Assembly: GCA_918298275.1 (NCBI GenBank)
Contig: CAKJZO010000081.1
Coordinates: 1-64,000, forward strand
Direction of reading: 5' to 3'
Length of the DNA stretch: 64,000 nt
DNA from: Spirochaetota bacterium
GTDB lineage: Bacteria; Spirochaetota; Spirochaetia; Sphaerochaetales; Sphaerochaetaceae
Position numbers and translations under genes: made by a program. How positions within the stretch are numbered: position 1 is the stretch's first letter; every line of letters begins with the position of its first letter. Shown piece by piece: positions 1 through 64,000 of the stretch. Below the pieces are notes generated by a model that saw nothing but the letters and a program-made list of their open reading frames with translations, was not told the DNA's origin and did not search any database.

Positions 1-1
1 C

Positions 2-3000
2 TCAAAGGCCCTGTGGTTCAACCTGAGCTACCAGACCTACAACACCTACATGAACGCCAGCACTTATCCGTTCATGACCATCTACCCCGTTGCATCGCTT
101 TCCGAAGACCAGCTCTTCACGCTTGCCGACTACTACACCGACAGCGTCTTCAACCCGATGCTCCTCGAGGACAAGTCCATCTTCGACGAGGAAGCCTGGC
201 GTTATGTCCTCAAGAGCCCCGAGGATGACCTCACCATCGCAGGTACCGTCTACAGCGAGATGCTCGGTGCAACGACCAGAAGCCGCAAGGCCGGAAAGAA
301 CTTCCAGAGCGTGATCTTCCCGGGCAGCTACATCGCCAATGACAGCGGCGGAAACCCGGACGTCATTCCCCAGATGACATGGGAAGACATCAAGGAATAC
401 CACGGAAAGTACTACCATCCGTCCAACTCCCTTACCATCCTCTACGGAAGAATCGATGACTGGAAAGGCTATCTCGAGATGCTCGATTCCTACTTCAAGG
501 CTTACGAGAAGAAGGAGTTCGTCTTCATGGATCCGGGATACAAGCCGATTACGGAATCCAAGACCGCAGAGTTCGACTTCCCTGTCGAAGCTTCGAGCGA
601 CACAACCAATTCAACCACAGTCTACTATGGATTCATCTGCAAGGATGTCGACCAGGAGACCATGAACAAGATCGATCTCATGACCACCCTCGCCGGTGAC
701 TCGAGCTCCGTTCTCATGGAGAACCTCAAGAACGCCCTTCCCTACGGTTCCTTCGGCTGCTACATAGACTTCGGCGGACCGGAAATGATCGTCGAGTTCA
801 TCGCAGACAACGTCAACCCGGAAGATGCAGAGACCTTCAAGGCTATCGTCGACAGTTCAATGGCACAGATTGCAAAGGAAGGATTCGATCCCGTCGTAGT
901 CGATTCCATCGTGGCATCGTTCAGACTCGAGACCCTGCTTTCGGGAGAGAGCTCCAGTGTCGGAACCGATGTCATGCCGAACATCGCCTACTACTGGGCA
1001 GGTGCGGATAAGCTTTACGGCTATCTCGACTTCCTTGACAGTGTCGAGAACTTCCAGAAGTGGAACGACGACGGTTCGTTCAAGGATCTCATTTCCAAGT
1101 ATATCGTCTCCAACGACCTCAATGCCCTTGTCTCCACAAAGGCAGTCGCAGGCCTCAAGGAGCAGAAGGACGCAGAGCTCGCCCAGCGTCTGGCAGAGAC
1201 AAAGGCAAAGATGAGCGACGAAGAGATCGCCGCCATCGTCAAGGCCACCAACGAGCCCGAGGAAGAGACAGCAGACACTGCAGCCATGGTTCGCCAGATC
1301 CAGGTCGTCGATGTCGACAGCCTTCCAGAGGAAGCCAGACTCTATGATATCGAGGATGAGATCGGAGCAGACGGAATCCGCAGAATCTGGGCAAAGGCAG
1401 AAGTATCCGATGTCGGCTATGCCGGACTCCTTCTGGATGCAAGCGGCCTCAGACAGGACCAGATCCACTTCTTCAAGCTGTTTGTCAGCCTCATCGGAGA
1501 GCTTGACACCACTGCCCATACAAGAACTGAGCTTTCAAGCCTGATGACCCGCTACCTCTACAACGGTACAATCAGAATGTCCCTTATCGAGGATGACATC
1601 ACAAAGGAAATGACACCGAGACTCAGAGTCGGCTTCATCGCCATGGATGAAGATATGGAAGCAGCCCTGAACCTTGTTCACGAGCTTATCTTCGACAATG
1701 TCTTCGACGTGACAAGAGTCAAGGACCTGGTTTCCAACCTCAAGACCTCCCTCAAGCAGAGCATCAACAACTCCAGCTACAACACACTGGTCTACAGAGC
1801 TCTTTCAAAGAACGGCGGAACAAACACCTACTACAACTACGCCAACTATCTGGACTACTACTTCTTCCTTGATGCAGTATCCCAGGCAATGGAAACGAAT
1901 CCTGAAGTCGTGATCGCCGGCCTGAAGGAAGTCGTCGAGTACTTCAACAACTCAACCAATGGAATCATCCTGTTCGCAGGAAACGAGACAAGCCATGAGA
2001 ACTACCTCAAGGTCGCAGATGCATGGATGGCCGCTCTGGACAAGAAGCCTATCGAGAAGCAGACATATGAGTTCGAGCCGGTTGCAGATAGCGAGGCAAT
2101 GATCGTCGACTCTTCCGTCAACTACAACGTCATCTATGTTCCCAACGGAACACTCGGCTACGAAGAGGCAACCGGAGACTTCGATGCAGTGTCGGCTCTT
2201 GTCAACGACCTCTATCTCATGCCGCAGCTCAGAGACCAGAGAGGAGCCTACGGCGCCTACATCTATCTCACTGATGAAGGAATCTATGCCTTCACCTACA
2301 GAGACCCGAACATCGCCGACTCCTATGAAGTCTATGACGGTCTTGCAGACTTCGTGTCCAACATCGAGATCGATCAGGAGACTCTGGACGGATACATCCT
2401 GTCTTCCTACTCCGGCTATGCACTGAGCACCGGAGAGCTCACCGGAGCAACATCCGCACTGCTCAACCAGATCGGACATGAGGATCAGGAGAGAATCTTC
2501 GACTACATGAAGCAGCTCAAGAGCATCAAGGCAGAGACATTCGCAGAGACCTACGCTCCCCTGTTCCAGACACTCGTAGACAACTACTATTACTACACTG
2601 CAGGAAGCGCTTCCGCAATCGCAGGTGTAGCAGATGCATTCGACAGCGTCATCAACCCGTTCGGTGTCCAGGACAAGTCGCAGCTGACACTTTCTGACTT
2701 CGACGAGGCAAGCCCGTTCTACGATGCTGTCCAGTTCTGTTTCGTCAACGGTCTCATGGAGCAGGCTTCCGACACGGAGTTCGGAACACAACTTCCAGCA
2801 ACTCTCGGAGAGTTCTCCCAGATCATGGTCGCTCTGCTCGGCGGAGACTACACACAGGCAGACTCCATCACCTTCCTCGCACAGTACGGAATCGTTCCTG
2901 TGATGGATGTGGCAACAGAGCTTACCGTCGGCGACCTGGATATGCTGTGCTGCAACTTCCTTGCCGCAGCTGCCGGAGCCCAGCTTGATTCCCTCATCGC

Positions 3001-3088
3001 AGAGGATCTTGCAACACTCGGAATCACCGCAGAGGATGCTGCAACCAGAGAAATCCTGGCTCTTGCAGTCTACTACATTGCAAACTGA
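2..3088 (+). CDS. M16C (presequence protease/PreP-like) metallopeptidase, 5' truncated by window edge
   Basis: Frame 2 is open from the window edge; N-terminal text KALWFNLSYQTYNTYMNASTYPFMTIYPVAS matches the M16C 'T(F/Y)xNAxTYPxxTxYPVAS' region; ~1000 aa continuous ORF. Confidence 0.88.
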   Translation, partial: SKALWFNLSYQTYNTYMNASTYPFMTIYPVASLSEDQLFTLADYYTDSVFNPMLLEDKSIFDEEAWRYVLKSPEDDLTIAGTVYSEMLGATTRSRKAGKNFQSVIFPGSYIANDSGGNPDVIPQMTWEDIKEYHGKYYHPSNSLTILYGRIDDWKGYLEMLDSYFKAYEKKEFVFMDPGYKPITESKTAEFDFPVEASSDTTNSTTVYYGFICKDVDQETMNKIDLMTTLAGDSSSVLMENLKNALPYGSFGCYIDFGGPEMIVEFIADNVNPEDAETFKAIVDSSMAQIAKEGFDPVVVDSIVASFRLETLLSGESSSVGTDVMPNIAYYWAGADKLYGYLDFLDSVENFQKWNDDGSFKDLISKYIVSNDLNALVSTKAVAGLKEQKDAELAQRLAETKAKMSDEEIAAIVKATNEPEEETADTAAMVRQIQVVDVDSLPEEARLYDIEDEIGADGIRRIWAKAEVSDVGYAGLLLDASGLRQDQIHFFKLFVSLIGELDTTAHTRTELSSLMTRYLYNGTIRMSLIEDDITKEMTPRLRVGFIAMDEDMEAALNLVHELIFDNVFDVTRVKDLVSNLKTSLKQSINNSSYNTLVYRALSKNGGTNTYYNYANYLDYYFFLDAVSQAMETNPEVVIAGLKEVVEYFNNSTNGIILFAGNETSHENYLKVADAWMAALDKKPIEKQTYEFEPVADSEAMIVDSSVNYNVIYVPNGTLGYEEATGDFDAVSALVNDLYLMPQLRDQRGAYGAYIYLTDEGIYAFTYRDPNIADSYEVYDGLADFVSNIEIDQETLDGYILSSYSGYALSTGELTGATSALLNQIGHEDQERIFDYMKQLKSIKAETFAETYAPLFQTLVDNYYYYTAGSASAIAGVADAFDSVINPFGVQDKSQLTLSDFDEASPFYDAVQFCFVNGLMEQASDTEFGTQLPATLGEFSQIMVALLGGDYTQADSITFLAQYGIVPVMDVATELTVGDLDMLCCNFLAAAAGAQLDSLIAEDLATLGITAEDAATREILALAVYYIAN

Positions 3089-3109
3089 TTTCGATCGGAT
3101 CTTTCACGG

Positions 3110-3141
3110 AGAGGACAGTTCACGCTGTCCTCTCTTTTTTT
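3110..3141 (+). terminator. Rho-independent terminator
   Basis: AGAGGACAG-ttcacg-CTGTCCTCT followed by cTTTTTTT, just after the peptidase stop. Confidence 0.85.
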
Positions 3142-3217
3142 GCGGCACTTGGTGAGCCTTCTTCCACGCACTCCCCGGCATTTGCAAATAATTCAATATT
3201 ATAGTAAGAATACAACC

Positions 3218-3994
3218 ATGAACGATTCAGCAAAGATTGCAATACTTATAGATGCAGACAACACCCAGCTTCAGAAACTGGATGCCATCATGACGGAAAT
3301 CTCCACCCGCGGCCGCATCGTCGTAAAGCGCGCCTACGGAAACTGGAAGAAGCGCAACCTCAACAGGTGGGAGAACGAGCTCAAACGCCTGGGCTTCAAA
3401 GCCGAGCAGCAGTTCGACTACGTGTCCGGCAAGAACGCCACCGACATGGCCCTGGTCATCGATGCCATGGATCTTCTCTCCTCCAACGCCTTCGACAGCT
3501 TCGTCATCGTTTCCAGCGACAGCGACTTCACCCCGCTTGCAATCAGACTGCACGAAAGCGGAGCCAACATCGTGGGAATAGGCGTGCAGACAACCCCGGA
3601 GTCATTCCGCAATGCCTGCGATGACTTCCTCTTTTTGGAAAACCTCACCAATGACGATACCCCCGAGACCGTCGAAATCCAGGATAAGTCCGCAGAAGCC
3701 AAGGTCCCCGAGAAGGACGGAGAGAAAAAGCAGAAACCCAAGAAGCAGAAAGTCCCCAAAGAAATACACAACCTGCTCCGCAAGGCCTACGACACCTATC
3801 AGGACAACGACGGTTATGCTGAAGTCAGTGCAGCAGGTTCCTACATCAAGAGAGCCAAGCCGGATTTCGATACCAGAACCTACGGGCATTCCAAGCTCTC
3901 GAGCCTTCTGGAGGCATTCCCAACCAGGTATGAAGTGATCAGGACCCCGGGCAAGAACAACAGCACATTCATCTCATACAAATGCATAGATTGA
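3218..3994 (+). CDS. NYN domain (LabA/DUF88-like) putative RNase with C-terminal OST-HTH/LOTUS domain
   Basis: AILIDADN...FVIVSSDSDFTPLA NYN acidic motifs; C-term KPDFDTRTYGHSKLSSLLEAFPTRYEV OST-HTH-like; start chosen at MNDSAK. Confidence 0.85.
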   Translation: MNDSAKIAILIDADNTQLQKLDAIMTEISTRGRIVVKRAYGNWKKRNLNRWENELKRLGFKAEQQFDYVSGKNATDMALVIDAMDLLSSNAFDSFVIVSSDSDFTPLAIRLHESGANIVGIGVQTTPESFRNACDDFLFLENLTNDDTPETVEIQDKSAEAKVPEKDGEKKQKPKKQKVPKEIHNLLRKAYDTYQDNDGYAEVSAAGSYIKRAKPDFDTRTYGHSKLSSLLEAFPTRYEVIRTPGKNNSTFISYKCID

Positions 3995-4033
3995 CATGAA
4001 TATGCAATTTTTCTAAGTTTTTTCTGCATACTC

Positions 4034-4062
4034 TAGACAATTATTCTCAAAAGTGGCATATT
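4034..4062 (+). promoter_or_regulatory. Candidate sigma-70-type promoter for amino-acid ABC operon
   Basis: TAGACA - 17 nt - CATATT upstream of the ORF at 4096. Confidence 0.35.
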
Positions 4063-4095
4063 AACTGCATAAAAACTGCAAAGAAGGACAATAAT

Positions 4096-4965
4096 ATGAA
4101 AAAACTTGCAATCATCCTTATCATTCTGGCAATAAGTCTTCCCGTTTTTGCTGCAGCAGCAGCCGAGCAGGCACCGGCAGCAAATACCGACTATTCATCG
4201 ATGTCCCTTGATCAGCTCAAGAGTGCAATCTCAACGGTCAACAAGGGCAAGTTCACGGTAGCAACCTCCCCTGATTTTGCTCCGTACGAGTTCTATGCAA
4301 TCGGCGAAGACGGAGTCCCGTCCCTGGCAGGTTTCGATATGTCCCTTGCACAGTACATTGCAGACTTCCTCGGACTTGAACTCGAGGTCATCCCGATGGA
4401 CTTCGACGGAACCATCATGGAGGTTCAGAACAAGAACGTCGATGCAGGAATGGCAGGATACTCACCGGCGCCTGAAAGAGCAGAAGTAATGGAATTTTCA
4501 TCCGTTTACTACACAGGCGGGCAATCGTTTGTAACAACAAAGGCAAATGCTGACAAGTTCAAGAGCCTTGAAGACACCAACAAGAAAGAGGTTTCGGTTG
4601 CTGCTCAGGTCGGTTCCATCCAGATGGGTCTTGCAAACGAGTTCTCACCCAATGCAGACATCATCGCCCTCTCCAAGGTCACCGATATCATCGCAGAGCT
4701 TCTGACCGGCAAGATCGACGGAGCCTACATCGAGACCGTCGTAGCCCAGTCCTACCAGCAGAACTATCCCGATCTTCAGATCGTCTGTGCCGTTCCTTAT
4801 GCAGAAGAAGGTTCGGTCGTAGGAATCTCCAAGGGCAATCTGGCACTGCTCGAGGGCGTCAACAGGGCAATTGCGCAGGCTCTCTCGGACGGAAGCATGG
4901 GAGCTTTCGTAGACGAGGCCAACGTCAAGGCATCCGGAAACATCATCGAAGGTCTTCTGAACTGA
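4096..4965 (+). CDS. Amino-acid ABC transporter substrate-binding protein
   Basis: Signal peptide; FTVATSPDFAPYEFY...LAGFDMSLAQYIADFLGLELEV SBP_bac_3 motifs. Confidence 0.92.
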   Translation: MKKLAIILIILAISLPVFAAAAAEQAPAANTDYSSMSLDQLKSAISTVNKGKFTVATSPDFAPYEFYAIGEDGVPSLAGFDMSLAQYIADFLGLELEVIPMDFDGTIMEVQNKNVDAGMAGYSPAPERAEVMEFSSVYYTGGQSFVTTKANADKFKSLEDTNKKEVSVAAQVGSIQMGLANEFSPNADIIALSKVTDIIAELLTGKIDGAYIETVVAQSYQQNYPDLQIVCAVPYAEEGSVVGISKGNLALLEGVNRAIAQALSDGSMGAFVDEANVKASGNIIEGLLN

Positions 4966-4973
4966 GGGCATAG

Positions 4974-5672
4974 ATGTTCTCATCCGCAGGCTTTGCCAAG
5001 ACCTGGCAATATATCCAACTATTCGAGCAAGGGCTGATATGCACACTGTCGCTGTCAGCCCTGACGGTTCTCTTCGGCTTCATCTTCGCACTGATCCTGG
5101 CGTTGATGAGAATGTCGAAGATCAAACCCCTGTCCTGGTTCGCGACATGTTACGTCGAGCTTTTCAGAGCAACCCCGATGCTGGTTCAGCTCTTCATCAT
5201 CTACTACGTTGTCTTCGCCAATACCAGCCTTCCGAACTTCAAGCTCTTCGGTTTCATACGTTTCGACCGCTTCCTTCCGGGAGTCGTCGCACTGTCGATG
5301 AACTCAGGAGCCTATCTTTCCGAGATAATCAGGGCCGGAATCCAGTCGATCGACCACGGACAGACCGAGGCAGCAAGGTCCCTGGGCCTCACCTCGGGCC
5401 AGACGCTGAAGGAAATCATCCTTCCGCAGGCAATCAAGAACATCCTGCCGGCAATTGCAAACGAGTTCGTGACCATCATAAAGGAATCGTCCATCTGCTA
5501 CACCATCGGCGTACAGGAAATCATGTATGCGGTCTCCGCCACCAAGGGAGCCACCTACAGGATCGCAGAGCCGCTTCTGATTGCGACGGCAGTCTACTTC
5601 TGCCTTACCTTCCCGACCAGCAAGATAATCGCATACTTCGAAAGGAGGATGAGCCGTGGCGACAGAAGATAA
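4974..5672 (+). CDS. Amino-acid ABC transporter permease (HisM/GlnP type)
   Basis: [15 protein letters not shown]...[27 protein letters not shown] permease signature. Confidence 0.93.
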
Positions 5673-6402
5673 GCTTATTCAGGTCTCAAACCTCTGCAAG
5701 TATTACTACAACGGCAATCTCAAGGCAGTCGACGACGTGTCCTACTCCATAGCAAAAGGAGATGTCACGGCCATCATCGGCCCCTCCGGAAGCGGAAAAT
5801 CCACCTTCCTCAGATGCCTGAACCTGCTTGAGATCCCCACATCGGGAGAAGTCATCTTTGACGGCACGGACATAACCAAGGCCAAGAAGAACATCGACGA
5901 GCACCGCCGGAAGATGGGCATGGTGTTCCAGCATTTCAATCTCTTCCCTCACAAGACCGTGCTCCAGAACATGACGCTGGCCCCGATGAAGGTCAAGAAG
6001 ATGAGCAAGGAGCAGGCAGAGGCCAAGGCAATGCAGCTTCTCAAGCGCGTAGGCCTGGAAGACAGGGCAAACGCCTACCCCATCCAGCTCTCGGGCGGAC
6101 AGAAGCAGCGTGTAGCCATCGTCAGGGCCCTGATGATGGAACCCCAGGTCATGCTCTTCGACGAGCCTACAAGCGCCCTGGACCCGGAAATGGTAGGAGA
6201 AGTCCTTGAAGTCATCAGGGAACTTGCCGATACAGGCATGACCATGGTGATAGTAACGCACGAGATGGGCTTTGCCCGGGAGGTCGCGAAGCGCGTTGTC
6301 TTCATGGCCGACGGAAAGATCGTGGAGGAAGGCACTCCGGATCAGATATTCGGCAATCCCCGGAGCCCGAGGCTCCAGGATTTCCTGAGAAAAGTACTTT
6401 GA
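5656..6402 (+). CDS. Amino-acid ABC transporter ATP-binding protein (GlnQ type)
   Basis: Walker [20 protein letters not shown], Walker [13 protein letters not shown]. Confidence 0.95.
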
Positions 6403-6417
6403 GTTCTTTGAAAAAAA

Positions 6418-6450
6418 CGCCAAGGTCCGAAAACCTTGGCGCTTTTATTT
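6418..6450. terminator. Bidirectional rho-independent terminator
   Basis: CGCCAAGGT-ccgaaa-ACCTTGGCG flanked by A7 (left) and TTTTATTT (right), between convergent genes. Confidence 0.85.
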
Positions 6451-6465
6451 AGAGCGAATAAACGA

Positions 6466-7944
6466 TCAGATATCGATCTTCTTGCTCTCGTAGTGCTCCT
6501 TGAGCTTCTGTTCCTTGGCAACCTGCAGGTCCGCCACATGCTGCTTTGAAAGCGGATATGCCCACAGAAGCAGGATGCTCATGATGCCGAACATCACGGC
6601 AGGTATCAGGGTTGCGAGGTTGTACATGCTCTTGAGGTTCTCCAGAGTCTGCACCGCACCCTTCTCATACTTGTAGTTCATTCCCATCAGGGCTCCGTTG
6701 ACACAGATGGCTGCAACGACCTGGCCCAGCTTGCGGAAGAACGCGAAGTAGGAATAAGCGGTTCCGTCGTCTCTGGATCCTGTCTTGACATAGATGTCAT
6801 CGATGGTATCGGCAACCATTGCCCAGAGCTGCATGACAAGCACGGTAAGACCGAATCCGCTGATCAGACAGAGTCCGAGGAACGGCCATATGAGCTTCTC
6901 GGGGGACACGCCGCGGAGGAAGAACAGTACGAGGTTTGCAACAGCTGCAAGTATCATTCCGTATGAGGTGATTTCCTTCTTTCCCTTGGACTTTGCCAGC
7001 TTGGGCAGGAAGAACATGAAGACCAGCATCGGAGAGTATGTGCAGGCCTGGGATGCAAGGTTCATCCAGTTTGCATGGAAGTAATCGTTGAACAGATATG
7101 TGTAGAAGCTCTGGGTGAACATCTGGCCTGCAAGAAGCAGCATGGACACCAGGCTGATGGCTACGAACGATCTGTTCTTGAACAGAATCCTTATGGCCTT
7201 CATGCCGGCACCCTTCTCCTTGGGCTGCGGCTTGGTCTTTACCCTTTCCTTGTTGAGCTTGAAGCTGATGAGCAGAAGGACCATTGCAATCAGTGAGATT
7301 GCAACCACGCCCATGATGACAGGTTTGTACATGAGGTCGGTAATCGGCTTTCCGTTCTCTCCGATTACGGGATTTCCTGAAGCATCAAGTCTCTTGGCAT
7401 ATGCGAAGCTTGCAAGGGCAAGGGCCGGGATGGAACCGAGGGCGGCTCCCATGGATCTCCAGACGGAGAGCTTGCTTCTCTCGTGATCGTCAGTCGTGAC
7501 AACCGAAGCCAGGGATCCGTATGGAATCTGCAGCATGGTGTAGACCATTCCGTAGAGGATGTAGGTAACGGTGGCGTAGATGCATGTGCGGCCGTAATTC
7601 TCAGCATCTCCGAGTCCCGGCCATCTGAAGAACATCAGGATGGCTGACAATGTCAGCGGAAGTGCTGCATACAGAATCCATCTGCGGTATCTGCCGTTCT
7701 TACCCGGATGTACGGTATCGGCTATACGTCCCATGATCGGGTCGTTGATTCCGTCCCAGATACGGGCGAAGACGAACATTATCATGATGAACAACGGGCT
7801 CAGGTGGAACACGTCGGTGTAGAATTTCTGCAACAGTGTGGTCACGAGTGCGAATGTGAAGCACCCTGCGGTATCGACCATGGCATAGCCCAGATAGTCC
7901 TTTGTCTTAAGTCCGCTGGTGCGCGAGATGTAGCTTTCGCTCAT
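6466..7944 (-). CDS. GPH-family (glycoside-pentoside-hexuronide:cation) MFS transporter; candidate sulfoquinovose/SQ-glycoside importer
   Basis: GPH features: DPIMGRIADTVHPGKNGRYRRWILYAALP, ~490 aa, 12 TM; same family as E. coli YihO/YihP; divergent from a GH31 gene. Confidence 0.8.
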   Translation of the reverse strand: MSESYISRTSGLKTKDYLGYAMVDTAGCFTFALVTTLLQKFYTDVFHLSPLFIMIMFVFARIWDGINDPIMGRIADTVHPGKNGRYRRWILYAALPLTLSAILMFFRWPGLGDAENYGRTCIYATVTYILYGMVYTMLQIPYGSLASVVTTDDHERSKLSVWRSMGAALGSIPALALASFAYAKRLDASGNPVIGENGKPITDLMYKPVIMGVVAISLIAMVLLLISFKLNKERVKTKPQPKEKGAGMKAIRILFKNRSFVAISLVSMLLLAGQMFTQSFYTYLFNDYFHANWMNLASQACTYSPMLVFMFFLPKLAKSKGKKEITSYGMILAAVANLVLFFLRGVSPEKLIWPFLGLCLISGFGLTVLVMQLWAMVADTIDDIYVKTGSRDDGTAYSYFAFFRKLGQVVAAICVNGALMGMNYKYEKGAVQTLENLKSMYNLATLIPAVMFGIMSILLLWAYPLSKQHVADLQVAKEQKLKEHYESKKIDI

Positions 7945-8025
7945 TTACTTTCCTCCTAATTCAACTTAGAATGATAACATATCACTTTTACTAAATGTTG
8001 TTTAATTTCAAGGAATGGATGAACA

Positions 8026-10371
8026 GTGAAAACCGAACTTGGAAAGATAATTGGTGTAGATACATCTTCTGACGGCTATATCTTCAGAACCGCAAACGGC
8101 AGTCTTGAGGTTGGTTTCAACGGTACGGATTCAATACTCTTTGAGTACAACACAGATTCTTATGATGTTCCAGAATATCTTGATTATGCAATAAAAGAAA
8201 CATACCATGCAAAAACAAGCAATCAGAACTCAGTCCTTTCAGAAGAATCCGACTGCTGGTCCATAGTCCATGCAGACACTGAGATAAAGGTTTCCAAGGA
8301 CAATGCCGTCGTCTCCGTATTCAGAAATGGAATTCTTGTCCACGGAGGCAAGGCAGGCGGCAAGGACACGGTCATTCCGCAGTCACAGTTCAGCCTGATC
8401 TCCGAGGGAAAACACAAAACCGGAAGCTTCACCTTTGCCCTGGAAGATCCGGATATGTTCTTCGGTATGGGAGACAAGAGCGGTGACCCTAACCACAGGG
8501 GCAACAGGTACCGGATGTACAACAAGGATGCCCTGGGCTATGATGCATCCTTCTCGGACCCGCTCTACAAAAGCATTCCGTTCGTGCTCAGGTTCAATGG
8601 AAAGAACAAGACTTTTGCAGGCTACTTCTTCGCCTCCCCTTGCATCGAGGCAATCGACCTCGGAAAAGAAAGTCCGTTCTACTGGTCTGCCGACATAAAC
8701 GGAGGACCGTTCAGGTTCTTCCTGTTTCTGGGCGACGACTACAGGCAGGTTCTGGGACGCTACTGTGCACTTACCGGGCTTCCTGCTCTTCCGCCGCTCT
8801 ACTCCTTCGGCTATCTGGGGTCATCCATGAACTACGTCGAGGCCTATGATGCGCAGAGCAGGATCGAGCAGTTCTTTTCCGATGTAGAGTCCCATGACCT
8901 TCCCTGCGAAGGAATGTATGTCTCTTCCGGATACCTTAAATCGGATGACGGACTCAGGCACGCATTCGTGTGGAACCGCCGCAAGTTCCCGGACCCTGCC
9001 GGATTCATTGCAGGTCTGAGCAGACGCGGCTATCACCTGCTGTTCAATATCAAACCGGGAATCCTGAAGACTCACCCCCAGTACAAGGAGCTGGCGGACA
9101 AGGGATATTTCATCAAGGACAATGAGGGAAAGCCCATCGTAGAATACTTCTGGGGCGGCGATGCCTCATTCATTGATTTTGCAAACCCCGCTGCCTGCTT
9201 GTGGTGGAAGGAAAAACTCAAGGAAGCATATCTGGACAGCGGAGCCGAGGGAATCTGGAACGACAACAACGAATTCGAATTCTCAGACCCTGAGATGAAT
9301 GCCTACAAAACCCGCACCACCTACCCCGTTCTGATGGCCCGCACGGCCTATCAGGCCTGCAGGGAGAAGAACCCCCACATCCGCCCCTGGATCTACTCCA
9401 GAAGCGGCTATGCCGGAATCCAGAAGTATGCGCGCACCTGGAGCGGAGACAACAGCAGCAACTTCCGGACCCTCAGATTCAACCAGTTCCAGGGAATTAG
9501 CATGGGAATCAGCGCCATACCGTTTGTCGGCCACGACCTCGGAGGCTTCTACGGCCCCGAACCGAGCGCGGAACTGCTTGTCCGATGCTGTCAGAGCGCA
9601 ATCTTCCAGAGTCGTTTCGTGATCCACTCCTGGCGCGAGGACGACAGGCCCACCGAACCCTGGAAGTTCCCGGAGGTCCTGCCCCTGATCAGAGAAGCCC
9701 TTCTGGACCACTACCGCCACATCCCCTACATCTACAACGAGGCACGCCACAGCAGCCTCACCGGAGAACCCCTGGAGAGGCTTCTGGTTCTTGAATATCC
9801 CGAGGACGATACCCTTGAGACAAATCAGGAAGACTTCATGTTCGGAAGAAGCGTCCTCAAATCCCCGGTCCTGAATCAGGGCCAGACACAGAGGACGGTG
9901 AGATTTCCCATCGGGGACAACTGGTACAGTCCGAGGCTCGGCAAGCTGCTATGCGGAGGAACGGAAAGGACATTCGATGCCCCACTGGATTCAGTCTGGT
10001 ATTTCTACAAGGCAGGAAGCATCATTCCGCTTTCAGAGAAACCGGGAAAACTGACAACCGGCTTCTTCGGCAACCTTAAAATGCTTGTCCTTCCCAAGAA
10101 CGGAGAGTTCACCTTCTCCTATTTCGAGGACGACGGCGTTTCTGAAGTCACCGAAAGCAGCCACAACATCTGGGAATTCAGCGTTGCATACAATGAGAAA
10201 ACAAAGAAAGGCTCAGTTAGAATCAATCTTCAGCACTGCGGAAACAAAGAGAGCCTGAAAAACAGGAAAATTACGATAGCCTTCCCCGAAGGATTCACCG
10301 GAGAGGTCACTCTTGATGCGGAAGAACTGGACGGATTGCAGGTTTCCTTCAGAGGCTCCTACGTCAGATAA
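8026..10371 (+). CDS. Glycoside hydrolase family 31 (alpha-glycosidase, substrate unknown)
   Basis: GIWNDNNEFEF nucleophile region, WSGDNSSNFRTLR, PFVGHDLGGF, SWREDDRPTEPW; GTG start preceded by AAGGA. Confidence 0.88.
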   Translation: MKTELGKIIGVDTSSDGYIFRTANGSLEVGFNGTDSILFEYNTDSYDVPEYLDYAIKETYHAKTSNQNSVLSEESDCWSIVHADTEIKVSKDNAVVSVFRNGILVHGGKAGGKDTVIPQSQFSLISEGKHKTGSFTFALEDPDMFFGMGDKSGDPNHRGNRYRMYNKDALGYDASFSDPLYKSIPFVLRFNGKNKTFAGYFFASPCIEAIDLGKESPFYWSADINGGPFRFFLFLGDDYRQVLGRYCALTGLPALPPLYSFGYLGSSMNYVEAYDAQSRIEQFFSDVESHDLPCEGMYVSSGYLKSDDGLRHAFVWNRRKFPDPAGFIAGLSRRGYHLLFNIKPGILKTHPQYKELADKGYFIKDNEGKPIVEYFWGGDASFIDFANPAACLWWKEKLKEAYLDSGAEGIWNDNNEFEFSDPEMNAYKTRTTYPVLMARTAYQACREKNPHIRPWIYSRSGYAGIQKYARTWSGDNSSNFRTLRFNQFQGISMGISAIPFVGHDLGGFYGPEPSAELLVRCCQSAIFQSRFVIHSWREDDRPTEPWKFPEVLPLIREALLDHYRHIPYIYNEARHSSLTGEPLERLLVLEYPEDDTLETNQEDFMFGRSVLKSPVLNQGQTQRTVRFPIGDNWYSPRLGKLLCGGTERTFDAPLDSVWYFYKAGSIIPLSEKPGKLTTGFFGNLKMLVLPKNGEFTFSYFEDDGVSEVTESSHNIWEFSVAYNEKTKKGSVRINLQHCGNKESLKNRKITIAFPEGFTGEVTLDAEELDGLQVSFRGSYVR

Positions 10372-11332
10372 GCGGAAGAACCATAACGTTCTTCAGCGAA
10401 CACGGAACAAAGCCGGCAGCCATCTTCTTTGCCGATGACTCGAAGCCTACCAGCAGCTCTGAGCCACGGACCTCGATGTCCTCGCTCATGTGGGGCATTC
10501 TGAGCCTTCCGGCCTGCTTTCTGCTGTCCAGGATGTAGAGCGGTATGGTCTGTCCGTCCTGCACGAAGGTCCCGTCAGGCTGTCCTAGGTTGTACGAAAA
10601 GAGATTCGATGAGGCAAAACCGTGCGAGCATGACATGTAGGCCTTGCCCTCACAGACCGTGAAACCCTGTACGAAATCACGCACAGCAAAGGCCTCTGAA
10701 GGGACTGTCTGAAGCCCGAAAGCCTGTCCGCCGTCCAGCTTGTAGGCGAAAACCATTGCCTGATACTCTCCGTCGGCGGTCTTCAGTCTGTGGCTTTCAT
10801 CGGTCTCATAGCCATCGGCATGGTAGTCGCCGACATACACATACTCGTCATCGGAGGCACAGAACGATGCCCTGCACGGCACCGGGATGTAGCCGACAAA
10901 GCTTACATAGTCTCCGGATGCGGCTTTCACGAGGTCTTCGGTCCGGAGTACGAACAGCTTTGAGGCATTGCTGATATAGACGAAATCGTCTGTAGCGGCA
11001 AGTCCTCCGGCATGGCCGGTGTAGACATCCCCGTTCTCACGCCTGAGCGGAACTTCCTTCACCCGCCCGTCGGCGTACACCATGTAGATGCGCGAAGCCT
11101 CGCTTCCGGGATAGTAACCGCAGATCAGGGTGCATTCCTCACCGTCCAGATAGCTCACACCCTGCGGAGTGAATCCTTTTGAAAGATCGGGAATCAGAAC
11201 ACCCTTCTTGGCCTGACGCGAGAAATCGGGATAAAGAATCCATTTTCCGAGAAGCATGGCAACACCGTAGACAACCAGGATTGCCAGAACAACAAATGCC
11301 AGAACAGAGAGAATCCTCTTCAATAAGCGCAT
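10364..11332 (-). CDS. Conserved membrane-anchored, probable beta-propeller-like protein of unknown function; last gene of the sulfoquinovose-type operon
   Basis: N-terminal TM helix, then repeated GVSYL/GGLAATDDFVYISN/DDEYVYVGDYHADG strand-turn patterns; 18 bp downstream of the SQase gene. Confidence 0.55.
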   Translation of the reverse strand: MRLLKRILSVLAFVVLAILVVYGVAMLLGKWILYPDFSRQAKKGVLIPDLSKGFTPQGVSYLDGEECTLICGYYPGSEASRIYMVYADGRVKEVPLRRENGDVYTGHAGGLAATDDFVYISNASKLFVLRTEDLVKAASGDYVSFVGYIPVPCRASFCASDDEYVYVGDYHADGYETDESHRLKTADGEYQAMVFAYKLDGGQAFGLQTVPSEAFAVRDFVQGFTVCEGKAYMSCSHGFASSNLFSYNLGQPDGTFVQDGQTIPLYILDSRKQAGRLRMPHMSEDIEVRGSELLVGFESSAKKMAAGFVPCSLKNVMVLPLI

Positions 11333-11349
11333 GTTCGCCTCCGCATCGA

Positions 11350-13320
11350 TTATAGCACAGACCTTATTTTATCAAAGAATGACGCCCAGGTGCCGTCCTG
11401 CCTGTAGAAGACCGGGATGCTCCTGTCTTCGATTCTCGAAGAGATCTGATACAGGCCCTTGCGGTAGACCTTGCCGGTGAAGAGATGGACCCAAGTGCCT
11501 TCAGGAAGCCATACATGGCGGCTCTTTGCCCCCTTCTTCAGAATCGGGGCAACAAGAAGCTCCGGCCCGAGCATGTACTGGCTGACACAGTTGCGTGCCC
11601 AGCTCTCGTTGCTGAACCAGTTCATGGGTCGCATGACCGCCAGACCCCTGTCCCTGTTCTCCTCTTCACAGAAAACGATGTAAGGCTTGAGTTTCTTGTG
11701 AAGGTCAGACCAGAAGGCCATGTAAGACAGAGTATCGTCATCGGAATCGAACTGCCAGTTGGTCTGCGGCCTGTTGCCCTCGTGGGTTCTCATGACAGGG
11801 GAGAAGCAGCTCATCTCGGTCCATCTGAGAAGAAGCTCCTTGGTTCTCTTCAGCCAGGCAACCGTCGTGTATCCTCCGATATCGCTGAAAGAGATCCCGT
11901 GGCCACTGTATGCCAGCGAAAGCGCCGCAGGAATCACGGAACCTATGCCGTCATCGCGCGACCAGTCTACGTTCTGGTCTCCTGCCCAGATGCTCTGTGC
12001 ATAATGCGGGCTTTGGGCATTGCCGCTTCTCATGAAGAAGATGATCTTGTCCAGATTGCCTGTTTCTTCCAGGGCTTCTCTGTTGAGCCTTGCCCAGAGA
12101 CCGGGCCACAAATTGTGAGCTTCGGTGCCGCTTATGCCGCTGCAGACCACGGCATCGGTCGGAAGATATTCGCCGAAATCGGCCATCCATCCCTTGCAAC
12201 CGAAGGCGATCATGTTCTGCTTGATCTTGGCTTTGTACCACTCGAAGGCCTCGGGATTGGTCAGATCCACATGACCGCAGTCAAACTCCCCGAAGTCGAT
12301 GAAATAGTCTTCCCCTGCGCTGTTCTTCACAAGATAACCGTTCTTCACCGCCTCGTCACAGAGGCTCTTTCCCTTTATCAGGTAGGGATTGATGTAGGAA
12401 GTGAAAAAGACACCTTGCTTCTCCAGCTCGGGAATCCATGCATCAAGGCCGGGATACATCTCGGGGTTCCATTTCCAGTTCCACAGAACTCGCTTTCCGA
12501 AGGAAGTGACTATCTTTCCCGACCAGTCCTGAGCCCACAGGGCGCAGACGTTCACACCTTTGGAGCGGGCTTTCTCCAGCTTTGCCTTCACAACTTCGGT
12601 TCCGCCCTGGACGCCCAGGATCATGCCGTCATGAACCCAGTCAGGGAGAACCTCCTGTCTGCCCAGAAGAAGACTGACCTTGGAAGCGGTATCCTGAAGT
12701 GAAGATCCGAATCCAAAAACTATGCTCTTAGGCAGACTATAGGACATTATTCTATGACAATCGTGCTTTCTGAAATCAAGGACTCCGTAGTCAAAGCTAT
12801 CGACATGCACAAAGTAGTTTTCACTGGAAACAAACGTCGGCTGCGGATAGTAGGTCGTATGGTATGCGCCGCCTGCCTTGTCGTGCAGCTGTGCAAGAAT
12901 AGTCAGGAGTCTGAAGTATCGTCTTCCCACGCCCTGTTCCCTTGTCATGATCGGGAACCTGTGGCCTCGGAGATTGAAGTACGAATACTGTTCTCCGCCT
13001 CCGTAGACTGCTTCATGACTCGAGGCAGGAAGGGAAATACGGAACCTGTTCCAGTCCCCGCAAACAAGATTGAAGGACAACCTCACGAAGCCGTTGTCCT
13101 CCTCTGCCCTGACTTCTATCTCGGTATCGGCAGCGCTGTAGACTACTCGGCCTGCGGCAACCGAGCAGTTCAGGGAAATCCATGAGATCCGGCTCTCACG
13201 GACCTTGAAGTTTCCCCTGTACATCGAGATATCGGATTTTCCCTTTCCGACGGCTATATCAGGCAGCCGGATAACCCTTCCGTCCGAAGTCCTAAGACCT
13301 TGTCTGTCTATTTCAATCAT
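11350..13320 (-). CDS. GH31 sulfoquinovosidase (YihQ-like SQase)
   Basis: GGGEQ...REQGVGR, LGVQGGTEVVKAKLEKARSKGVNVCALWAQDWSGKIVTSFGKRVLWNWKWN (Q..R..W SQ-recognition residues), GWMADFGEYLPTD nucleophile, WAGDQNVDWSRDDG acid/base region; matches recalled E. coli YihQ closely. Confidence 0.9.
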   Translation of the reverse strand: MIEIDRQGLRTSDGRVIRLPDIAVGKGKSDISMYRGNFKVRESRISWISLNCSVAAGRVVYSAADTEIEVRAEEDNGFVRLSFNLVCGDWNRFRISLPASSHEAVYGGGEQYSYFNLRGHRFPIMTREQGVGRRYFRLLTILAQLHDKAGGAYHTTYYPQPTFVSSENYFVHVDSFDYGVLDFRKHDCHRIMSYSLPKSIVFGFGSSLQDTASKVSLLLGRQEVLPDWVHDGMILGVQGGTEVVKAKLEKARSKGVNVCALWAQDWSGKIVTSFGKRVLWNWKWNPEMYPGLDAWIPELEKQGVFFTSYINPYLIKGKSLCDEAVKNGYLVKNSAGEDYFIDFGEFDCGHVDLTNPEAFEWYKAKIKQNMIAFGCKGWMADFGEYLPTDAVVCSGISGTEAHNLWPGLWARLNREALEETGNLDKIIFFMRSGNAQSPHYAQSIWAGDQNVDWSRDDGIGSVIPAALSLAYSGHGISFSDIGGYTTVAWLKRTKELLLRWTEMSCFSPVMRTHEGNRPQTNWQFDSDDDTLSYMAFWSDLHKKLKPYIVFCEEENRDRGLAVMRPMNWFSNESWARNCVSQYMLGPELLVAPILKKGAKSRHVWLPEGTWVHLFTGKVYRKGLYQISSRIEDRSIPVFYRQDGTWASFFDKIRSVL

Positions 13321-13338
13321 GACTACTCCCGAATAAAA

Positions 13339-14079
13339 CTATATCAGCATGAAGATGCCTGTCAGAAGCAGGCAGATGTAGACCAGAAGCGTGAATACCT
13401 TGCCGTTGACCTTGCTTACCGCAAGGCTGCCCAGGATCACCCCGCCGATTACGAACGGCACCATTATCAGGATTGTCTTCAGGATCTCTCCCGTAACCGA
13501 TCCGTCGGCAATGTATGTAACCGACAGTATCGTATTGAGTGTGACCCACAGAAGGCACAGCGTGGTACGGAAGCGGTCCTTCTCCCTGATGGCGGTCGTT
13601 GCATAGACGATTGCAAGCGGCCCGCCAGAGGAGAACATGCCGTGGACAAGGCCTGCGCCTACAAGTGCCAGGTAAGAATACCAGGACACTGCCTTCGTTT
13701 CTTCTTCCTCTTTGCCCTTCTTGCTTGTCCGATAGTACTGAATCAGCCTGAAAGCCGACACAAGGATGATGAAGACCGCCAGGATCCTCTTGAGAACCGC
13801 GGAATCCACAGCACCCTGAAGAAGGCGTCCCGCAAAGAGGAACGGCAGCATTATTCCCACGATGATCAGATAGTTCTTCCAGTCGATTGCCCTGCGGTTG
13901 CGGATGACCACGGAAAGCTGCGGAACCATGGCCACGAAGGTCAGGGCAACAACGCCCGTATGCATTCCCAGAAGCGCAGTCACGAAGGACACCGCAATCA
14001 CGGTGCCTCCGAAACCGGTAATCACTTCAAGGGTAAACGAGCAGAATACAATCAGACCGCAAAGAAGAACGTTCTGCAT
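13339..14079 (-). CDS. TauE/SafE-family membrane protein, candidate organosulfonate exporter
   Basis: ~246 aa hydrophobic; LVGAGLVHGMFSSGGPLAIVYAT TauE/SafE signature; in sulfonate operon context. Confidence 0.82.
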   Translation of the reverse strand: MQNVLLCGLIVFCSFTLEVITGFGGTVIAVSFVTALLGMHTGVVALTFVAMVPQLSVVIRNRRAIDWKNYLIIVGIMLPFLFAGRLLQGAVDSAVLKRILAVFIILVSAFRLIQYYRTSKKGKEEEETKAVSWYSYLALVGAGLVHGMFSSGGPLAIVYATTAIREKDRFRTTLCLLWVTLNTILSVTYIADGSVTGEILKTILIMVPFVIGGVILGSLAVSKVNGKVFTLLVYICLLLTGIFMLI

Positions 14080-14080
14080 C

Positions 14081-14773
14081 TCAGTCTATGGGAATGACCT
14101 TCCTGTTTTCTCCGAGAAGGCCGATGTGCACGCCCTGGCTTACCAAAGGCTCCCAGTCCCTGTGGGTGATCATGTACTTGTTGGACATGTGCAGGAGCTT
14201 TGATTCGGGGTCACCGTTGGCCTTGATTGCGGCCTTGAGATCCGGATCAAGGGGTCTGTTGGTTCCCATCGGAAGGATGATGACCGTCTTGTAGCCGAAT
14301 CTATCCACCTTGCACGGAGCAAGATGAAGGATCTCCGGCTTGAGAAGGAACGCACATCCCTTGGGAATGTAGAAGACCTCTGCGCAGGAGGAATCCACAT
14401 GGTCGAAATCCACCAGATCCTCGGGAAGCATCCACCACATCAGACAATCGGTGACCGCTATCGTAAGTTCGGGTCCCTTGTGGTATTCGCTTCCGTTCAT
14501 GGAAAAGTTGGGACCGTTGCAGTAGCCGATCTGCGGAACAAGGGCGCCGTAATACGCACAAAGTGCGCTGTCGATTTCAGGCGTGTGCAGCTCGGGGATA
14601 TCGGCCACATAGGTATTGCGCTCGGGAATGACGGTATTCTCATCGATGTAAGAAGCGAGCTTCTCAAAGACCGGGGAGCTAACAAGCCTCGCATAGCGTG
14701 AGAACAGTTTTTCATCCACTGTGTGGATCACGAGGCCGGGGTTCTTCTGCCTAAGCTGCTCCAGTCTGGTCAT
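14081..14773 (-). CDS. DUF4867 family protein (cupin-like, unknown function)
   Basis: QIGYCNGPNFSMNGSEYHKGPELTIAVTDC...FYIPKGCAFLLKPEILHLAPC...GFR/YKTVIILPMGTNRPLD...LLHMSNKYMITH matches recalled DUF4867 pattern; start MTRLEQ gives ATGA overlap with upstream stop. Confidence 0.75.
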   Translation of the reverse strand: MTRLEQLRQKNPGLVIHTVDEKLFSRYARLVSSPVFEKLASYIDENTVIPERNTYVADIPELHTPEIDSALCAYYGALVPQIGYCNGPNFSMNGSEYHKGPELTIAVTDCLMWWMLPEDLVDFDHVDSSCAEVFYIPKGCAFLLKPEILHLAPCKVDRFGYKTVIILPMGTNRPLDPDLKAAIKANGDPESKLLHMSNKYMITHRDWEPLVSQGVHIGLLGENRKVIPID

Positions 14774-15948
14774 AGCAGTTCCTCCAGAAGCGGATAGATG
14801 TTCTCCTTGGTTGCCACGGGAAGCTGGTTCCACATCTTGGGATCGTCGAATGAGCGCTCGAAATTCTCATCGATCTGATCCTTGGAAAGCGTGATTCCGA
14901 GATCAGAAAAACATCTGGGTTGTCTGAGATAGACAGTCAGATTGAAGATATCCTTCTCCAGTGCGCTGACAAGGCCCTCGGTGTCCTCTATCTCGGGATG
15001 GAAGGGCTTTGCTACCTGGGCAAGGTACTTTCTGGTCTGTTCTATCTCACATGCAAGACGGAATACTCCGTTGAGAGTAAAAGCACAGGCCGTACCGTGC
15101 GGGACATGCCAGCTCTCGGAGAGCACGAAGCTCAGCGCATGGCCTGCGGCGGTACCGGTGAGGTTGAATGCCATGCCTGCCATGCAGGAAGCATGAAGCA
15201 TCCTGCGGGCGGCAATGTAGTCCTCTTCTCCGACTTCCTTGCCTGCTTTGATTGCGACGCTTGCATCGTACATGGCTCTGATGTTGGAAAGCACTTCAAT
15301 TGCCGCTGCTACGGAGAGCCTGAGGGTATCGGGCTTTGCGTTCTTGTTCCAGATGGACTCCAGGGCATGGTCCAGCGCATCAAGGCCAGTCGAGGCAACC
15401 AATGCCGGCGGTGCCTTCACCACGAAGTCCTGGACCAGGACCGCCTTGTGGGCATGCATCAGAGGAGAACCCAGCGTGTACTTGCGACCATCGGCAGAGG
15501 TGTAGACTCCGACCTTCGTGACTTCGCTTCCGGTTCCCGCCGTAGTGGGAAGCAGAATCAGATCTGCGCATCTTTTCCGGATCTTAAGCTTGGGGCTGTT
15601 GCCCAGATAATCATCCAGAGCCCCGCCGTTGGTCCTGAGCATGGCAAGGGCCTTGGCGCTGTCCAGGACGCTTCCGCCTCCGATTCCGACGACGACATCG
15701 CACTTTCCGAACGCGGGATCCGAGAACATCTGCATTATGTCCGCAGTCCTGGGATTGGGCTGGACGTTGCTGAAGATGACTGCTTCCTTCTTGGCAAAGC
15801 TTGCCAGAAGCTCGTTCTTGGCATCGATGGGTGCATTGTCAGTGACTATCGCAATCCTGCGGCAGGGTCCGATTATGCTCAGAAGCTCTTTCTTTGTTAT
15901 GTGTTTTCTCTCGAGCACCTTCAGCGGGCTGAGTTTGGAAGAAATCAT
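14770..15948 (-). CDS. Iron-containing (group III) alcohol dehydrogenase; candidate NAD(P)H sulfoacetaldehyde reductase (SqwF-like role)
   Basis: GGGSVLDSAKALA, TTAGTGSEVT, GLDALDHALES metal-binding His pattern; 4-bp overlap with the RpiB-like gene. Confidence 0.82.
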   Translation of the reverse strand: MISSKLSPLKVLERKHITKKELLSIIGPCRRIAIVTDNAPIDAKNELLASFAKKEAVIFSNVQPNPRTADIMQMFSDPAFGKCDVVVGIGGGSVLDSAKALAMLRTNGGALDDYLGNSPKLKIRKRCADLILLPTTAGTGSEVTKVGVYTSADGRKYTLGSPLMHAHKAVLVQDFVVKAPPALVASTGLDALDHALESIWNKNAKPDTLRLSVAAAIEVLSNIRAMYDASVAIKAGKEVGEEDYIAARRMLHASCMAGMAFNLTGTAAGHALSFVLSESWHVPHGTACAFTLNGVFRLACEIEQTRKYLAQVAKPFHPEIEDTEGLVSALEKDIFNLTVYLRQPRCFSDLGITLSKDQIDENFERSFDDPKMWNQLPVATKENIYPLLEELL

Positions 15949-16418
15949 CTGAAGTTCTCCTTCTCGATGTCCTCTACGATGTGGAAGTTCTTTGTCAGGA
16001 ACTCCTTCTTGAACTCCATCTTCTGCGTGAACTGCATCGAGAGCCAGGCATCGACGATCTCACATCCGAGGAAAGGAGCAGTAATCCATCCGCCGAGGGT
16101 GATGACGTTGGCGTTGTTGATGATCTTTGCCCTCTCTCCGGAGAACACGGAATCAACCACACAGGCATAGATTCCCTTGTGCTTGTTGGCAACGATTGCC
16201 ATTCCCTGTCCGGTACCGCAGATCAGAATACCCTTCTCCGCCTCTCCGTTCTGGATGGCCTTGCAGACCTTGGGAGCCTGCTCGGTATAGGGATGCGGCT
16301 CGTTCTCGTTGGGAATACCGAAATCCAGAATCTCGATTCCGCCCTTGGCGGTCAGATGTTCTACTATTGCCTTCTTGAGCGGATATCCGCTGAGATCCGA
16401 TGCGATTGCTATCTTCAT
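15945..16418 (-). CDS. RpiB/LacA-family sugar(-sulfonate) isomerase; candidate sulfoerythrose isomerase (SqwI-like role)
   Basis: MKIAIASDLSGYPLKKAIVEHL...GILICGTGQGMAIVANKHKGIYACVV; AGGAG six nt before ATG at 16418. Confidence 0.85.
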   Translation of the reverse strand: MKIAIASDLSGYPLKKAIVEHLTAKGGIEILDFGIPNENEPHPYTEQAPKVCKAIQNGEAEKGILICGTGQGMAIVANKHKGIYACVVDSVFSGERAKIINNANVITLGGWITAPFLGCEIVDAWLSMQFTQKMEFKKEFLTKNFHIVEDIEKENFR

Positions 16419-16432
16419 ATTGTTCTCCTTGC

Positions 16433-17371
16433 TCATTTCAATATCGATTTGACTTTGGCGCAGATATCCTCTGCCCTAAGATTGTATTCACCTACCAGAT
16501 AATCCACCGTTCCGACCTGCCCGAAGCGGTCGTCGATTCCTATATATCCGATCCTGCATCCGGGACACTCCTGGGAAAGGAGCTTGGTAACTGCAATTCC
16601 CAGCCCTCCGTCGATCTGATGGTTTTCACATGTGACCACTGCGCCGGTCCTTTCGGCACAGGAAACAATCAGGTCCCTGTCGAGCGGCTTAACCGAAAGA
16701 GCATCGATAACAGTAGCCTGGATTCCTTCTTTCTTTAGTTTTTCTGCTGCGGCAATTGCATTATGAACCATCAGTGCACCCAGAGCTATGATTGTGACAT
16801 CACCGCCTGAGCACAGTATCTTGGAGCGTCCGAGCATAAAGTGCTCAGCTTCTCCGTAGATATCGGTCGCCGCTTGTCGCTGGAGACGCAGATAGCAGCT
16901 TCCCTTATGCTCGTACATCGCCCTGACTATTCCCTTTACGGATGCACAGTCGCTGGGCTCGGCAATAACCAGATCCGGAACCATCCTCATAATCCCGATG
17001 TCCTCGAATGCCATGTGGGTTCCGCCGTTGAAGGCAGCCATAACTCCGGGGTCAGTTCCGACAAGCTTTACATTGAGCTTGGCATAGTTTGCGGAGATGA
17101 AGAACTGGTCGAATGTCCTTCTTGCGGCAAAGCAGCTGAAGGTGGATGCAAACGGGACAAAGCCCTGGGTGCTCAGACCGCTGGCAATGCCGACCATGTT
17201 GGCCTCTGCTATTCCGCAGTCGATTGCCCTCTTTCCGAGCTTGTCCTTCAGAGACAGCGTTCCGACGGATCTCATGAGGTCGGCATCCAGAATCACTACG
17301 TTCGGGTCCTTTTCACAGAGTTCCATTATCGCTTCACAGTAAGCGGTCCTGAGTTCTTTCAGTTCAGCCAT
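16433..17371 (-). CDS. Transketolase C-terminal subunit (split transketolase; SqwH-like role)
   Basis: RTAYCEAIMELCEKDPNVVILDADL...GIAEANMVGIASGLSTQGFVPFASTFS; overlaps N-terminal subunit gene. Confidence 0.9.
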   Translation of the reverse strand: MAELKELRTAYCEAIMELCEKDPNVVILDADLMRSVGTLSLKDKLGKRAIDCGIAEANMVGIASGLSTQGFVPFASTFSCFAARRTFDQFFISANYAKLNVKLVGTDPGVMAAFNGGTHMAFEDIGIMRMVPDLVIAEPSDCASVKGIVRAMYEHKGSCYLRLQRQAATDIYGEAEHFMLGRSKILCSGGDVTIIALGALMVHNAIAAAEKLKKEGIQATVIDALSVKPLDRDLIVSCAERTGAVVTCENHQIDGGLGIAVTKLLSQECPGCRIGYIGIDDRFGQVGTVDYLVGEYNLRAEDICAKVKSILK

Positions 17372-18189
17372 TGCGGATCCTCCCCGTGGTAAAGCTCCCT
17401 CACTTCCTGCAAGGTGACCTTGGCGTTGTGGCTTTCGGCCTTGTTCTCAAGCCTTGGAAAGCCCTTGGCCTTGACAGTGTCGCATATGATCATCTTGGGC
17501 TTGCCGTTCTTCTCATGGCAGCGGGAGAACGCCCTATCCAGGTCCTTCAGGTCGTGTCCATCGCAGCGGAAGACCTCCCAGCCGAAGGCCTGCCACTTCT
17601 CTTCAAGGTCCTTCAGCCCTACGACCTCGGCAACCTGGCCGTCAAGCTGGAGCTTGTTGTAATCGGTCATCACGATCAGGTTGTCCAGCCTGTTGGCGCT
17701 TGCGAACATCGCGGCCTCCCAGTTCTGACCCTCTTCCGTCTCGCCGTCTCCGATGATGCAGTAGACCCTCTGGTCCTTGTAGCCCAGCTTTGCGCCGTAG
17801 GCCATGCCGCAGGCAACGGAGATACCCTGTCCCAGAGAACCGGTACTCATGTCTATGCCGGGGGTCCTGTTCCGGTCACAATGGCTCGGAAGCAAGGTTC
17901 CTCCCTTGTTCAGGGTCTTAAGCCACTGCATGGGGAAATAACCCTTCTCTGCCAGAACGGAATACAGAGCCGGTCCGGAGTGGCCCTTGGAGATAACCAG
18001 CAGATCCCTGTCATCTCTCTTGGGGTCCTTCGGATCCAGGTTCCTCATCTCGCCGTTGAACAGGGTCGTCAGTATCTCCACGATGGACATTGAACCGCCC
18101 AGATGTCCTACGCCCAGATTTGCAATGCAGTACAAGCAGTTCTTGCGGGTAAGCGCTGCAAATCTTTCAAGTTCGGAATAATCCTTCAT
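17359..18189 (-). CDS. Transketolase N-terminal subunit (TPP-binding; SqwG-like role)
   Basis: GHLGGSMSIVEILTTLF, KGHSGPALYSVLAEKGYF, GDGETEEGQNWEAAMFA TPP motif. Confidence 0.92.
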   Translation of the reverse strand: MKDYSELERFAALTRKNCLYCIANLGVGHLGGSMSIVEILTTLFNGEMRNLDPKDPKRDDRDLLVISKGHSGPALYSVLAEKGYFPMQWLKTLNKGGTLLPSHCDRNRTPGIDMSTGSLGQGISVACGMAYGAKLGYKDQRVYCIIGDGETEEGQNWEAAMFASANRLDNLIVMTDYNKLQLDGQVAEVVGLKDLEEKWQAFGWEVFRCDGHDLKDLDRAFSRCHEKNGKPKMIICDTVKAKGFPRLENKAESHNAKVTLQEVRELYHGEDPQWLN

Positions 18190-18202
18190 CTATCACCTCT
18201 TA

Positions 18203-19531
18203 TCAATATCTTTCCACAGGTATGTCCAGCAGTCGGCAGAATGCCTCAAGCTCATCCCTTATGTCGGCATAGGCAACCACGAAGTGAGGCTCCCAGCCTG
18301 CCTGCACGGAAGCATAGACAAGCTTCTCGGCATCGGCAGAAGTCTTCACGACAACAGATGCGCCCTGGAACTGCTTGCTCTTTTCAAGTGCCTCCCCGCC
18401 TGCGATGAAGGCCCTGAAGGTCCCGTTGCCGTCCTTTCCGATCCTGAACACCGTCACGGAAGCACATGGCCTGCAGCCGAAATCCATGGCTGGACCTATC
18501 TTCCTGTTGGGGTGCACTCCGATGGTGGGTCTGGAAGCCAGGGACGGTGCACACATTCCGCAATGCCAGTAGGTTACTGTGTTCTCGGAGGCATTCATCG
18601 AGACGGGATCTCCGAAGAAGACCGCTCCGCCTGAGAGTCTGGATGCAATGAACATGGAAACTGCTCCGTAGACATCGCTTTCACAGGAGCTGGCAATTCC
18701 CATGTCGTTGAGCATGGAGAGAACCGCACAGTTGGGAGTTCCGAACTTCGTGAACAGATCAGGCCAGCATCTGGAACCTATGACCTTCACGTTGTTCTCG
18801 GCGCAGAAGTCGCTGTAGGCCTTCATGAGCCTCGAATAGCCTTCCATGTTTACTTCCGGAATACCTTCATAACCGCAGCATGTCGATCTGAAGGCATCAA
18901 GGTAATCCCTGCACTCCTCTGCTGTGTACGATTTGGCCTTGTCGAGAATCTGCTCAAGGGGCACATTGACCAGACCGGCTCCGAAGAGTCTGCCGATGTC
19001 AGAGGCATCCGCACGGCCGAAATCAAAGCCTTCCGGAGTGTCCCCGATGGCCGCCACCGTGGTCTCGCGAAGCTGCTTCATGGCCTTCACCGCCTTGCCG
19101 TTGGCCTCGATTGCCTTGCGTACGGCAGCATCTTCAGGAGAGCCGAAAACATATCCGAAGTTGCCTTTTCCGCGCTTTTTCATCATGTTTGCCGCGGAAT
19201 AGGCACCCGTCAGCGAGTTCAACCGAAGCCTCTTGCCATCAATTACCGGCTCCTTGAGAGTCCACAGAAGCACCGGGACATCGGCAAATACATCCATGAC
19301 TGCTGAACAGTAGGCCGCATTGGCAAAGGTGATGTTCTGCAGGACAATCAGATCCGGATTGACCGAAGCAAGATAGTCCTTCAGATCCGCAATGGACAAA
19401 AGCATTTTGTCAGGACAGACTGCCTCATCGGCAAACAGAGAACGCATCAGGGCACAGGACTTTCCGAACTGGTCCCCTGCCACCTCAAGATCGAACGTGG
19501 GTACGCCGATCGGAACATAAACGAACTGCAC
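18203..19531 (-). CDS. L-fucose/arabinose isomerase-like protein (COG2407-like); candidate sulfoquinovose isomerase
   Basis: C-terminal SCESDVYGAVSMFIASRLSGGAVFFGDPVSMNASENTVTYWHCGMCAPSLA is fucose-isomerase-like; GTG start at 19531 preceded by GGAGGG (ORF open to ATG 19570). Confidence 0.75.
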   Translation of the reverse strand: MQFVYVPIGVPTFDLEVAGDQFGKSCALMRSLFADEAVCPDKMLLSIADLKDYLASVNPDLIVLQNITFANAAYCSAVMDVFADVPVLLWTLKEPVIDGKRLRLNSLTGAYSAANMMKKRGKGNFGYVFGSPEDAAVRKAIEANGKAVKAMKQLRETTVAAIGDTPEGFDFGRADASDIGRLFGAGLVNVPLEQILDKAKSYTAEECRDYLDAFRSTCCGYEGIPEVNMEGYSRLMKAYSDFCAENNVKVIGSRCWPDLFTKFGTPNCAVLSMLNDMGIASSCESDVYGAVSMFIASRLSGGAVFFGDPVSMNASENTVTYWHCGMCAPSLASRPTIGVHPNRKIGPAMDFGCRPCASVTVFRIGKDGNGTFRAFIAGGEALEKSKQFQGASVVVKTSADAEKLVYASVQAGWEPHFVVAYADIRDELEAFCRLLDIPVERY

Positions 19532-19647
19532 TTGTTTTTCCCTCCGAAATAAAGAGAGTCGCTTATCCATTGTATCACGTTTTCAGACTAATACCACGGG
19601 TTAACTAAATATTACCGGAGAGAAGATACATTAGTAACTGTAGGTTT

Positions 19648-20748
19648 TTAATCGCGGGAGTGGATCTCCACACCCTTCTCTGAGAGTTCCTTCTTGATGG
19701 CAGTCTTGTTTTCATACATACGCGCATCGGCAAGACGGATGGCATCTTCGAGGGAAGTCTCCGAATTGAGCATGGCATAGCCGAACGAGCAGATATATGA
19801 AGTCTGCTTGAGGTCCTCACGCATATGGACAATGATTGATCTGATATCGAACTCGTTCGTATTGCGGCAGATTATCATGAACTCGTCACCGCCGACGCGG
19901 TAGGCCGTGCAGTTCTGCGGACAATCCTTGCGGAAGACTCCGGAAACCACTTCCAGCGCCATATCTCCTGCCTCATGGCCAAGGTTGTCGTTGAGGTACT
20001 TGAGTTCGTTCATGTCGATTGAAACCACACCGGTGATGGTCTGGGATTCCATCACCATGTCCTGATAGAAGCTCTGACGGTTGGGAAGTGATGTCAGCGG
20101 ATCCATCTTGGCCATGTGTATGTAGACAAGCACATAGTAAAGCAGGATGGCAGAAGTGAAGATAGCACTGTAATCCTTGAACCCGTCGAAGTAGAAATAG
20201 AGCAATACTCCTACCAATGCGCCGAGGACTATGTAGCGGGAAGCTGTCCTGTTCATCTTGGAATAACTGCGGAAATAGCGGATATTCTGAACTACGAAAA
20301 CGATAATATAGAAGCCGAACAGCACATACGGCAGGTATCTCAGCGGTCCGGCTGCAAAATGGTTGCTCTCATGGTACCAGACAACGATATGTGTCCACTG
20401 AGAGAAGAAGAACAGCGGAAGGCTTATAAGCCAGGGAATGACAAACAGCCAGGCTCGTCTTGGAATCCCGTTGGTTTCCGTAAGGATGGTCATGATCATC
20501 AGAATCAACGGATAGAGGGAATAAAGGCATGCCGTCAACATGGGTCTGAGGAGACTGAGGTGCTCGAAAGTCTGGGTCCATTTCTCAAGCTCGAAGATAA
20601 TCGATTCCAGAAGAAGAAGGACAACGACGATTATAGTCAGCTTCTTCATCCTCTCCGAAAGGTGCGCACTCACACCGAGGATGACCATCAGGCCTATCAG
20701 CTCATAGATCATGGAATAGTTTTCAAGGAAATAGTTCACGATCCACAT
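19648..20748 (-). CDS. Membrane-bound GGDEF domain protein (probable diguanylate cyclase)
   Basis: Multiple TM helices; MDPLTSLPNRQSF...YRVGGDEFMII intact GGDEF. Confidence 0.92.
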   Translation of the reverse strand: MWIVNYFLENYSMIYELIGLMVILGVSAHLSERMKKLTIIVVVLLLLESIIFELEKWTQTFEHLSLLRPMLTACLYSLYPLILMIMTILTETNGIPRRAWLFVIPWLISLPLFFFSQWTHIVVWYHESNHFAAGPLRYLPYVLFGFYIIVFVVQNIRYFRSYSKMNRTASRYIVLGALVGVLLYFYFDGFKDYSAIFTSAILLYYVLVYIHMAKMDPLTSLPNRQSFYQDMVMESQTITGVVSIDMNELKYLNDNLGHEAGDMALEVVSGVFRKDCPQNCTAYRVGGDEFMIICRNTNEFDIRSIIVHMREDLKQTSYICSFGYAMLNSETSLEDAIRLADARMYENKTAIKKELSEKGVEIHSRD

Positions 20749-20877
20749 ATGTTTTACCCGCCTATAATGATTACACTATTCCGTTCTCTTTTTCTACCCT
20801 TTTTTTCCAACCCGTCTGTCTTTGACTATATCAACCATAGGGTGCATAATGATATCAACCACGCAAAGGGGGATATC

Positions 20878-22062
20878 ATGGCATACACCGAGTATTTCGC
20901 ACCGACACATGTCTATTTCGGAAAGGAAACAGAGTATCTTGCAGGAAAAGTTCTTAAAGAGAAAGGCGCAAAGAAGGTCCTTCTTCACTATGGATCGGGC
21001 TCTGCAGAGAAGAGCGGACTGCTCGGCATAATCAGGAAGTCCCTTGAGGAAAACGGAATCAAGTTCATCGAACTAGGCGGCGTAAGGCCCAACCCCAGAC
21101 TCACTCTTGCCCGCAAGGGAATCGAGATCTGCAAGAAGGAGAACATCGATTTCATACTCGCAGTAGGCGGAGGATCTGTTCTGGACAGCGCGAAGTGCAT
21201 CGGCTACGGCACACCGTACGACGGGGATGTCTGGGATTTCTACTGCGGCAAGGTGGTACCGCAGAAGCGCCTTCCGATGGGAGCGGTGCTTACGCTGTCT
21301 GCCACAGGCAGCGAGATGAGCAACTCCAGCGTCATCACCAACGACGAGATTTATCCCAACGACAAGTTCGGCTGCAACACAAACCTGGGCAGACCGGTGT
21401 TTGCCCTTCTGAACCCTGAGCTCACCTATTCAGTATCGAAATATCAGACCGGAAGCGGCAGCACCGACATCATGATGCACACCATCGAAAGGTTCTTCCA
21501 CAACGGCCCGGCACTTGATTTCACAGACCGGATTGCGGCAAGCCTTCTCAAGACTGTCATTAAGAATACCGAGATAGCCCTCGAGAAGCCCGATGACTAT
21601 GATGCAAGGGCAAACCTCATGTGGGCAGGATCGCTTTCCCACAACGGCCTTACCAACATGGGATTCGAATCAAACGGAGACTGGGCCTGCCACAGACTGG
21701 AGCATGAGCTTTCTGCAATCTACGACGTAGCCCACGGTGCAGGTCTTTCGGCGATCTGGAGCTCCTGGGCACGATACGTCAAGGCCACGGACCCCTCACG
21801 CTTTGCAAAGCTCGGAAAGCTGGTATTCGGAATCGAGGACAAGGATGTAGACAAGGCCGCAGACAAGACCATAGATGCCTTCGAGAAGACTTTCTCAAGC
21901 TTCGGAATGCCCGTCAGGATCAGCGGACTTGGAATCGATGCAACCGACAATGTGTGCAGGATGCTTGCAGAGAAGGCCTCGCTCAAGGGCGCAAAGACCC
22001 TGGGCAACTTCCGTATTCTCGAGACCGAGGATATGTATCGGATTTTCAAGGCTGCAAGATAA
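20878..22062 (+). CDS. Iron-containing alcohol dehydrogenase (butanol dehydrogenase/YqhD-like)
   Basis: GGGSVLDSAKCIGYG, TLSATGSEMSNSSVI, TDIMMHTIERFF; start MAYTEYF preceded by AAAGGGGG. Confidence 0.9.
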   Translation: MAYTEYFAPTHVYFGKETEYLAGKVLKEKGAKKVLLHYGSGSAEKSGLLGIIRKSLEENGIKFIELGGVRPNPRLTLARKGIEICKKENIDFILAVGGGSVLDSAKCIGYGTPYDGDVWDFYCGKVVPQKRLPMGAVLTLSATGSEMSNSSVITNDEIYPNDKFGCNTNLGRPVFALLNPELTYSVSKYQTGSGSTDIMMHTIERFFHNGPALDFTDRIAASLLKTVIKNTEIALEKPDDYDARANLMWAGSLSHNGLTNMGFESNGDWACHRLEHELSAIYDVAHGAGLSAIWSSWARYVKATDPSRFAKLGKLVFGIEDKDVDKAADKTIDAFEKTFSSFGMPVRISGLGIDATDNVCRMLAEKASLKGAKTLGNFRILETEDMYRIFKAAR

Positions 22063-22074
22063 GCAGGTACTTAA

Positions 22075-22818
22075 TCAGTCTTCGTACTCTATTGAACGCA
22101 GGAAGGCCTTTGTGCGCTCTTCCTTCGGGTTTGCGAAGAATTCCTTTGAAGGCCCGGCTTCCACTATGTGTCCGCCCTCGATGAAGATCACCTTGTTCGA
22201 TACGTTTCTGGCAAAACTCATCTCGTGGGTCACCACAAGCATGGTCATGCCCTCTTCCGCAAGCTGACGCATAACGTTCAGGACTTCCCCTATCAGCTCG
22301 GGGTCAAGGGCGCTTGTCGGCTCATCGAAGAAGATTATTTCGGGCTTTGAGGCAAGGGCACGGGCGATGGCAACACGCTGCTGCTGACCACCGGAGAGCT
22401 GGGACGGATAGCTTGAGAGCTTGTCGGCCATGCCTACCTTCTCAAGCATCTGCTTTGCAATCTCGACGGCATCGTGCTTCTTCATGCCGGCACCTGCGGT
22501 GAGGCCAAGGGTGACATTGTCCAGAACGGTCTTGTTGAGAAACAGGTTGTAGCTCTGGAATACGAATGCGGTTTTCTTCCTGAGCTCGGCGATATCGGCC
22601 TTGGTGGCCTTGTTCAGGTCAAAAGTCCTGCCGTCGAAGACCATCGTGCCGCTGTCGGCCTTCTCGAGGAAATTGAGGCATCTGAGCAGAGTTGTCTTTC
22701 CGCTTCCGCTGGGACCGAGAATGGCTACGACATCGCTCTTGTTGACGTCGAAACTGATTCCGTCAAGGACCTGGAGGCTGTCGAATCCTTTCTTTACATC
22801 ACGGATTTCAAGCATCAT
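22075..22818 (-). CDS. Amino-acid ABC transporter ATP-binding protein
   Basis: [48 protein letters not shown]. Confidence 0.94.
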
Positions 22819-23489
22819 GAGTTTCTTCCTCCATAGCTTGACAGACGTTTTTCTCCCTTGCGCTGGATGAATGTCAGGAAGGTACAGAACAGCAGGTAGA
22901 TCAGGGCTACCTCGAGGTAAAGCCCCAGTGATTCATAGACACGGCCGTTGATGACCTGAGCCTGGCGGAACATCTCCATGACGGAGATGGTTGCTGCCAT
23001 GGATGTCTCCTTTAGCATTGAAATCAGGGAGTTTCCCAGCGCCGGGAATGCGGTTCTGAATGCCTGCGGGAGGGCAACATGCCACATGATCTTCGGGAAA
23101 GTCAGCCCGACGCAGTAGCCTGCCTCGATCTGGCCTCTGGAGACGCTCTCCAGCGCTCCTCTGATGGTTTCAGACATGTAGGCGCCTTCATTGAAACCCA
23201 GAACCAGCATTGCTGCGGTGAATGCCGGAAGCTTGATTCCGATGCTGGGAAGTCCGAAGAAGACGATATAGAGCTGGACCAGAAGCGGTGTTCCGCGTGT
23301 TATCCAGATGTAGAACCTGCAGAGCTTCTGAAGTCCCCTGACTTTGGCATACTGGACAAGAGCCACCAGAAGCGCAACCACAAGGGCGATGGCAAACGAG
23401 AAAATGGTAAGAGGTACCGTTACCCGGATTCCGTAGCCCAGAAGCTTCGGGAAGGATTCAAGCAGTATCGACCAGAGCCTTTCGTTCAT
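22815..23489 (-). CDS. Amino-acid ABC transporter permease
   Basis: [18 protein letters not shown]...[28 protein letters not shown]; 4-bp overlap with ATPase gene. Confidence 0.92.
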
Positions 23490-23496
23490 CTAAGTG

Positions 23497-24279
23497 TCAG
23501 TTTGCCTTTGTCAGGTCTGTTCCGAAGTACTTGATAGACAGGTTCGAGAGGGTTTCGTCTGCTCTTGCCTGACTGAGGAATGCGTTGATGGCGTTCAGCA
23601 GCGCCTCTGTCTGCTCGCCTTTTCTGATGGGATAGCAGACGGGTTCACCGGCTACGGTCTGTACGATCTTGATGTTTGCATCGGGATGCTCTTCGAGATA
23701 GCTGTCCACCGAGCCCTTTGCATTGATCGTGGCATCCACTCTGCCCTGCTCGATCATCATCATCGTCTCGCCGAGGGTATCGACATAATCGACTGTTGCA
23801 CCGTAGTTCTCTGCAAGCTGGGCGTATGTCGAGTTGGGTGAATTGCTGGTCTTGCGGCCCTTCAGGTCAGCAAGGGTATTGATCGTGGTGTTGTCGCTGC
23901 GGACAACCAGAACCGCCTCCGTGTAAAGGTAGGGATCCGAGAATGAGAACTTCTGGGCCCTTTCTTCCGTATAGCCTACTCCGTTGCAGGCGATATCGAA
24001 GACGCTCTGCTCAACGCCGACAAGAATCGATTCCCAGGGAACCTCATGGAACTCGGGCTTCACTCCGAGACTCTGTGCCAGAAGGGATCCAAGCTCGACA
24101 TCGAAACCGGTGAGGGTGTCACTTGCATCGTGGTATGTCCATGGGGTCCAGTTGCCTTCCGTGGCGATGATCAGGGTTCCCCTCTGCTTGATTGTTGTCA
24201 GGCTGTCCTCTTTTGCGCCGGCGGCGAAAAGGGAGACAAGGCATATCGACAGTAAAGCTGCCATGATTATCTTCTTCAT
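23497..24279 (-). CDS. Amino-acid ABC transporter substrate-binding protein
   Basis: Signal peptide MKKIIMAALLSICLVSLFAAG; GTLIIATEGNWTPWTYHD...GFDVELGSLLAQSLG; GGAG 7 nt upstream. Confidence 0.92.
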   Translation of the reverse strand: MKKIIMAALLSICLVSLFAAGAKEDSLTTIKQRGTLIIATEGNWTPWTYHDASDTLTGFDVELGSLLAQSLGVKPEFHEVPWESILVGVEQSVFDIACNGVGYTEERAQKFSFSDPYLYTEAVLVVRSDNTTINTLADLKGRKTSNSPNSTYAQLAENYGATVDYVDTLGETMMMIEQGRVDATINAKGSVDSYLEEHPDANIKIVQTVAGEPVCYPIRKGEQTEALLNAINAFLSQARADETLSNLSIKYFGTDLTKAN

Positions 24280-24433
24280 CATTATTCTCCTATATGGTTT
24301 GAATATATTAACTGATGTCGATTTTGACAACAACAAGGTGTTCAATAGTTATGAATTATCTCTTTGTGCAACCTTCCCGAATCCTATTGACGGCAGACGC
24401 GGTATCAAAGAAAATGAAAACGGAGAGAGAACC

Positions 24434-25450
24434 ATGAGCCTTGTATCTTCGATAACCCTTATAGTCACCGTCATTATCATCTACTACGCACTGATAAGAA
24501 TCTTCGCCGTGCTTTTCAGGATTACCGGGCTTCCCAAGGAAAAATCAATTTTCCAGGCCGTCTCCCTCCTTACCAATGCAGGCTTTACGACCGGTGAATC
24601 CGAGATAATAGTCAGCGAGAAGACAAGAAGGCACATAGCCACTGCAGCCATGTTGACCGGATACTTCTTCTCCGTGCTCATCGTATCGCTTTTCATCAAC
24701 CTGTTTCTGAGCATCGACTTCTCAGCCATCAGCGAGCAGATACATCTGCTTATCCTTGAATTCGGCGGAATGATTGCATTCCTGCTCATTCTGCGCATCC
24801 CTGTAGTTGATAAGGCCGTAAGCAAAGGTCTGGACGGGGTTACCGTGAAGCTTTTCAAGAAAACGGCCAGAGAAAACTACATTTCCGTTCTGGACACCTA
24901 CGGCAAGGATGCTGTCGTGAACATCTTCCTCTACAGGGTCCCCGATTTCCTCGAAGGAAAATGCATAGTCGATACGGACATGAGGAAGAAATACAACGTA
25001 AACGTCCTCATGTACACCAGAAACGGACAGAACCATTACGTCAAGGCCGATACCATCTTCTCCAAGAACGATACCCTCATTGCCTTCGGTCCCCTTGCCT
25101 CCATCAGGGATGCTTTCCTCTTGAAAGAAAGACCGGATAAGCATGACAGGAAGAAATTCACGGAATTAGAAGAGAACTCGATCTCGATCATGTCCAACTT
25201 CGGTTATCAGATCATGGCGGACATCAAGCTCAAGAGAGTACCGCCTGTGCTCTCCGAAAAGAGTCTTCTGGAAAGCAAGATCAAGGACTACTTCTCCATC
25301 AACATCATGATGGTCTCAAGAAACGGGGAAACACTGAACATCACCAAGGATACCGTCCTTGAAAAAGGAGACCGGGTCATTGCCTTCGGTCCCTATGAGA
25401 GCATCAACACTGTTTTCGGAAGCATCCGCAGTTCAGAACCGGAGGAATGA
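24434..25450 (+). CDS. Membrane protein with TrkH-like pore-loop motif and two C-terminal TrkA_C (RCK_C) domains
   Basis: TM segments with FQAVSLLTNAGFTTGESE; two repeats VDTDMRKKYNVNVLMYTRNGQNHYVKADTIFSKNDTLIAFGP / LESKIKDYFSINIMMVSRNGETLNITKDTVLEKGDRVIAFGP. Confidence 0.8.
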   Translation: MSLVSSITLIVTVIIIYYALIRIFAVLFRITGLPKEKSIFQAVSLLTNAGFTTGESEIIVSEKTRRHIATAAMLTGYFFSVLIVSLFINLFLSIDFSAISEQIHLLILEFGGMIAFLLILRIPVVDKAVSKGLDGVTVKLFKKTARENYISVLDTYGKDAVVNIFLYRVPDFLEGKCIVDTDMRKKYNVNVLMYTRNGQNHYVKADTIFSKNDTLIAFGPLASIRDAFLLKERPDKHDRKKFTELEENSISIMSNFGYQIMADIKLKRVPPVLSEKSLLESKIKDYFSINIMMVSRNGETLNITKDTVLEKGDRVIAFGPYESINTVFGSIRSSEPEE

Positions 25451-26245
25451 TCCGATATACTGCACTTCTCCCGGCACTGCTATGCCGGGATTTTTTATTT
25501 CAAAGGACATTCCGAGATTGCATTCCTCTGCAATCATATCGAAGTGGCAGATTGCAATCCCGAGGTCAATCTTCTGAAGATCCCAGCCGTTCTCCCCTAC
25601 ATATCCCCTGCCCGGCTTCTCATAGAAATGGGCGTTGCAGTCACTTATCACAACCCTCCAGGGCTGCTTGTTCACGGCTGACGGAGCAAGCCTCACAGCC
25701 TCAAGCGCCTGCGAAAGATTACCTGCATTCTCAGTGGTCAGAGGTCTGTCAAATGACCCGACAAAGAAAAGCTCATCAAAATCCAGCCTGCTGTCGGCTC
25801 TGACGCCCTTTCTCATCAGGGTTTCCCTCAATGACATCTTCCTCGCAGGATATCCGAGCGGACTTACACACGGCATGACTTCATCCGGGCCCAGGTCCAT
25901 GGCTTTCTCGAATGCTCCGCGGTTCATGGTTCCGGCTATCCAGGTGGTGCCGATACCCAGGCTCTGGGCATAGAGGACAATCTTCTCGAATTCATATCCG
26001 AAGGCCTCTTCGGCATGGGCAACACGTTTCATCTTGCCGGCAATGAAGGTATCGGTCCCTACGATGACAGGACTTGAAAGGCCATCGGTCTTGGCATCGA
26101 GGATCTTCCATACAATCGGAAGACCATAGGGATTACCGGCCTTTCGGGCAAAGTCCATGATTTTCCGGACATCGTCTTCGGTAAGTGCTCTTCCGTCAAA
26201 CGTACGGACGCTGCGTCTGCTTCGGATCACATCAATAGTATTCAT
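25433..26245 (-). CDS. Nitroreductase family protein
   Basis: MNTIDVIRSRRSVRTFDGRALTEDDVRKIMDFARKAGNPYG; ALEAVRLAPSAVNKQPWRVVI. Confidence 0.85.
   Translation of the reverse strand: MNTIDVIRSRRSVRTFDGRALTEDDVRKIMDFARKAGNPYGLPIVWKILDAKTDGLSSPVIVGTDTFIAGKMKRVAHAEEAFGYEFEKIVLYAQSLGIGTTWIAGTMNRGAFEKAMDLGPDEVMPCVSPLGYPARKMSLRETLMRKGVRADSRLDFDELFFVGSFDRPLTTENAGNLSQALEAVRLAPSAVNKQPWRVVISDCNAHFYEKPGRGYVGENGWDLQKIDLGIAICHFDMIAEECNLGMSFEIKNPGIAVPGEVQYIGSFLRF
25470..25500 (+). terminator. Rho-independent terminator inside the antisense 3' coding end of the nitroreductase gene
   Basis: CCCGGCA-ctgcta-TGCCGGG followed by aTTTTTTaTTT. Confidence 0.85.
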
Positions 26246-27231
26246 TCTTCTCCCCTCATTTTCTTCAACACGATTCCGATATCTCCGTCGATGCATATGG
26301 ACTGCTTCTCGATCTGTCTGATGCTGTAGGCTTCACCGTAGTTGATGCAGGCGTAGACCGCCTTCGGGTTCGATGCCGTCATCTGCCAGAACGGGTATTT
26401 GATGATCACGGGAGTATTGGAACCCACTCCGAGCTCAAGGTAAAGGACATGGAGATTCCTGTGCTCATACAGATAGTCCGAGTACGCCTCGGAAGCCCTG
26501 CGCCAGCCTTCGTCCTCGACGAAGCTGTCATCGGAGCGCAGGTTCATCACAACCTTCGAGCCGTCAACCGGACAGGTCGGGACAAAATCGGAAGGTATGC
26601 TCATCAGAACCTTCCCGTCTTCAGGTTCACGGAAGATTCCGTCCTTGTCTCTGACAAAGCCCTGTGCCTCCATTGCCTTCATGACCCAGCTTTCATTGTC
26701 GAAGGTTTCACGGATGGACGGATTCGTGCTCTGGAACAGCCCGAAGTCTCCCTGAGTGTAGAACAGCCTGCTTTTGTCGAACCCGGCTCTCTGGAACTGA
26801 TGGTCTACATTCGTGGTAATAACGAAGAAATCCTTATCTTTGACAAGTTTCAGGAGATCGTTATAGACAGGGCGCGGAGCATCCAGATATCTGTTTATGT
26901 ATATGTAGCGTGCCCAGTAAGCCCAGAAAACCTCATCGGAACCGAAATCCGCAAAGCCTCCGCCGTACATGTCCCTGAAGCCGTACTTCTGTGCAAAATC
27001 ATGAAACCAGAGATCAAAGCGCTCGCCGCTGTAGATGAATCCGGCGGACGTGGAAAGACCTGCCCCCGCCCCGATTACTATGGCGTCGGCCGTATCTATT
27101 TCAGTCCTCAGCCGACCGATCTGCTCGTCGAAGGTTCCCAGCCCTCTGGAAAGCTGAAGGTCATAGTTCCTTACCGCGTTGTATCCGCTTTGGATGGTAT
27201 CCCTGTATCCGTCATGAAAGAAGCGACTCAT
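26242..27231 (-). CDS. SirTM-like class M sirtuin (Sir2-family ADP-ribosyltransferase candidate)
   Basis: DAIVIGAGAGLSTSAGFIYSGERFDLWFHDFAQKYGFRDMY, FFVITTNVDHQFQRAGFD; start with GGAGG upstream; directly after a Zn-macrodomain gene. Confidence 0.85.
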   Translation of the reverse strand: MSRFFHDGYRDTIQSGYNAVRNYDLQLSRGLGTFDEQIGRLRTEIDTADAIVIGAGAGLSTSAGFIYSGERFDLWFHDFAQKYGFRDMYGGGFADFGSDEVFWAYWARYIYINRYLDAPRPVYNDLLKLVKDKDFFVITTNVDHQFQRAGFDKSRLFYTQGDFGLFQSTNPSIRETFDNESWVMKAMEAQGFVRDKDGIFREPEDGKVLMSIPSDFVPTCPVDGSKVVMNLRSDDSFVEDEGWRRASEAYSDYLYEHRNLHVLYLELGVGSNTPVIIKYPFWQMTASNPKAVYACINYGEAYSIRQIEKQSICIDGDIGIVLKKMRGEE

Positions 27232-28006
27232 AGAACCTCCGATCCTCATCAAGGAAGACATTGAACACCACCTGCTCCACTGCTCCTTCATGGTCTTTCA
27301 GCCAGGAATCCACCGTCGAGGTTGCAATCTCGGCGGCCCTGTAGTTGGGGAAGCTGAACACCCCGGTGGAAATGCAGCAGAAGGCCACGCTCTTGAGGTT
27401 GTTTTCAAGACACATGTCCAGAGTGTTGGTATAGCAATCGGCAAGATCCTTCTCCAGGCTCTCGGTAAGGCGTCCCGTGACAATCGGACCTACGACGTGT
27501 ATGACTTTCCTTGAAGGAAGGTTGTAGGCATCCGTGAGCATGGGGATTGCAGTGGGCTGCTCATAGTCCGGTCCGTACTTCTCCCTCAGCTTATCCATCT
27601 TCCGGCTGCACTCCTCGCGAAGCTGGATGCCTGCGTAGGTGTGGATGCAGTTGTCTATGCAGTTATGCATGGGGACAAAGCAACCGAGCATCTGGGAGTT
27701 GGCGGCATTGACGATGGCATCCACCTCCAGCCTTGTGATGTCTCCCTGCCAGATTGACATCCGGTTTCGGATCACGGGAATGTTACAGAGCCTTACGATT
27801 CCCCTTTCCGCTGCCAGTTCCGAAAGATATTCATCCTGGACTTTAAGAAAATCGGAATCCTTCTGAGATGGCATCCTGACGTTGAACAGACTGCGCAGAA
27901 GCCTTTTCTGGGAAGCGCCCTCCGAGGGGATCTCAAGATTGACGTACTCCGGATTCTCTTTCAGAAGCGATCTGATCAGAAACAGCCTTTTCTCGATCTG
28001 GTCCAT
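27212..28006 (-). CDS. Zn-dependent macrodomain protein (ADP-ribosyl hydrolase, SirTM-operon type)
   Basis: MSIWQGDITRLEVDAIVNAANSQMLGCFVPMHNCIDNCIHTYAG; Cys/His motif of Zn-macrodomains. Confidence 0.9.
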   Translation of the reverse strand: MDQIEKRLFLIRSLLKENPEYVNLEIPSEGASQKRLLRSLFNVRMPSQKDSDFLKVQDEYLSELAAERGIVRLCNIPVIRNRMSIWQGDITRLEVDAIVNAANSQMLGCFVPMHNCIDNCIHTYAGIQLREECSRKMDKLREKYGPDYEQPTAIPMLTDAYNLPSRKVIHVVGPIVTGRLTESLEKDLADCYTNTLDMCLENNLKSVAFCCISTGVFSFPNYRAAEIATSTVDSWLKDHEGAVEQVVFNVFLDEDRRFYESLLS

Positions 28007-28016
28007 TTGTCACTCC

Positions 28017-28943
28017 TCAAATCAGGTTTTCCTGTTCCTCGATCCACGAGACCTGCGGAACATCGTGTATGATATCCCCGTCCATGTAGTTCCCTATCAG
28101 AAACGGAGAGTCCGGATCATGAAGCCGACTGCGCTGAAGAACCTTCTCTGGCTCGGCGTTGGCATAGCAGTAGCGACAAAGATGCCTACAGGTATTATAA
28201 GCTCCGATATCGCAGGAAAGATAGCATGCACATTCGGCTCTTGCTCCTTTCTTCTTCGGTGCATTCAGACGTTTTCCTATTGCCTTCTCGTAATCGCTGA
28301 TGCGCATGCATCCGCCGCAGTCCGCTCCGTAGCCGGCAAGCTCGTCCCCTTCTGCACAGGGTCTGACCGTCATCCCGTGTGCGGCGGCCATATCGATGAA
28401 GGCCTTGCCCAAGAACAGCCGTTGCTCCTTTGGAACTTCCCGGGCTTCCGGGAAGTTCCGTCTTACCTTGGGATAAAGGTCAATGAAGCTTATCACTGCC
28501 GTCCGGGTATACCCGTCAAGCTCTGCGGTCATCTTCTCGAATGCCCTGAGGTGATAGTCCATAGAATACTTGTCAGATATGAAAATCGGGTCATATCTCC
28601 ATCCTATGGCATCGATTCCCACGATATCAGACAATCTTCTGAAGTCATCCAGAAGTCTGTGCTTATCGGGAACGTTGGGCTCGATGTCATGTCCGTAAGG
28701 CGTAATAGTAACGTACCAGTACTGTCCGTAGTCCTTCAGAAGGTCCATATAGACGAACATCGGGGAAGGATTCTTGGTACAGAATCCGATTGCATCCACG
28801 ACCGACGGATCCAGACGGTATCGGCTTACCTGACTTGGATTGAATGGATTGCGTACGCAGACAGAGCCCTCACGAAGCCTGTTTGCGAACCACCGGGAAT
28901 AGAATGCGGGAATATCAGTTCGCTGGCCCGTGTTGATGATCAT
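28017..28943 (-). CDS. DUF1848 family Cys-rich protein
   Basis: MIINTGQRTDIPAFYSRWFANRLREG...FCTKNPSPM...DAIGWRYDPIF; C-terminal CRHLCRYCYAN. Confidence 0.82.
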   Translation of the reverse strand: MIINTGQRTDIPAFYSRWFANRLREGSVCVRNPFNPSQVSRYRLDPSVVDAIGFCTKNPSPMFVYMDLLKDYGQYWYVTITPYGHDIEPNVPDKHRLLDDFRRLSDIVGIDAIGWRYDPIFISDKYSMDYHLRAFEKMTAELDGYTRTAVISFIDLYPKVRRNFPEAREVPKEQRLFLGKAFIDMAAAHGMTVRPCAEGDELAGYGADCGGCMRISDYEKAIGKRLNAPKKKGARAECACYLSCDIGAYNTCRHLCRYCYANAEPEKVLQRSRLHDPDSPFLIGNYMDGDIIHDVPQVSWIEEQENLI

Positions 28944-28944
28944 G

Positions 28945-29586
28945 TCAGTTGTCCGTGTTGCGGCCCAGACGCCAGAAAAGCAGCGCCATCAGCCAGTTTA
29001 GCAGACATACTGCAACCAGTAGCACGGCGCCTACTCCCCAACCCCACTTCAGAAAGCCGTAGATATCGGTCATGGGGTTGGATTTTCCTGTCCAGTTTGC
29101 CGCATTCACTGCAATGTACCCTATCCCGTAAATGATTGTCGGCACAACTGCCCAAAGGGAACCTGCGGTTCTGAGACTCTTCTCATGCTTAAGCAGAATC
29201 TGGGAAACTATTGCAAGAACCGGGGCAAACAGATGAAGCCAGAAGCATACCCCGGAAAACATCGGACCATAGCCTAGAGAAGGTCCGAGATAGACCAGGA
29301 CCACTATCAGGGTGACGCTTACGACGGAGCTTCCGGCCAGATGCAGGATGTACAGCGCCTTCGGAAAGCTTTCGGCCTTACTGATCAGAAGATGGACAAC
29401 GCATATCAGGGATGTCAGGGCGCAAAGCAGGTTGGAAAGAACCGTATAGTACCTGAACGCACCCAGACCGCTTGTAACCAGAACGGCATCGTTTTTGGAA
29501 AAGACCATCCCGAATACGGCATAGAAGACCGACAGGACAACCAGAATGTCCAGTATCATTATCAGTGTCTTCTGTCTGCTTGCCAT
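28945..29586 (-). CDS. Pr6Pr-like polytopic membrane protein
   Basis: Six hydrophobic segments; FRYYTVLSNLLCAL pattern typical of Pr6Pr proteins. Confidence 0.65.
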   Translation of the reverse strand: MASRQKTLIMILDILVVLSVFYAVFGMVFSKNDAVLVTSGLGAFRYYTVLSNLLCALTSLICVVHLLISKAESFPKALYILHLAGSSVVSVTLIVVLVYLGPSLGYGPMFSGVCFWLHLFAPVLAIVSQILLKHEKSLRTAGSLWAVVPTIIYGIGYIAVNAANWTGKSNPMTDIYGFLKWGWGVGAVLLVAVCLLNWLMALLFWRLGRNTDN

Positions 29587-29889
29587 TCGGTTGCCTCTGT
29601 TCATCTATAGAATAACTGACGTAAGGCAACTTCTCAAGCGAATCGGTTGAAAAACTGAACCTATATTTCCTGATAAATAAAAACCCCTTTGCATATCTCC
29701 CCAAAATACTATCTGTATCTTGCATTAAGATAACACTTCAAAGACAATCCTGTAAACCGATCTTTGTGGCAGCAGCCTGAAGCCAAGCCCCTTTTCATAC
29801 TTTGAAAAAAACTGAATATATGTTGCTCAATAACCACGCATCGCAATCAAGAATAAGGCGAAAACAGAAAGAAACCAAGGAGGTCGGAA

Positions 29890-30051
29890 ATGAATCTGCC
29901 TATCAGAGCAATCATCACAGCAGCACGCAGAATGGGAGCCACGGTCTTCAAGATCGCAAGGAATCAGGACGGAGAATACGATTTTCAGTTCAAGTTCAAC
30001 GGGATCTACAGAAGCGTAAGCCTGCAGACCATCCTGGAATATGGAGAATGA
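29890..30051 (+). CDS. Small 53-aa ORF of unknown function
   Basis: AAGGAGGT Shine-Dalgarno just upstream of ATG; encodes MNLPIRAIITAARRMGATVFKIARNQDGEYDFQFKFNGIYRSVSLQTILEYGE; below ORF-track cutoff. Confidence 0.5.
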   Translation: MNLPIRAIITAARRMGATVFKIARNQDGEYDFQFKFNGIYRSVSLQTILEYGE

Positions 30052-30053
30052 AA

Positions 30054-30395
30054 TCATTTCCTTATGAATTTCTCATCCGCCGTATTGACGTCTGCACCTA
30101 CGAAGCGCTCAACGGACATGTGAAGGTCATACTTTTCCCTCAGTGATGCGATTCTGGCCATCATCGGTGATGCATGGTGAGCATCAAGAGCCGCCTGATC
30201 TTTCCAAGAGTCAATTAGAAGAACCGTTTCCGGATCAGATATTGACTGGAAGTACCGGTATCTGAGATTGCCGGATTCCGATCTGATTTCATCCGCAATC
30301 CCGGATGATTCCATTTCCTCGCAGAATGCCTTGGCAGAACCGTTTTTTCCCGTGTAATAAAGGTTGACCGTAATCACAAAAGCCCTCTCGTTCAT
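30054..30395 (-). CDS. Antibiotic biosynthesis monooxygenase (ABM)-domain protein, putative quinol monooxygenase
   Basis: ESGNLRYRYFQSISDPETVLLIDSWKDQAALDAHHASPMM. Confidence 0.85.
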   Translation of the reverse strand: MNERAFVITVNLYYTGKNGSAKAFCEEMESSGIADEIRSESGNLRYRYFQSISDPETVLLIDSWKDQAALDAHHASPMMARIASLREKYDLHMSVERFVGADVNTADEKFIRK

Positions 30396-32237
30396 CTATT
30401 TAAGATCTTTGTCATCCACACGCAGTATCAGGGTGTTTGTCTTGAAAGTGCTGACATACTGGACATCGGATGCAAGCCCCATTACAAGTCTGATTCCGAT
30501 GTTGGCAGTCGGGTCAGCCTTGTTCTTTATCTCCATCTTATGCCGTTCAATCGGATTGAACGGAGTGCAGTCATCCCTGATTCTGAGTATTATCCCCTCT
30601 TCCCCGGCAAGCAGCCTGATGTAGATTAGGTTTTTCTTCTTGGCCTTGAATCCGTGCTGGATAATGTTTTTGCACATCTCCTCCACAAAAAGGGCGATCT
30701 TGTTTGCCGCCCTTACGCTGTAGCCGTTCTCCATGTAGAACAACATGGCAATCCCTGAAACCGCGGAAACTTCCATCATGGTATCGATGACGAATTCCAT
30801 CTCCTTGGCGTCGGGATCAAAGCGGTCTCCGACAAACAGGCGCTTGTCCCTGAAAGTCTTTCCTTTCTGCAAGAGGATGTAAGCAAGGGCCAGAACGGTA
30901 AGAGTCAGATCCACACCGAGAACCGAGAGCCAGACACCCCGCTGTCCTATGATTCTGATCCACAGTTCCATGAGGGAAACCGGTGCGACAAATATCATTA
31001 AGGTCATCATGATGTTGGCGGTCTTGATCTTCTTGACGCCCTGAAGGTAATTGATCAGGCAGTAAAGGAAAACTCTCAGGGACAGTGTGATTGCAACAAC
31101 CCTGACGCCCTCCACGCCCATGGCAAGAGTGTCTGAATTCTCAAACCCCAGATACAGTCCGGCAAAGAACCTCGGAAAAGCAAACAGAATCACGCCGCAC
31201 GCCAGACTAAGGATGATTCCCTGACTCATCGATGCTTTCTGGAGATCATTCAGCGAGTATCGGTCTTCTTCAGAAAAGAAAATCCCGGACATCACCCAAA
31301 CCGAGTCGGATGTCCCGAGATACAGGAATCCGAAAAGGTACAGCACGCTGTTCTGCATTCCGTAGACAGCTATCACGGAACTTCTGAACGCTGCGGCAAT
31401 AATGTGGTTTATCACTATTCCGGCAGCAGAAGCCGTGACTTTGTTCACTGCGCTGATGGAGCCGCGGTAGAACAGTTGCCCGAAAATGGAAAACGGCTTT
31501 CCCTTCCAGTCCACGTGAAATCGGAGATTCCTGTTCTTTTTGAGAAAATGCGTCGCCATGACGCCGAAGTATGCAACATAACTGGCGGAGGTCGCCAGAG
31601 CGAGCCCGAACATGCCCAGATCGGTGAAAAGCACCACATAGAAATCCAGAGCCACATTGATTCCGGTCATTGCACAGACAGCATAGACGGACCGGGAGTA
31701 ATCGTTGTCCAACCCCATGTAGCCTGCCAGGATTGTCGCACCGCATACAAACGGAAGTCCGAAGGAGTATCCTCTGAGGTAATCCGCCCCGATAGGCTCC
31801 AGCAAGGCATTGTCTCCCGTAGCACCGAGGATCCGCATTATCAGCGATGGAATCAGCAGACACAGCACAGAGAAAAAGACGGCGATTATAGTGGATATCA
31901 CGAGGGCAAAGGAGAACGCACTGTTGGCTTTTTTCTTTTCTCCCTTTCCCAGATGCTCAACATACAGGCTTCGTGAACCGCCTGCAAGCACAGATCCAGT
32001 AATGGTGAAGATCAGAAAAGCCGGCCTCAGAAGGCTGCTGGCCGCTACGGCATCGACACCCAGATAGTTTCCGGTGACTATCCCGTCCACGACAGGGCCC
32101 AGGATGAAAGCCATGGAGGTACCGAAGTGGGCAGCAAGATTCTTCCTGAATATGCTGTTCACGACGTTGTACCTGTATTCCGTCTGAATCTGCCTGATCG
32201 AATTCACCACTTCTGTTTTCTCTCCGAATACCCTCAA
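30396..32237 (-). CDS. MATE-family transporter fused to C-terminal RsbW-like HATPase_c domain
   Basis: MATE N-domain (LGVDAVAASSLLRPAF) ~440 aa; C-term NKIALFVEEMCKNIIQHG...RIRDDCTPFNP...NIGIRLVMGLA N/G boxes. Confidence 0.82.
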   Translation of the reverse strand: MRVFGEKTEVVNSIRQIQTEYRYNVVNSIFRKNLAAHFGTSMAFILGPVVDGIVTGNYLGVDAVAASSLLRPAFLIFTITGSVLAGGSRSLYVEHLGKGEKKKANSAFSFALVISTIIAVFFSVLCLLIPSLIMRILGATGDNALLEPIGADYLRGYSFGLPFVCGATILAGYMGLDNDYSRSVYAVCAMTGINVALDFYVVLFTDLGMFGLALATSASYVAYFGVMATHFLKKNRNLRFHVDWKGKPFSIFGQLFYRGSISAVNKVTASAAGIVINHIIAAAFRSSVIAVYGMQNSVLYLFGFLYLGTSDSVWVMSGIFFSEEDRYSLNDLQKASMSQGIILSLACGVILFAFPRFFAGLYLGFENSDTLAMGVEGVRVVAITLSLRVFLYCLINYLQGVKKIKTANIMMTLMIFVAPVSLMELWIRIIGQRGVWLSVLGVDLTLTVLALAYILLQKGKTFRDKRLFVGDRFDPDAKEMEFVIDTMMEVSAVSGIAMLFYMENGYSVRAANKIALFVEEMCKNIIQHGFKAKKKNLIYIRLLAGEEGIILRIRDDCTPFNPIERHKMEIKNKADPTANIGIRLVMGLASDVQYVSTFKTNTLILRVDDKDLK

Positions 32238-32244
32238 TCAGTAC

Positions 32245-32877
32245 TTAAGCCTTTCTAATCGGGTGCCTTATTACTGTTCTGTTCTTGTCAGGGTCGACCT
32301 TTCTGGGATCGCTGAGATAGATTTCATGATGCAGTCTCCTGTCCGAGAAATCAAGCTCATAGCCCTGTTCCCTTGCAAACGAATGCATCATTTCCACGGT
32401 AGCAGGCTCATCGTCATATAGACCGATATGCATGCACTGAACGCAAAGGCCCTCTGTGATGGTAAGAAACTCGACTTTTGAGAAGTCTTCCTTTTTCTTG
32501 CGTGTAGCCTCTCCGACCGCCCAATCGAAGTCTTCCCTGGTCACGAAATCGGGAAGTCTGATGACGGATATCCAGTTGAAGTTCTCCTTGTGTGCATAAT
32601 CGACTCCGGCAACATCATCCTGCCACCAGAACCCCTCGAGGGGAGGAACCACATAGTCAAAGAATCCCTTTATCTGATGGCTCCCCTTCTTGCTCATCTT
32701 GATCGTATAGGCAATTCCATAAAGCAGGTTGAGTGCCTTTGAATACTCTCCGTCGGGATCATTGGGGTTTCCCTTGCCTCTTACCGCAATGAAGTTGAAT
32801 GCAGGAACCGTGACAATTCCAGGCTTGCTTGCCGGCAGATAGAACTCCTTGTATTCTTTCTTGAAATCAAATGCCAT
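32245..32877 (-). CDS. GyrI-like small-molecule-binding domain protein
   Basis: MAFDFKKEYKEFYLPASKPGIVTVPAFNFIAVRGKGNPNDPDGEYSKALNLLYGIAYTIKM. Confidence 0.85.
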   Translation of the reverse strand: MAFDFKKEYKEFYLPASKPGIVTVPAFNFIAVRGKGNPNDPDGEYSKALNLLYGIAYTIKMSKKGSHQIKGFFDYVVPPLEGFWWQDDVAGVDYAHKENFNWISVIRLPDFVTREDFDWAVGEATRKKKEDFSKVEFLTITEGLCVQCMHIGLYDDEPATVEMMHSFAREQGYELDFSDRRLHHEIYLSDPRKVDPDKNRTVIRHPIRKA

Positions 32878-32929
32878 TTGCGACCTCTCCTGCAGATTAT
32901 ACTACCATACCTGCCCAAAGATTTGCTAA

Positions 32930-32967
32930 TTCAGCCAAAACAATTACAAATGCGGAAATCGGCTGAA
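32930..32967. repeat. Inverted-repeat element (copy A) upstream of GyrI-like gene
   Basis: TTCAGCC-N24-GGCTGAA. Confidence 0.45.
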
Positions 32968-33009
32968 ATGGTCCATTCGTGTGCGGCCGTACCGGGGTAT
33001 CAGGAAGCC

Positions 33010-34305
33010 CTACAGCTCCCGGATGGACTTGTTGACAAGCATGAAGATTGCAGTGATGGCGAAACCCACGGAACAGAATACCAGAAGCGGTGTGGAACCA
33101 AAGGACTGCAGTATGACTCCTGCCAGGACCGATGATATAGGAATCATGCCCTGCGAACCTATGCTGGTTATGCTGTTGACCTTGCTCAGCATCTCCTTGT
33201 CCACCACACGCATGATTGCGGTACTTATGGGAATATTCACGTATGAGATGAAGAACCCCATGACCAGAGTTCCCAGGCCGAGGGATATTAGGAATGCGTT
33301 CATTGAAACCCCGCTATCTACGAAATACCAGTAGCAGAAAGTCCAGAGAACCATGACAACAGCGAGAATAGTGATTCTGACTGCAACCTTATATCCGCAT
33401 TTGTCAGGCTGCTCTGCCGCACTGAGAATGACGGCCCCGGCCAGAGAACTGATTCCGAACAGCACGTTGACGACCGACAGCCAGAGTTCCGGTGTCAGCA
33501 CCTTGCTGAAGAGGTATGACGGAGCACTCGAAAGGTCAGTCTTGATGAAGTACGGAAGGAAGTTTCCCGTAATCGGATTGAAGAAGAAATTGATGAACAG
33601 AATCACCCCGAGCAGTGAAAGGATGGCCTTCTTGGTCTTGAGGTAGACCAGTCCGTCCCGCATGTCCCTGAATGCCAGTTTCAGAGTCAGTTTTTCCTCC
33701 GTCGGCGTATGGTCGTAACGGATGAACATCTCGGAGACTCCGGATGCGACGAAACAGAATCCGACAAGAAAGAAAAGGAAAGAGATGGGCAACGCAGCAT
33801 ATAGTATTCCTGCCAGTATTACTCCAAGAATACCTTCCAGCGAGCTTTTGATCGTGAAATAGGAATTCGCCTGCTGGAGCTTGTTCTCCTCCACTATCCG
33901 CGGAAGAAGGGCCCCGGAAGCCGGATTGAACACTCCGCTTACTCCGTTTCCCACTATCCCAAGCACGAACAGAACCGTCAGATGCGCATCCGGTTCGCGG
34001 AAAACCAGCATCAGGACGGTTGCAAGAATTATCATTCCGCCCTTGATGAAATCGCAGGAGTACATGATTTTCGCCTTGTTGTACCGGTCTCCCAAAACTC
34101 CTCCCACGGGAGTGAAGAGAAGCATGGACAGTCCGCACAATGCAAGGTACAGACCCTGGAGAAATGCATTGTTGTTGCTGATTTCGAGGATATAGAAGCT
34201 CACCGCAAAGCTGTAGAGCAATGCCCCCAGCTCCGACACCAGGGCACCGAAGAAAACCAATCTGAAATTGCGTCCGGCAAATACGTTTCTGTCCTTACTT
34301 TCCAT
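33010..34305 (-). CDS. MFS transporter (macrolide/multidrug efflux, MFS_3-like)
   Basis: NFRLVFFGALVSELGALLYSFAVSFYILEISNNNAFLQG...TPVGGVLGDRYNKAKIM. Confidence 0.85.
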   Translation of the reverse strand: MESKDRNVFAGRNFRLVFFGALVSELGALLYSFAVSFYILEISNNNAFLQGLYLALCGLSMLLFTPVGGVLGDRYNKAKIMYSCDFIKGGMIILATVLMLVFREPDAHLTVLFVLGIVGNGVSGVFNPASGALLPRIVEENKLQQANSYFTIKSSLEGILGVILAGILYAALPISFLFFLVGFCFVASGVSEMFIRYDHTPTEEKLTLKLAFRDMRDGLVYLKTKKAILSLLGVILFINFFFNPITGNFLPYFIKTDLSSAPSYLFSKVLTPELWLSVVNVLFGISSLAGAVILSAAEQPDKCGYKVAVRITILAVVMVLWTFCYWYFVDSGVSMNAFLISLGLGTLVMGFFISYVNIPISTAIMRVVDKEMLSKVNSITSIGSQGMIPISSVLAGVILQSFGSTPLLVFCSVGFAITAIFMLVNKSIREL

Positions 34306-35371
34306 TTTCAACCATCCTGCTCCAGTTTTCGGCAAGTTCCCGGTCATCCAGCAGTTCTATGATTTTTCCTATGCTGCCTGTAGCTGATGATCCGAAGAAA
34401 TCCAGGACGAACACTTTCTCCGTGTTTTCCGCAAAACGCATACCGGATAAAGTATAGTCCGGCGAAGAATCAAATCCGGATGCCATGTTGAACGCCTGCA
34501 GAAGCGACTGTCCGGAAGCCTCTTTTCTCCCGTTCTTTGCCTGAACATAAGAAAGAACCGCAAGCATCTCGCCATGTATCTTGATCAGAGCTCCAGTCTT
34601 GTTGTCTTTTTTCAGGCCCTCAAGGATTCTCATCCCCCATTCCACGATATCCATGGCTGACTGCCAGTCTCCTCTTGAGCGGAAAACGAACACATAGCCC
34701 ATAATCGTCGTGAACAGGTCTGACAATCCGTTTGTCAGCGATTCGGAGAGATGGACCGAAGCATCTTCAGGCCGGTTTTTATAAACCGAAAGGATAAAAC
34801 CTATCTGATTGTCGAACATGCCGCCCGCATTGTTCTGTTTCAGCATTTCCAGACATCTGTCCGTTTCTCCCAAAAGAAAATGCACAGTTGCCATTGTTCC
34901 AGAAAGAGAAGCATCGCTGATTTTCGGGTCAGTGTTCTGTGAAAGCAGCAGTCTGCCCTGTTTCAGCAACTCCAGAGCACGTTCAAGCTGACTTCTATCC
35001 CGACTCCCTATTCCGAACACAAGATAGGCAGTTGCGCAGCTTATGACGATCTGAAATGAATTCGGATATTTGCCGATGGCTTTCTCCGCTTCAAGAAGGG
35101 CCTCCGGATCCATTTTCCTGCAGTAATCAATGAGCCGTTTTTCAATGGAATCCATGTTGTTGTCTTTCATCCTATGACCCAGTAGAACATCCACGGACAC
35201 ATCGAAGAAATCCGCTATCTGAACAATCAGAGCCAGCTCAGGGGCAGATAGCCCCGATTCCCATTTGTAAACAGCGCCTACGGTGACACCCAGTACTTCC
35301 GCAAGCTGTTCCTGGGTCATTTTCCTTTCTTTCCGGAAAATCCGGATGTTTTCTGCAAGTGTGAGTTTCAT
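34295..35371 (-). CDS. XRE-family HTH transcriptional regulator with helical repeat C-terminus
   Basis: LAENIRIFRKERKMTQEQLAEVLGVTVGAVYKWESGLSAPEL; overlaps start of MFS gene. Confidence 0.9.
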   Translation of the reverse strand: MKLTLAENIRIFRKERKMTQEQLAEVLGVTVGAVYKWESGLSAPELALIVQIADFFDVSVDVLLGHRMKDNNMDSIEKRLIDYCRKMDPEALLEAEKAIGKYPNSFQIVISCATAYLVFGIGSRDRSQLERALELLKQGRLLLSQNTDPKISDASLSGTMATVHFLLGETDRCLEMLKQNNAGGMFDNQIGFILSVYKNRPEDASVHLSESLTNGLSDLFTTIMGYVFVFRSRGDWQSAMDIVEWGMRILEGLKKDNKTGALIKIHGEMLAVLSYVQAKNGRKEASGQSLLQAFNMASGFDSSPDYTLSGMRFAENTEKVFVLDFFGSSATGSIGKIIELLDDRELAENWSRMVENGK

Positions 35372-35498
35372 GTTTTGAATATAAAGGAAAAGGAGCTGTT
35401 TCGGAACACACCACCAATACTATTTGGAGATTTTTTTCTATACTTCTGGTATGTGTTTGCTTCTTCAAACAAACCTGATAGCTGAAATCAGAATCAGT

Positions 35499-36002
35499 TC
35501 AAGAAGAACTGCAAACCCTGACGTTTTTCCGTTCATCATTTATGGCATATCTGATGCACTCGGAAGGGCTTATAGCCTCTTCCCTGAAGAAGTCAGGGAA
35601 CATTCTCTGAGGCGTGTCAGGGCTCACCCACTTCAGGGATTCACTCACACCCTCCTCAGTCACGCTGGTGCACACTGGCTCGAAATCCTCCGGCACATCC
35701 ATCAGAAAGTAGAACGATACCTCATAGATCAGCTTGCCCAGATTGGTTTTCATGTCTCCGTAGAAATAGTTCTCATGGAATGCAATGAGCCTCTTGACGG
35801 GCATCAGAACCCCGGTCTCCTCGAAGACCTCCCGGACGACGGCCTCCTCTGCAGTCTCTCCCATCTTGATCCTGCCGCCGACAGAGTACAGATAACCGCG
35901 GCAGCTTTCGACCATGAGGATCTTCCCGTCTTTGACTATCAGAGCACCTACACAGATGTTCACCAGACCTTCCCCACAGGGGACGCACATATCTTTACTC
36001 AT
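35499..36002 (-). CDS. NUDIX hydrolase
   Basis: GGRIKMGETAEEAVVREVFEETGVLMPV Nudix box. Confidence 0.9.
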   Translation of the reverse strand: MSKDMCVPCGEGLVNICVGALIVKDGKILMVESCRGYLYSVGGRIKMGETAEEAVVREVFEETGVLMPVKRLIAFHENYFYGDMKTNLGKLIYEVSFYFLMDVPEDFEPVCTSVTEEGVSESLKWVSPDTPQRMFPDFFREEAISPSECIRYAINDERKNVRVCSSS

Positions 36003-36526
36003 ACCAGAATAAAACACCTGAATCCACGTACGGAATAGTACGAATCCGCACCGTTATGAAACATGAATACCGTTCCATATCTTCGCTCACAGAATATAGC
36101 ACCGCCCAGTTGTCTGATCTCCTTCGGTGTATTGATCCAGGAAGAAGTCTTCAGATCAAATTCACCGAGGCTCTGAAGCCTGCGGTAAAGGTCCTCCGTC
36201 AACAAGGAAGCTCCGATCTCAAAAGCCATCCCCAGAGCGCTGCCCGCTGGAGGGTTCTTGGCACGTTTTCTCAAGGCTTCATCATCATAGCACAGACTTC
36301 TTCGTCCCGAAGGAGACTCTTTGGAACAATCGCAGAAAATGAGTTTACCCGTCTTTTCGTCAAACCCGATAGTGTCAGGCTCTCCTCCACTCTCCTCCAT
36401 CCTCAACAGCACCTCTAAAACGTTCGGATTTAAGAGAAAGCGTTTTTCAACTTCTGCCCATTCAAGATCCGAATGAAAAGCCTTGTTTTCAAAAAACCTT
36501 GTCTTCAATACTTCAACAATATCCAT
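35999..36526 (-). CDS. DUF4256 family protein
   Basis: FDEKTGKLIFCDCSKESPSGRRSLCYDDEALRKRAKNPPAGSALGMAFEIGA. Confidence 0.8.
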   Translation of the reverse strand: MDIVEVLKTRFFENKAFHSDLEWAEVEKRFLLNPNVLEVLLRMEESGGEPDTIGFDEKTGKLIFCDCSKESPSGRRSLCYDDEALRKRAKNPPAGSALGMAFEIGASLLTEDLYRRLQSLGEFDLKTSSWINTPKEIRQLGGAIFCERRYGTVFMFHNGADSYYSVRGFRCFILV

Positions 36527-36536
36527 GTTTCTCCCC

Positions 36537-37400
36537 TCAGATGTTTTTGTAGATTTCGTAGCAGTTGTGTCCTTTGGGAACGTCTATGAGTTCACCTCTG
36601 AGCATATAGCCGTTCTTTTTGAAGAAATCGACATTCCAGTCGCCGGCATTTGTCATAATCATAGTTGCCCCGTTTTCCTTTGCCAGCTTCTCCACTTCCT
36701 TCAGAAGGAACGTGCCCAAACCCTGACGCCTCAACGGCTCTTCAACATAAAGTGCATCGACAAAGCCATATGCACCCTTGTCCACATCCGCTATCACGCC
36801 GGCAACGAACCTGCCGTCATTGTCCACAAGTTTCTTATGGTAATCAACGCTTTCGCATTCCGGCTCATAGGCTTCACTGTATGTGTCTATGCCGTTTTCG
36901 ATAACATCCGCATCAGCCTCATTGCCCGGTGAAACCCTAAAACGCGCACCGCTGTTGTCGGAAGGTACATATTCAGGTGGATCCCTGTCCAGGTATTTGA
37001 CCAAAGAATAACTGATATAGCCGTTGGGCTTTTTCAGAGTCGTAAAAACCGTATAGCCATGCTTCTCATAGAACGGTCTTGCCATATAACTGGCGGTGCC
37101 TAGAGTCACTACCCTGCAGCCTTTCTCTCTTGCTATGCGCTCGACCTCCCGGATAATCATCGAGCCGAGCCCCTGATGACGATAGCGTTCATCCACCCAA
37201 AGTTCTTCAAGAAGAACCCTGGACCAATGGTATTCATAGGCCTGGGCTATGCATCCGCCTATGATTTTTCCGTCCTCGTTCTCGATTTTGAGGACGAACT
37301 CCTCTTTATCAGCATCCACTTCGCGAGGCACAATTTCATTGATCTTTTCGCCAATATACTCGGCCTCTTCCTTTGTCAGATTGTCAACCTTGAAGTCCAT
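36537..37400 (-). CDS. Tandem GNAT N-acetyltransferase
   Basis: Two GNAT cores: VDERYRHQGLGSMIIREVERIA and VEEPLRRQGLGTFLLKEVEKLA. Confidence 0.88.
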   Translation of the reverse strand: MDFKVDNLTKEEAEYIGEKINEIVPREVDADKEEFVLKIENEDGKIIGGCIAQAYEYHWSRVLLEELWVDERYRHQGLGSMIIREVERIAREKGCRVVTLGTASYMARPFYEKHGYTVFTTLKKPNGYISYSLVKYLDRDPPEYVPSDNSGARFRVSPGNEADADVIENGIDTYSEAYEPECESVDYHKKLVDNDGRFVAGVIADVDKGAYGFVDALYVEEPLRRQGLGTFLLKEVEKLAKENGATMIMTNAGDWNVDFFKKNGYMLRGELIDVPKGHNCYEIYKNI

Positions 37401-37443
37401 GTTTAAATTGTAACATACAAATGAACACAATGTCTTTTACCGA

Positions 37444-37481
37444 TTCAACCAAAACAAATGAAAAGGTGGATTCTGGTTAAA
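37444..37481. repeat. Inverted-repeat element (copy B) upstream of GNAT gene
   Basis: TTCAACC-N24-GGTTAAA; same arm length and spacing as copy A. Confidence 0.4.
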
Positions 37482-37531
37482 AAACGGAGACGGATTCTCT
37501 GTCAGTTTCTCCATCAGAAAACCTCAAGCCT

Positions 37532-38051
37532 CTATAACTTCTGATTTGAATTGTGACAGATGCCACATCTTTCTGTCCTTATGTAATGCCCTTCCTGTAT
37601 CGCAGCAAATGTCGCCACCGCACTGACAAGCGCCCCGCTGTATTTCAAATCGATTCTTGTTATTGTCAGAGGCAAGATGAACAGAACTATGCCGGTGACC
37701 TTATTCATCACGGTATGTGTTGCAACCAGCTCTTTGCTCATCACATACCCGAATATGATGTTGATAATTTTGATCAGCGCGATTATTGCAATCCAAATGA
37801 AAAGCCATAATGGAATATTAAGTACAGGAATCAGCTTTATCATGCAGACTACGACAAATACGATATCCGCAATCGTATCCAGCCTTGATCCGAACTCACT
37901 GACAGTACCGGTTTTCCTTGCAACTGCCCCATCTGCCATGTCACTGACCCCGGCAGTGATATACAAGACATAGAACACCTGCGAAAACACAGGGCAGAAC
38001 AGCAGGAAGACGCTGATCACTATTCTGATTCCGGTAATGATATTTGCCATG
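37532..38051 (-). CDS. CDP-alcohol phosphatidyltransferase family protein
   Basis: SDMADGAVARKTGTVSEFGSRLDTIADI = D-x2-DG-x2-AR-x8-G-x3-D-x3-D motif. Confidence 0.88.
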
Positions 38052-38052
38052 A

Positions 38053-39033
38053 TTATCCGAAACAAGGAAGAAGAATATCCTCGATGAAATCCACACGGTC
38101 GAACACTGAGGGTTTGAAATAGGAAGAAACAGCGACAACGATTTCCTTCTCCGGATTCACGTAGATCACGTTCCCGCTGTTTCCGATTGCGGCATAAATC
38201 TTCTTTTCCGGATGAATGATCCACCACAGGTAGCCATACTGCATCCCCCGGAAATACTTGCTTTCCACTTCCCTTGGCTTTGTCATCTCAGAAATCCATC
38301 CTTCTGAAATGATCCGTTTTCCTTCCCATACTCCCTTGTTCAGGCATAGCTGCCCGATCTTCGCCATGTCGGAAGCGCTCATGCAAAGGCCATAGCCCGG
38401 CGTTCCAAGCCCGTCCGGATCTGCAAACCAGATGTTCTCTTTCGGGGCTTTTGATATGGTAAACTCCTTGTGCTCCTCAGCACTCTCGGCATAGTAGTTC
38501 TTATGTTCTGCAATACAGAGAGGTGCAAAGAGATACCTGTTGGCAAAGTCCACTGTTTTCATGCCTGTAGCCTGATAGAGAATTCCGGAGAGAATATGCA
38601 GGCAGACTGTCCGATAATCAAACTCATCGGTAATGCCGTTTCTCCCGCCAAGGAAGTCAAGTGAGGCGGTTGTCCAGTCATCACTGGAGCACACCTTTGT
38701 CCAGGGATCCCCTTTTCCCTTATAAGGTGCACGCATTGTGAGAAGATGCCTGATGGTGACATCATAGATAGTCTTCTCTCCTCGCTTTACGGAATACTCC
38801 GGAAAGAAGGAGAGAACTTTGTCATCCACACTGCCGATCATGCCGTGATCAACGGCAATCCCGGCCAGAAGCGCCATGATGCTTTTAGTGGCGGACATGA
38901 TGTGAGTGCAGTCATTCCGCTTATACCCGTTCCACTGTTCAGAATAAATCTCCCTGCCGTTCTGCAGAATGCTTATCTGACAGATGTTGGGCTGGTTTTC
39001 CTCAATATACCTGTATAATTCCTTCTGGTTCAT
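38053..39033 (-). CDS. Serine hydrolase (beta-lactamase/class C family)
   Basis: IMSATKSIMALLAG (SxxK), GYGLCMSASDMAKIGQL, YGYLWW. Confidence 0.88.
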   Translation of the reverse strand: MNQKELYRYIEENQPNICQISILQNGREIYSEQWNGYKRNDCTHIMSATKSIMALLAGIAVDHGMIGSVDDKVLSFFPEYSVKRGEKTIYDVTIRHLLTMRAPYKGKGDPWTKVCSSDDWTTASLDFLGGRNGITDEFDYRTVCLHILSGILYQATGMKTVDFANRYLFAPLCIAEHKNYYAESAEEHKEFTISKAPKENIWFADPDGLGTPGYGLCMSASDMAKIGQLCLNKGVWEGKRIISEGWISEMTKPREVESKYFRGMQYGYLWWIIHPEKKIYAAIGNSGNVIYVNPEKEIVVAVSSYFKPSVFDRVDFIEDILLPCFG

Positions 39034-39166
39034 CGTCCGTTGTCCTTCGGAAGTTTCCTGCTTCAATCGTCTGTAAACCGATAATTACCGACGTATCAGG
39101 ACGCCTTCTCCGCAATACGTCTTCATGTGTTTTACCTCCTCTTCATACCGCAAGAATTTGTCTTTT

Positions 39167-39895
39167 TCAAAAGCCATAGAAGTATCTCTTGATGATTTCA
39201 GCCTCAGGATAATTGAGCTCGTCTATCTGCCTGATGACTTCATCAACATCATATCTGACATCAACCGGCTCAATATCGGCTTTGCCGTCTTCAATGTTCA
39301 GAACACCGGCCCGTGCAACAACATGCTCCTTTGAAGGACAACCGAGGGAACCGACATTGATATATAGCTTGTCTCCCCTGCAGATATTCCTGAAATGATC
39401 ATGCCCGTATATTATGACATTGCTTTTCACATCTGCGAACATGGTCAGCAAATCATGCTCTGTGGGATTCTGGACCGAGCCCCTATAATGACCGCTTTTG
39501 TCCATGCATGAATGCATGACGGATATGACCAGTCCCTTGGATTCAAAATCGATTCTTTTCGGAAGACTGCGAAGAAACGCGACAGATTCTTCAGAGAGCA
39601 GACTGTGCTCCCATCTGTGGTGTTCCATCTCACCGTAGCTCATATTCTCCTCATTGGGAAAGACAGCTGGCATTCCCTCAAGCAGATAGCCCTCATGGTT
39701 GCCGCGCACGGCAATCAGTCCCGGAACACGCATCATTTCCCGAACGGTTTCCTCTGGATTGGGGCCAATTCCGATGATATCCCCGCAGCAGATGATTCTG
39801 TCGCAATTCAGTTGCTCAAGCTGCCTCAATATGGCGCGCAGGGCTGTAAGGTTGCTGTGGATGTCTGTAATGATTCCGTATTTCATTGTTTTCAT
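39167..39895 (-). CDS. Metallophosphoesterase (YfcE/MJ0936-like)
   Basis: GIITDIHSNLTAL, CCGDIIGIGPNP, VRGNHEG, IIYGHDHF. Confidence 0.9.
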   Translation of the reverse strand: MKTMKYGIITDIHSNLTALRAILRQLEQLNCDRIICCGDIIGIGPNPEETVREMMRVPGLIAVRGNHEGYLLEGMPAVFPNEENMSYGEMEHHRWEHSLLSEESVAFLRSLPKRIDFESKGLVISVMHSCMDKSGHYRGSVQNPTEHDLLTMFADVKSNVIIYGHDHFRNICRGDKLYINVGSLGCPSKEHVVARAGVLNIEDGKADIEPVDVRYDVDEVIRQIDELNYPEAEIIKRYFYGF

Positions 39896-39924
39896 GATCT
39901 ATCAACCCTGTTGTTTTTCTTTCA

Positions 39925-40818
39925 TCATTCATCCAGTATTCGCAGATAGGAATCAAGCCTCTCATTGATATACTTCGCAAACAGCTTCTCCATAGCAGAA
40001 AGATTATGTTTCACGTGGTATTCGTCAAATGCATCATAATATGCAACTCTGTCCGTGAACTTGATGTCAATGGGAGGGTAACCGGCCTTCATCAATTCCA
40101 TATTTACCAGCAACCTCCCCGTTCTTCCATTACCGTCAATAAACGGATGGATTCCCTCGAACTCAATATGGAATCGTGCAAGCTTCGTGATAATATGCTC
40201 ATTGCTCTCTGCATAAGAGATAAGAAGCTGTTCCATCTTTGGCGCTATAAGGTATGGTTGTGCCGGTTCATGTGCGGCTCCCATTATCCGTACAGGGACT
40301 CTTCTGTAGACTCCGCGGTCATCCTTCTTGTCTGCCAATACAAGATAATGAATCTGCCTGATTATCCATTCGGTAAGCGGTTCATTCCTTTTAACAAGTT
40401 CACACACAAAGTCAAACGCCTCTTTGTGCCCTACAGCTTCCAAATGGTCCTTCAACGGCTTTTGGTCTACTGTCAGTCCACGAAGAACCATATCGGTTTC
40501 CCTGAGGGTGAGCGTATTGCCTTCGATTGCATTCGAGTTGTAGGTGTACTCGACTGCGAACTCTTCCCTCAGTCTTTCCAACTCACCTTCTGTTAAAGGT
40601 CTTTTTCCATCAAGTTCCGCTTTTTTGCGGTCAATCTGCTCAAAAATGCTCTCTCTGGACTTAAATCTCCCATCTGAAGGTTTTTGAGAATCAATAGGGA
40701 TCTTCCAGCCACGACCTTCCTGAACTGCACCGGCAATCTTCCCCTCAGAGCAAAGAACTCTCACTCTTCTCTCTGAGATTCCCCATCTTTCAGATGCTTC
40801 TTTGGTTGTCATAGGCAT
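39925..40818 (-). CDS. Fic family protein with N-terminal helix-turn-helix domain
   Basis: Fic motif HPFIDGNGRTGR; inhibitory-helix-like YNSNAIEGNTLT; N-term KEASERWGISERRVRVLCSEGKIAGA. Confidence 0.92.
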   Translation of the reverse strand: MPMTTKEASERWGISERRVRVLCSEGKIAGAVQEGRGWKIPIDSQKPSDGRFKSRESIFEQIDRKKAELDGKRPLTEGELERLREEFAVEYTYNSNAIEGNTLTLRETDMVLRGLTVDQKPLKDHLEAVGHKEAFDFVCELVKRNEPLTEWIIRQIHYLVLADKKDDRGVYRRVPVRIMGAAHEPAQPYLIAPKMEQLLISYAESNEHIITKLARFHIEFEGIHPFIDGNGRTGRLLVNMELMKAGYPPIDIKFTDRVAYYDAFDEYHVKHNLSAMEKLFAKYINERLDSYLRILDE

Positions 40819-40829
40819 AATCCTCCGCT

Positions 40830-40886
40830 TATCGGAATAATACCATGGCTATCGGAATAATACAATGCAAAATAACGGAATGATAC
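40830..40886. repeat. Three direct repeats upstream of the Fic gene (candidate operator)
   Basis: TATCGGAATAATAC at 40830-40843 and 40850-40863, TAACGGAATGATAC at 40873-40886. Confidence 0.7.
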
Positions 40887-40905
40887 TGCGCCTTTAGAAC
40901 AGGAA

Positions 40906-42009
40906 TCAGTTGAAACTACGAGACAACAGAACCACGGTCTCCATGTGCGGTGTCTGCGGGTAGAAATCGAAGAGCTTGAGGGTATCGGCCTTGTAGCCCA
41001 GCTGGGTGAGGCGCTGGATATCACGGTGCATGGTGGGCGGATAGCAGGAGACATAAACTATTCTTTTGGGGCTCCAGGAAGCGATCATGTCGGGAACCTT
41101 TTTGTCCAGGCCCACTCTGGGAGGGTCGACTATGACGGTATCGACTTTTCTTGTCTTGGGGTTCCACTTCTCCACCGGTGAGGTGAAGAACTGCGTGTTC
41201 TTCAGATGGCTCTTGGCCAGGGAGAGACAGAACCTGTTGATCTCGACTGCCGTGACATCGAACTTGTCCTCCAGATAGGCGCTGAAGGTCCCCACCCCGC
41301 TGTAGAGGTCCATGACGCTGGGTCCTTCCGTGAGGGAGACCACGTAGTCGATCAGCTGAGGCAGGAGTATCAGGTTGGACTGGAAGAAGACCTTGTTGCT
41401 CACGGGCAGGCGTCTGCCGTTGACGGTGATCCAGCCTGTTTTGTCATCGTACAGCACCCCGTCATCCGTGGTGATGCAACTCAGCTCGCTGTTCTTAAGC
41501 TCCCACGCATTGAGTCTGGGAGGGTTTTCAATCAGATCGTTCAGTGCCCTGTCTGCAACAGGACATTTCGGGATTGCTATGCTTTTGTTCGAGCTCTCCG
41601 CACAGAAGCCCAGCCTTGCCTTGCCGTTCTCTATCCTGTACTGGAAGCGGGCACGGCTGCGGTAGCCGAATTCGGGACCGGAGACGGGCTCTTCATATTT
41701 CAGGTCCGGGAAATCGGCAAAGAGCTCTCTGACTATCTGGCTCTTGGCTTCGAACTGGGCTTGGTAATCAAGCTCTATCCATGAACAGCCGCCGCATTCC
41801 GAGCTCTTGGGGCACGGTGACGTACGGCGGTCTGGGCTTTTTGTGATTATGCTGAGAATCTTGGCAATACAATAGCTTGATTTATCTTCCACTATAGATA
41901 TTTCGGCCTCTTCACCGGGGAAGAGGCCATCAATGAATACTACTCTGCCATCATCAAGACGGCCGACTGCACGGCCGCCCTGGGCAAGTTTCTCAGCTTT
42001 TATCAGCAT
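40906..42009 (-). CDS. TrmA/RumA-family RNA (uracil-5)-methyltransferase
   Basis: CPKSSECGGCSWIELDYQAQ Fe-S Cys motif, MDLYSGVGTFSAYL, VDTVIVDPPRVGLDKK, IVYVSCYPPTMHRD. Confidence 0.92.
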   Translation of the reverse strand: MLIKAEKLAQGGRAVGRLDDGRVVFIDGLFPGEEAEISIVEDKSSYCIAKILSIITKSPDRRTSPCPKSSECGGCSWIELDYQAQFEAKSQIVRELFADFPDLKYEEPVSGPEFGYRSRARFQYRIENGKARLGFCAESSNKSIAIPKCPVADRALNDLIENPPRLNAWELKNSELSCITTDDGVLYDDKTGWITVNGRRLPVSNKVFFQSNLILLPQLIDYVVSLTEGPSVMDLYSGVGTFSAYLEDKFDVTAVEINRFCLSLAKSHLKNTQFFTSPVEKWNPKTRKVDTVIVDPPRVGLDKKVPDMIASWSPKRIVYVSCYPPTMHRDIQRLTQLGYKADTLKLFDFYPQTPHMETVVLLSRSFN

Positions 42010-43754
42010 CAGTTCTTCTCTGCAAGCTCTTCAAGCTGCTTTACGTAGCTGGCGATGATATCCATGCCTTCCTGCCAGAAAGCAGGATCGGTGATATCTA
42101 TTCCAGCGCTCTTGGCAACATCCTCGGCAGAGAGCTGACCTGTCAGAGAAAGAAGTGCATTGTACTTCTCGTAGAACGGGTGGTCACTCTTCTCCTTGGT
42201 GGAGCGGTTGTACAGTCCCAGTCCGAAGAGCTGGCCGAAGGCATACGGATAGTTGTAGAAGGAGAATCCGGTGCTGTAGTAGTGGCCCTTGACCGCCCAC
42301 ATGTACGGATGCAGCAGCTTCTCGTCCAGACCGTCGCCGTAGGTCTTCTTCTGGCAGTCGATCATGATCTCGCACATCTCGTCAGGCATCAGCTCGCCCT
42401 CGCGTCTCTTCTCGAAGATCTCGCGCTCGAAGTAGAAGCGACAGAGGATATCAACGCAGACCTGGCAGGCACCCTGCACGAACTGCTCGATGATGGCAAC
42501 CTTCTGCTCCTCAGTTGCCTGCTCGACCGCACCCTTGAAGACGATGAACTCGCTGAAGATGCTTGCGGTCTCGGCAAGGGTCATGGGGTAGCTTCTCAGC
42601 AGAGCCGGCTTGACGCTGACCACATGGTCATGCCAGGCATGTCCGAGCTCGTGTGCAAATGTAGAGACTCCGTCGTATGTTCCGTCGAAATTGGCGAACA
42701 CCCTGCTCTCCTTGATCTTGGGCATGTAGATGTCATAGGCTCCGCCTGTCTTGCCTGCTCTCGGGAACGGATCGATCCAGTTGTTGTCGAATGCATTGGC
42801 TGCGAACTCTCCCATTGCGGGGTTGAATGCGCCGTACTGTGTCATGACCATTTCCCTTGCCTGCTCGTAGGTGTAGTTCATATCGGCTTTTCCGACCGGG
42901 GCAAAGAGGTCATAGAAAGCGCACTTCTTCAGTCCCAGGAGCTTGGCCTTGGTCTTCAGGTATCTGCGGAACATGGGAAGGTTCTTCTCCAGGGTTCCGA
43001 TCAGGGCGTCGAGGGTCTTGCGGGTTATTCTCGCCCCTGCGCAGGATCTGTCGATCGGGCTTTCCCAGTTGCGTCTCTTCTCGAGCGAGAGGCTTGTTCC
43101 CTTGATGCCGTTGAGTGCATAGCAGAATGCAACCTCATGTTCCTTCCAAACCTTGAGCTCTGCCTCGTAGGCCTTTCTTCTGACCTCGCGGTCGGGGCTT
43201 GTAGCAAGGGCGCGCAGCTGGATGACGGTCTTCTTCTCCCCGTCCAGCTCAGCGCAGGCAGAGGATGAGATTGTCTCCTGGAGACGTCCGAAGGCATCGG
43301 AACCGCTTCTCATGAGGTCTGCGGCCAGCTCCTCGAGCTCCTTGGGCATCTGATGCTTTGCCTCTTCGGCGATCTCATCGAAGATGAACCTGTAGTCGGG
43401 ATGGTCCTTGCAGTAGGCATCGACCTCATCCTTATGTTCTGCAACGAATGTAGTGAACAGCGTGGAGCACACGGCTTCATCCATGCCGAGTTCCTCAACC
43501 TTGTTCAGGGCATTGACTGCGGCCTTGTCGGTAGTATTGACGCTTACGTTGCAGTAGGCATAGGAACCGAGTGTTTCGGATATATCTTCCATCTCGTTTT
43601 CCATATCCACCAGCTTGGCCAGATTCGGCTTTGCAGATTCGAGCTCTTCCCTGATCTGCTTGAGCAGGGTCTTCAGCTTCTCAAGGTCTGCATTGAACTC
43701 CGGCGAATCTACTGCCGGATAAATGGGGCTGAGATTCCATCTCTTCTCTTCCAT
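42009..43754 (-). CDS. pepF: Oligoendopeptidase F (M3B metallopeptidase)
   Basis: FAHELGHAWHDHV (HExxH-type HELGH), M3 family architecture. Confidence 0.92.
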   Translation of the reverse strand: MEEKRWNLSPIYPAVDSPEFNADLEKLKTLLKQIREELESAKPNLAKLVDMENEMEDISETLGSYAYCNVSVNTTDKAAVNALNKVEELGMDEAVCSTLFTTFVAEHKDEVDAYCKDHPDYRFIFDEIAEEAKHQMPKELEELAADLMRSGSDAFGRLQETISSSACAELDGEKKTVIQLRALATSPDREVRRKAYEAELKVWKEHEVAFCYALNGIKGTSLSLEKRRNWESPIDRSCAGARITRKTLDALIGTLEKNLPMFRRYLKTKAKLLGLKKCAFYDLFAPVGKADMNYTYEQAREMVMTQYGAFNPAMGEFAANAFDNNWIDPFPRAGKTGGAYDIYMPKIKESRVFANFDGTYDGVSTFAHELGHAWHDHVVSVKPALLRSYPMTLAETASIFSEFIVFKGAVEQATEEQKVAIIEQFVQGACQVCVDILCRFYFEREIFEKRREGELMPDEMCEIMIDCQKKTYGDGLDEKLLHPYMWAVKGHYYSTGFSFYNYPYAFGQLFGLGLYNRSTKEKSDHPFYEKYNALLSLTGQLSAEDVAKSAGIDITDPAFWQEGMDIIASYVKQLEELAEKN

Positions 43755-43763
43755 AACTTGCTC

Positions 43764-45110
43764 CTATATGTCCAGATTGTACTCTTCAATCTTGGTAATC
43801 AATGTTCTCCTGGTGATTCCCAGTTCATTGGCAGCCTTGGTGCGGTTGCCTTCCCAGCGTCTGAGTGATTTCTCGATAACCTGTTTCTCAACATCCTTGA
43901 GCGACATCCCCTCGGTGCCGAGGTTTACCTCCGGAGCCTTGCGGGCATCGTGCCTGAGCACATCACCCCGAAGCTCGATGTTGTCTGCGGTTATCAGATC
44001 CCCGTCCGAGAAGATTGCCGCACGCTCGAGGATATTCTCCAGCTCCCTTATGTTGCCGTAGAAATCATAGTTCTTGAGCTTTTCCATTGCCTCCGGGGTG
44101 AGACCTGAAAAATGGCGTCCCATATTGGCATTGAGCTTCTTTATTATCCAAGCGGCCAGAAGCGGAATATCTTCCTTGCGCTCGCGAAGCGGCGGGATAT
44201 GTATGCGCACGACGTTGAGGCGGAAGAACAGATCCTCGCGGAACTTGCCCTCACGCACCATCTCCTCAAGGTCCTTGTTGGTCGCGCAGACTATGCGGGC
44301 GTTGATTGGCATGGGCTCTGTTCCGCCAAGGCGGGTGATCGAACGCTCCTGAAGAACGCGCAGGATCTTGACCTGAAGAGGATAAGGCATGTCGCCTATT
44401 TCATCCAGAAACAGGGTTCCGCCGTTGGCAAGCTCGAACATTCCGCTCTTGCGGCCTACGGCTCCGGTGAAGGCTCCCTTCTCATAACCGAAGAGCTCGC
44501 TCTCCAGAAGATTCTCGGGAACTCCGCCTATGTTGATTGCCACGAACGGGCCTGAGGAGACCGGACTCTGTTCGTGGATGGTTCTTGCCACCACTTCCTT
44601 TCCGGTTCCGCTCTCGCCCGTGACAAGGACGCTGGAATTGGTCTGGGCGATGCGTCCAATCATGTCCTTCACCTTGCGGATCTCGACGCTCTCACCGATG
44701 AAGGCCCTGCCCTGCGGAAGGCGCTCCTCCATCTCCTGCAGCGTTCTAAAGTGCTGGGCTTCAACAAGGTTCTTGAGCTTGATGATGACCTCTGCAGGGT
44801 CAAACGGTTTGACGATGTAGTCCTGGACACCGTTCTTCAGGGCAGTGACGGCATCGGAAATCTCACCGTGTGCGCTCATCATGATGATCGGCATCCTGAA
44901 GCCCTCATCACGAACCCACTTGACCAGCTCCTGGCCGTCCATGCCCGGCATCTTGAGATCCACAAGCATGCCGTCGAAGGTCTCTTCACGCAGTATGCGC
45001 TGGGCCGAGTAGGCGTTTTCCGCACCTACTCCGTCAATGCCTTCGACCTTCATGTATCTGACCATCAGGGACCTGATGTTGGTTTCATCGTCTACGATCA
45101 ATATCCTCAT
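43764..45110 (-). CDS. NtrC-family sigma-54-dependent response regulator
   Basis: Receiver VDDETN...[43 protein letters not shown]-terminal Fis-type HTH. Confidence 0.95.
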
Positions 45111-45128
45111 CTAAAACCTCATTTCAAA

Positions 45129-46448
45129 TCATTTGCAGGGCAGACTGACCTCTGCCACGGTTCCGCCGTTCTCCCGGTCGTAGATCTTAAGGGTACCGCC
45201 GCGGGCCTCCACGAACTGCTTGGAGATGGACAGACCTATCCCGCTTCCGTGAATCTTGGTGGTAAAGAACGGATCGAACAGCTTCTCCTTGGTCTCCTTC
45301 GGAAGACCGTCGCCACGGTCCATGACAAGAATTGTCACCGTCCTGTGCTTTGCACGGATGTCCACCTCAACCTCGGGATCGCGGCCCTCGCAGCTTTCGG
45401 TGGCATTCTTCATCAGGTTCTCGAACACAGACCTTGCCCTGTCCTCGTCGAAGTTCACGACGATCTCGGGGGTATCGGTCTGTACCTTTATGTTCTGTTT
45501 GAAAAGACGGGCGATGTCACGGATGAAGGACACGATTTCAATGTCCTTCGGTTCTCCCGCGGGGTTCTTGAGGAACTCGCTGACACGGTTGGTAAGGCTG
45601 GTCAGACGGGAGATTTCGTGGTCTATGACATCCAGGTCCTGGTGGAACTCCTCCGGCATGAGCTTGCGCATGAGTGCGCTCTGGATGGTCATTGCGCTCA
45701 GCGGATTCTTGATCTCGTGAGTCAGGGTTCTGGCTGCGGCACCGAGTTTTGCAAGGCTCTCGTTCTTCTGAAGCTGCATCCTGTATTTTCGGTTGTTGTT
45801 GTAAATGCTGAGAATCATGAGGAAAACCAGCAGCATTAGGCCCATTCCGACTATCGAAAGAATCCTTGCGCGTCTGAGGCTGTGGAAGTAATTGCTCCCG
45901 TCGAATTTGACATAGATGATATCGGGAAGGTCCGGATAAGGCGTCTGGTTTCCTCTGGGATCGCTTGGGGCGATGTTTCCCAGTTCAAGTACCACATTGA
46001 GCCTTGAGAGACGGAAATATTCGATCTCATTGGTGCTCTCGTCCATCATGTAGATGCCTAGAGTCGAATCCTGTCCGGTCCTTCTGCCCTGGGCCAGCTT
46101 GGACAATGGAAGCGTCAGTGGGACTTCACCGAGCCTCTGGTAGGCCGAGCCGCTTGAGGAGTAGATGCCGATTCCCTTTACTCCCTCGTCTTCCATGACC
46201 GAAAGGGCCTTGCTGGTGCTGTCGCTCAGGGCCATGTAGATCGAGTTGAAGGATTTCTCGGAATCGAATTTCATCTGAAGCAGGTACTTCTCCGAAATCC
46301 CGTTATAGATCATGAAGATGAAGGCCACGGACAGAACGAATGCAAGAATCAACCCGACATACACGAACGGGCGTTCCTTGCCTTCTATGAATTTCCATCT
46401 GAGTTTTATGTTCTTCTGCGCATCCTGAAGGACTTTCGGAGTTTTCAT
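45129..46448 (-). CDS. Sensor histidine kinase
   Basis: LTHEIKNPLSAMTIQ H-box; VFENLMKNATESC, GDGLPKETKEKLFDPFFTTK, GSGIGLSISKQFVEARGG. Confidence 0.95.
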   Translation of the reverse strand: MKTPKVLQDAQKNIKLRWKFIEGKERPFVYVGLILAFVLSVAFIFMIYNGISEKYLLQMKFDSEKSFNSIYMALSDSTSKALSVMEDEGVKGIGIYSSSGSAYQRLGEVPLTLPLSKLAQGRRTGQDSTLGIYMMDESTNEIEYFRLSRLNVVLELGNIAPSDPRGNQTPYPDLPDIIYVKFDGSNYFHSLRRARILSIVGMGLMLLVFLMILSIYNNNRKYRMQLQKNESLAKLGAAARTLTHEIKNPLSAMTIQSALMRKLMPEEFHQDLDVIDHEISRLTSLTNRVSEFLKNPAGEPKDIEIVSFIRDIARLFKQNIKVQTDTPEIVVNFDEDRARSVFENLMKNATESCEGRDPEVEVDIRAKHRTVTILVMDRGDGLPKETKEKLFDPFFTTKIHGSGIGLSISKQFVEARGGTLKIYDRENGGTVAEVSLPCK

Positions 46449-46536
46449 GCGTGAAATTATAACTTATAAACCGTTCTCATGTGAATGGATAAATTCCCTT
46501 GAACAAAAGGCATTCTTTCACTACTCTAGACTCGAC

Positions 46537-47487
46537 ATGCTTAAAAAGAAAATCGAAGACCAGGAGCTTCTCGAACACCTCGACAGGCTTCCTGAAGATG
46601 GCAGGCAGGTAGTATTGCTCGCTGATGGCCAGATCCGTCTCACAGGCTTGGGCGGAACCACAATGGTGAACCAGATGCGGAGCAATTTCAACCTCGGCTT
46701 GCTTGAAACCTACATTCTCGGACAGGCCTACATTGCAGCAGGTCTGATGGCTAGCTCCGTAAAAGGCAATGACCGCATCCAGCTCAACGTGGAGTGCGGA
46801 GGCCCAATCGGCGGAATCTATGTCGAATCATGGGCCTGCGGAGCCGTCAGAGGCTTCATCAAGAACAATCCCATCCCACTGGACAAACCTATTGAAAGCA
46901 AGGATTTCTCATTCCTCTACGGACCCGGATTCGTGAGTGTCACGAAGCTTCTCGAGGGAAGCCGCACCCCGTTCACGGGCCAGACGATGATGCAGTACGG
47001 AGACCTTGCCAAGGACCTTGCCCTCTACTACAACGAGAGCGAGCAGACTCCCACAATGTTCAGCCTTTCGGTTAATTTCGACAAGCAGGGCCGGGTCATC
47101 GGTGCAGGAGGACTGTTTCTGCAGGCAATGCCCGGTTGCAGCGATGAAGTTCTGGAGAAGCTTCAGGAAAAGAGCACACGCCTTCCCTCGATGGGAGCAG
47201 CCCTTGCCGAAGGAAAAACCGTCAGTCAGTACATTGAGGAGAACTTCGCCGAATTCGGGGTCCAGGAGCTTGCATCAGAGCATCTGGGCTTTTCCTGCCC
47301 CTGTTCCAGGGAACATTTCGAGACCTTCCTGGGAAGACTTCCGCAGGATGAGAAGGACGGAATCCTTTCCGATGACAAATTCCCGCTGGAACTGGAGTGC
47401 CTGAACTGCGGCACCAAGTACCGCTTCGACAAGAACGAGATAATGAACATCTTCAAGATGGATACAACCAAAGGAGAGAAGGCATGA
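46537..47487 (+). CDS. hslO: Redox-regulated chaperone Hsp33 (start uncertain; ORF open from 46447)
   Basis: RLTGLGGTTMVNQMR; C-terminal CPCSREHF...CLNCGTKYRF Zn-binding cysteines. Confidence 0.85.
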   Translation: MLKKKIEDQELLEHLDRLPEDGRQVVLLADGQIRLTGLGGTTMVNQMRSNFNLGLLETYILGQAYIAAGLMASSVKGNDRIQLNVECGGPIGGIYVESWACGAVRGFIKNNPIPLDKPIESKDFSFLYGPGFVSVTKLLEGSRTPFTGQTMMQYGDLAKDLALYYNESEQTPTMFSLSVNFDKQGRVIGAGGLFLQAMPGCSDEVLEKLQEKSTRLPSMGAALAEGKTVSQYIEENFAEFGVQELASEHLGFSCPCSREHFETFLGRLPQDEKDGILSDDKFPLELECLNCGTKYRFDKNEIMNIFKMDTTKGEKA

Positions 47488-49736
47488 TATTTTTCGCTTC
47501 CGCATCCGCAAACCAGAACGACCTCGTGGAGAAAGAAGTCCGCGAAGCAGGAGGACAGGACATAGTCACCAGTTCCGGCGGTGTCGAGTTCTCCGCTGAC
47601 CTCGAGACGGCATACCGTTTCTGCATGTGGACAAGAAGTGCAACAAGACTTCTGGTTCTGGTACACATGTATGACGGCCTTCAGTCCACAGACGATCTCT
47701 ATGACCATTCAATGACCCTCCCCTGGGAGAACTGGATCAATCCCGAGCGCACATTCGCAATTACGGAGACCGTGAGCGACTGCAGATGGATCAGAAACAG
47801 CCATTTCGCATCTCTGAGGCTCAAGGATGCCATCGTGGAGAGAATCCGCACCAAGTACGACGGAGTCCGCCCCGATGTGGACAGGGACAACCCGGACATC
47901 GTGTTCCACCTTCATGTGAACAGGAACCTCGTACGCTGGTATGTGGACTTCGCCGGCAGGGACCTCTACCACAGAGGATACCGCAAAGCCCAGACACAGG
48001 CAGTTTTGGGAGAGTTCATGGCTGCCTCACTTCTTTACAGAAGCGACTGGTACAAGAAACTCAGAGCCCATCTGGAGAATCCCGAACTTGGGGCACCCAC
48101 CCTTCTCGATCCCTTCTGCGGAAGCGGAACAATCTGTATCGAAGCTGCCCTCATGGCAACCAACACCGCACCCGGACTGCTGAAGACCGAGAGCTTCGCC
48201 TTCCTTAAACTGCCCATTCATAACGATGAGCTGTGGCAGAAGACGGTAGACCAGGCTGAAAGCATGCGCATAAAAAATGAGTGCAAGATCATCGGATGGG
48301 ACATCGACAAGCGTGCCATCGAGATTTCCAAGGCCAATGCTGAGGCTGCCAACGTTGCAGATCTGATTGAGTTCGAAGTGCGCGATTTCACCAAGACTAC
48401 GGAAGAGGATGTACCGGCGGAAACCGGATGCATCGTAACGGATCCGCCCTACGGAGTCAGACTTGACAGCGGATCGGCTGCAATCAGAAGACTCTACACG
48501 GCAATGGGCGAGATCATCTACAACTGCTTCTGCGGCTGGGACATCTGCATACTCTGCGGCAACAGCGAGCTTCTGAGCTTCATCGACATGAAGCCGAACC
48601 GCACCAATACGCTGATCAACGGCGGCATCGAGTGCCAGGCTGCCCACTACTATGTCTTCAGCAAACAGGAACGCCAGCAGATGACAGAGCGCGCACTTGC
48701 CAGAAAGGCCGAGCGTCTTGCTGCTCCGCTGACCCCTGGCGCACAGATGGCGGCAAACAGGCTCAAGAAGAACCTGGCCACCATCGGAAAGCAGATGGAG
48801 AAGGAAGGAGTCACCTGCTACAGGCTCTACGATGCCGACATGCCCGAGTACAGCGCCGCAATCGACGTCTATGAAGGCAAATGGATAAGCCTGCAGGAAT
48901 ATGCAGCCCCGTCGTCAATCGACCCAGAGGATGCTACCAGAAGACTGGAAGAGCTGGTGATAGCTACCGAGAGGACCACCGGTATCGATCTGGATGACAT
49001 CCATGTCAAGCGCAGGGAAATCCAGAAGGGAGCCAACCAGTACACAAGAAGAGGCAGCTCCTCGCACTTCAATATCGTCAATGAGAACGGACACAAGTTC
49101 ATCGTGAACTTCACGGACTATCTTGATACGGGAATATTCCTGGACCACAGGCCGGTGAGAAAGCTCATCGAGACCATGAGCAGGGACAAGAGGTTTCTGA
49201 ACCTGTTCTGCTATACGGCAAGCGCAACGGTCTATGCCGCAGCAGGAGGAGCCCTCTCGACCGTCAGCGTCGATGCCAGTGCAACATACCTGGACTGGGC
49301 GACCAAGAACATGCAGATAAACGGCTTCAACACCCTGAACCACTTCTTCTACAGGGACGACTGCATATCCTTCCTGAAGGAGAACAGCGATGTGTTCGAC
49401 CTGATCTTCTGCGATCCGCCCACGTTCTCCAACAGCAAGAGCAGAGCCGGAAGTTTCGACGTCCAGCGCGACCACGGCTATCTGATCCGCTCCTGCATGA
49501 GACATCTGTCAAGCGACGGAGTCCTGATCTTCTCGACCAACTACACACGCTTCAAGATGTTCGGTGAGCTGTACGATGAATTCATCGTCGAAGATATCAC
49601 CGACAGCACAATCGGAGCGGACTTCGCGCGCAACAGCAAGATCCACCGCTGCTATATGATCCGCCACCGCACGGAACAAGCACTGGTGATCAATCCGCCG
49701 AAGAGAACGGTAAAGAAGATTGTAAAGAAAAACTGA
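47484..49736 (+). CDS. rlmL: Bifunctional 23S rRNA methyltransferase RlmKL
   Basis: THUMP-like N-term; LLDPFCGSGTICIEAAL, CIVTDPPYGVRL; second MTase FLNLFCYTASATVYAAAGGA, LIFCDPPTFSNSK; overlaps hslO stop. Confidence 0.92.
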   Translation: MIFFASASANQNDLVEKEVREAGGQDIVTSSGGVEFSADLETAYRFCMWTRSATRLLVLVHMYDGLQSTDDLYDHSMTLPWENWINPERTFAITETVSDCRWIRNSHFASLRLKDAIVERIRTKYDGVRPDVDRDNPDIVFHLHVNRNLVRWYVDFAGRDLYHRGYRKAQTQAVLGEFMAASLLYRSDWYKKLRAHLENPELGAPTLLDPFCGSGTICIEAALMATNTAPGLLKTESFAFLKLPIHNDELWQKTVDQAESMRIKNECKIIGWDIDKRAIEISKANAEAANVADLIEFEVRDFTKTTEEDVPAETGCIVTDPPYGVRLDSGSAAIRRLYTAMGEIIYNCFCGWDICILCGNSELLSFIDMKPNRTNTLINGGIECQAAHYYVFSKQERQQMTERALARKAERLAAPLTPGAQMAANRLKKNLATIGKQMEKEGVTCYRLYDADMPEYSAAIDVYEGKWISLQEYAAPSSIDPEDATRRLEELVIATERTTGIDLDDIHVKRREIQKGANQYTRRGSSSHFNIVNENGHKFIVNFTDYLDTGIFLDHRPVRKLIETMSRDKRFLNLFCYTASATVYAAAGGALSTVSVDASATYLDWATKNMQINGFNTLNHFFYRDDCISFLKENSDVFDLIFCDPPTFSNSKSRAGSFDVQRDHGYLIRSCMRHLSSDGVLIFSTNYTRFKMFGELYDEFIVEDITDSTIGADFARNSKIHRCYMIRHRTEQALVINPPKRTVKKIVKKN

Positions 49737-49745
49737 TTGTGAAGC

Positions 49746-50627
49746 TCAGAGCTTCTTGAGGTAATGACCCTCGACCCATACGCCTTCGTTGACAATGACG
49801 AAGGCGTTTTTGTCATACTTGCGTACTATCTGGCGAAGCTGATGGACCTCATACTTGGAAATGAGGATGTAGAGCATGTGCTCATCCTCGTGAGTATAGG
49901 CACCGATGGAGTGCAGTTCGGTAACTCCCCTGCCCATCTTGGTAAACACCTCGTACTCGATGTCATCGGGATTGGTCTTGGTGATTATCTTCACCTCGAC
50001 GTTGATGTTCTGCGCATGGAACTTGTCTATTGCAAAAGCGTGCACGACTGCGAAGATCACCGAATAGACAACGATCTGGACATCGAAAAGGAACAGACAG
50101 ACCGCATAGATCACAAGGTTCACGGCAAGGTTCACCTGCCCCACCCTGATGTTGCTGTGGGACTTGGAAATCAGCATTCCTATGATATCCATGCCGCCCG
50201 TGGAAGAGGACATGCGCAGCACCAGACCTATTCCGGCGCCGGAGATAAAGGCACCCACTATGGTCGATGCCAGACAGTCATCCACGATCACCGTGGTGGG
50301 AATCAGTGACATGGCAACCGTGAGGGATGTCACAGCTACCAGGGTCTTCAGGAAAAACAGCTTGTCAAGGCGTGGAAATGCATAGATGAGAATAGGCAGA
50401 TTGAGGGCATAGAAGATGATTCCCGCAATATCCTTCGAACCGAATTCGATATGGATGTAATCGGACAATATCGTTCTTATGAGCTGAGCGATACCCACGA
50501 GGCCTCCGCTGTAGAGGTTGAACGGAACTATGAACAGGTTCACGCCTACAGCATAGAGTGCGCCGCCTATGACACACATCAGATAGCGTTCGAAATGTAT
50601 CTTGTTCTCAAGGTCTCTAGCATTCAT
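49746..50627 (-). CDS. YitT family membrane protein (DUF161/DUF2179)
   Basis: ALYAVGVNLFIVPFNLYSGGLVGIAQLI; SSTGGMDIIGMLISK; C-terminal DUF2179-like. Confidence 0.9.
   Translation of the reverse strand: MNARDLENKIHFERYLMCVIGGALYAVGVNLFIVPFNLYSGGLVGIAQLIRTILSDYIHIEFGSKDIAGIIFYALNLPILIYAFPRLDKLFFLKTLVAVTSLTVAMSLIPTTVIVDDCLASTIVGAFISGAGIGLVLRMSSSTGGMDIIGMLISKSHSNIRVGQVNLAVNLVIYAVCLFLFDVQIVVYSVIFAVVHAFAIDKFHAQNINVEVKIITKTNPDDIEYEVFTKMGRGVTELHSIGAYTHEDEHMLYILISKYEVHQLRQIVRKYDKNAFVIVNEGVWVEGHYLKKL
49780..49811 (+). terminator. Rho-independent terminator for RlmKL embedded in the antisense YitT coding sequence
   Basis: Perfect 10-bp arms ACGCCTTCGT-tgacaatg-ACGAAGGCGT then TTTTTg. Confidence 0.75.
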
Positions 50628-50647
50628 CCTGACCGCCTTTCATGCAA

Positions 50648-50674
50648 AGAGGCTGGGGAATACACCCAGCCTCT
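50648..50674 (-). terminator. Hairpin terminator downstream of mscL
   Basis: AGAGGCTGGG-gaataca-CCCAGCCTCT, minus strand followed by TTTG. Confidence 0.6.
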
Positions 50675-50698
50675 AGACATCATTGGTTCATTTCTCCA

Positions 50699-51070
50699 TC
50701 ACTTGGCTTCTTCAGCAGCCTTCTTTGCCTCTGCCTCTGCCTTTTCCTTCATCCTGTTGATACCGCGGACGATAAGGAAGAGCACAAATGCAGTGAGCAC
50801 GAACTGGATGATGTTCTGGATCAGGTTGCCGTAGCGGATTGCCAGTTCCTCGGTTGTCTCTGTTGCAGCCTTGAGGATAACCTTGAGCTCGCCGAAATCG
50901 GTTCCGCCGACAAGGAGTCCGAGAATAGGATTCAGGATATCCTTGACGAATGAATTCACGATAGCGGTGAACAGACCGCCGATGATGATACCGACTGCCA
51001 TGTCAACGACGTTTCCACGGGAGATGAACTCCTTGAACTCGCCGAAAAAGCCTTTCTTTTCTCCAGCCAT
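50699..51070 (-). CDS. mscL: Large-conductance mechanosensitive channel
   Basis: FKEFISRGNVVDMAVGIIIGGLFTAIVNSFVKDILNPILGL. Confidence 0.95.
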   Translation of the reverse strand: MAGEKKGFFGEFKEFISRGNVVDMAVGIIIGGLFTAIVNSFVKDILNPILGLLVGGTDFGELKVILKAATETTEELAIRYGNLIQNIIQFVLTAFVLFLIVRGINRMKEKAEAEAKKAAEEAK

Positions 51071-51148
51071 ATTAACCCTCCATGGGAAAAAAATCTCTAT
51101 TGTCACTGTTTTATATCAAAACAGGAAAAAAAACAATTGTCAGTTGCC

Positions 51149-52057
51149 TCAGAAAGCCCTGCTCAGGAAGGCTCTCAGCTCCAGTCTGTTGGCCATCTTC
51201 GTTGTCGGAACAAGGTAATAATGGTCCGAAACGACGAAACCGATCGAGAAGTTCTTGTATCTGTGATATCTGAGTCCGATTTCGATGGCCATACCTGCCT
51301 TGACGGAATTGCCGTTGATGAACGTGAATCCCATATCAGGTCCGATGGCACCCCATACATCGCAGTTCCCGACAACCGTAGTTGCAAGGGCCTGGGCGTT
51401 CAGATATGCCTGAAGCTGCATCTGGCTCGGCTTGTAGAACAGATGCTTGGAGGTATAGATACCTACATTGCCCTTCACTCCGATATCGAAGATTCCGGCC
51501 TTGAAGAAGGTCCTGAAATATGAAGCGTTGAATCCTATTGTCTTCGGGGCTGCCGAATCCGGGATGCTGTCCATGTAGCCGATGCCCAGATCCAGATACA
51601 CAAGAGGCTTGTACTCCTCGACCTCGACGGTAGGAACATCGATTTCATCCTCTATGACCGTTGCAGCGGCAACCTCTTCATCTGTTGCAGGCTGTTCGGC
51701 TGGAGTCTCAGGCTCGGAAGTCTCCTCCGGCTGTTCTTCGGGCTCTGCGGGTTCGGGCTCCTCGCTCTCGGTATAGATCTCGGAATCAGTAGCGCTGCTG
51801 GGGCTCCAGATTATCCCGTCGTAGGACTGCTGCAGATACAGGGTGTGCAGGACGGACACGTCCAATGTCAGGGACACCTCGTTGACGTTCCGGTCAACTA
51901 CAATCCATCTTCCGTCCTCCTCTCCATCGACCTGATACCTGTAGAATTCGACATCCGGATCGTTTTCATACCATGTCCAGGTGACGATTCCGTCAAGTGC
52001 GAACAAGCCGACAACAGAGACAAACAGCAGGATTGCGATGAACAACAGTTTCTTCAT
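51149..52057 (-). CDS. Putative outer-membrane beta-barrel protein with acidic Pro/Glu-rich linker
   Basis: Signal peptide MKKLLFIAILLFVSVVGLFA; EPEPAEPEEQPEETSEPETPAEQP linker; alternating-hydrophobicity C-terminal half ending in RAF. Confidence 0.6.
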   Translation of the reverse strand: MKKLLFIAILLFVSVVGLFALDGIVTWTWYENDPDVEFYRYQVDGEEDGRWIVVDRNVNEVSLTLDVSVLHTLYLQQSYDGIIWSPSSATDSEIYTESEEPEPAEPEEQPEETSEPETPAEQPATDEEVAAATVIEDEIDVPTVEVEEYKPLVYLDLGIGYMDSIPDSAAPKTIGFNASYFRTFFKAGIFDIGVKGNVGIYTSKHLFYKPSQMQLQAYLNAQALATTVVGNCDVWGAIGPDMGFTFINGNSVKAGMAIEIGLRYHRYKNFSIGFVVSDHYYLVPTTKMANRLELRAFLSRAF

Positions 52058-52965
52058 CATTTCTCCCAAAGTTTTTCGGGATAGACACCCGCCTTGGTCT
52101 TGAGGGCCAGGTTCTGTTTGACAGTATCCCTGTCCTCCTTGTACGTCATTCCGAACCACTTCTCCGTGGTTGAGAAGACCTTCAGTGTTCCTATACCCTT
52201 CTGGACCATTTCACCAGCGCAGTTGGGAAGCAGGACCTCTGCCTTCGGGCTGGTGGCATTCTCTGCCATGAAGCGCTCGAAGTACTCCGTCATGTAATCG
52301 AAAGCCTTGGGCGTGAATCCGAAGAAGTTCATCGAGACCCACTCATCACCTGTAAGATACACATCGCCTTCCGGAAGATGAGATACTATCCTGTCTCCCT
52401 CGAACTCGATCTTGGTGTTTTCCCTCATTCCCTGGAGCAGACCGTCCTTAACCTGGCAGACACCGCGTGAGACACTGCCCATCGGGCTCATCGTGTTCTT
52501 GAGCAGATAGCCTACCATGGCATGTTCGGTGCTGTCGTTCGAGAGCTTGGAAAGATAATCGCCCAGAATTCCATATGCCTCACGGCCGTAGAAATCATCG
52601 GCATTGATGACGGTAAACGGCTCTTTGATGACGTCCTTGGCACAGAGAAGAGCATGGATCGTTCCCCATGGCTTGGTCCTTCCCTCCGACTGCTTGATCT
52701 GCTCGGCATTCAGAAGCGACTCATGTGTCTGGAACACATACTCTGCGTCCATGTTCCTTGCAATCCTGTCGAAGAGTCTCTCGCGGAAATCCTTCTCGAT
52801 ATCAGGCCTGATTATGAATACGACCTTGCCGTATCCGCTCTTATAAGCGTCATAGACACTGTAATCCAACAGTGCTTCACCGTGCATTCCAACCGGATCA
52901 ATCTGCTTGACTCCACCGTATCTGGAGCCAAGACCTGCAGCAAGAACCAATAACGAAGGCTTCAT
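52057..52965 (-). CDS. Sugar nucleotidyltransferase-like protein (NTP_transferase fold)
   Basis: LVLAAGLGSRYGGVKQIDPVGMHGEALLDYSVYDAYKSG. Confidence 0.85.
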   Translation of the reverse strand: MKPSLLVLAAGLGSRYGGVKQIDPVGMHGEALLDYSVYDAYKSGYGKVVFIIRPDIEKDFRERLFDRIARNMDAEYVFQTHESLLNAEQIKQSEGRTKPWGTIHALLCAKDVIKEPFTVINADDFYGREAYGILGDYLSKLSNDSTEHAMVGYLLKNTMSPMGSVSRGVCQVKDGLLQGMRENTKIEFEGDRIVSHLPEGDVYLTGDEWVSMNFFGFTPKAFDYMTEYFERFMAENATSPKAEVLLPNCAGEMVQKGIGTLKVFSTTEKWFGMTYKEDRDTVKQNLALKTKAGVYPEKLWEK

Positions 52966-53061
52966 TACAACAAATCTCCTGATTATTTACTAGTTGTGAT
53001 TATACTTCAAATACAATGTTTGGCAAGGACTTAAGAAGCCGTTGACGGAAAGTGAGGAAAA

Positions 53062-54213
53062 TCAGCAGAACGGAATATCGATTTCAACCACGAAATCCAG
53101 GTTGAAGCCGCACTTGACCTCTTGCTTCAGATAGCAGGCGATCTGATCTGCGCTGTAGTGCTTCTCCGGAGGAACCACGCAGTCGAATATAACCTTCGTA
53201 AGGTCCTTTCCATCCACCATCCTCACGTCGTGGAAGGTAATCTCCCCGTCGAGCTTCTTCAGTGCAGCTGCAATCTTGGCCTTGATATCATCAAGTTTCT
53301 CGTTGCCCACCTGAACCGGGTCCATATGGATGGTGATCGATATGCCGAGTTCATCCTTGAAATCCATCTCTATCTTGTCCACGATGTCATGGATCTCGAC
53401 TATGCTCTGCGCTTCATCCACCTCGACATGCACTGTCACGAAATCGTTGTGAACCCCGTAGTTGTGAAGCACCAGATCATGGATACCCAATACACCGGGA
53501 TAGGACAGGATCTTGTCTGAAATCATCTTCACCCGTTCATGTGTGGGTTTGATTCCAATCAGCGGAGCAACCTGCTCTTTGATGGTCCTAATGCTGCTGA
53601 TTACAACAAAAACTGAAACAACCAATCCAACCAGGCCATCGATATTGATTCCACTGATTGCTATCACAATCATTGCGACCAGTATTCCGGCTGTAGTTAT
53701 GATATCATTCCTGGAGTCTTCGGCACTTGCTTTCAGAGCAGGCGAATCTATGGCCTTGCCGCATCTGATATAAACGATCATCTGCACGACCTTGACCGCA
53801 ATCGCCAGTGCAAGAGTGATGAAAGTAACTGCAGTGATCGACAGCTCCTGCGGGTCGATGATCTTTGCAATGGATTCCTTTGCGAACACTACTCCGGTGA
53901 GAAGCATCACTATACCGATGGTGAAGCCGAAAAGATATTCATACCTTGCATGTCCGTAAGGATGCTCGCGGTCAGGTTTCTTCTCGACAAGGGTGAATCC
54001 CAGAATCGTGAGAACGCTGGATGCGCAGTCGGAGATATTGTTCGCGGCATCAGCCACTATACCGATACTTCCGGTCAGCAGTCCGATGGCGATCTTCAGA
54101 ATGCCGAGCAGAAGATTGGAAACAATACCGAACGTCCCTGCCCGTTTGGCATAGCGGGTTCGAATCTGAGGTTCGACATTGTATCCGGAGCTTTTTTCTG
54201 TCTGCATCTGCAT
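53062..54213 (-). CDS. Cation diffusion facilitator (CDF) family transporter
   Basis: GSIGIVADAANNISDCASSVLTILGF; KPDREHPYGHARYEYL; start among adjacent ATGs uncertain. Confidence 0.92.
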   Translation of the reverse strand: MQMQTEKSSGYNVEPQIRTRYAKRAGTFGIVSNLLLGILKIAIGLLTGSIGIVADAANNISDCASSVLTILGFTLVEKKPDREHPYGHARYEYLFGFTIGIVMLLTGVVFAKESIAKIIDPQELSITAVTFITLALAIAVKVVQMIVYIRCGKAIDSPALKASAEDSRNDIITTAGILVAMIVIAISGINIDGLVGLVVSVFVVISSIRTIKEQVAPLIGIKPTHERVKMISDKILSYPGVLGIHDLVLHNYGVHNDFVTVHVEVDEAQSIVEIHDIVDKIEMDFKDELGISITIHMDPVQVGNEKLDDIKAKIAAALKKLDGEITFHDVRMVDGKDLTKVIFDCVVPPEKHYSADQIACYLKQEVKCGFNLDFVVEIDIPFC

Positions 54214-54335
54214 CATAACTGGGATTATAGATTCAAATCCCCGAAATGGTAATACCAAATCCTCCATCACTTGCCCGAAACCGTTCAATCAGGTATATAA
54301 TCATTGATTGCCTGCTTTGTTTACGTTCAGGCATC

Positions 54336-54407
54336 GGGTCCATAGCCCAATGGATAAGGCGCATCCCTCCGGAGGATGAAATGCGGGTTCGATTCCCGCT
54401 GGACCTA
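54336..54407 (+). tRNA. tRNA-Arg (anticodon CCG), CCA not encoded
   Basis: GGGTCCA/TGGACCT acceptor, CATCC-CTCCGGA-GGATG anticodon arm (CCG), GCGGG-TTCGATT-CCCGC T-arm. Confidence 0.93.
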
Positions 54408-54408
54408 T

Positions 54409-55560
54409 ATGAAGTACGATTTCGACACAGTGACCGACAGACGAAACACAGGCTCCGTGAAATGGGACGTCAGGGAAAACGAGCTTCCCATGTGGGTCGC
54501 CGACATGGACTTCAAGACAGCCCCTGAAATCCTTGAGGCCATCCAAAGGCGTCTGGACAACGGAATCTTCGGCTACTCCACCCTTCCGGATGAATGGGCC
54601 CTTTCCTATGTCCACTGGTGGGACAAGCGCCACAGCTTCAAGACCGAGGCTTTCTGGTTCAGTTTCTGCACGGGCGTCATCCCGATCATTTCCTGCGCAA
54701 TCCGCGAATTCACGGAACCGGGGGACAATGTCCTGATCCAGGCCCCTGTCTACAATGCCTTCTACAACATAATCAGAAACTGCGACCGCAATGTGGTCGA
54801 ATCCCTGCTTACCTACCGCTCCGGGGAATACTCCATGGACTTCGAAGACCTCGAGGCAAAGCTCTCGGATCCAGAAACAAAGATGTTTGTACTATGCAAT
54901 CCGCACAATCCCGTGGGCAGGATCTGGAGCAAAGAGGATCTTCAGAAAGTCGGAGAGCTCTGCAAAAAACATGGAGTCCTGGTGATCTCGGATGAGATTC
55001 ACTGCGACATCACGGACCCGGACATCCTCTACACCCCGTTTGCTTCAGTATCCGAATGCTGCTTGCAGAACAGCATCACCGCCATGGCTCCCACCAAGTG
55101 CTTCAACATCGCGGGCATACAGAGTGCTGCCGCGATGACCCCGAACCCGGATCTTCGGGCCAGAATCGAAAAAGCTCTTTATCGGAATCTGGCCAATGAA
55201 CCCAATTCCTTCGCAGTAGCGGCAACGGTAGCCGCCTTCGAACATGGAGACCGGTGGCTGGACGAGATGAGAAGCTATGTATATCAGAACAAGCAGACTG
55301 TCCTGGATTATGTGCGGAAGAACATCCCCGGTCTGTATGTCGTTCCTTCCAGGGCCACTTACCTTCTCTGGCTGGACTGCTCCGCATTCACATCGGATTC
55401 CCTGTCATTTGCAGCAGAAATCCGCCGCAAGACCGGACTATTCCTGTCCTATGGCACACAGTACGGTGAATCGGGAAAGCAGTTTCTGCGCTTCAACATC
55501 GCCTGCCCGCGCACACTGCTTCTGGACGGCCTTGATCGTCTCAGGCGCGCCCTCAGCTGA
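54409..55560 (+). CDS. MalY/PatB-family PLP-dependent C-S lyase/aminotransferase
   Basis: MKYDFDTVTDRRNTGSVKWD...PMWVADMDFKTAPEI; CNPHNPVGRIW; SDEIHCDI; PTKCFNIAGIQ. Confidence 0.93.
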   Translation: MKYDFDTVTDRRNTGSVKWDVRENELPMWVADMDFKTAPEILEAIQRRLDNGIFGYSTLPDEWALSYVHWWDKRHSFKTEAFWFSFCTGVIPIISCAIREFTEPGDNVLIQAPVYNAFYNIIRNCDRNVVESLLTYRSGEYSMDFEDLEAKLSDPETKMFVLCNPHNPVGRIWSKEDLQKVGELCKKHGVLVISDEIHCDITDPDILYTPFASVSECCLQNSITAMAPTKCFNIAGIQSAAAMTPNPDLRARIEKALYRNLANEPNSFAVAATVAAFEHGDRWLDEMRSYVYQNKQTVLDYVRKNIPGLYVVPSRATYLLWLDCSAFTSDSLSFAAEIRRKTGLFLSYGTQYGESGKQFLRFNIACPRTLLLDGLDRLRRALS

Positions 55561-55562
55561 CA

Positions 55563-56363
55563 TTACCTCAGGAACTTCTCTATCAACCTATCGACATATC
55601 GTGTATCCAAAGGGTTCTCATTATCCTCAAAGGTCATGATCAGGTTTATTCCGGGTATATAACCTTTCTGGCAATACATGAACTGTTTCCAGAAGAATGT
55701 CTTTCTATATTTAGAATCATCCATCCTGCCGAAGTGCTCCCAGCGGTAAATGTTCCTGGTCCTCTTGTTCAGAACAGTAAAGTCAGTATATATCGGCCTT
55801 GCGCCTTCAATCGGCAACGGATACTCGTACCTGTAAGGAACTCCCGCATCAAACAGTCTGTCTGCGATTATCTGTTCGGATTTCGATCTGACCCTATCCC
55901 CTCTCTTTGTATAGTACTCGGGATCCCCCTCCTCAAACCTTCCTCCCTCATACTGCTTCGCCTGCCACATTCTGGCATATTCGTCATCAGGGAGCACATA
56001 AGGCTCAACCAGAACCCGCTTCCCTTCGTTCATCCCGGTGTAGACTTTCAGCAGAGCATCCTCGTCACTTTGTTCAAGGAATCTGCAAAGCAGTGTTTTC
56101 TCTCTTTCAGCTACTTTTATCGCTTTTTCGTAGTACTCTTTCTGTGCCAGTTTCCTGGCATATCCGATTTCATTCTTCTTTAGATATCTTCCCGTACTAT
56201 CAGTCTTTCCTTCTCTGCAGAAGTATTGGTAATAGGCTCCATCTTTTTTTCGGAATTGTCCTGCCTTGAGAATCCCATACGGCAACCCCTGAATCTTCTT
56301 CTTGAACAACGAAATGGAAGAATCAAAGAAGGCCAGTCTCTTTTTTAACAAATCATACAGCAT
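55563..56363 (-). CDS. Hypothetical protein with PD-(D/E)XK-nuclease-like C-terminal motif
   Basis: RSKSEQIIADRLFDAGVPYRYEYPLPIEGARPIYTDFTVLNKRTRNIYRWEHFGRMDD: E...YTDF...WEH arrangement. Confidence 0.6.
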   Translation of the reverse strand: MLYDLLKKRLAFFDSSISLFKKKIQGLPYGILKAGQFRKKDGAYYQYFCREGKTDSTGRYLKKNEIGYARKLAQKEYYEKAIKVAEREKTLLCRFLEQSDEDALLKVYTGMNEGKRVLVEPYVLPDDEYARMWQAKQYEGGRFEEGDPEYYTKRGDRVRSKSEQIIADRLFDAGVPYRYEYPLPIEGARPIYTDFTVLNKRTRNIYRWEHFGRMDDSKYRKTFFWKQFMYCQKGYIPGINLIMTFEDNENPLDTRYVDRLIEKFLR

Positions 56364-56382
56364 AATCTCACCTAAAACTCTT

Positions 56383-56586
56383 TTCTACAAACATGGACAC
56401 TATTCATTGTTTTGTAGAAATAAATGCCCCTTTTTTCTACAAAAGCCCTTCTTATCGTATTTCTTGTAGAAGAAAATGCTATCCAACCATCCCGGAACCC
56501 AGTTTGTTCTACAAATATCCTTGGTAACTGGCTATTTTGTAGATTATCTTTCTACAATAATTTGGAATCCTTTCCTTTTTGTAGAA
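56383..56586. repeat. Array of eight alternating 9-bp repeats (TTCTACAAA / TTTGTAGAA) forming four inverted-repeat units
   Basis: Forward 56383, 56435, 56507, 56550; reverse 56411, 56463, 56536, 56578; within-unit start offsets 28, 28, 29, 28 nt. Confidence 0.9.
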
Positions 56587-56597
56587 TCCTCCAAAAA

Positions 56598-57290
56598 TCA
56601 TAAGAACTCACCGCTCTCCATCATCGACCGATAGTCCTCGGATGAGAAGATGATGTGGTCCAGGACCTCTATCCCCAGCAGCTGACCTGCCCTTTTAAGG
56701 CGCAGAGTGACTTCAAGGTCATCCGGCGATGGCTCCAGGTTCCCCGAGGGATGGTTGTGCGCCAGTACCACTGCCGTTGCCCTGGCCTTCAGCGGATCCG
56801 AAAAAACTTCGCGGGGGTGGCAAAGCGACCTATTGACCAGGCCGATGCTGACGACATTGACACCCATCAGTTCGTGAGCCCCGTTGAGCATGATGCAGAG
56901 AAAGTGTTCCTGAGGTCTGTCCCCGTAGTGCTTGATGAGTTCGAAGATGGATGCAGGATCGCGGCAGGACTTGGACCTGAAAAAGGAATACCTTCGTCCG
57001 AGTTCAAGACAGGCACAGATCCTGGAGGCATTGGCCGGACCTAGCCCCGGAATGTTCCGAAGGTCTTCAGGAAGAACCTGCCCGGAACCCCGACTGTCAA
57101 TCAGATCCAGAATGTCCTGAGCTATATCCTGTACCGGTCGCATGTGACTGCCCGAACCTATGATGATGCACAGCAGCTCAAGGTCCGCTACGCCCTTAGG
57201 CCCAAGTGAAACGAGCCTCTCTCTCGGCCTCTGCTCCCTGGGCATCTCCCTGATAGATCGAAAATCGATTGTTTTCTTTTCGTACTGCAT
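56598..57290 (-). CDS. radC: RadC family (JAB/MPN domain) protein
   Basis: VLAHNHPSGNLEPSPDDLEVTLRLKRAGQLLGIEVLDHIIF. Confidence 0.95.
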   Translation of the reverse strand: MQYEKKTIDFRSIREMPREQRPRERLVSLGPKGVADLELLCIIIGSGSHMRPVQDIAQDILDLIDSRGSGQVLPEDLRNIPGLGPANASRICACLELGRRYSFFRSKSCRDPASIFELIKHYGDRPQEHFLCIMLNGAHELMGVNVVSIGLVNRSLCHPREVFSDPLKARATAVVLAHNHPSGNLEPSPDDLEVTLRLKRAGQLLGIEVLDHIIFSSEDYRSMMESGEFL

Positions 57291-57305
57291 ACTTCCTATA
57301 ACAGA

Positions 57306-57319
57306 AAAACTGCAGTTTT
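57306..57319. promoter_or_regulatory. Perfect 14-bp palindrome upstream of radC
   Basis: AAAACTGCAGTTTT, 16 bp from radC start. Confidence 0.35.
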
Positions 57320-57434
57320 CATTAGAAATACCGACACCGAAAAACGAAAAAAGTTAGTTTTTTTCTTCAGATCGGAAGGATTGAATTCATTATTCCTCTG
57401 GCTGTAAACTTAGACGAGGCAGGATCACGCTGAG

Positions 57435-59309
57435 ATGAGAACTTATACCGGGAAAACCAAGATACTGATAACGGCACTGATGGTGTTCTGGGTTGTCTTT
57501 CAATTGTGGTTCTGTACGTTCGGCATAATTTCATCAGTCAACCTCAGGGCATTTCATTGCATGTTTCTCCTGCTGTTCGCTTTCCTTCTTTATCCCTCGA
57601 GCAAGAAGCAGGAAACTGAGCTTTCCCGCCCTAAAATCGTTGATATCATTCTCATAGCCATAGCTGTAGCTGCATTCGGATACATGATTGCCAGATACAC
57701 GGAATTCGCACGTACCGGAGGAAGGATAGATACACTTCAGATGTTCATCGCAGTCGCAGGAATCCTGATGGTGTTCGAAGCAGGAAGAAGGACATCCAGA
57801 AGCCTTGCGATCCTTGCACTGGTTTTTCTTGCATACAACTTCTTCGGCAGATTCATCCCCGGCTATCTGGGGCATAACGGATTCACACTGAAGAGGATTC
57901 TCATCACCCAGTTCTGGGGAACCCAGGGAATACTGGGAACCGGAGCAGGAGTTTCAGCTACCTACATATTCCTGTTCGTTGTTTTCGGAGCGTTTCTCAA
58001 ATACAGCGGATTCTCGAATTTCATCAACGACCTGTCCCTTTCCCTCGTCGGCAAGACACCCGGCGGTCCTGCAAAGGTCGCAGTAATTGCAAGCGCGCTA
58101 CTCGGTATGGTCAATGGTTCCGCAGTAGCAAATGTTGCTACAACCGGAACGATAACAATACCCTTAATGAAGAGAACCGGCTATAAAAATGAGTTCTCTG
58201 CTGCAGTTGAGGCCACCGCTTCTACCGGAGGTCAGTTCTGTCCTCCCGTAATGGGAGCTGCAGGATTCATCATGGCCGAATTCCTGAACGCAAGCTACAC
58301 GACAGTCATGATTGCCGCTCTTGCACCTGCATTCCTGTACTATCTGGGTCTGATCATGTCAGTCCATTTCGAGGCAAAAAGACTCGGTCTTACTGGTATT
58401 CCGGAAGAAGACATTCCATCTGCACGGGAGGTTCTGAAAAACGGTTGGCATCTGATGATTCCGCTAATCGTACTCATCACCGTGATGGTCTTGGGCAAAA
58501 GCCCGCTTTATGCCGCGACGTTGGCAATACCGGTCACAGTGGCTTCGTCGTGGCTGAGAAAAGATACCCGCATGACGTGGGACAAGATCATCGCAGCCTG
58601 CGTGGAAGGAGCAAAAGGCGCCGTTACCGTCGGTGTTTCCTGTCTGCTGATAGGAGTGATAATCGGAACTGTAACACTCACAAGCCTCGGCCTGAATCTG
58701 GGATATATGATCCTGAGCGGCTTCACGGGAAGCAACATCTATTTCGTTGGACTTCTGGTGATGATCATTTCCGTGATACTCGGAATGGGTGTTCCCGGAG
58801 TCGCTGCATATGTGATTGTCCAGGCGGTCGCAGTTCCGGTACTGCTCAAGGCAGGTGCGCTTCCCCTTGCAGCCCATATGTTCTGCCTGATCTATGCCTG
58901 CCTTTCGAACATCACTCCCCCGGTTGCCATAAGCTGCTACGTCGCTGCAGGGATTGCAAAAGCAGATCAGACAAAAACCGGCCTTATCGCAGTCAGGCTT
59001 GCACTTGCAGGATTCATCATTCCGCTTTTCTTCCTTGCAAATCCAGTACTGCTTCCTCTTGCAGGCAATCACGCTGCGGCTACGATTCTTGCCGTTGCTT
59101 CCGCGGCAATCGGAACAGTGATGCTGTCCGGAGGCCTTGAAGGCTGGCTTCTGGCAAAACAGCGCTGCATCGAAAGAATTCTCTGCGTCGCAGCCGGCCT
59201 GCTGCTTCTCTATCCCGGAACGATAACGGACATAATCGGATTATGCGCATCCGTTGTCCTTATTGTCGTGCAGGTAAGTAGAAATAAAAGAGAGAATGCG
59301 ATAATGTGA
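57435..59309 (+). CDS. TRAP transporter fused permease (4TM/12TM, TAXI type)
   Basis: ~624 aa polytopic; GGPAKVAVIASALLGMVNGSAVANVATTGTITIPLMKRTGY; VLGMGVPGVAAYVIVQ. Confidence 0.93.
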   Translation: MRTYTGKTKILITALMVFWVVFQLWFCTFGIISSVNLRAFHCMFLLLFAFLLYPSSKKQETELSRPKIVDIILIAIAVAAFGYMIARYTEFARTGGRIDTLQMFIAVAGILMVFEAGRRTSRSLAILALVFLAYNFFGRFIPGYLGHNGFTLKRILITQFWGTQGILGTGAGVSATYIFLFVVFGAFLKYSGFSNFINDLSLSLVGKTPGGPAKVAVIASALLGMVNGSAVANVATTGTITIPLMKRTGYKNEFSAAVEATASTGGQFCPPVMGAAGFIMAEFLNASYTTVMIAALAPAFLYYLGLIMSVHFEAKRLGLTGIPEEDIPSAREVLKNGWHLMIPLIVLITVMVLGKSPLYAATLAIPVTVASSWLRKDTRMTWDKIIAACVEGAKGAVTVGVSCLLIGVIIGTVTLTSLGLNLGYMILSGFTGSNIYFVGLLVMIISVILGMGVPGVAAYVIVQAVAVPVLLKAGALPLAAHMFCLIYACLSNITPPVAISCYVAAGIAKADQTKTGLIAVRLALAGFIIPLFFLANPVLLPLAGNHAAATILAVASAAIGTVMLSGGLEGWLLAKQRCIERILCVAAGLLLLYPGTITDIIGLCASVVLIVVQVSRNKRENAIM

Positions 59310-59316
59310 ATCTGCT

Positions 59317-60315
59317 ATGAAAAAGATTCTGTTGATTGCTTCAATTCTCATATCGGCGACATTCTGCATATTTGCCGGCGGTTCGAAAGAAACCAGAAGC
59401 TCCAAGGAAAGCGCTGCATCCGACGGACACCCCAAGGTAATCATCCGCTTTCCCACTGCAGGAGCTTCCGGAGCCCTGTACTCAGTCGGCGCTGCAATTA
59501 CGAATATGTGGAACACCCAAATCCCGTTCGTAAAGGCATCAAGCCAGGCATCGGCGGGGGGAATCGACAATCTGAACCAGATAGCAGACGGCGAAAGCCA
59601 GGTTTCCATAGCAATCAGCTCCAACTGCTGGCAAAGCTTCAACGGAACAGACAGTTTCGAAGGAAGAGCAAATCCGAATCTCAGGGTCATAGCAGGCCTA
59701 TACCTCAATCCGAATCAGGTAGTCGTAACCTCAAGAAGCGGAATCAGGACTCTTGCCGATGTCAAGGGAAAGCACTTCGCCGTTGCGGCATCGGGTTCCA
59801 GCGCCGAGGGAGAATGCCGCAATCATTTCACGGCTGCAGGACTGAAATATCCTGATGATTTACGTGCCGAGTACATCTCATTTTCTGACTCGGCGGAGCT
59901 GTTGGGAAACGGCCAGATCGACGGTGCATGGATCATGAGCGGAATCCCCGCCTCCGCAGTTAGCCAGACACTGTCTTCCGGATGCAGACTGCTGGATATC
60001 GATGAAGAAACGATCTCAAAACTCAAATCCGAATATCCCTGGTATGTCACTTATACCATTCCTGCAGGATCCTATCCGAACCAGAACGAAGATGTCCGCA
60101 CTACCGCAATCAAAATGGTGATGTTCTGCTCCGCAGAGCTTGATGAAGAGACGGTATACATGCTGACAAAGACGCTTTGGGAGAATATCGGAGAACTCGG
60201 CCAGTCCCAGGGAAACCTCAGGGGCCTGACTGCAGAGGAAGCTGTCCGTGACATCGCAGGGCTTCCGCTTCATGACGGGGCAAAGCGTTATTACAGCGAA
60301 ATCGGAGTCCTGTAA
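59317..60315 (+). CDS. TAXI family TRAP transporter solute-binding protein
   Basis: Signal peptide with lipobox-like CIFAGG; FPTAGASGALYSVGAAITNMWN; ASGSSAEGECRNHFTAAGL. Confidence 0.92.
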   Translation: MKKILLIASILISATFCIFAGGSKETRSSKESAASDGHPKVIIRFPTAGASGALYSVGAAITNMWNTQIPFVKASSQASAGGIDNLNQIADGESQVSIAISSNCWQSFNGTDSFEGRANPNLRVIAGLYLNPNQVVVTSRSGIRTLADVKGKHFAVAASGSSAEGECRNHFTAAGLKYPDDLRAEYISFSDSAELLGNGQIDGAWIMSGIPASAVSQTLSSGCRLLDIDEETISKLKSEYPWYVTYTIPAGSYPNQNEDVRTTAIKMVMFCSAELDEETVYMLTKTLWENIGELGQSQGNLRGLTAEEAVRDIAGLPLHDGAKRYYSEIGVL

Positions 60316-60425
60316 TCACATACTCCAAACCGAACCTACCTCTTCTTTTTTTCGGATTATTTGGTTCACAAATCCGGTTTTAAACCTTAGAATTAAACGT
60401 AGAACTAAACAAAAGGCGGAACTCA

Positions 60426-61958
60426 ATGGAAAACCTCAATCTCACGATGTTCAAACAGTATGACATCAGAACCAGATATAACGCACTCAGCGACAGTCTC
60501 AAGGAAAGGCTCTACAACGCAATCGCAGTCTATGTCAGAGACAGCATCGGGGCAAAATCGGTAGTCATCGGCCGTGATGCGCGCCTCTATGTGCCCGAAC
60601 TTGCAGAGGGCATCGCAAGACTGCTGCGCAAGGCAGGTCTTGACGTCTATATCAATCCACTTCCGATCTCCACATGTCAGTTCTACTACAGCTGCATGAA
60701 GCACCGTGAGAGCGCAGGCATAATGGTCACAGCCAGCCACAACCCCGGCGAGTATGTCGGACTCAAGCTGATCGCACCCGAAGTTGCCCCGATAGCTCTG
60801 GGATGCGGACCTGAGGGCGGAATCGCAAAGATCAAGGAGCTGTTCATTGCCGATGCCAAGGTCGAGGGTGACAGACAGGGAAAGATGTATGTCATCAACT
60901 ATCTGGAAGACTACATCAACTACTGCATGAAGCTTTCCGGCGTCACGGAAGGCAGTCTCAAGGGAACAAGGATCATGCTCGAGTTCCTCAACGGTTCTGC
61001 CGGAAGCGAGATGGCCCTGGCCTTCCAGAGAGCCGGTGCCGATGTGGAACTGCGCGATGTCGCTCCCGACGGATTTTTCTGGAGAGGAGACCCCAACCCG
61101 ATCATCGAATCATCGATTGCTCCGACAAGAGCCGCGATGAGAGAAGGAAAGTTCGATTTCGGATTCTGCTTCGATGGTGACGGAGACAGAGTTGACCTGA
61201 TGGCCCCCAACGGAGAGCAGATTGTACCGGGTCTGAACATGTCCATCATCGTCAAGAAGATGATCGATATCTTCCACGGCACAAAGATGGAAGTCTATGC
61301 CGATGTCAAGGCAATCCCCCTCTCACTGTGTGAGATTGCAAAGAGCGGCGTCAAGGTCCACATCATCAGAAACGGACACTCCTTCATCAAGGAGAAGCTT
61401 CGCGAGAACTGCGCAAACGGCTATTTCGCTGCAGAAGAGGAAAGCGCCCACTACTACATGAACTACCCGTATGATCCGGATGATCTTTCGAAGGGCTATG
61501 CCGCCATAGAATCCACCCTGTTCATCGCTCTTCTGAGCGCAAGATGCTACAAGGAAGACCCGGCAGCCTATGAGCGTGCCTATAAGCTTCAGACCTCGCT
61601 CTTCCGCGAGCGCGAGTGGCCGCTTCACTGCGAGGCAGCACCCGAGAAGATGCCGCATCTGATGGATGAAGTCGAGAACAAGATGCGCAGCCTTGGTGCC
61701 ACAATCATCAAGGACATGGACGACGGAAGCGACCTCGATGCATGCCTGATGAGATTCAACCTGCCGCAGACCTTCAGCGCAGACTATTCGCTTGAAGGAA
61801 AGAAGTGGGTGCAGGTCGCACAGAGAATCAGCCGCAGCGAGGAAGCCATGTGCCGCTGGGAAGTCGTTTCCAACGATCCTGATCTGTGTGCAGAGTACAA
61901 CGGCTATGTAAAAGAAATAACCGACCGCTATGTCGCGGCCGGCTATGCCAAGTATTGA
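60426..61958 (+). CDS. Phosphomannomutase/phosphoglucomutase
   Basis: FKQYDIRTRY; GIMVTASHNPGEYVGLKL; DFGFCFDGDGDRVDLM; AEEESAHYYM. Confidence 0.9.
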   Translation: MENLNLTMFKQYDIRTRYNALSDSLKERLYNAIAVYVRDSIGAKSVVIGRDARLYVPELAEGIARLLRKAGLDVYINPLPISTCQFYYSCMKHRESAGIMVTASHNPGEYVGLKLIAPEVAPIALGCGPEGGIAKIKELFIADAKVEGDRQGKMYVINYLEDYINYCMKLSGVTEGSLKGTRIMLEFLNGSAGSEMALAFQRAGADVELRDVAPDGFFWRGDPNPIIESSIAPTRAAMREGKFDFGFCFDGDGDRVDLMAPNGEQIVPGLNMSIIVKKMIDIFHGTKMEVYADVKAIPLSLCEIAKSGVKVHIIRNGHSFIKEKLRENCANGYFAAEEESAHYYMNYPYDPDDLSKGYAAIESTLFIALLSARCYKEDPAAYERAYKLQTSLFREREWPLHCEAAPEKMPHLMDEVENKMRSLGATIIKDMDDGSDLDACLMRFNLPQTFSADYSLEGKKWVQVAQRISRSEEAMCRWEVVSNDPDLCAEYNGYVKEITDRYVAAGYAKY

Positions 61959-61961
61959 AAC

Positions 61962-61986
61962 AAAAAGCAGGGGCGATTGCCCCTGC
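61962..61986 (-). terminator. Rho-independent terminator for the leftward genes
   Basis: GCAGGGGC-gatt-GCCCCTGC; minus strand continues into TTTTTG. Confidence 0.65.
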
Positions 61987-62078
61987 ATTACACCATAGCA
62001 TTACACTATAAATTTCAGTAAGAGCGGATGCAGCGGACCCTAAAAGAGTTTATATAATCAATTCCTGCAGTCTGCTCT

Positions 62079-62708
62079 TTACTGTTCTTTTTCCTCATTA
62101 TCCACGACTTCAGCCTCACCTACGATCACCTCCTCTTCCTTAACCTTACCGTTGCTCTTGAAGAGGACGATGATCGGAATTGCAATCATGATTACACCGA
62201 TGACGATGAATCCGATGGAAAGGATCTGGACAACCTTCACCAGGGTTTCCATCGGCTTGAAGAAAAGAAGCAGAGCAATCAGGGCCTCGATCACAGCCTC
62301 GACGATGAAGCTTTTCCTCTTATCCTCTACGCCGAACTTTCCGGCCACAGCAGAGTTCTGAAGAGCAACTATTGCAGAGAAAACAAGGCTGATTGCAAAG
62401 ATATAGACCATCACGGTGAGGGCAGTATCGGTTGCGAACAAAGCTACCAGTACAGCTGCGATACCGAGAGTCAGGGATTCGAAACCCTTGATGAGGGTAA
62501 GGTTCTTGGTCAGGTCGGTGAACTTCCACTTCTTGACGCCCATGAGGGTGTAGAAGCCGTCAAGGGCGGCTCCGATACCTGCGGCAATCATGACGATCTT
62601 CAGAAAAGACTCGGTATGATTGATGATCAGAATGCCCAGCGCAAGAACAACAGCACCGATGCAGACTGTAACAAGAAGACCTTTTTTCCCGCTGATAGTC
62701 TTGGTCAT
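62079..62708 (-). CDS. DUF308/HdeD-like membrane protein
   Basis: Six hydrophobic segments in two-TM repeats, ~210 aa, charged C-terminal tail. Confidence 0.65.
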   Translation of the reverse strand: MTKTISGKKGLLVTVCIGAVVLALGILIINHTESFLKIVMIAAGIGAALDGFYTLMGVKKWKFTDLTKNLTLIKGFESLTLGIAAVLVALFATDTALTVMVYIFAISLVFSAIVALQNSAVAGKFGVEDKRKSFIVEAVIEALIALLLFFKPMETLVKVVQILSIGFIVIGVIMIAIPIIVLFKSNGKVKEEEVIVGEAEVVDNEEKEQ

Positions 62709-62709
62709 G

Positions 62710-63636
62710 TCATTCCCCCTTCACGATTGAGTATGTCTCGACATTGAAGATAAGAAGCGAATTGGGATCCATCGATCCGGTTGCTCTGTCTCCGTAGCCC
62801 AGATCCGGATGAATGTAGAAGATGTAATGGCTGCCCATCGGCATGAGCATCACGCCTTCACGGAAGCCCTCGATGACACCAGAAAGCGGGAATGTGGAGT
62901 GCTCACCGCGGGCATAGGAGCTGTCGATTACCGTTCCGTCCAGGAGCTTGAGCTCATAGTCCAGTTCGACACTGTCCGTAGAAGCTGCAAATTCTCCTGT
63001 ACCCTGGCGGACAATCTCATACTGAAGACCGCTTCCCGTGGTATAAATGCCCTCTTTTGTCGCATTTTCCTTGAGGAAAGCCTCTGCTCTGGCAAGGTTT
63101 GCATCCGCAACGGCGGCCATCCTGACATCGTAATCGGTCAGATAATCATTGAGCATCTGGTTAAGCTCCTCGATGGAGTAACGAAGGCTGCCGGTCATGT
63201 AGTCATAGATGCCCATTGAACCGAAATAGGGTTGAAGTTCGGGATAGACCTGAGCCTGATACATGGAGAAGTAATATGATGCGTAATCGGGTCCGTAGTA
63301 ATCTGCGACATAAACTCCGAATGCATAACTGAACCTCTCTGCAAGCGTGGACGGAAGAACAAGCTCAATGTCCTCCTCCGTCTCCTCGGCAGATGACGAT
63401 TCCTCTGAAGAAGCAGTTTCCTGAGGCTCCTCAGATTTCGGCTCCTCGGCCTTCTGCTCTTCTGCAGGCTGTTCCTCTGCCGGTTTGACCTCAGCAGCTT
63501 TTTCCTCTGCAGGCTGCTGTGCAGCAGTCTGGGCAGGAGCATCCCCGTCATTCTTGGAACCCTTGGATGAGCATCCTACGAAGAATGCAAGGGCTACAAC
63601 CAACAAAAGCAATAGAACTGAAATCTTCCTGAGCAT
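62710..63636 (-). CDS. FKBP-type peptidyl-prolyl isomerase lipoprotein with acidic low-complexity linker
   Basis: Lipobox FFVGCSS; EEKAAEVKPAEEQPAEEQKAEEPKSEEPQE linker; TVIDSSYARGEHSTFPLSGVIEGFREGVMLMPMGSHYIFYIHPDLGYG. Confidence 0.9.
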   Translation of the reverse strand: MLRKISVLLLLLVVALAFFVGCSSKGSKNDGDAPAQTAAQQPAEEKAAEVKPAEEQPAEEQKAEEPKSEEPQETASSEESSSAEETEEDIELVLPSTLAERFSYAFGVYVADYYGPDYASYYFSMYQAQVYPELQPYFGSMGIYDYMTGSLRYSIEELNQMLNDYLTDYDVRMAAVADANLARAEAFLKENATKEGIYTTGSGLQYEIVRQGTGEFAASTDSVELDYELKLLDGTVIDSSYARGEHSTFPLSGVIEGFREGVMLMPMGSHYIFYIHPDLGYGDRATGSMDPNSLLIFNVETYSIVKGE

Positions 63637-63663
63637 ATCAAACTCCCGAAATGTGATATCAAA

Positions 63664-64000
63664 TTATCCTTTTTTCTTCCTGCGCCTTTCAATCAGGCAC
63701 ACGAAATAAACACAAAGCAATCCGATCAGCGCTCCGACAAGAGCACCGAGACCATCGGCAATCAGGTCCGCAGCCTCGAAGAACCTTCCGAACCTTGGCT
63801 GGCAGAGCTCAATGGTATAGCCGCAGAGAAAAGACAGAAAGAAGGCTCCGAGAACCGGCATGAAATTCGACAGGAATATCCTGTGCCGCACGGAATTATG
63901 GAAATCGACGAAGAAAAGGAAGCCGAGGGCCATGTAGGCAAGGAAATGGGCACCCTTGTCCTTGCCGACAATGTACTGAGGCACGTTCACATCCTTTGCA
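63664..64000 (-). CDS. VanZ-like family membrane protein, N-terminus likely beyond window
   Basis: DKGAHFLAYMALGFLFFV...YTIELCQPRFGRFFEAADLIADGLGALVG; reading frame open to the window edge. Confidence 0.75.
   Translation of the reverse strand, partial: AKDVNVPQYIVGKDKGAHFLAYMALGFLFFVDFHNSVRHRIFLSNFMPVLGAFFLSFLCGYTIELCQPRFGRFFEAADLIADGLGALVGALIGLLCVYFVCLIERRRKKKG

Follow-up and report, generated by a model that had tools for sequence, protein, structure and literature searches.

A predicted sulfo-transketolase operon for sulfoquinovose fermentation in a Sphaerochaetaceae genome

Sulfoquinovose (SQ) is a very abundant plant sulfonate, and fermenting it yields isethionate, a feedstock for sulfide production in the gut. 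The sulfo-transketolase pathway is known from Clostridium sp. MSTE9 (Liu et al. 2021, reviewed in PMC9594981 and PMC12890257), where the gene set comprises SqvD, SqwG, SqwH, SqwI, SqwF, SqwE and SqvB, and isethionate is the predicted product. Sulfo-transketolase clusters have already been described in Spirochaetes (PMC12890257), and according to a 2026 study, 11.8% of 246 Sphaerochaetaceae genomes encode the pathway and a rumen Sphaerochaetaceae MAG transcribed it during SQ degradation, with isethionate formed in the microcosms (PMC13219744). Neosphaerochaeta fermentans, a rumen member of the Sphaerochaetaceae, is described as having the sulfo-transketolase pathway with a YihQ, and its genome also encodes SqgA (PMC13219744).

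Here, we describe a locus that most probably (at about 0.9) serves the fermentation of SQ glycosides by the reductive sulfo-transketolase pathway. It lies in a window – the whole stretch of 64,000 nucleotides that was analysed, from contig C81 – of a metagenome-assembled genome of 1.83 Mb that is 86% complete, so absences from the genome are provisional. The pathway is not new to these organisms and the locus is a further case of a described route; what is added is a residue signature in SqwI, a likely exchange of importers, a fusion of SqwG and SqwH in relatives, and the exclusion of a second GH31 protein as a sulfoquinovosidase. The locus also adds a rumen spirochaete lineage to the predicted fermenters of SQ to isethionate.

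The open reading frame layout and matches to family profiles define one minus-strand operon at 10364-19570, with two further genes beside it. The genes originally named here, with their coordinates, strand and order, were all confirmed, and are given below in order of transcription for the operon, followed by its two neighbours.

18203-19570, minus strand: SqvD, fucose-isomerase-like, SftI-type candidate SQ isomerase (NF048012 SftI; clusters of relatives)
17359-18189, minus strand: SqwG, N-terminal ThDP-binding half of a predicted split sulfofructose transketolase (Transketolase_N)
16433-17371, minus strand: SqwH, C-terminal half of the split transketolase (Transket_pyr and Transketolase_C)
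15945-16436, minus strand: SqwI, candidate sulfoerythrose isomerase (LacAB_rpiB; residue signature)
14770-15948, minus strand: SqwF, candidate Fe-dependent sulfoacetaldehyde reductase (Fe-ADH)
14081-14773, minus strand: DUF4867 (SqvB/SftX), a cupin (PF16161; fold and metal ligands)
13339-14079, minus strand: SqwE, TauE/SafE-family exporter, likely for isethionate (TauE match; conserved order)
11350-13320, minus strand: YihQ, predicted GH31 sulfoquinovosidase (PRK10426; PDB 5aed; residues)
10364-11332, minus strand: membrane-anchored beta-propeller protein, the last gene of the operon (AF2 model; no Pfam family)
8026-10371, plus strand: second GH31 hydrolase, not YihQ-type, a separate unit (nearest solved protein 6jr6)
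6466-7944, minus strand: GPH-family sugar:cation symporter, a separate unit (TIGR00792 gph)

From SqvD through the last gene, the spacings are +13, -13, -4, -4, -4, +1, +18 and +17 nt, such that the original description of neighbours overlapping or lying within about 20 bp holds for the operon. It does not extend to the GPH gene and the second GH31 gene, which are separate units, divergent from each other and outside the operon, with the latter converging on the operon end in an 8-nt overlap. SqvD may begin at a GTG near 19531, 13 codons in and with a GGAGGG ribosome site, instead of at its ATG; for DUF4867 the most likely start is the ATG at 14773, which overlaps SqwF by 4 nt, and not a longer GTG start. 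A GGDEF-domain membrane protein is encoded on the same strand 77 nt upstream of the isomerase (19648-20748, minus strand), an arrangement that, of the clusters compared, only that of the closest relative (G006) also shows. Elsewhere in the window, a PreP-like M16 peptidase gene (50-3088, plus strand) has its first 65 residues near-copied (86%) on contig C30 of the same genome.

Gene content, gene order and diagnostic residues are read directly from the DNA, and from homology we infer all of the enzyme activities in the following scheme. The GPH symporter is the most likely entry route for SQ-glycerol or SQ, and YihQ would free SQ from its glycoside; DUF4867 may open or mutarotate the SQ ring, as proposed in the literature, and SqvD would convert SQ to sulfofructose. 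SqwGH would transfer one C2 unit from sulfofructose to glyceraldehyde-3-phosphate, leaving sulfoerythrose, which SqwI would isomerize to sulfoerythrulose. Removal of a second C2 unit by SqwGH would leave sulfoacetaldehyde, to be reduced with NADH to isethionate by SqwF and exported by the TauE-type SqwE.

Compared by gene content, the locus has the same SqvD, SqwG, SqwH, SqwI, SqwF, SqwE and SqvB as Clostridium sp. MSTE9, but is in a spirochaete, includes YihQ within the operon, has neither an ABC importer nor a ROK regulator among the clustered genes, and has a GPH symporter nearby. N. fermentans, compared by description, shares the habitat and probably the family, although its transporter content may differ (PMC13219744). 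The E. coli yih cluster (sulfo-EMP) has a YihQ that is 46.6% identical with all key residues alike, but the operon here contains no kinase/aldolase route, its isomerase is unrelated, and the GPH protein is only 25-28% identical to YihO/YihP. A search for YihT, run without a positive control, gave no match in the source genome.

The closest comparisons are with relatives. The order SqvD-SqwG-SqwH-SqwI-SqwF-DUF4867-TauE recurs at 53-97% identity in five of them (G001, G002, G006, G007 and G016), a recurrence far greater than chance would give. Among named genomes, the nearest belong to rumen Spirochaetales of roe deer, cow and water buffalo, and records labelled Sphaerochaeta within the same family point to the Sphaerochaetaceae. 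The core order is found, at these identities, in RGIG4911, RUG12683, RUG14151, RGIG8110 and RUG11866. These differ in their accessory genes: a ROK regulator is present in RUG12683, RUG14151, RGIG8110 and RUG11866 but not in RGIG4911, and RUG14151 and RUG11866 also have an ABC importer. RUG12683 and RGIG8110 encode SqwG and SqwH as a single fused protein, whereas the two are split here. More widely, searching GTDB species genomes with a SqwI profile gives 331 relatives; the best 80 of the 331 are mostly from Spirochaetes, and also from Anaerolineae, Verrucomicrobia and one Clostridiales bin. In nearly all of these 80, SqwG and SqwH adjoin SqwI, and SqwF, TauE, DUF4867, an SQ isomerase, a ROK regulator and YihQ are often close by. 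SqwG-H-I clusters in Anaerolineae/Chloroflexi and Verrucomicrobia are represented by L054, L061, L063, L094, L096, L101, L105 and L109.

YihQ scores 793 bits against PRK10426 (cut-off 553), is 46.6% identical to E. coli YihQ, and has YihQ structures as its top PDB matches (5aed at 3.8e-198). In the E. coli enzyme, Q262, Q288, R301, W304 and Y508 are responsible for SQ recognition, and D405 and D472 are catalytic. The corresponding residues here are Q238, Q264, R277, W280, Y484, D381 and D448, so that all seven – the Gln/Gln/Arg/Trp/Tyr recognition set and both Asp residues – are kept, bearing out the proposed YihQ-like GH31 of the operon. Two other spirochaetes with sulfo-transketolase clusters have YihQ homologues (L038:2968-4965 and L039:5379-7430) in which Gln replaces the sulfonate-binding Arg301. 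The second GH31, considered as a further YihQ-type candidate, is a different matter: both catalytic Asp residues are there, but V, S, a gap, H and F occupy the five recognition positions, and with none of the five residues present it is rejected as a sulfoquinovosidase of that type. Its nearest solved protein is 6jr6, and in G002 the equivalent gene (L043:283-2676) is interrupted by an in-frame TAG.

SqvD matches the SftI family over its full length (NF048012, 356 bits, residues 15-455), below the strict equivalog cut-off of 700, and is accepted as a family member on this profile match, not as an equivalog; it is 65-92% identical to the isomerases in the G006, G002, G007, G001 and G016 clusters. 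In most other spirochaete clusters (L031, L033, L038, L039 and others), the role is filled by a different SQ-isomerase subfamily, with about 24% identity to the one in the window. DUF4867 matches PF16161 at 168 bits, and its profile matches B. megaterium SqvB (PDB 9gyy) at 2.3e-78. Its AF2 model (pLDDT 90.5) has the cupin fold, with a TM-score of 0.88 to 9gyy, and the invariant E96, H98, E102 and H150 match the metal ligands of that protein. A role as an SQ/SF mutarotase or ring-opener is proposed, and SftX had no mutarotase activity in published assays (PMC11968277). At the reductive end, SqwF matches Fe-ADH at 111 bits, and its best NCBIfam match is PsrA-type at 168 bits, ahead of the SarD sulfoacetaldehyde reductase at 132 bits, both below cut-off. 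SqwE matches TauE at 90 bits, and its position after SqwF/DUF4867 is conserved in relatives.

The split transketolase is identified by its neighbours. SqwG matches Transketolase_N at 167 bits and is 72-96% identical to its counterparts in sister clusters; SqwH matches Transket_pyr at 119 bits and Transketolase_C at 91 bits, keeps the catalytic Glu56, and has the Carboxydothermus split transketolase 6yaj as its nearest solved protein. The two are fused into one frame of 613-614 residues in G001 and G007 (L024:5044-6885 and L025:4830-6674), which supports both halves working as one enzyme. We looked for residues that might mark the sulfo enzymes and rejected the idea, as no alignment column discriminates, including against the genome's other split transketolase; at the positions of human H416 and D424, the sulfo-linked and most other split transketolases alike have Asp and Asn. 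Moreover, the SqwH tree places the SqwI-linked sequences in more than one clade. The assignment therefore rests on context, with SqwG and SqwH adjoining SqwI being the diagnostic feature, and the transketolase sequence by itself cannot tell a sulfo from a non-sulfo split enzyme, a point on which the original reading went too far.

SqwI, by contrast with its RpiB relatives, has a signature of its own. It matches LacAB_rpiB at 137 bits, and we aligned it with RpiB structures, comparing 92 SqwI sequences with nine RpiB-family paralogues from the genus. RpiB binds phosphate through two residues, a His and an Arg, and opens the sugar ring with His99. The catalytic Cys73 is kept in all 92 SqwI sequences; in every one of them Leu15 stands for the phosphate-site His, Trp117 for the phosphate-binding Arg, and Ile or Val at position 106 (I106 in the window protein) for His99, whereas the nine paralogues mostly have H, H and R at these positions, setting SqwI apart from ribose-phosphate isomerase. 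The first and third positions are not wholly specific by themselves: one paralogue (L191, in G007) retains His99 but no longer has the first His or the Arg. Because 4-deoxy-4-sulfoerythrose carries a sulfonate and not a phosphate, and has no C4 hydroxyl with which to form a furanose, these changes are as expected of its isomerase, and the signature fits an open-chain sulfonated tetrose as the substrate. Direct measurement of SqwI is hampered by spontaneous isomerization, and more characterization has been called for (Wei et al., PMC9594981). The signature offers a direct mutational test for an enzyme that is hard to measure owing to its spontaneously isomerizing substrate (PMC9594981), and may mark sulfo-transketolase clusters in metagenomes. 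We found no mention of it in the sulfo-transketolase literature covered, which did not include the original 2021 description, and priority is not claimed.

Two other accounts of the operon can be weighed against the sulfo-transketolase pathway. It might degrade an ordinary, non-sulfonated sugar using pentose-phosphate-type enzymes – the fucose-isomerase-like protein, split transketolase, RpiB and ADH – and the nearest solved relatives of SqwH and SqwI are indeed the pentose-phosphate split transketolase and RpiB, with transketolase residues that do not discriminate. However, YihQ has the full set of SQ-recognition residues, the phosphate-binding and ring-opening residues of RpiB have gone from SqwI, and DUF4867, TauE and the SftI-type isomerase sit in the same operon and recur together; we consider this account very improbable. 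Still less credible to us is a transketolase/transaldolase pathway of the bifurcated kind found in Faecalicatena and Caproiciproducens, which makes both C3 and C2 sulfonates. Such clusters are known from anaerobic gut bacteria, but the operon has no transaldolase and the source genome gave no PF00923 match, in a search whose control was positive in 10 of 14 genomes; a branch to C3 sulfonates is thus not expected, and the original description, too, listed no transaldolase in the gene set. The operon also contains no SqwD or SqwKL genes, and a PFL-like glycyl radical enzyme was not found in the source genome. With neither that enzyme nor a transaldolase, isethionate is probably excreted through the TauE-type protein and not desulfonated. 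The sulfo-transketolase route put forward in the original prediction is accordingly the one favoured by a complete gene set in a single compact operon, the YihQ residues, the SftI-type isomerase, the SqwI subfamily, the ligands and fold of DUF4867, the order of genes with SqwF and a TauE exporter both in the operon, and the lack of a transaldolase.

How SQ enters the cell is a more finely balanced question. The clusters of G002, G003 and G016 contain a solute-binding protein, permeases and a ROK regulator. No orthologue of the solute-binding protein was found in G000, G001, G006 or G007 (best matches about 25-31% over partial length), and the ROK regulator was not found in G000 or G006, so that the SQ clusters of this species and its closest relative have neither the ABC importer nor the ROK regulator that others carry. 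The missing ABC importer leaves the GPH symporter, by elimination, as the likely importer. This protein scores 251 bits against TIGR00792 gph (cut-off 231) and thus belongs to the GPH family, but at 25% and 28% identity to YihO and YihP it lacks the close kinship implied by the earlier link to these two proteins. Each of the six SQ-positive genomes of the genus carries this symporter, at 81-97% identity (two fragments in G003 give 74-81%), and none of the five SQ-negative genomes gives a strong match. A wider linkage of this subfamily to SQ clusters was not seen: across 398 genomes of the class, nothing beyond the genus matched above 40%. The GPH gene, second GH31 gene and SQ locus co-occur within the genus in 6/6 versus 0/5 genomes, with G005 having only a 44% GH31. 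One gene tree groups SQ-positive G002 with SQ-negative G009 and G010. This co-occurrence is suggestive only, since G002 has these genes in physical linkage and some of the MAGs, several in number, are incomplete.

The GPH protein and second GH31 could instead be an independent alpha-glycoside module that happens to lie beside the operon, with SQ entering via an unlinked system; this would bear on uptake alone and leave the pathway untouched. The second GH31 has none of the YihQ recognition residues, in G001 and G007 the GPH and GH31 genes are neither near the SQ locus nor near one another, and other SQ clusters use ABC importers, all of which would suit such a module. Set against these are the strong GPH matches confined to SQ-positive genomes of the genus, and the presence of GPH in all four genomes lacking the solute-binding protein orthologue. 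We judge the independent module somewhat short of an even chance, and import of SQ or SQ-glycerol by the GPH protein a little better than even. The combined proposal – that SqwI is a sulfonate-adapted offshoot of RpiB, marked by the Leu, Trp and Ile/Val replacements, and that a GPH symporter unlike YihO has in this lineage taken the place of the SQ cluster's ABC importer and ROK regulator – stands in our estimate at the toss of a coin.

The last gene of the operon, originally listed as encoding an unknown membrane protein, does encode a membrane-anchored product, and its AF2 model (pLDDT 86) now identifies it as a beta-propeller, with general propeller matches. A specific role in SQ metabolism or as a sulfolipase component is not supported, as the gene is unlinked to the SQ locus in G001 and G007, was not found in G002, and has only these general matches. 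Among the genomes searched, the protein is nearly confined to the genus.

Follow-up and report, generated by a model that had tools for sequence, protein, structure and literature searches.

In RAYT/REP/REPIN/BIME systems, the gene of an enzyme is flanked by its own short inverted repeats, which are also dispersed between genes in regularly spaced, alternating arrays, and the enzyme and repeat families co-diversify (PMC2817692, PMC3116915). The locus considered here lies in a 64,000-nucleotide stretch of bacterial DNA (the window) and pairs an array of short inverted repeats with the gene of a putative PD-(D/E)XK nuclease. We found no description of such a gene/array element in the open-access literature, and it looks like an undescribed two-part DNA element. 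From the comparison of sequences we consider it probable that the array is a private multi-copy recognition site of the neighboring protein, and that gene and array together make up a self-contained, partly mobile element. This reading draws on the association of arrays with homologous genes, on arms that are private to each locus, on helical phasing, on joint change of array and N-terminal domain, on dispersal, and on catalytic residues that are intact.

The array fills 234 bp between radC and a 266-aa open reading frame, both on the minus strand. An earlier note, made from the sequence alone, had placed it in the gap between radC and a PD-(D/E)XK-like gene, to which we add the orientation: the array is directly 5' of the reading frame, whose start is at 56363 on the minus strand, and 3' of radC, which stops at 56598 on that strand. 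On its other side, the 266-aa reading frame is followed after 2 bp by a convergent aminotransferase-like gene. The features are these:

55563 to 56363, minus strand: cognate gene, 266 aa, with an N-terminal alpha-beta-beta-beta-alpha domain and a predicted C-terminal PD-(D/E)XK nuclease domain
55563 to 55913, minus strand: codons 151-266 and the stop codon, predicted PD-(D/E)XK nuclease domain; E163, D194 and E209 invariant; matches the C terminus of PADLOC PDC-S68
56124 to 56623, no strand: putative specificity cassette, array plus N-domain codons; few differences from sister genome G127; equivalent segment replaced between G133 and G131
56178 to 56363, minus strand: codons 1-62, putative arm-recognition region; diverges or swaps along with the array in sister species
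56383 to 56419, no strand: unit 1, nearest the gene, TTCTACAAA - 19 bp - TTTGTAGAA
56435 to 56471, no strand: unit 2, TTCTACAAA - 19 bp - CTTGTAGAA; starts 52 bp (5 turns) from unit 1
56507 to 56544, no strand: unit 3, TTCTACAAA - 20 bp - TTTGTAGAT; starts 72 bp (7 turns) from unit 2
56550 to 56586, no strand: unit 4, TTCTACAAT - 19 bp - TTTGTAGAA; starts 43 bp (4 turns) from unit 3
56598 to 57290, minus strand: radC, conserved upstream neighbor, given as context outside the element

The eight 9-bp arms lie within 56383 to 56586 in strictly alternating orientation, each with at most one mismatch to TTCTACAAA or its complement, and the earlier note's description of them as four units was verified at every coordinate. 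That note also described conserved arms beside unrelated spacers, and indeed the window spacers have a mean identity of 0.32 to one another, yet a length that is constant at 19-20 bp. Its statement that the window holds no second such array is borne out by a scan of the 64 kb for pairs of inverted units built on a common arm: the array was the sole place found, and when the intergenic region was simulated 3000 times with a Markov model, no simulation reached this result. A search of the window for the pattern with up to one mismatch gave 18 matches against 10.6 expected (1 of 100 shuffles reaches 18), and 8 of the 18 are concentrated within the 204 bp of the array. The unit is absent elsewhere in the window's own genome (1.83 Mb draft, 86% complete), in which we saw no clear sign of arm avoidance, with 13 other single copies.

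The window protein has no family in Pfam, NCBIfam or PHROGs. Its C-terminal half resembles the C-terminal nuclease end of PADLOC PDC-S68 (E 1e-24), and an alignment of 55 homologs holds S160, E163, Y179, E180, D194, W208-G212 and Y219 invariant, with E163, D194 and E209 intact in 135 of 135 family members. The predicted structure (pLDDT 93.8) finds its best fold matches by Foldseek among PD-(D/E)XK enzymes, though these are weak (Bax1, prob 0.99 and E 0.012; DrdV; Card1), and a PDB sequence search with the nuclease gave nothing credible. By its conserved acidic active-site residues, the product of the adjacent gene is a PD-(D/E)XK-type putative nuclease. The N-terminal 100 residues model as a helix, three strands and a long helix (pLDDT 92.9), for which Foldseek with the isolated domain gave no confident relative or usable fold assignment; an MBD identity was considered and rejected, the match being weak (E 5.5e-4), confined to one member and of no use for fold assignment. 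In the same taxonomic family this domain (profile positions ~14-89) also starts ~600-aa AAA+ ATPases (L100-L105), and given those copies it may be a general recognition module. The nuclease domain ends ~1200-aa RecD-like helicases (PADLOC PDC-S68; L062, L064, L068-L072, L096, L098), some of them on viral contigs. Transposase families are absent from the matches of family members, and no constant partner gene was found around the homologs past local synteny. Carriage by phages or plasmids was considered and set aside: the matches on plasmids are partial, and most of them carry an annotation as AAA or RecD-like ATPases, and the phage side amounts to one unannotated faecal 'phage' contig at 36%. 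Two more paralogs occur in the window's genome (G000:C84:2632-3450 and G000:C71:11417-12289), with no recognizable array within 330 bp on either side.

Homologs were sampled as 59 loci from one genome scan, after which eighty further loci were read. A match is present in 32 of the 139 genomes of the window's taxonomic family, with up to 12 matches per genome in its genus. Under a strict test that asked for two units and allowed no more than 3 mismatches in 36 positions, an array adjoins 55 of 127 non-redundant homolog loci versus 10 of 1782 control windows, several of these 10 lying in those same loci, which gives an odds ratio of ~67. The remaining 72 of the 127 loci have no array in the strict scan, whether lost, degenerate, further away or absent. 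One locus of a looser class, L149, holds a real CRISPR array and was excluded from the statistics; in this genome (G126) the CRISPR array lies ~14 bp past the stop codon of the family gene, with a 36-bp repeat, GCTTTAGATATCTACAAAATAACACGTCTCCAAAGC, and 30-bp spacers. Near-identical tandem-repeat arrays do occur in some relatives (L012, L022, L066), as would suit an origin from plain decayed tandem repeats or chance similarity. Such an origin is nonetheless extremely improbable for the array of the window, in view of the simulations, of this association and of the contrast between conserved arms and spacers with an identity of ~0.3, which is seen in the window and in many relatives.

The arm is private to each locus (AACAGCAAA, GACGGAAA, AACTAAGC, TAGCCGTAA, CTACTATCT, CAGCCAGGG and TACCCCGA, among others), and across the family these locus-specific arms measure 9-11 bp and the spacers 12-27 bp. 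The earlier note had suggested looking for its unit beside homologs in other genomes; arrays do recur there, but the arm sequence is different each time, so that a search for TTCTACAAA units elsewhere would miss related arrays. Among the three roles it had offered, that of a recombination or nuclease recognition array is the one backed by the comparison of loci.

The position of the arrays bears on another of those roles, a cooperative operator. Among the 55 positive loci, the array is upstream of the gene in 40, downstream in 22 and on both sides in 7; 15 non-redundant loci have downstream arrays exclusively, and some arrays, such as those of L147, L148, L170, L179 and L181, lie between convergent genes. 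The gene is bracketed by arrays in L123, L162, L164, L121 and L036, and has its array on one side only in the window. Being found upstream, downstream or both, the arrays are therefore not generally promoters, and the operator fails as a general role. A protein that represses itself through phased sites in its own promoter, with catalysis incidental, would account for an array at -230 to -17 of the start codon, as in the window and many spirochaete paralogs, and phased inverted sites are typical of cooperative operators. We consider this autoregulatory explanation unlikely, given the downstream arrays, the arrays of up to 23 arms that lie far from the gene in Murdochiella, and the invariance of the catalytic residues. 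No sigma-70-like promoter was found in the array region of the window.

The spacing of the units is informative with respect to how the array would be bound. The earlier note had called it unequal, which it is, but it is not irregular, since the starts in the window are 52, 72 and 43 bp apart, or about 5, 7 and 4 helical turns. Across the family, 64 unit spacings, with each distinct spacing of an array counted once, cluster at 40-43, 51-54, 62-64, 69-73, 84-85 and 95-96 bp, with a Rayleigh R of 0.78 at 10.5 bp that lies above all of 20000 jittered sets, though related loci are not independent and shared ancestry thus inflates R. Spirochaetes, Lachnospiraceae, Fibrobacter and Murdochiella, which are separate lineages, sit on one spacing ladder, and the ortholog L011 (G131) has one spacing of 62.5 where the window has 72.5, a difference of 10 bp. 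The constant inner gaps in the survey of relatives' arrays are partly built into the detection, whereas the gaps in Murdochiella and G024 came from variable-gap searches. Whole-turn spacing is a signature of proteins binding the same face of DNA and argues for such binding here, and the phasing fits cooperative binding.

Spacing tied to the DNA helix also weighs against an element that acts as RNA, namely a set of hairpins in untranslated regions that the protein binds or processes. The arms are complementary, and the alpha-beta-beta-beta-alpha order of the N-domain, together with several weak matches (E 0.5 or worse), resembles double-stranded RNA-binding domains. However, the folding z is -1.34, mismatches on the sense strand of the arms show no G-T excess (A-C 63 versus G-T 37), dispersed intergenic copies occur in all gene contexts, and an Rfam search with the array gave only sub-threshold chance matches. 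The run of RNA hairpins that the earlier note had entertained is unsupported on these grounds, and we regard an RNA-level role as very unlikely.

An indication of what would read the arms comes from their change alongside the protein. Pairs of family proteins with more than ~70% identity mostly have the same arm or a very similar one, although three of these close pairs show partial shifts, and below ~65% the arms are unrelated. Most of the genus shares synteny at the radC locus, yet the arms there are species-specific: TTCTACAAA in the window genome (G000) and G127, GTTATAAAA in G133, AACAGCAAA in G131, the TTGGCTGA type in G129 and G130, and ATGCATACA in G134. Between G133 and G131 the flanks of this locus are 89-90% identical and residues 63-266 are 95-97% identical, whereas the array and the first ~57 codons are just 48% identical and cannot be aligned, and the two arms are unrelated. 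The window and its sister G127, with arms in common, have 7 differences in the 500 positions of 56124 to 56623 versus 646 in 8500 of the flanks (98.6% identity in the cassette and 92.4% outside it, P = 1e-9); this high identity could be the result of purifying selection instead of exchange. A diverged N-domain with a shifted arm is seen again in L167/L176 and L163/L164. On the simplest reading of these patterns, the arm is recognized by the N-domain, and the two travel or evolve as one cassette of array and N-domain. Because the domain has no confident structural match, we infer its DNA binding from the co-swap alone.

In some genomes the arrays extend well beyond the cognate gene. In two genomes of Murdochiella the unit GCCAGGG-N-CCCTGGC occurs 129 and 86 times, and the arrays examined are all intergenic, with 3-23 arms at mostly 53-54 bp spacing. 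One site in G139 carries three arrays, and the orthologous place in G140 has no motif between flanks that are 95-97% identical, though other DNA also differs there. At least two more paralog/array families occur in Murdochiella (L035/L038 and L048/L052), with other arms and with array copy numbers that are unequal between the two species; no clean empty site was found for the L038 array, whose place is occupied by a GC-rich minisatellite. G024 belongs to the window's family and its genome is 98% complete; a search there that permitted gaps of 20-25 bp gave 16 exact units, every one with a gap of 23 bp. Eight dispersed intergenic copies in this genome are built from three 41-bp units each and measure 123 bp, with a 1-bp offset in one of them, and their flanks are unrelated. 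Two further three-unit copies bracket the cognate gene. A few dispersed units are present in Pseudobutyrivibrio and Fibrobacter, and L066 has no units away from its gene.

Many intergenic sites in some genomes, multi-unit arrays and phasing on the same face would also suit a chromosomal anchor or nucleoid-organizing site, similar to those of partition or macrodomain systems, that is bound and not cut by a nuclease-derived protein. The conservation of E163, D194 and E209, the presence of one site only in the window genome, beside the gene, and the fast change of the arm sequence, which would be unusual in a structural site, make this explanation quite unlikely.

Returning to the array as a private recognition site of the neighboring protein, we infer arm binding, dimer geometry, cleavage and copying or drive as follows. 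The N-terminal domain would read the 9-11 bp arm, and a dimer (or pair) would span the inward-facing arms of one unit with its PD-(D/E)XK domains over the spacer, such that the length of the spacer matters and its sequence does not. Successive units on one helix face would let bound proteins stack or cooperate. The array and the N-terminal coding segment would act as a specificity cassette, changed or exchanged jointly, and with different arms kept by the paralogs of one genome no cross-talk would be expected. By analogy with RAYT/REPIN and with an unrelated enzyme, the nuclease may cut or nick the units, with repair by copying driving expansion, cassette exchange and, in some genomes, dispersal of arrays to many intergenic sites. 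We acknowledge that a nuclease that cuts at its own locus would have to be restrained, that 72 of the 127 loci gave no array in the strict scan, and that the window genome shows no dispersal. It is possible, though we lean slightly against it, that these elements form an undescribed class of selfish DNA in which the nuclease cuts its own phased array, repair multiplies and spreads the array and drives horizontal replacement of the cassette, and rapid turnover of specificity prevents cross-reaction with paralogs and rival alleles. If the proposed element is real, nature offers many cases within one genus in which a small modular domain of a protein and the 9-11 bp it recognizes in DNA have changed jointly. 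These pairs of N-domain and target would make a ready-made data set for a DNA-recognition code. The family would also be a candidate source of compact sequence-specific nucleases and would account for some of the short repeats that are dispersed in gut and rumen bacteria.

Several known systems share part of this organization. Like CRISPR and TIGR loci, the element has repeats and unrelated spacers next to a nuclease gene. The earlier note had correctly judged the array not CRISPR-like: its arms are 9 bp, inverted and alternating in place of ~28-37 bp direct repeats with constant-length spacers, and the spacers of family arrays drift between related copies, which sets them apart from both systems. 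No cas gene was recognized by eye among the reading frames of 50000-64000, and no Cas or Nop-domain protein beside the window array. Recombination-promoting nucleases (Rpn) have a PD-(D/E)XK fold and several paralogs per genome. Rpn (YhgA-like, PF04754) is described with a highly variable domain and linked to horizontal transfer and phage defence (PMC5350276, PMC10327210). The family described here differs in having its variability at the N terminus, where it is coupled to a cis array, and in a comparison of 55 members with Pfam at E 0.1, PF04754 was matched by none. PDC-S68, one of the PADLOC phage-defence candidates, has the homologous C-terminal nuclease domain, but the present protein has no helicase and arrays are seen with the stand-alone family, for which we know of no defence test. 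Homing endonuclease genes are similar in having a presumed specific nuclease, a rare long site, and sharp, gene-conversion-like replacement of a segment at an otherwise conserved locus; here, however, the site is kept and multiplied beside the gene and is not disrupted by it, and the family proteins have no match to LAGLIDADG, GIY-YIG or HNH.

RAYT/REPIN is the nearest analogue. The likeness lies in genes flanked by inverted copies of their own repeat, as in the bracketed loci listed above, in regularly spaced alternating arrays, and in enzyme and repeat families that diversify jointly. Intergenic dispersal varies within the family: it is seen in Murdochiella and G024, with a few copies in Pseudobutyrivibrio and Fibrobacter, and is absent from the window's genome and for L066. 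The enzyme is PD-(D/E)XK-like here and an HUH Y1 tyrosine transposase related to IS200/IS605 there, the arms are separated by spacers of 12-27 bp instead of forming the tight hairpins of an imperfect palindrome, and family arrays are without a GTAG/GTGG head. Whole-turn phasing, frequent confinement to the gene's own locus, and the swapping of N-domain and array as a cassette belong to the family arrays. Because enzyme class, site geometry and cassette swapping differ, the element is not a member of RAYT/REPIN; if our interpretation is correct, it represents a second bacterial solution to the REP/RAYT pattern, enzymatically unrelated to the first.
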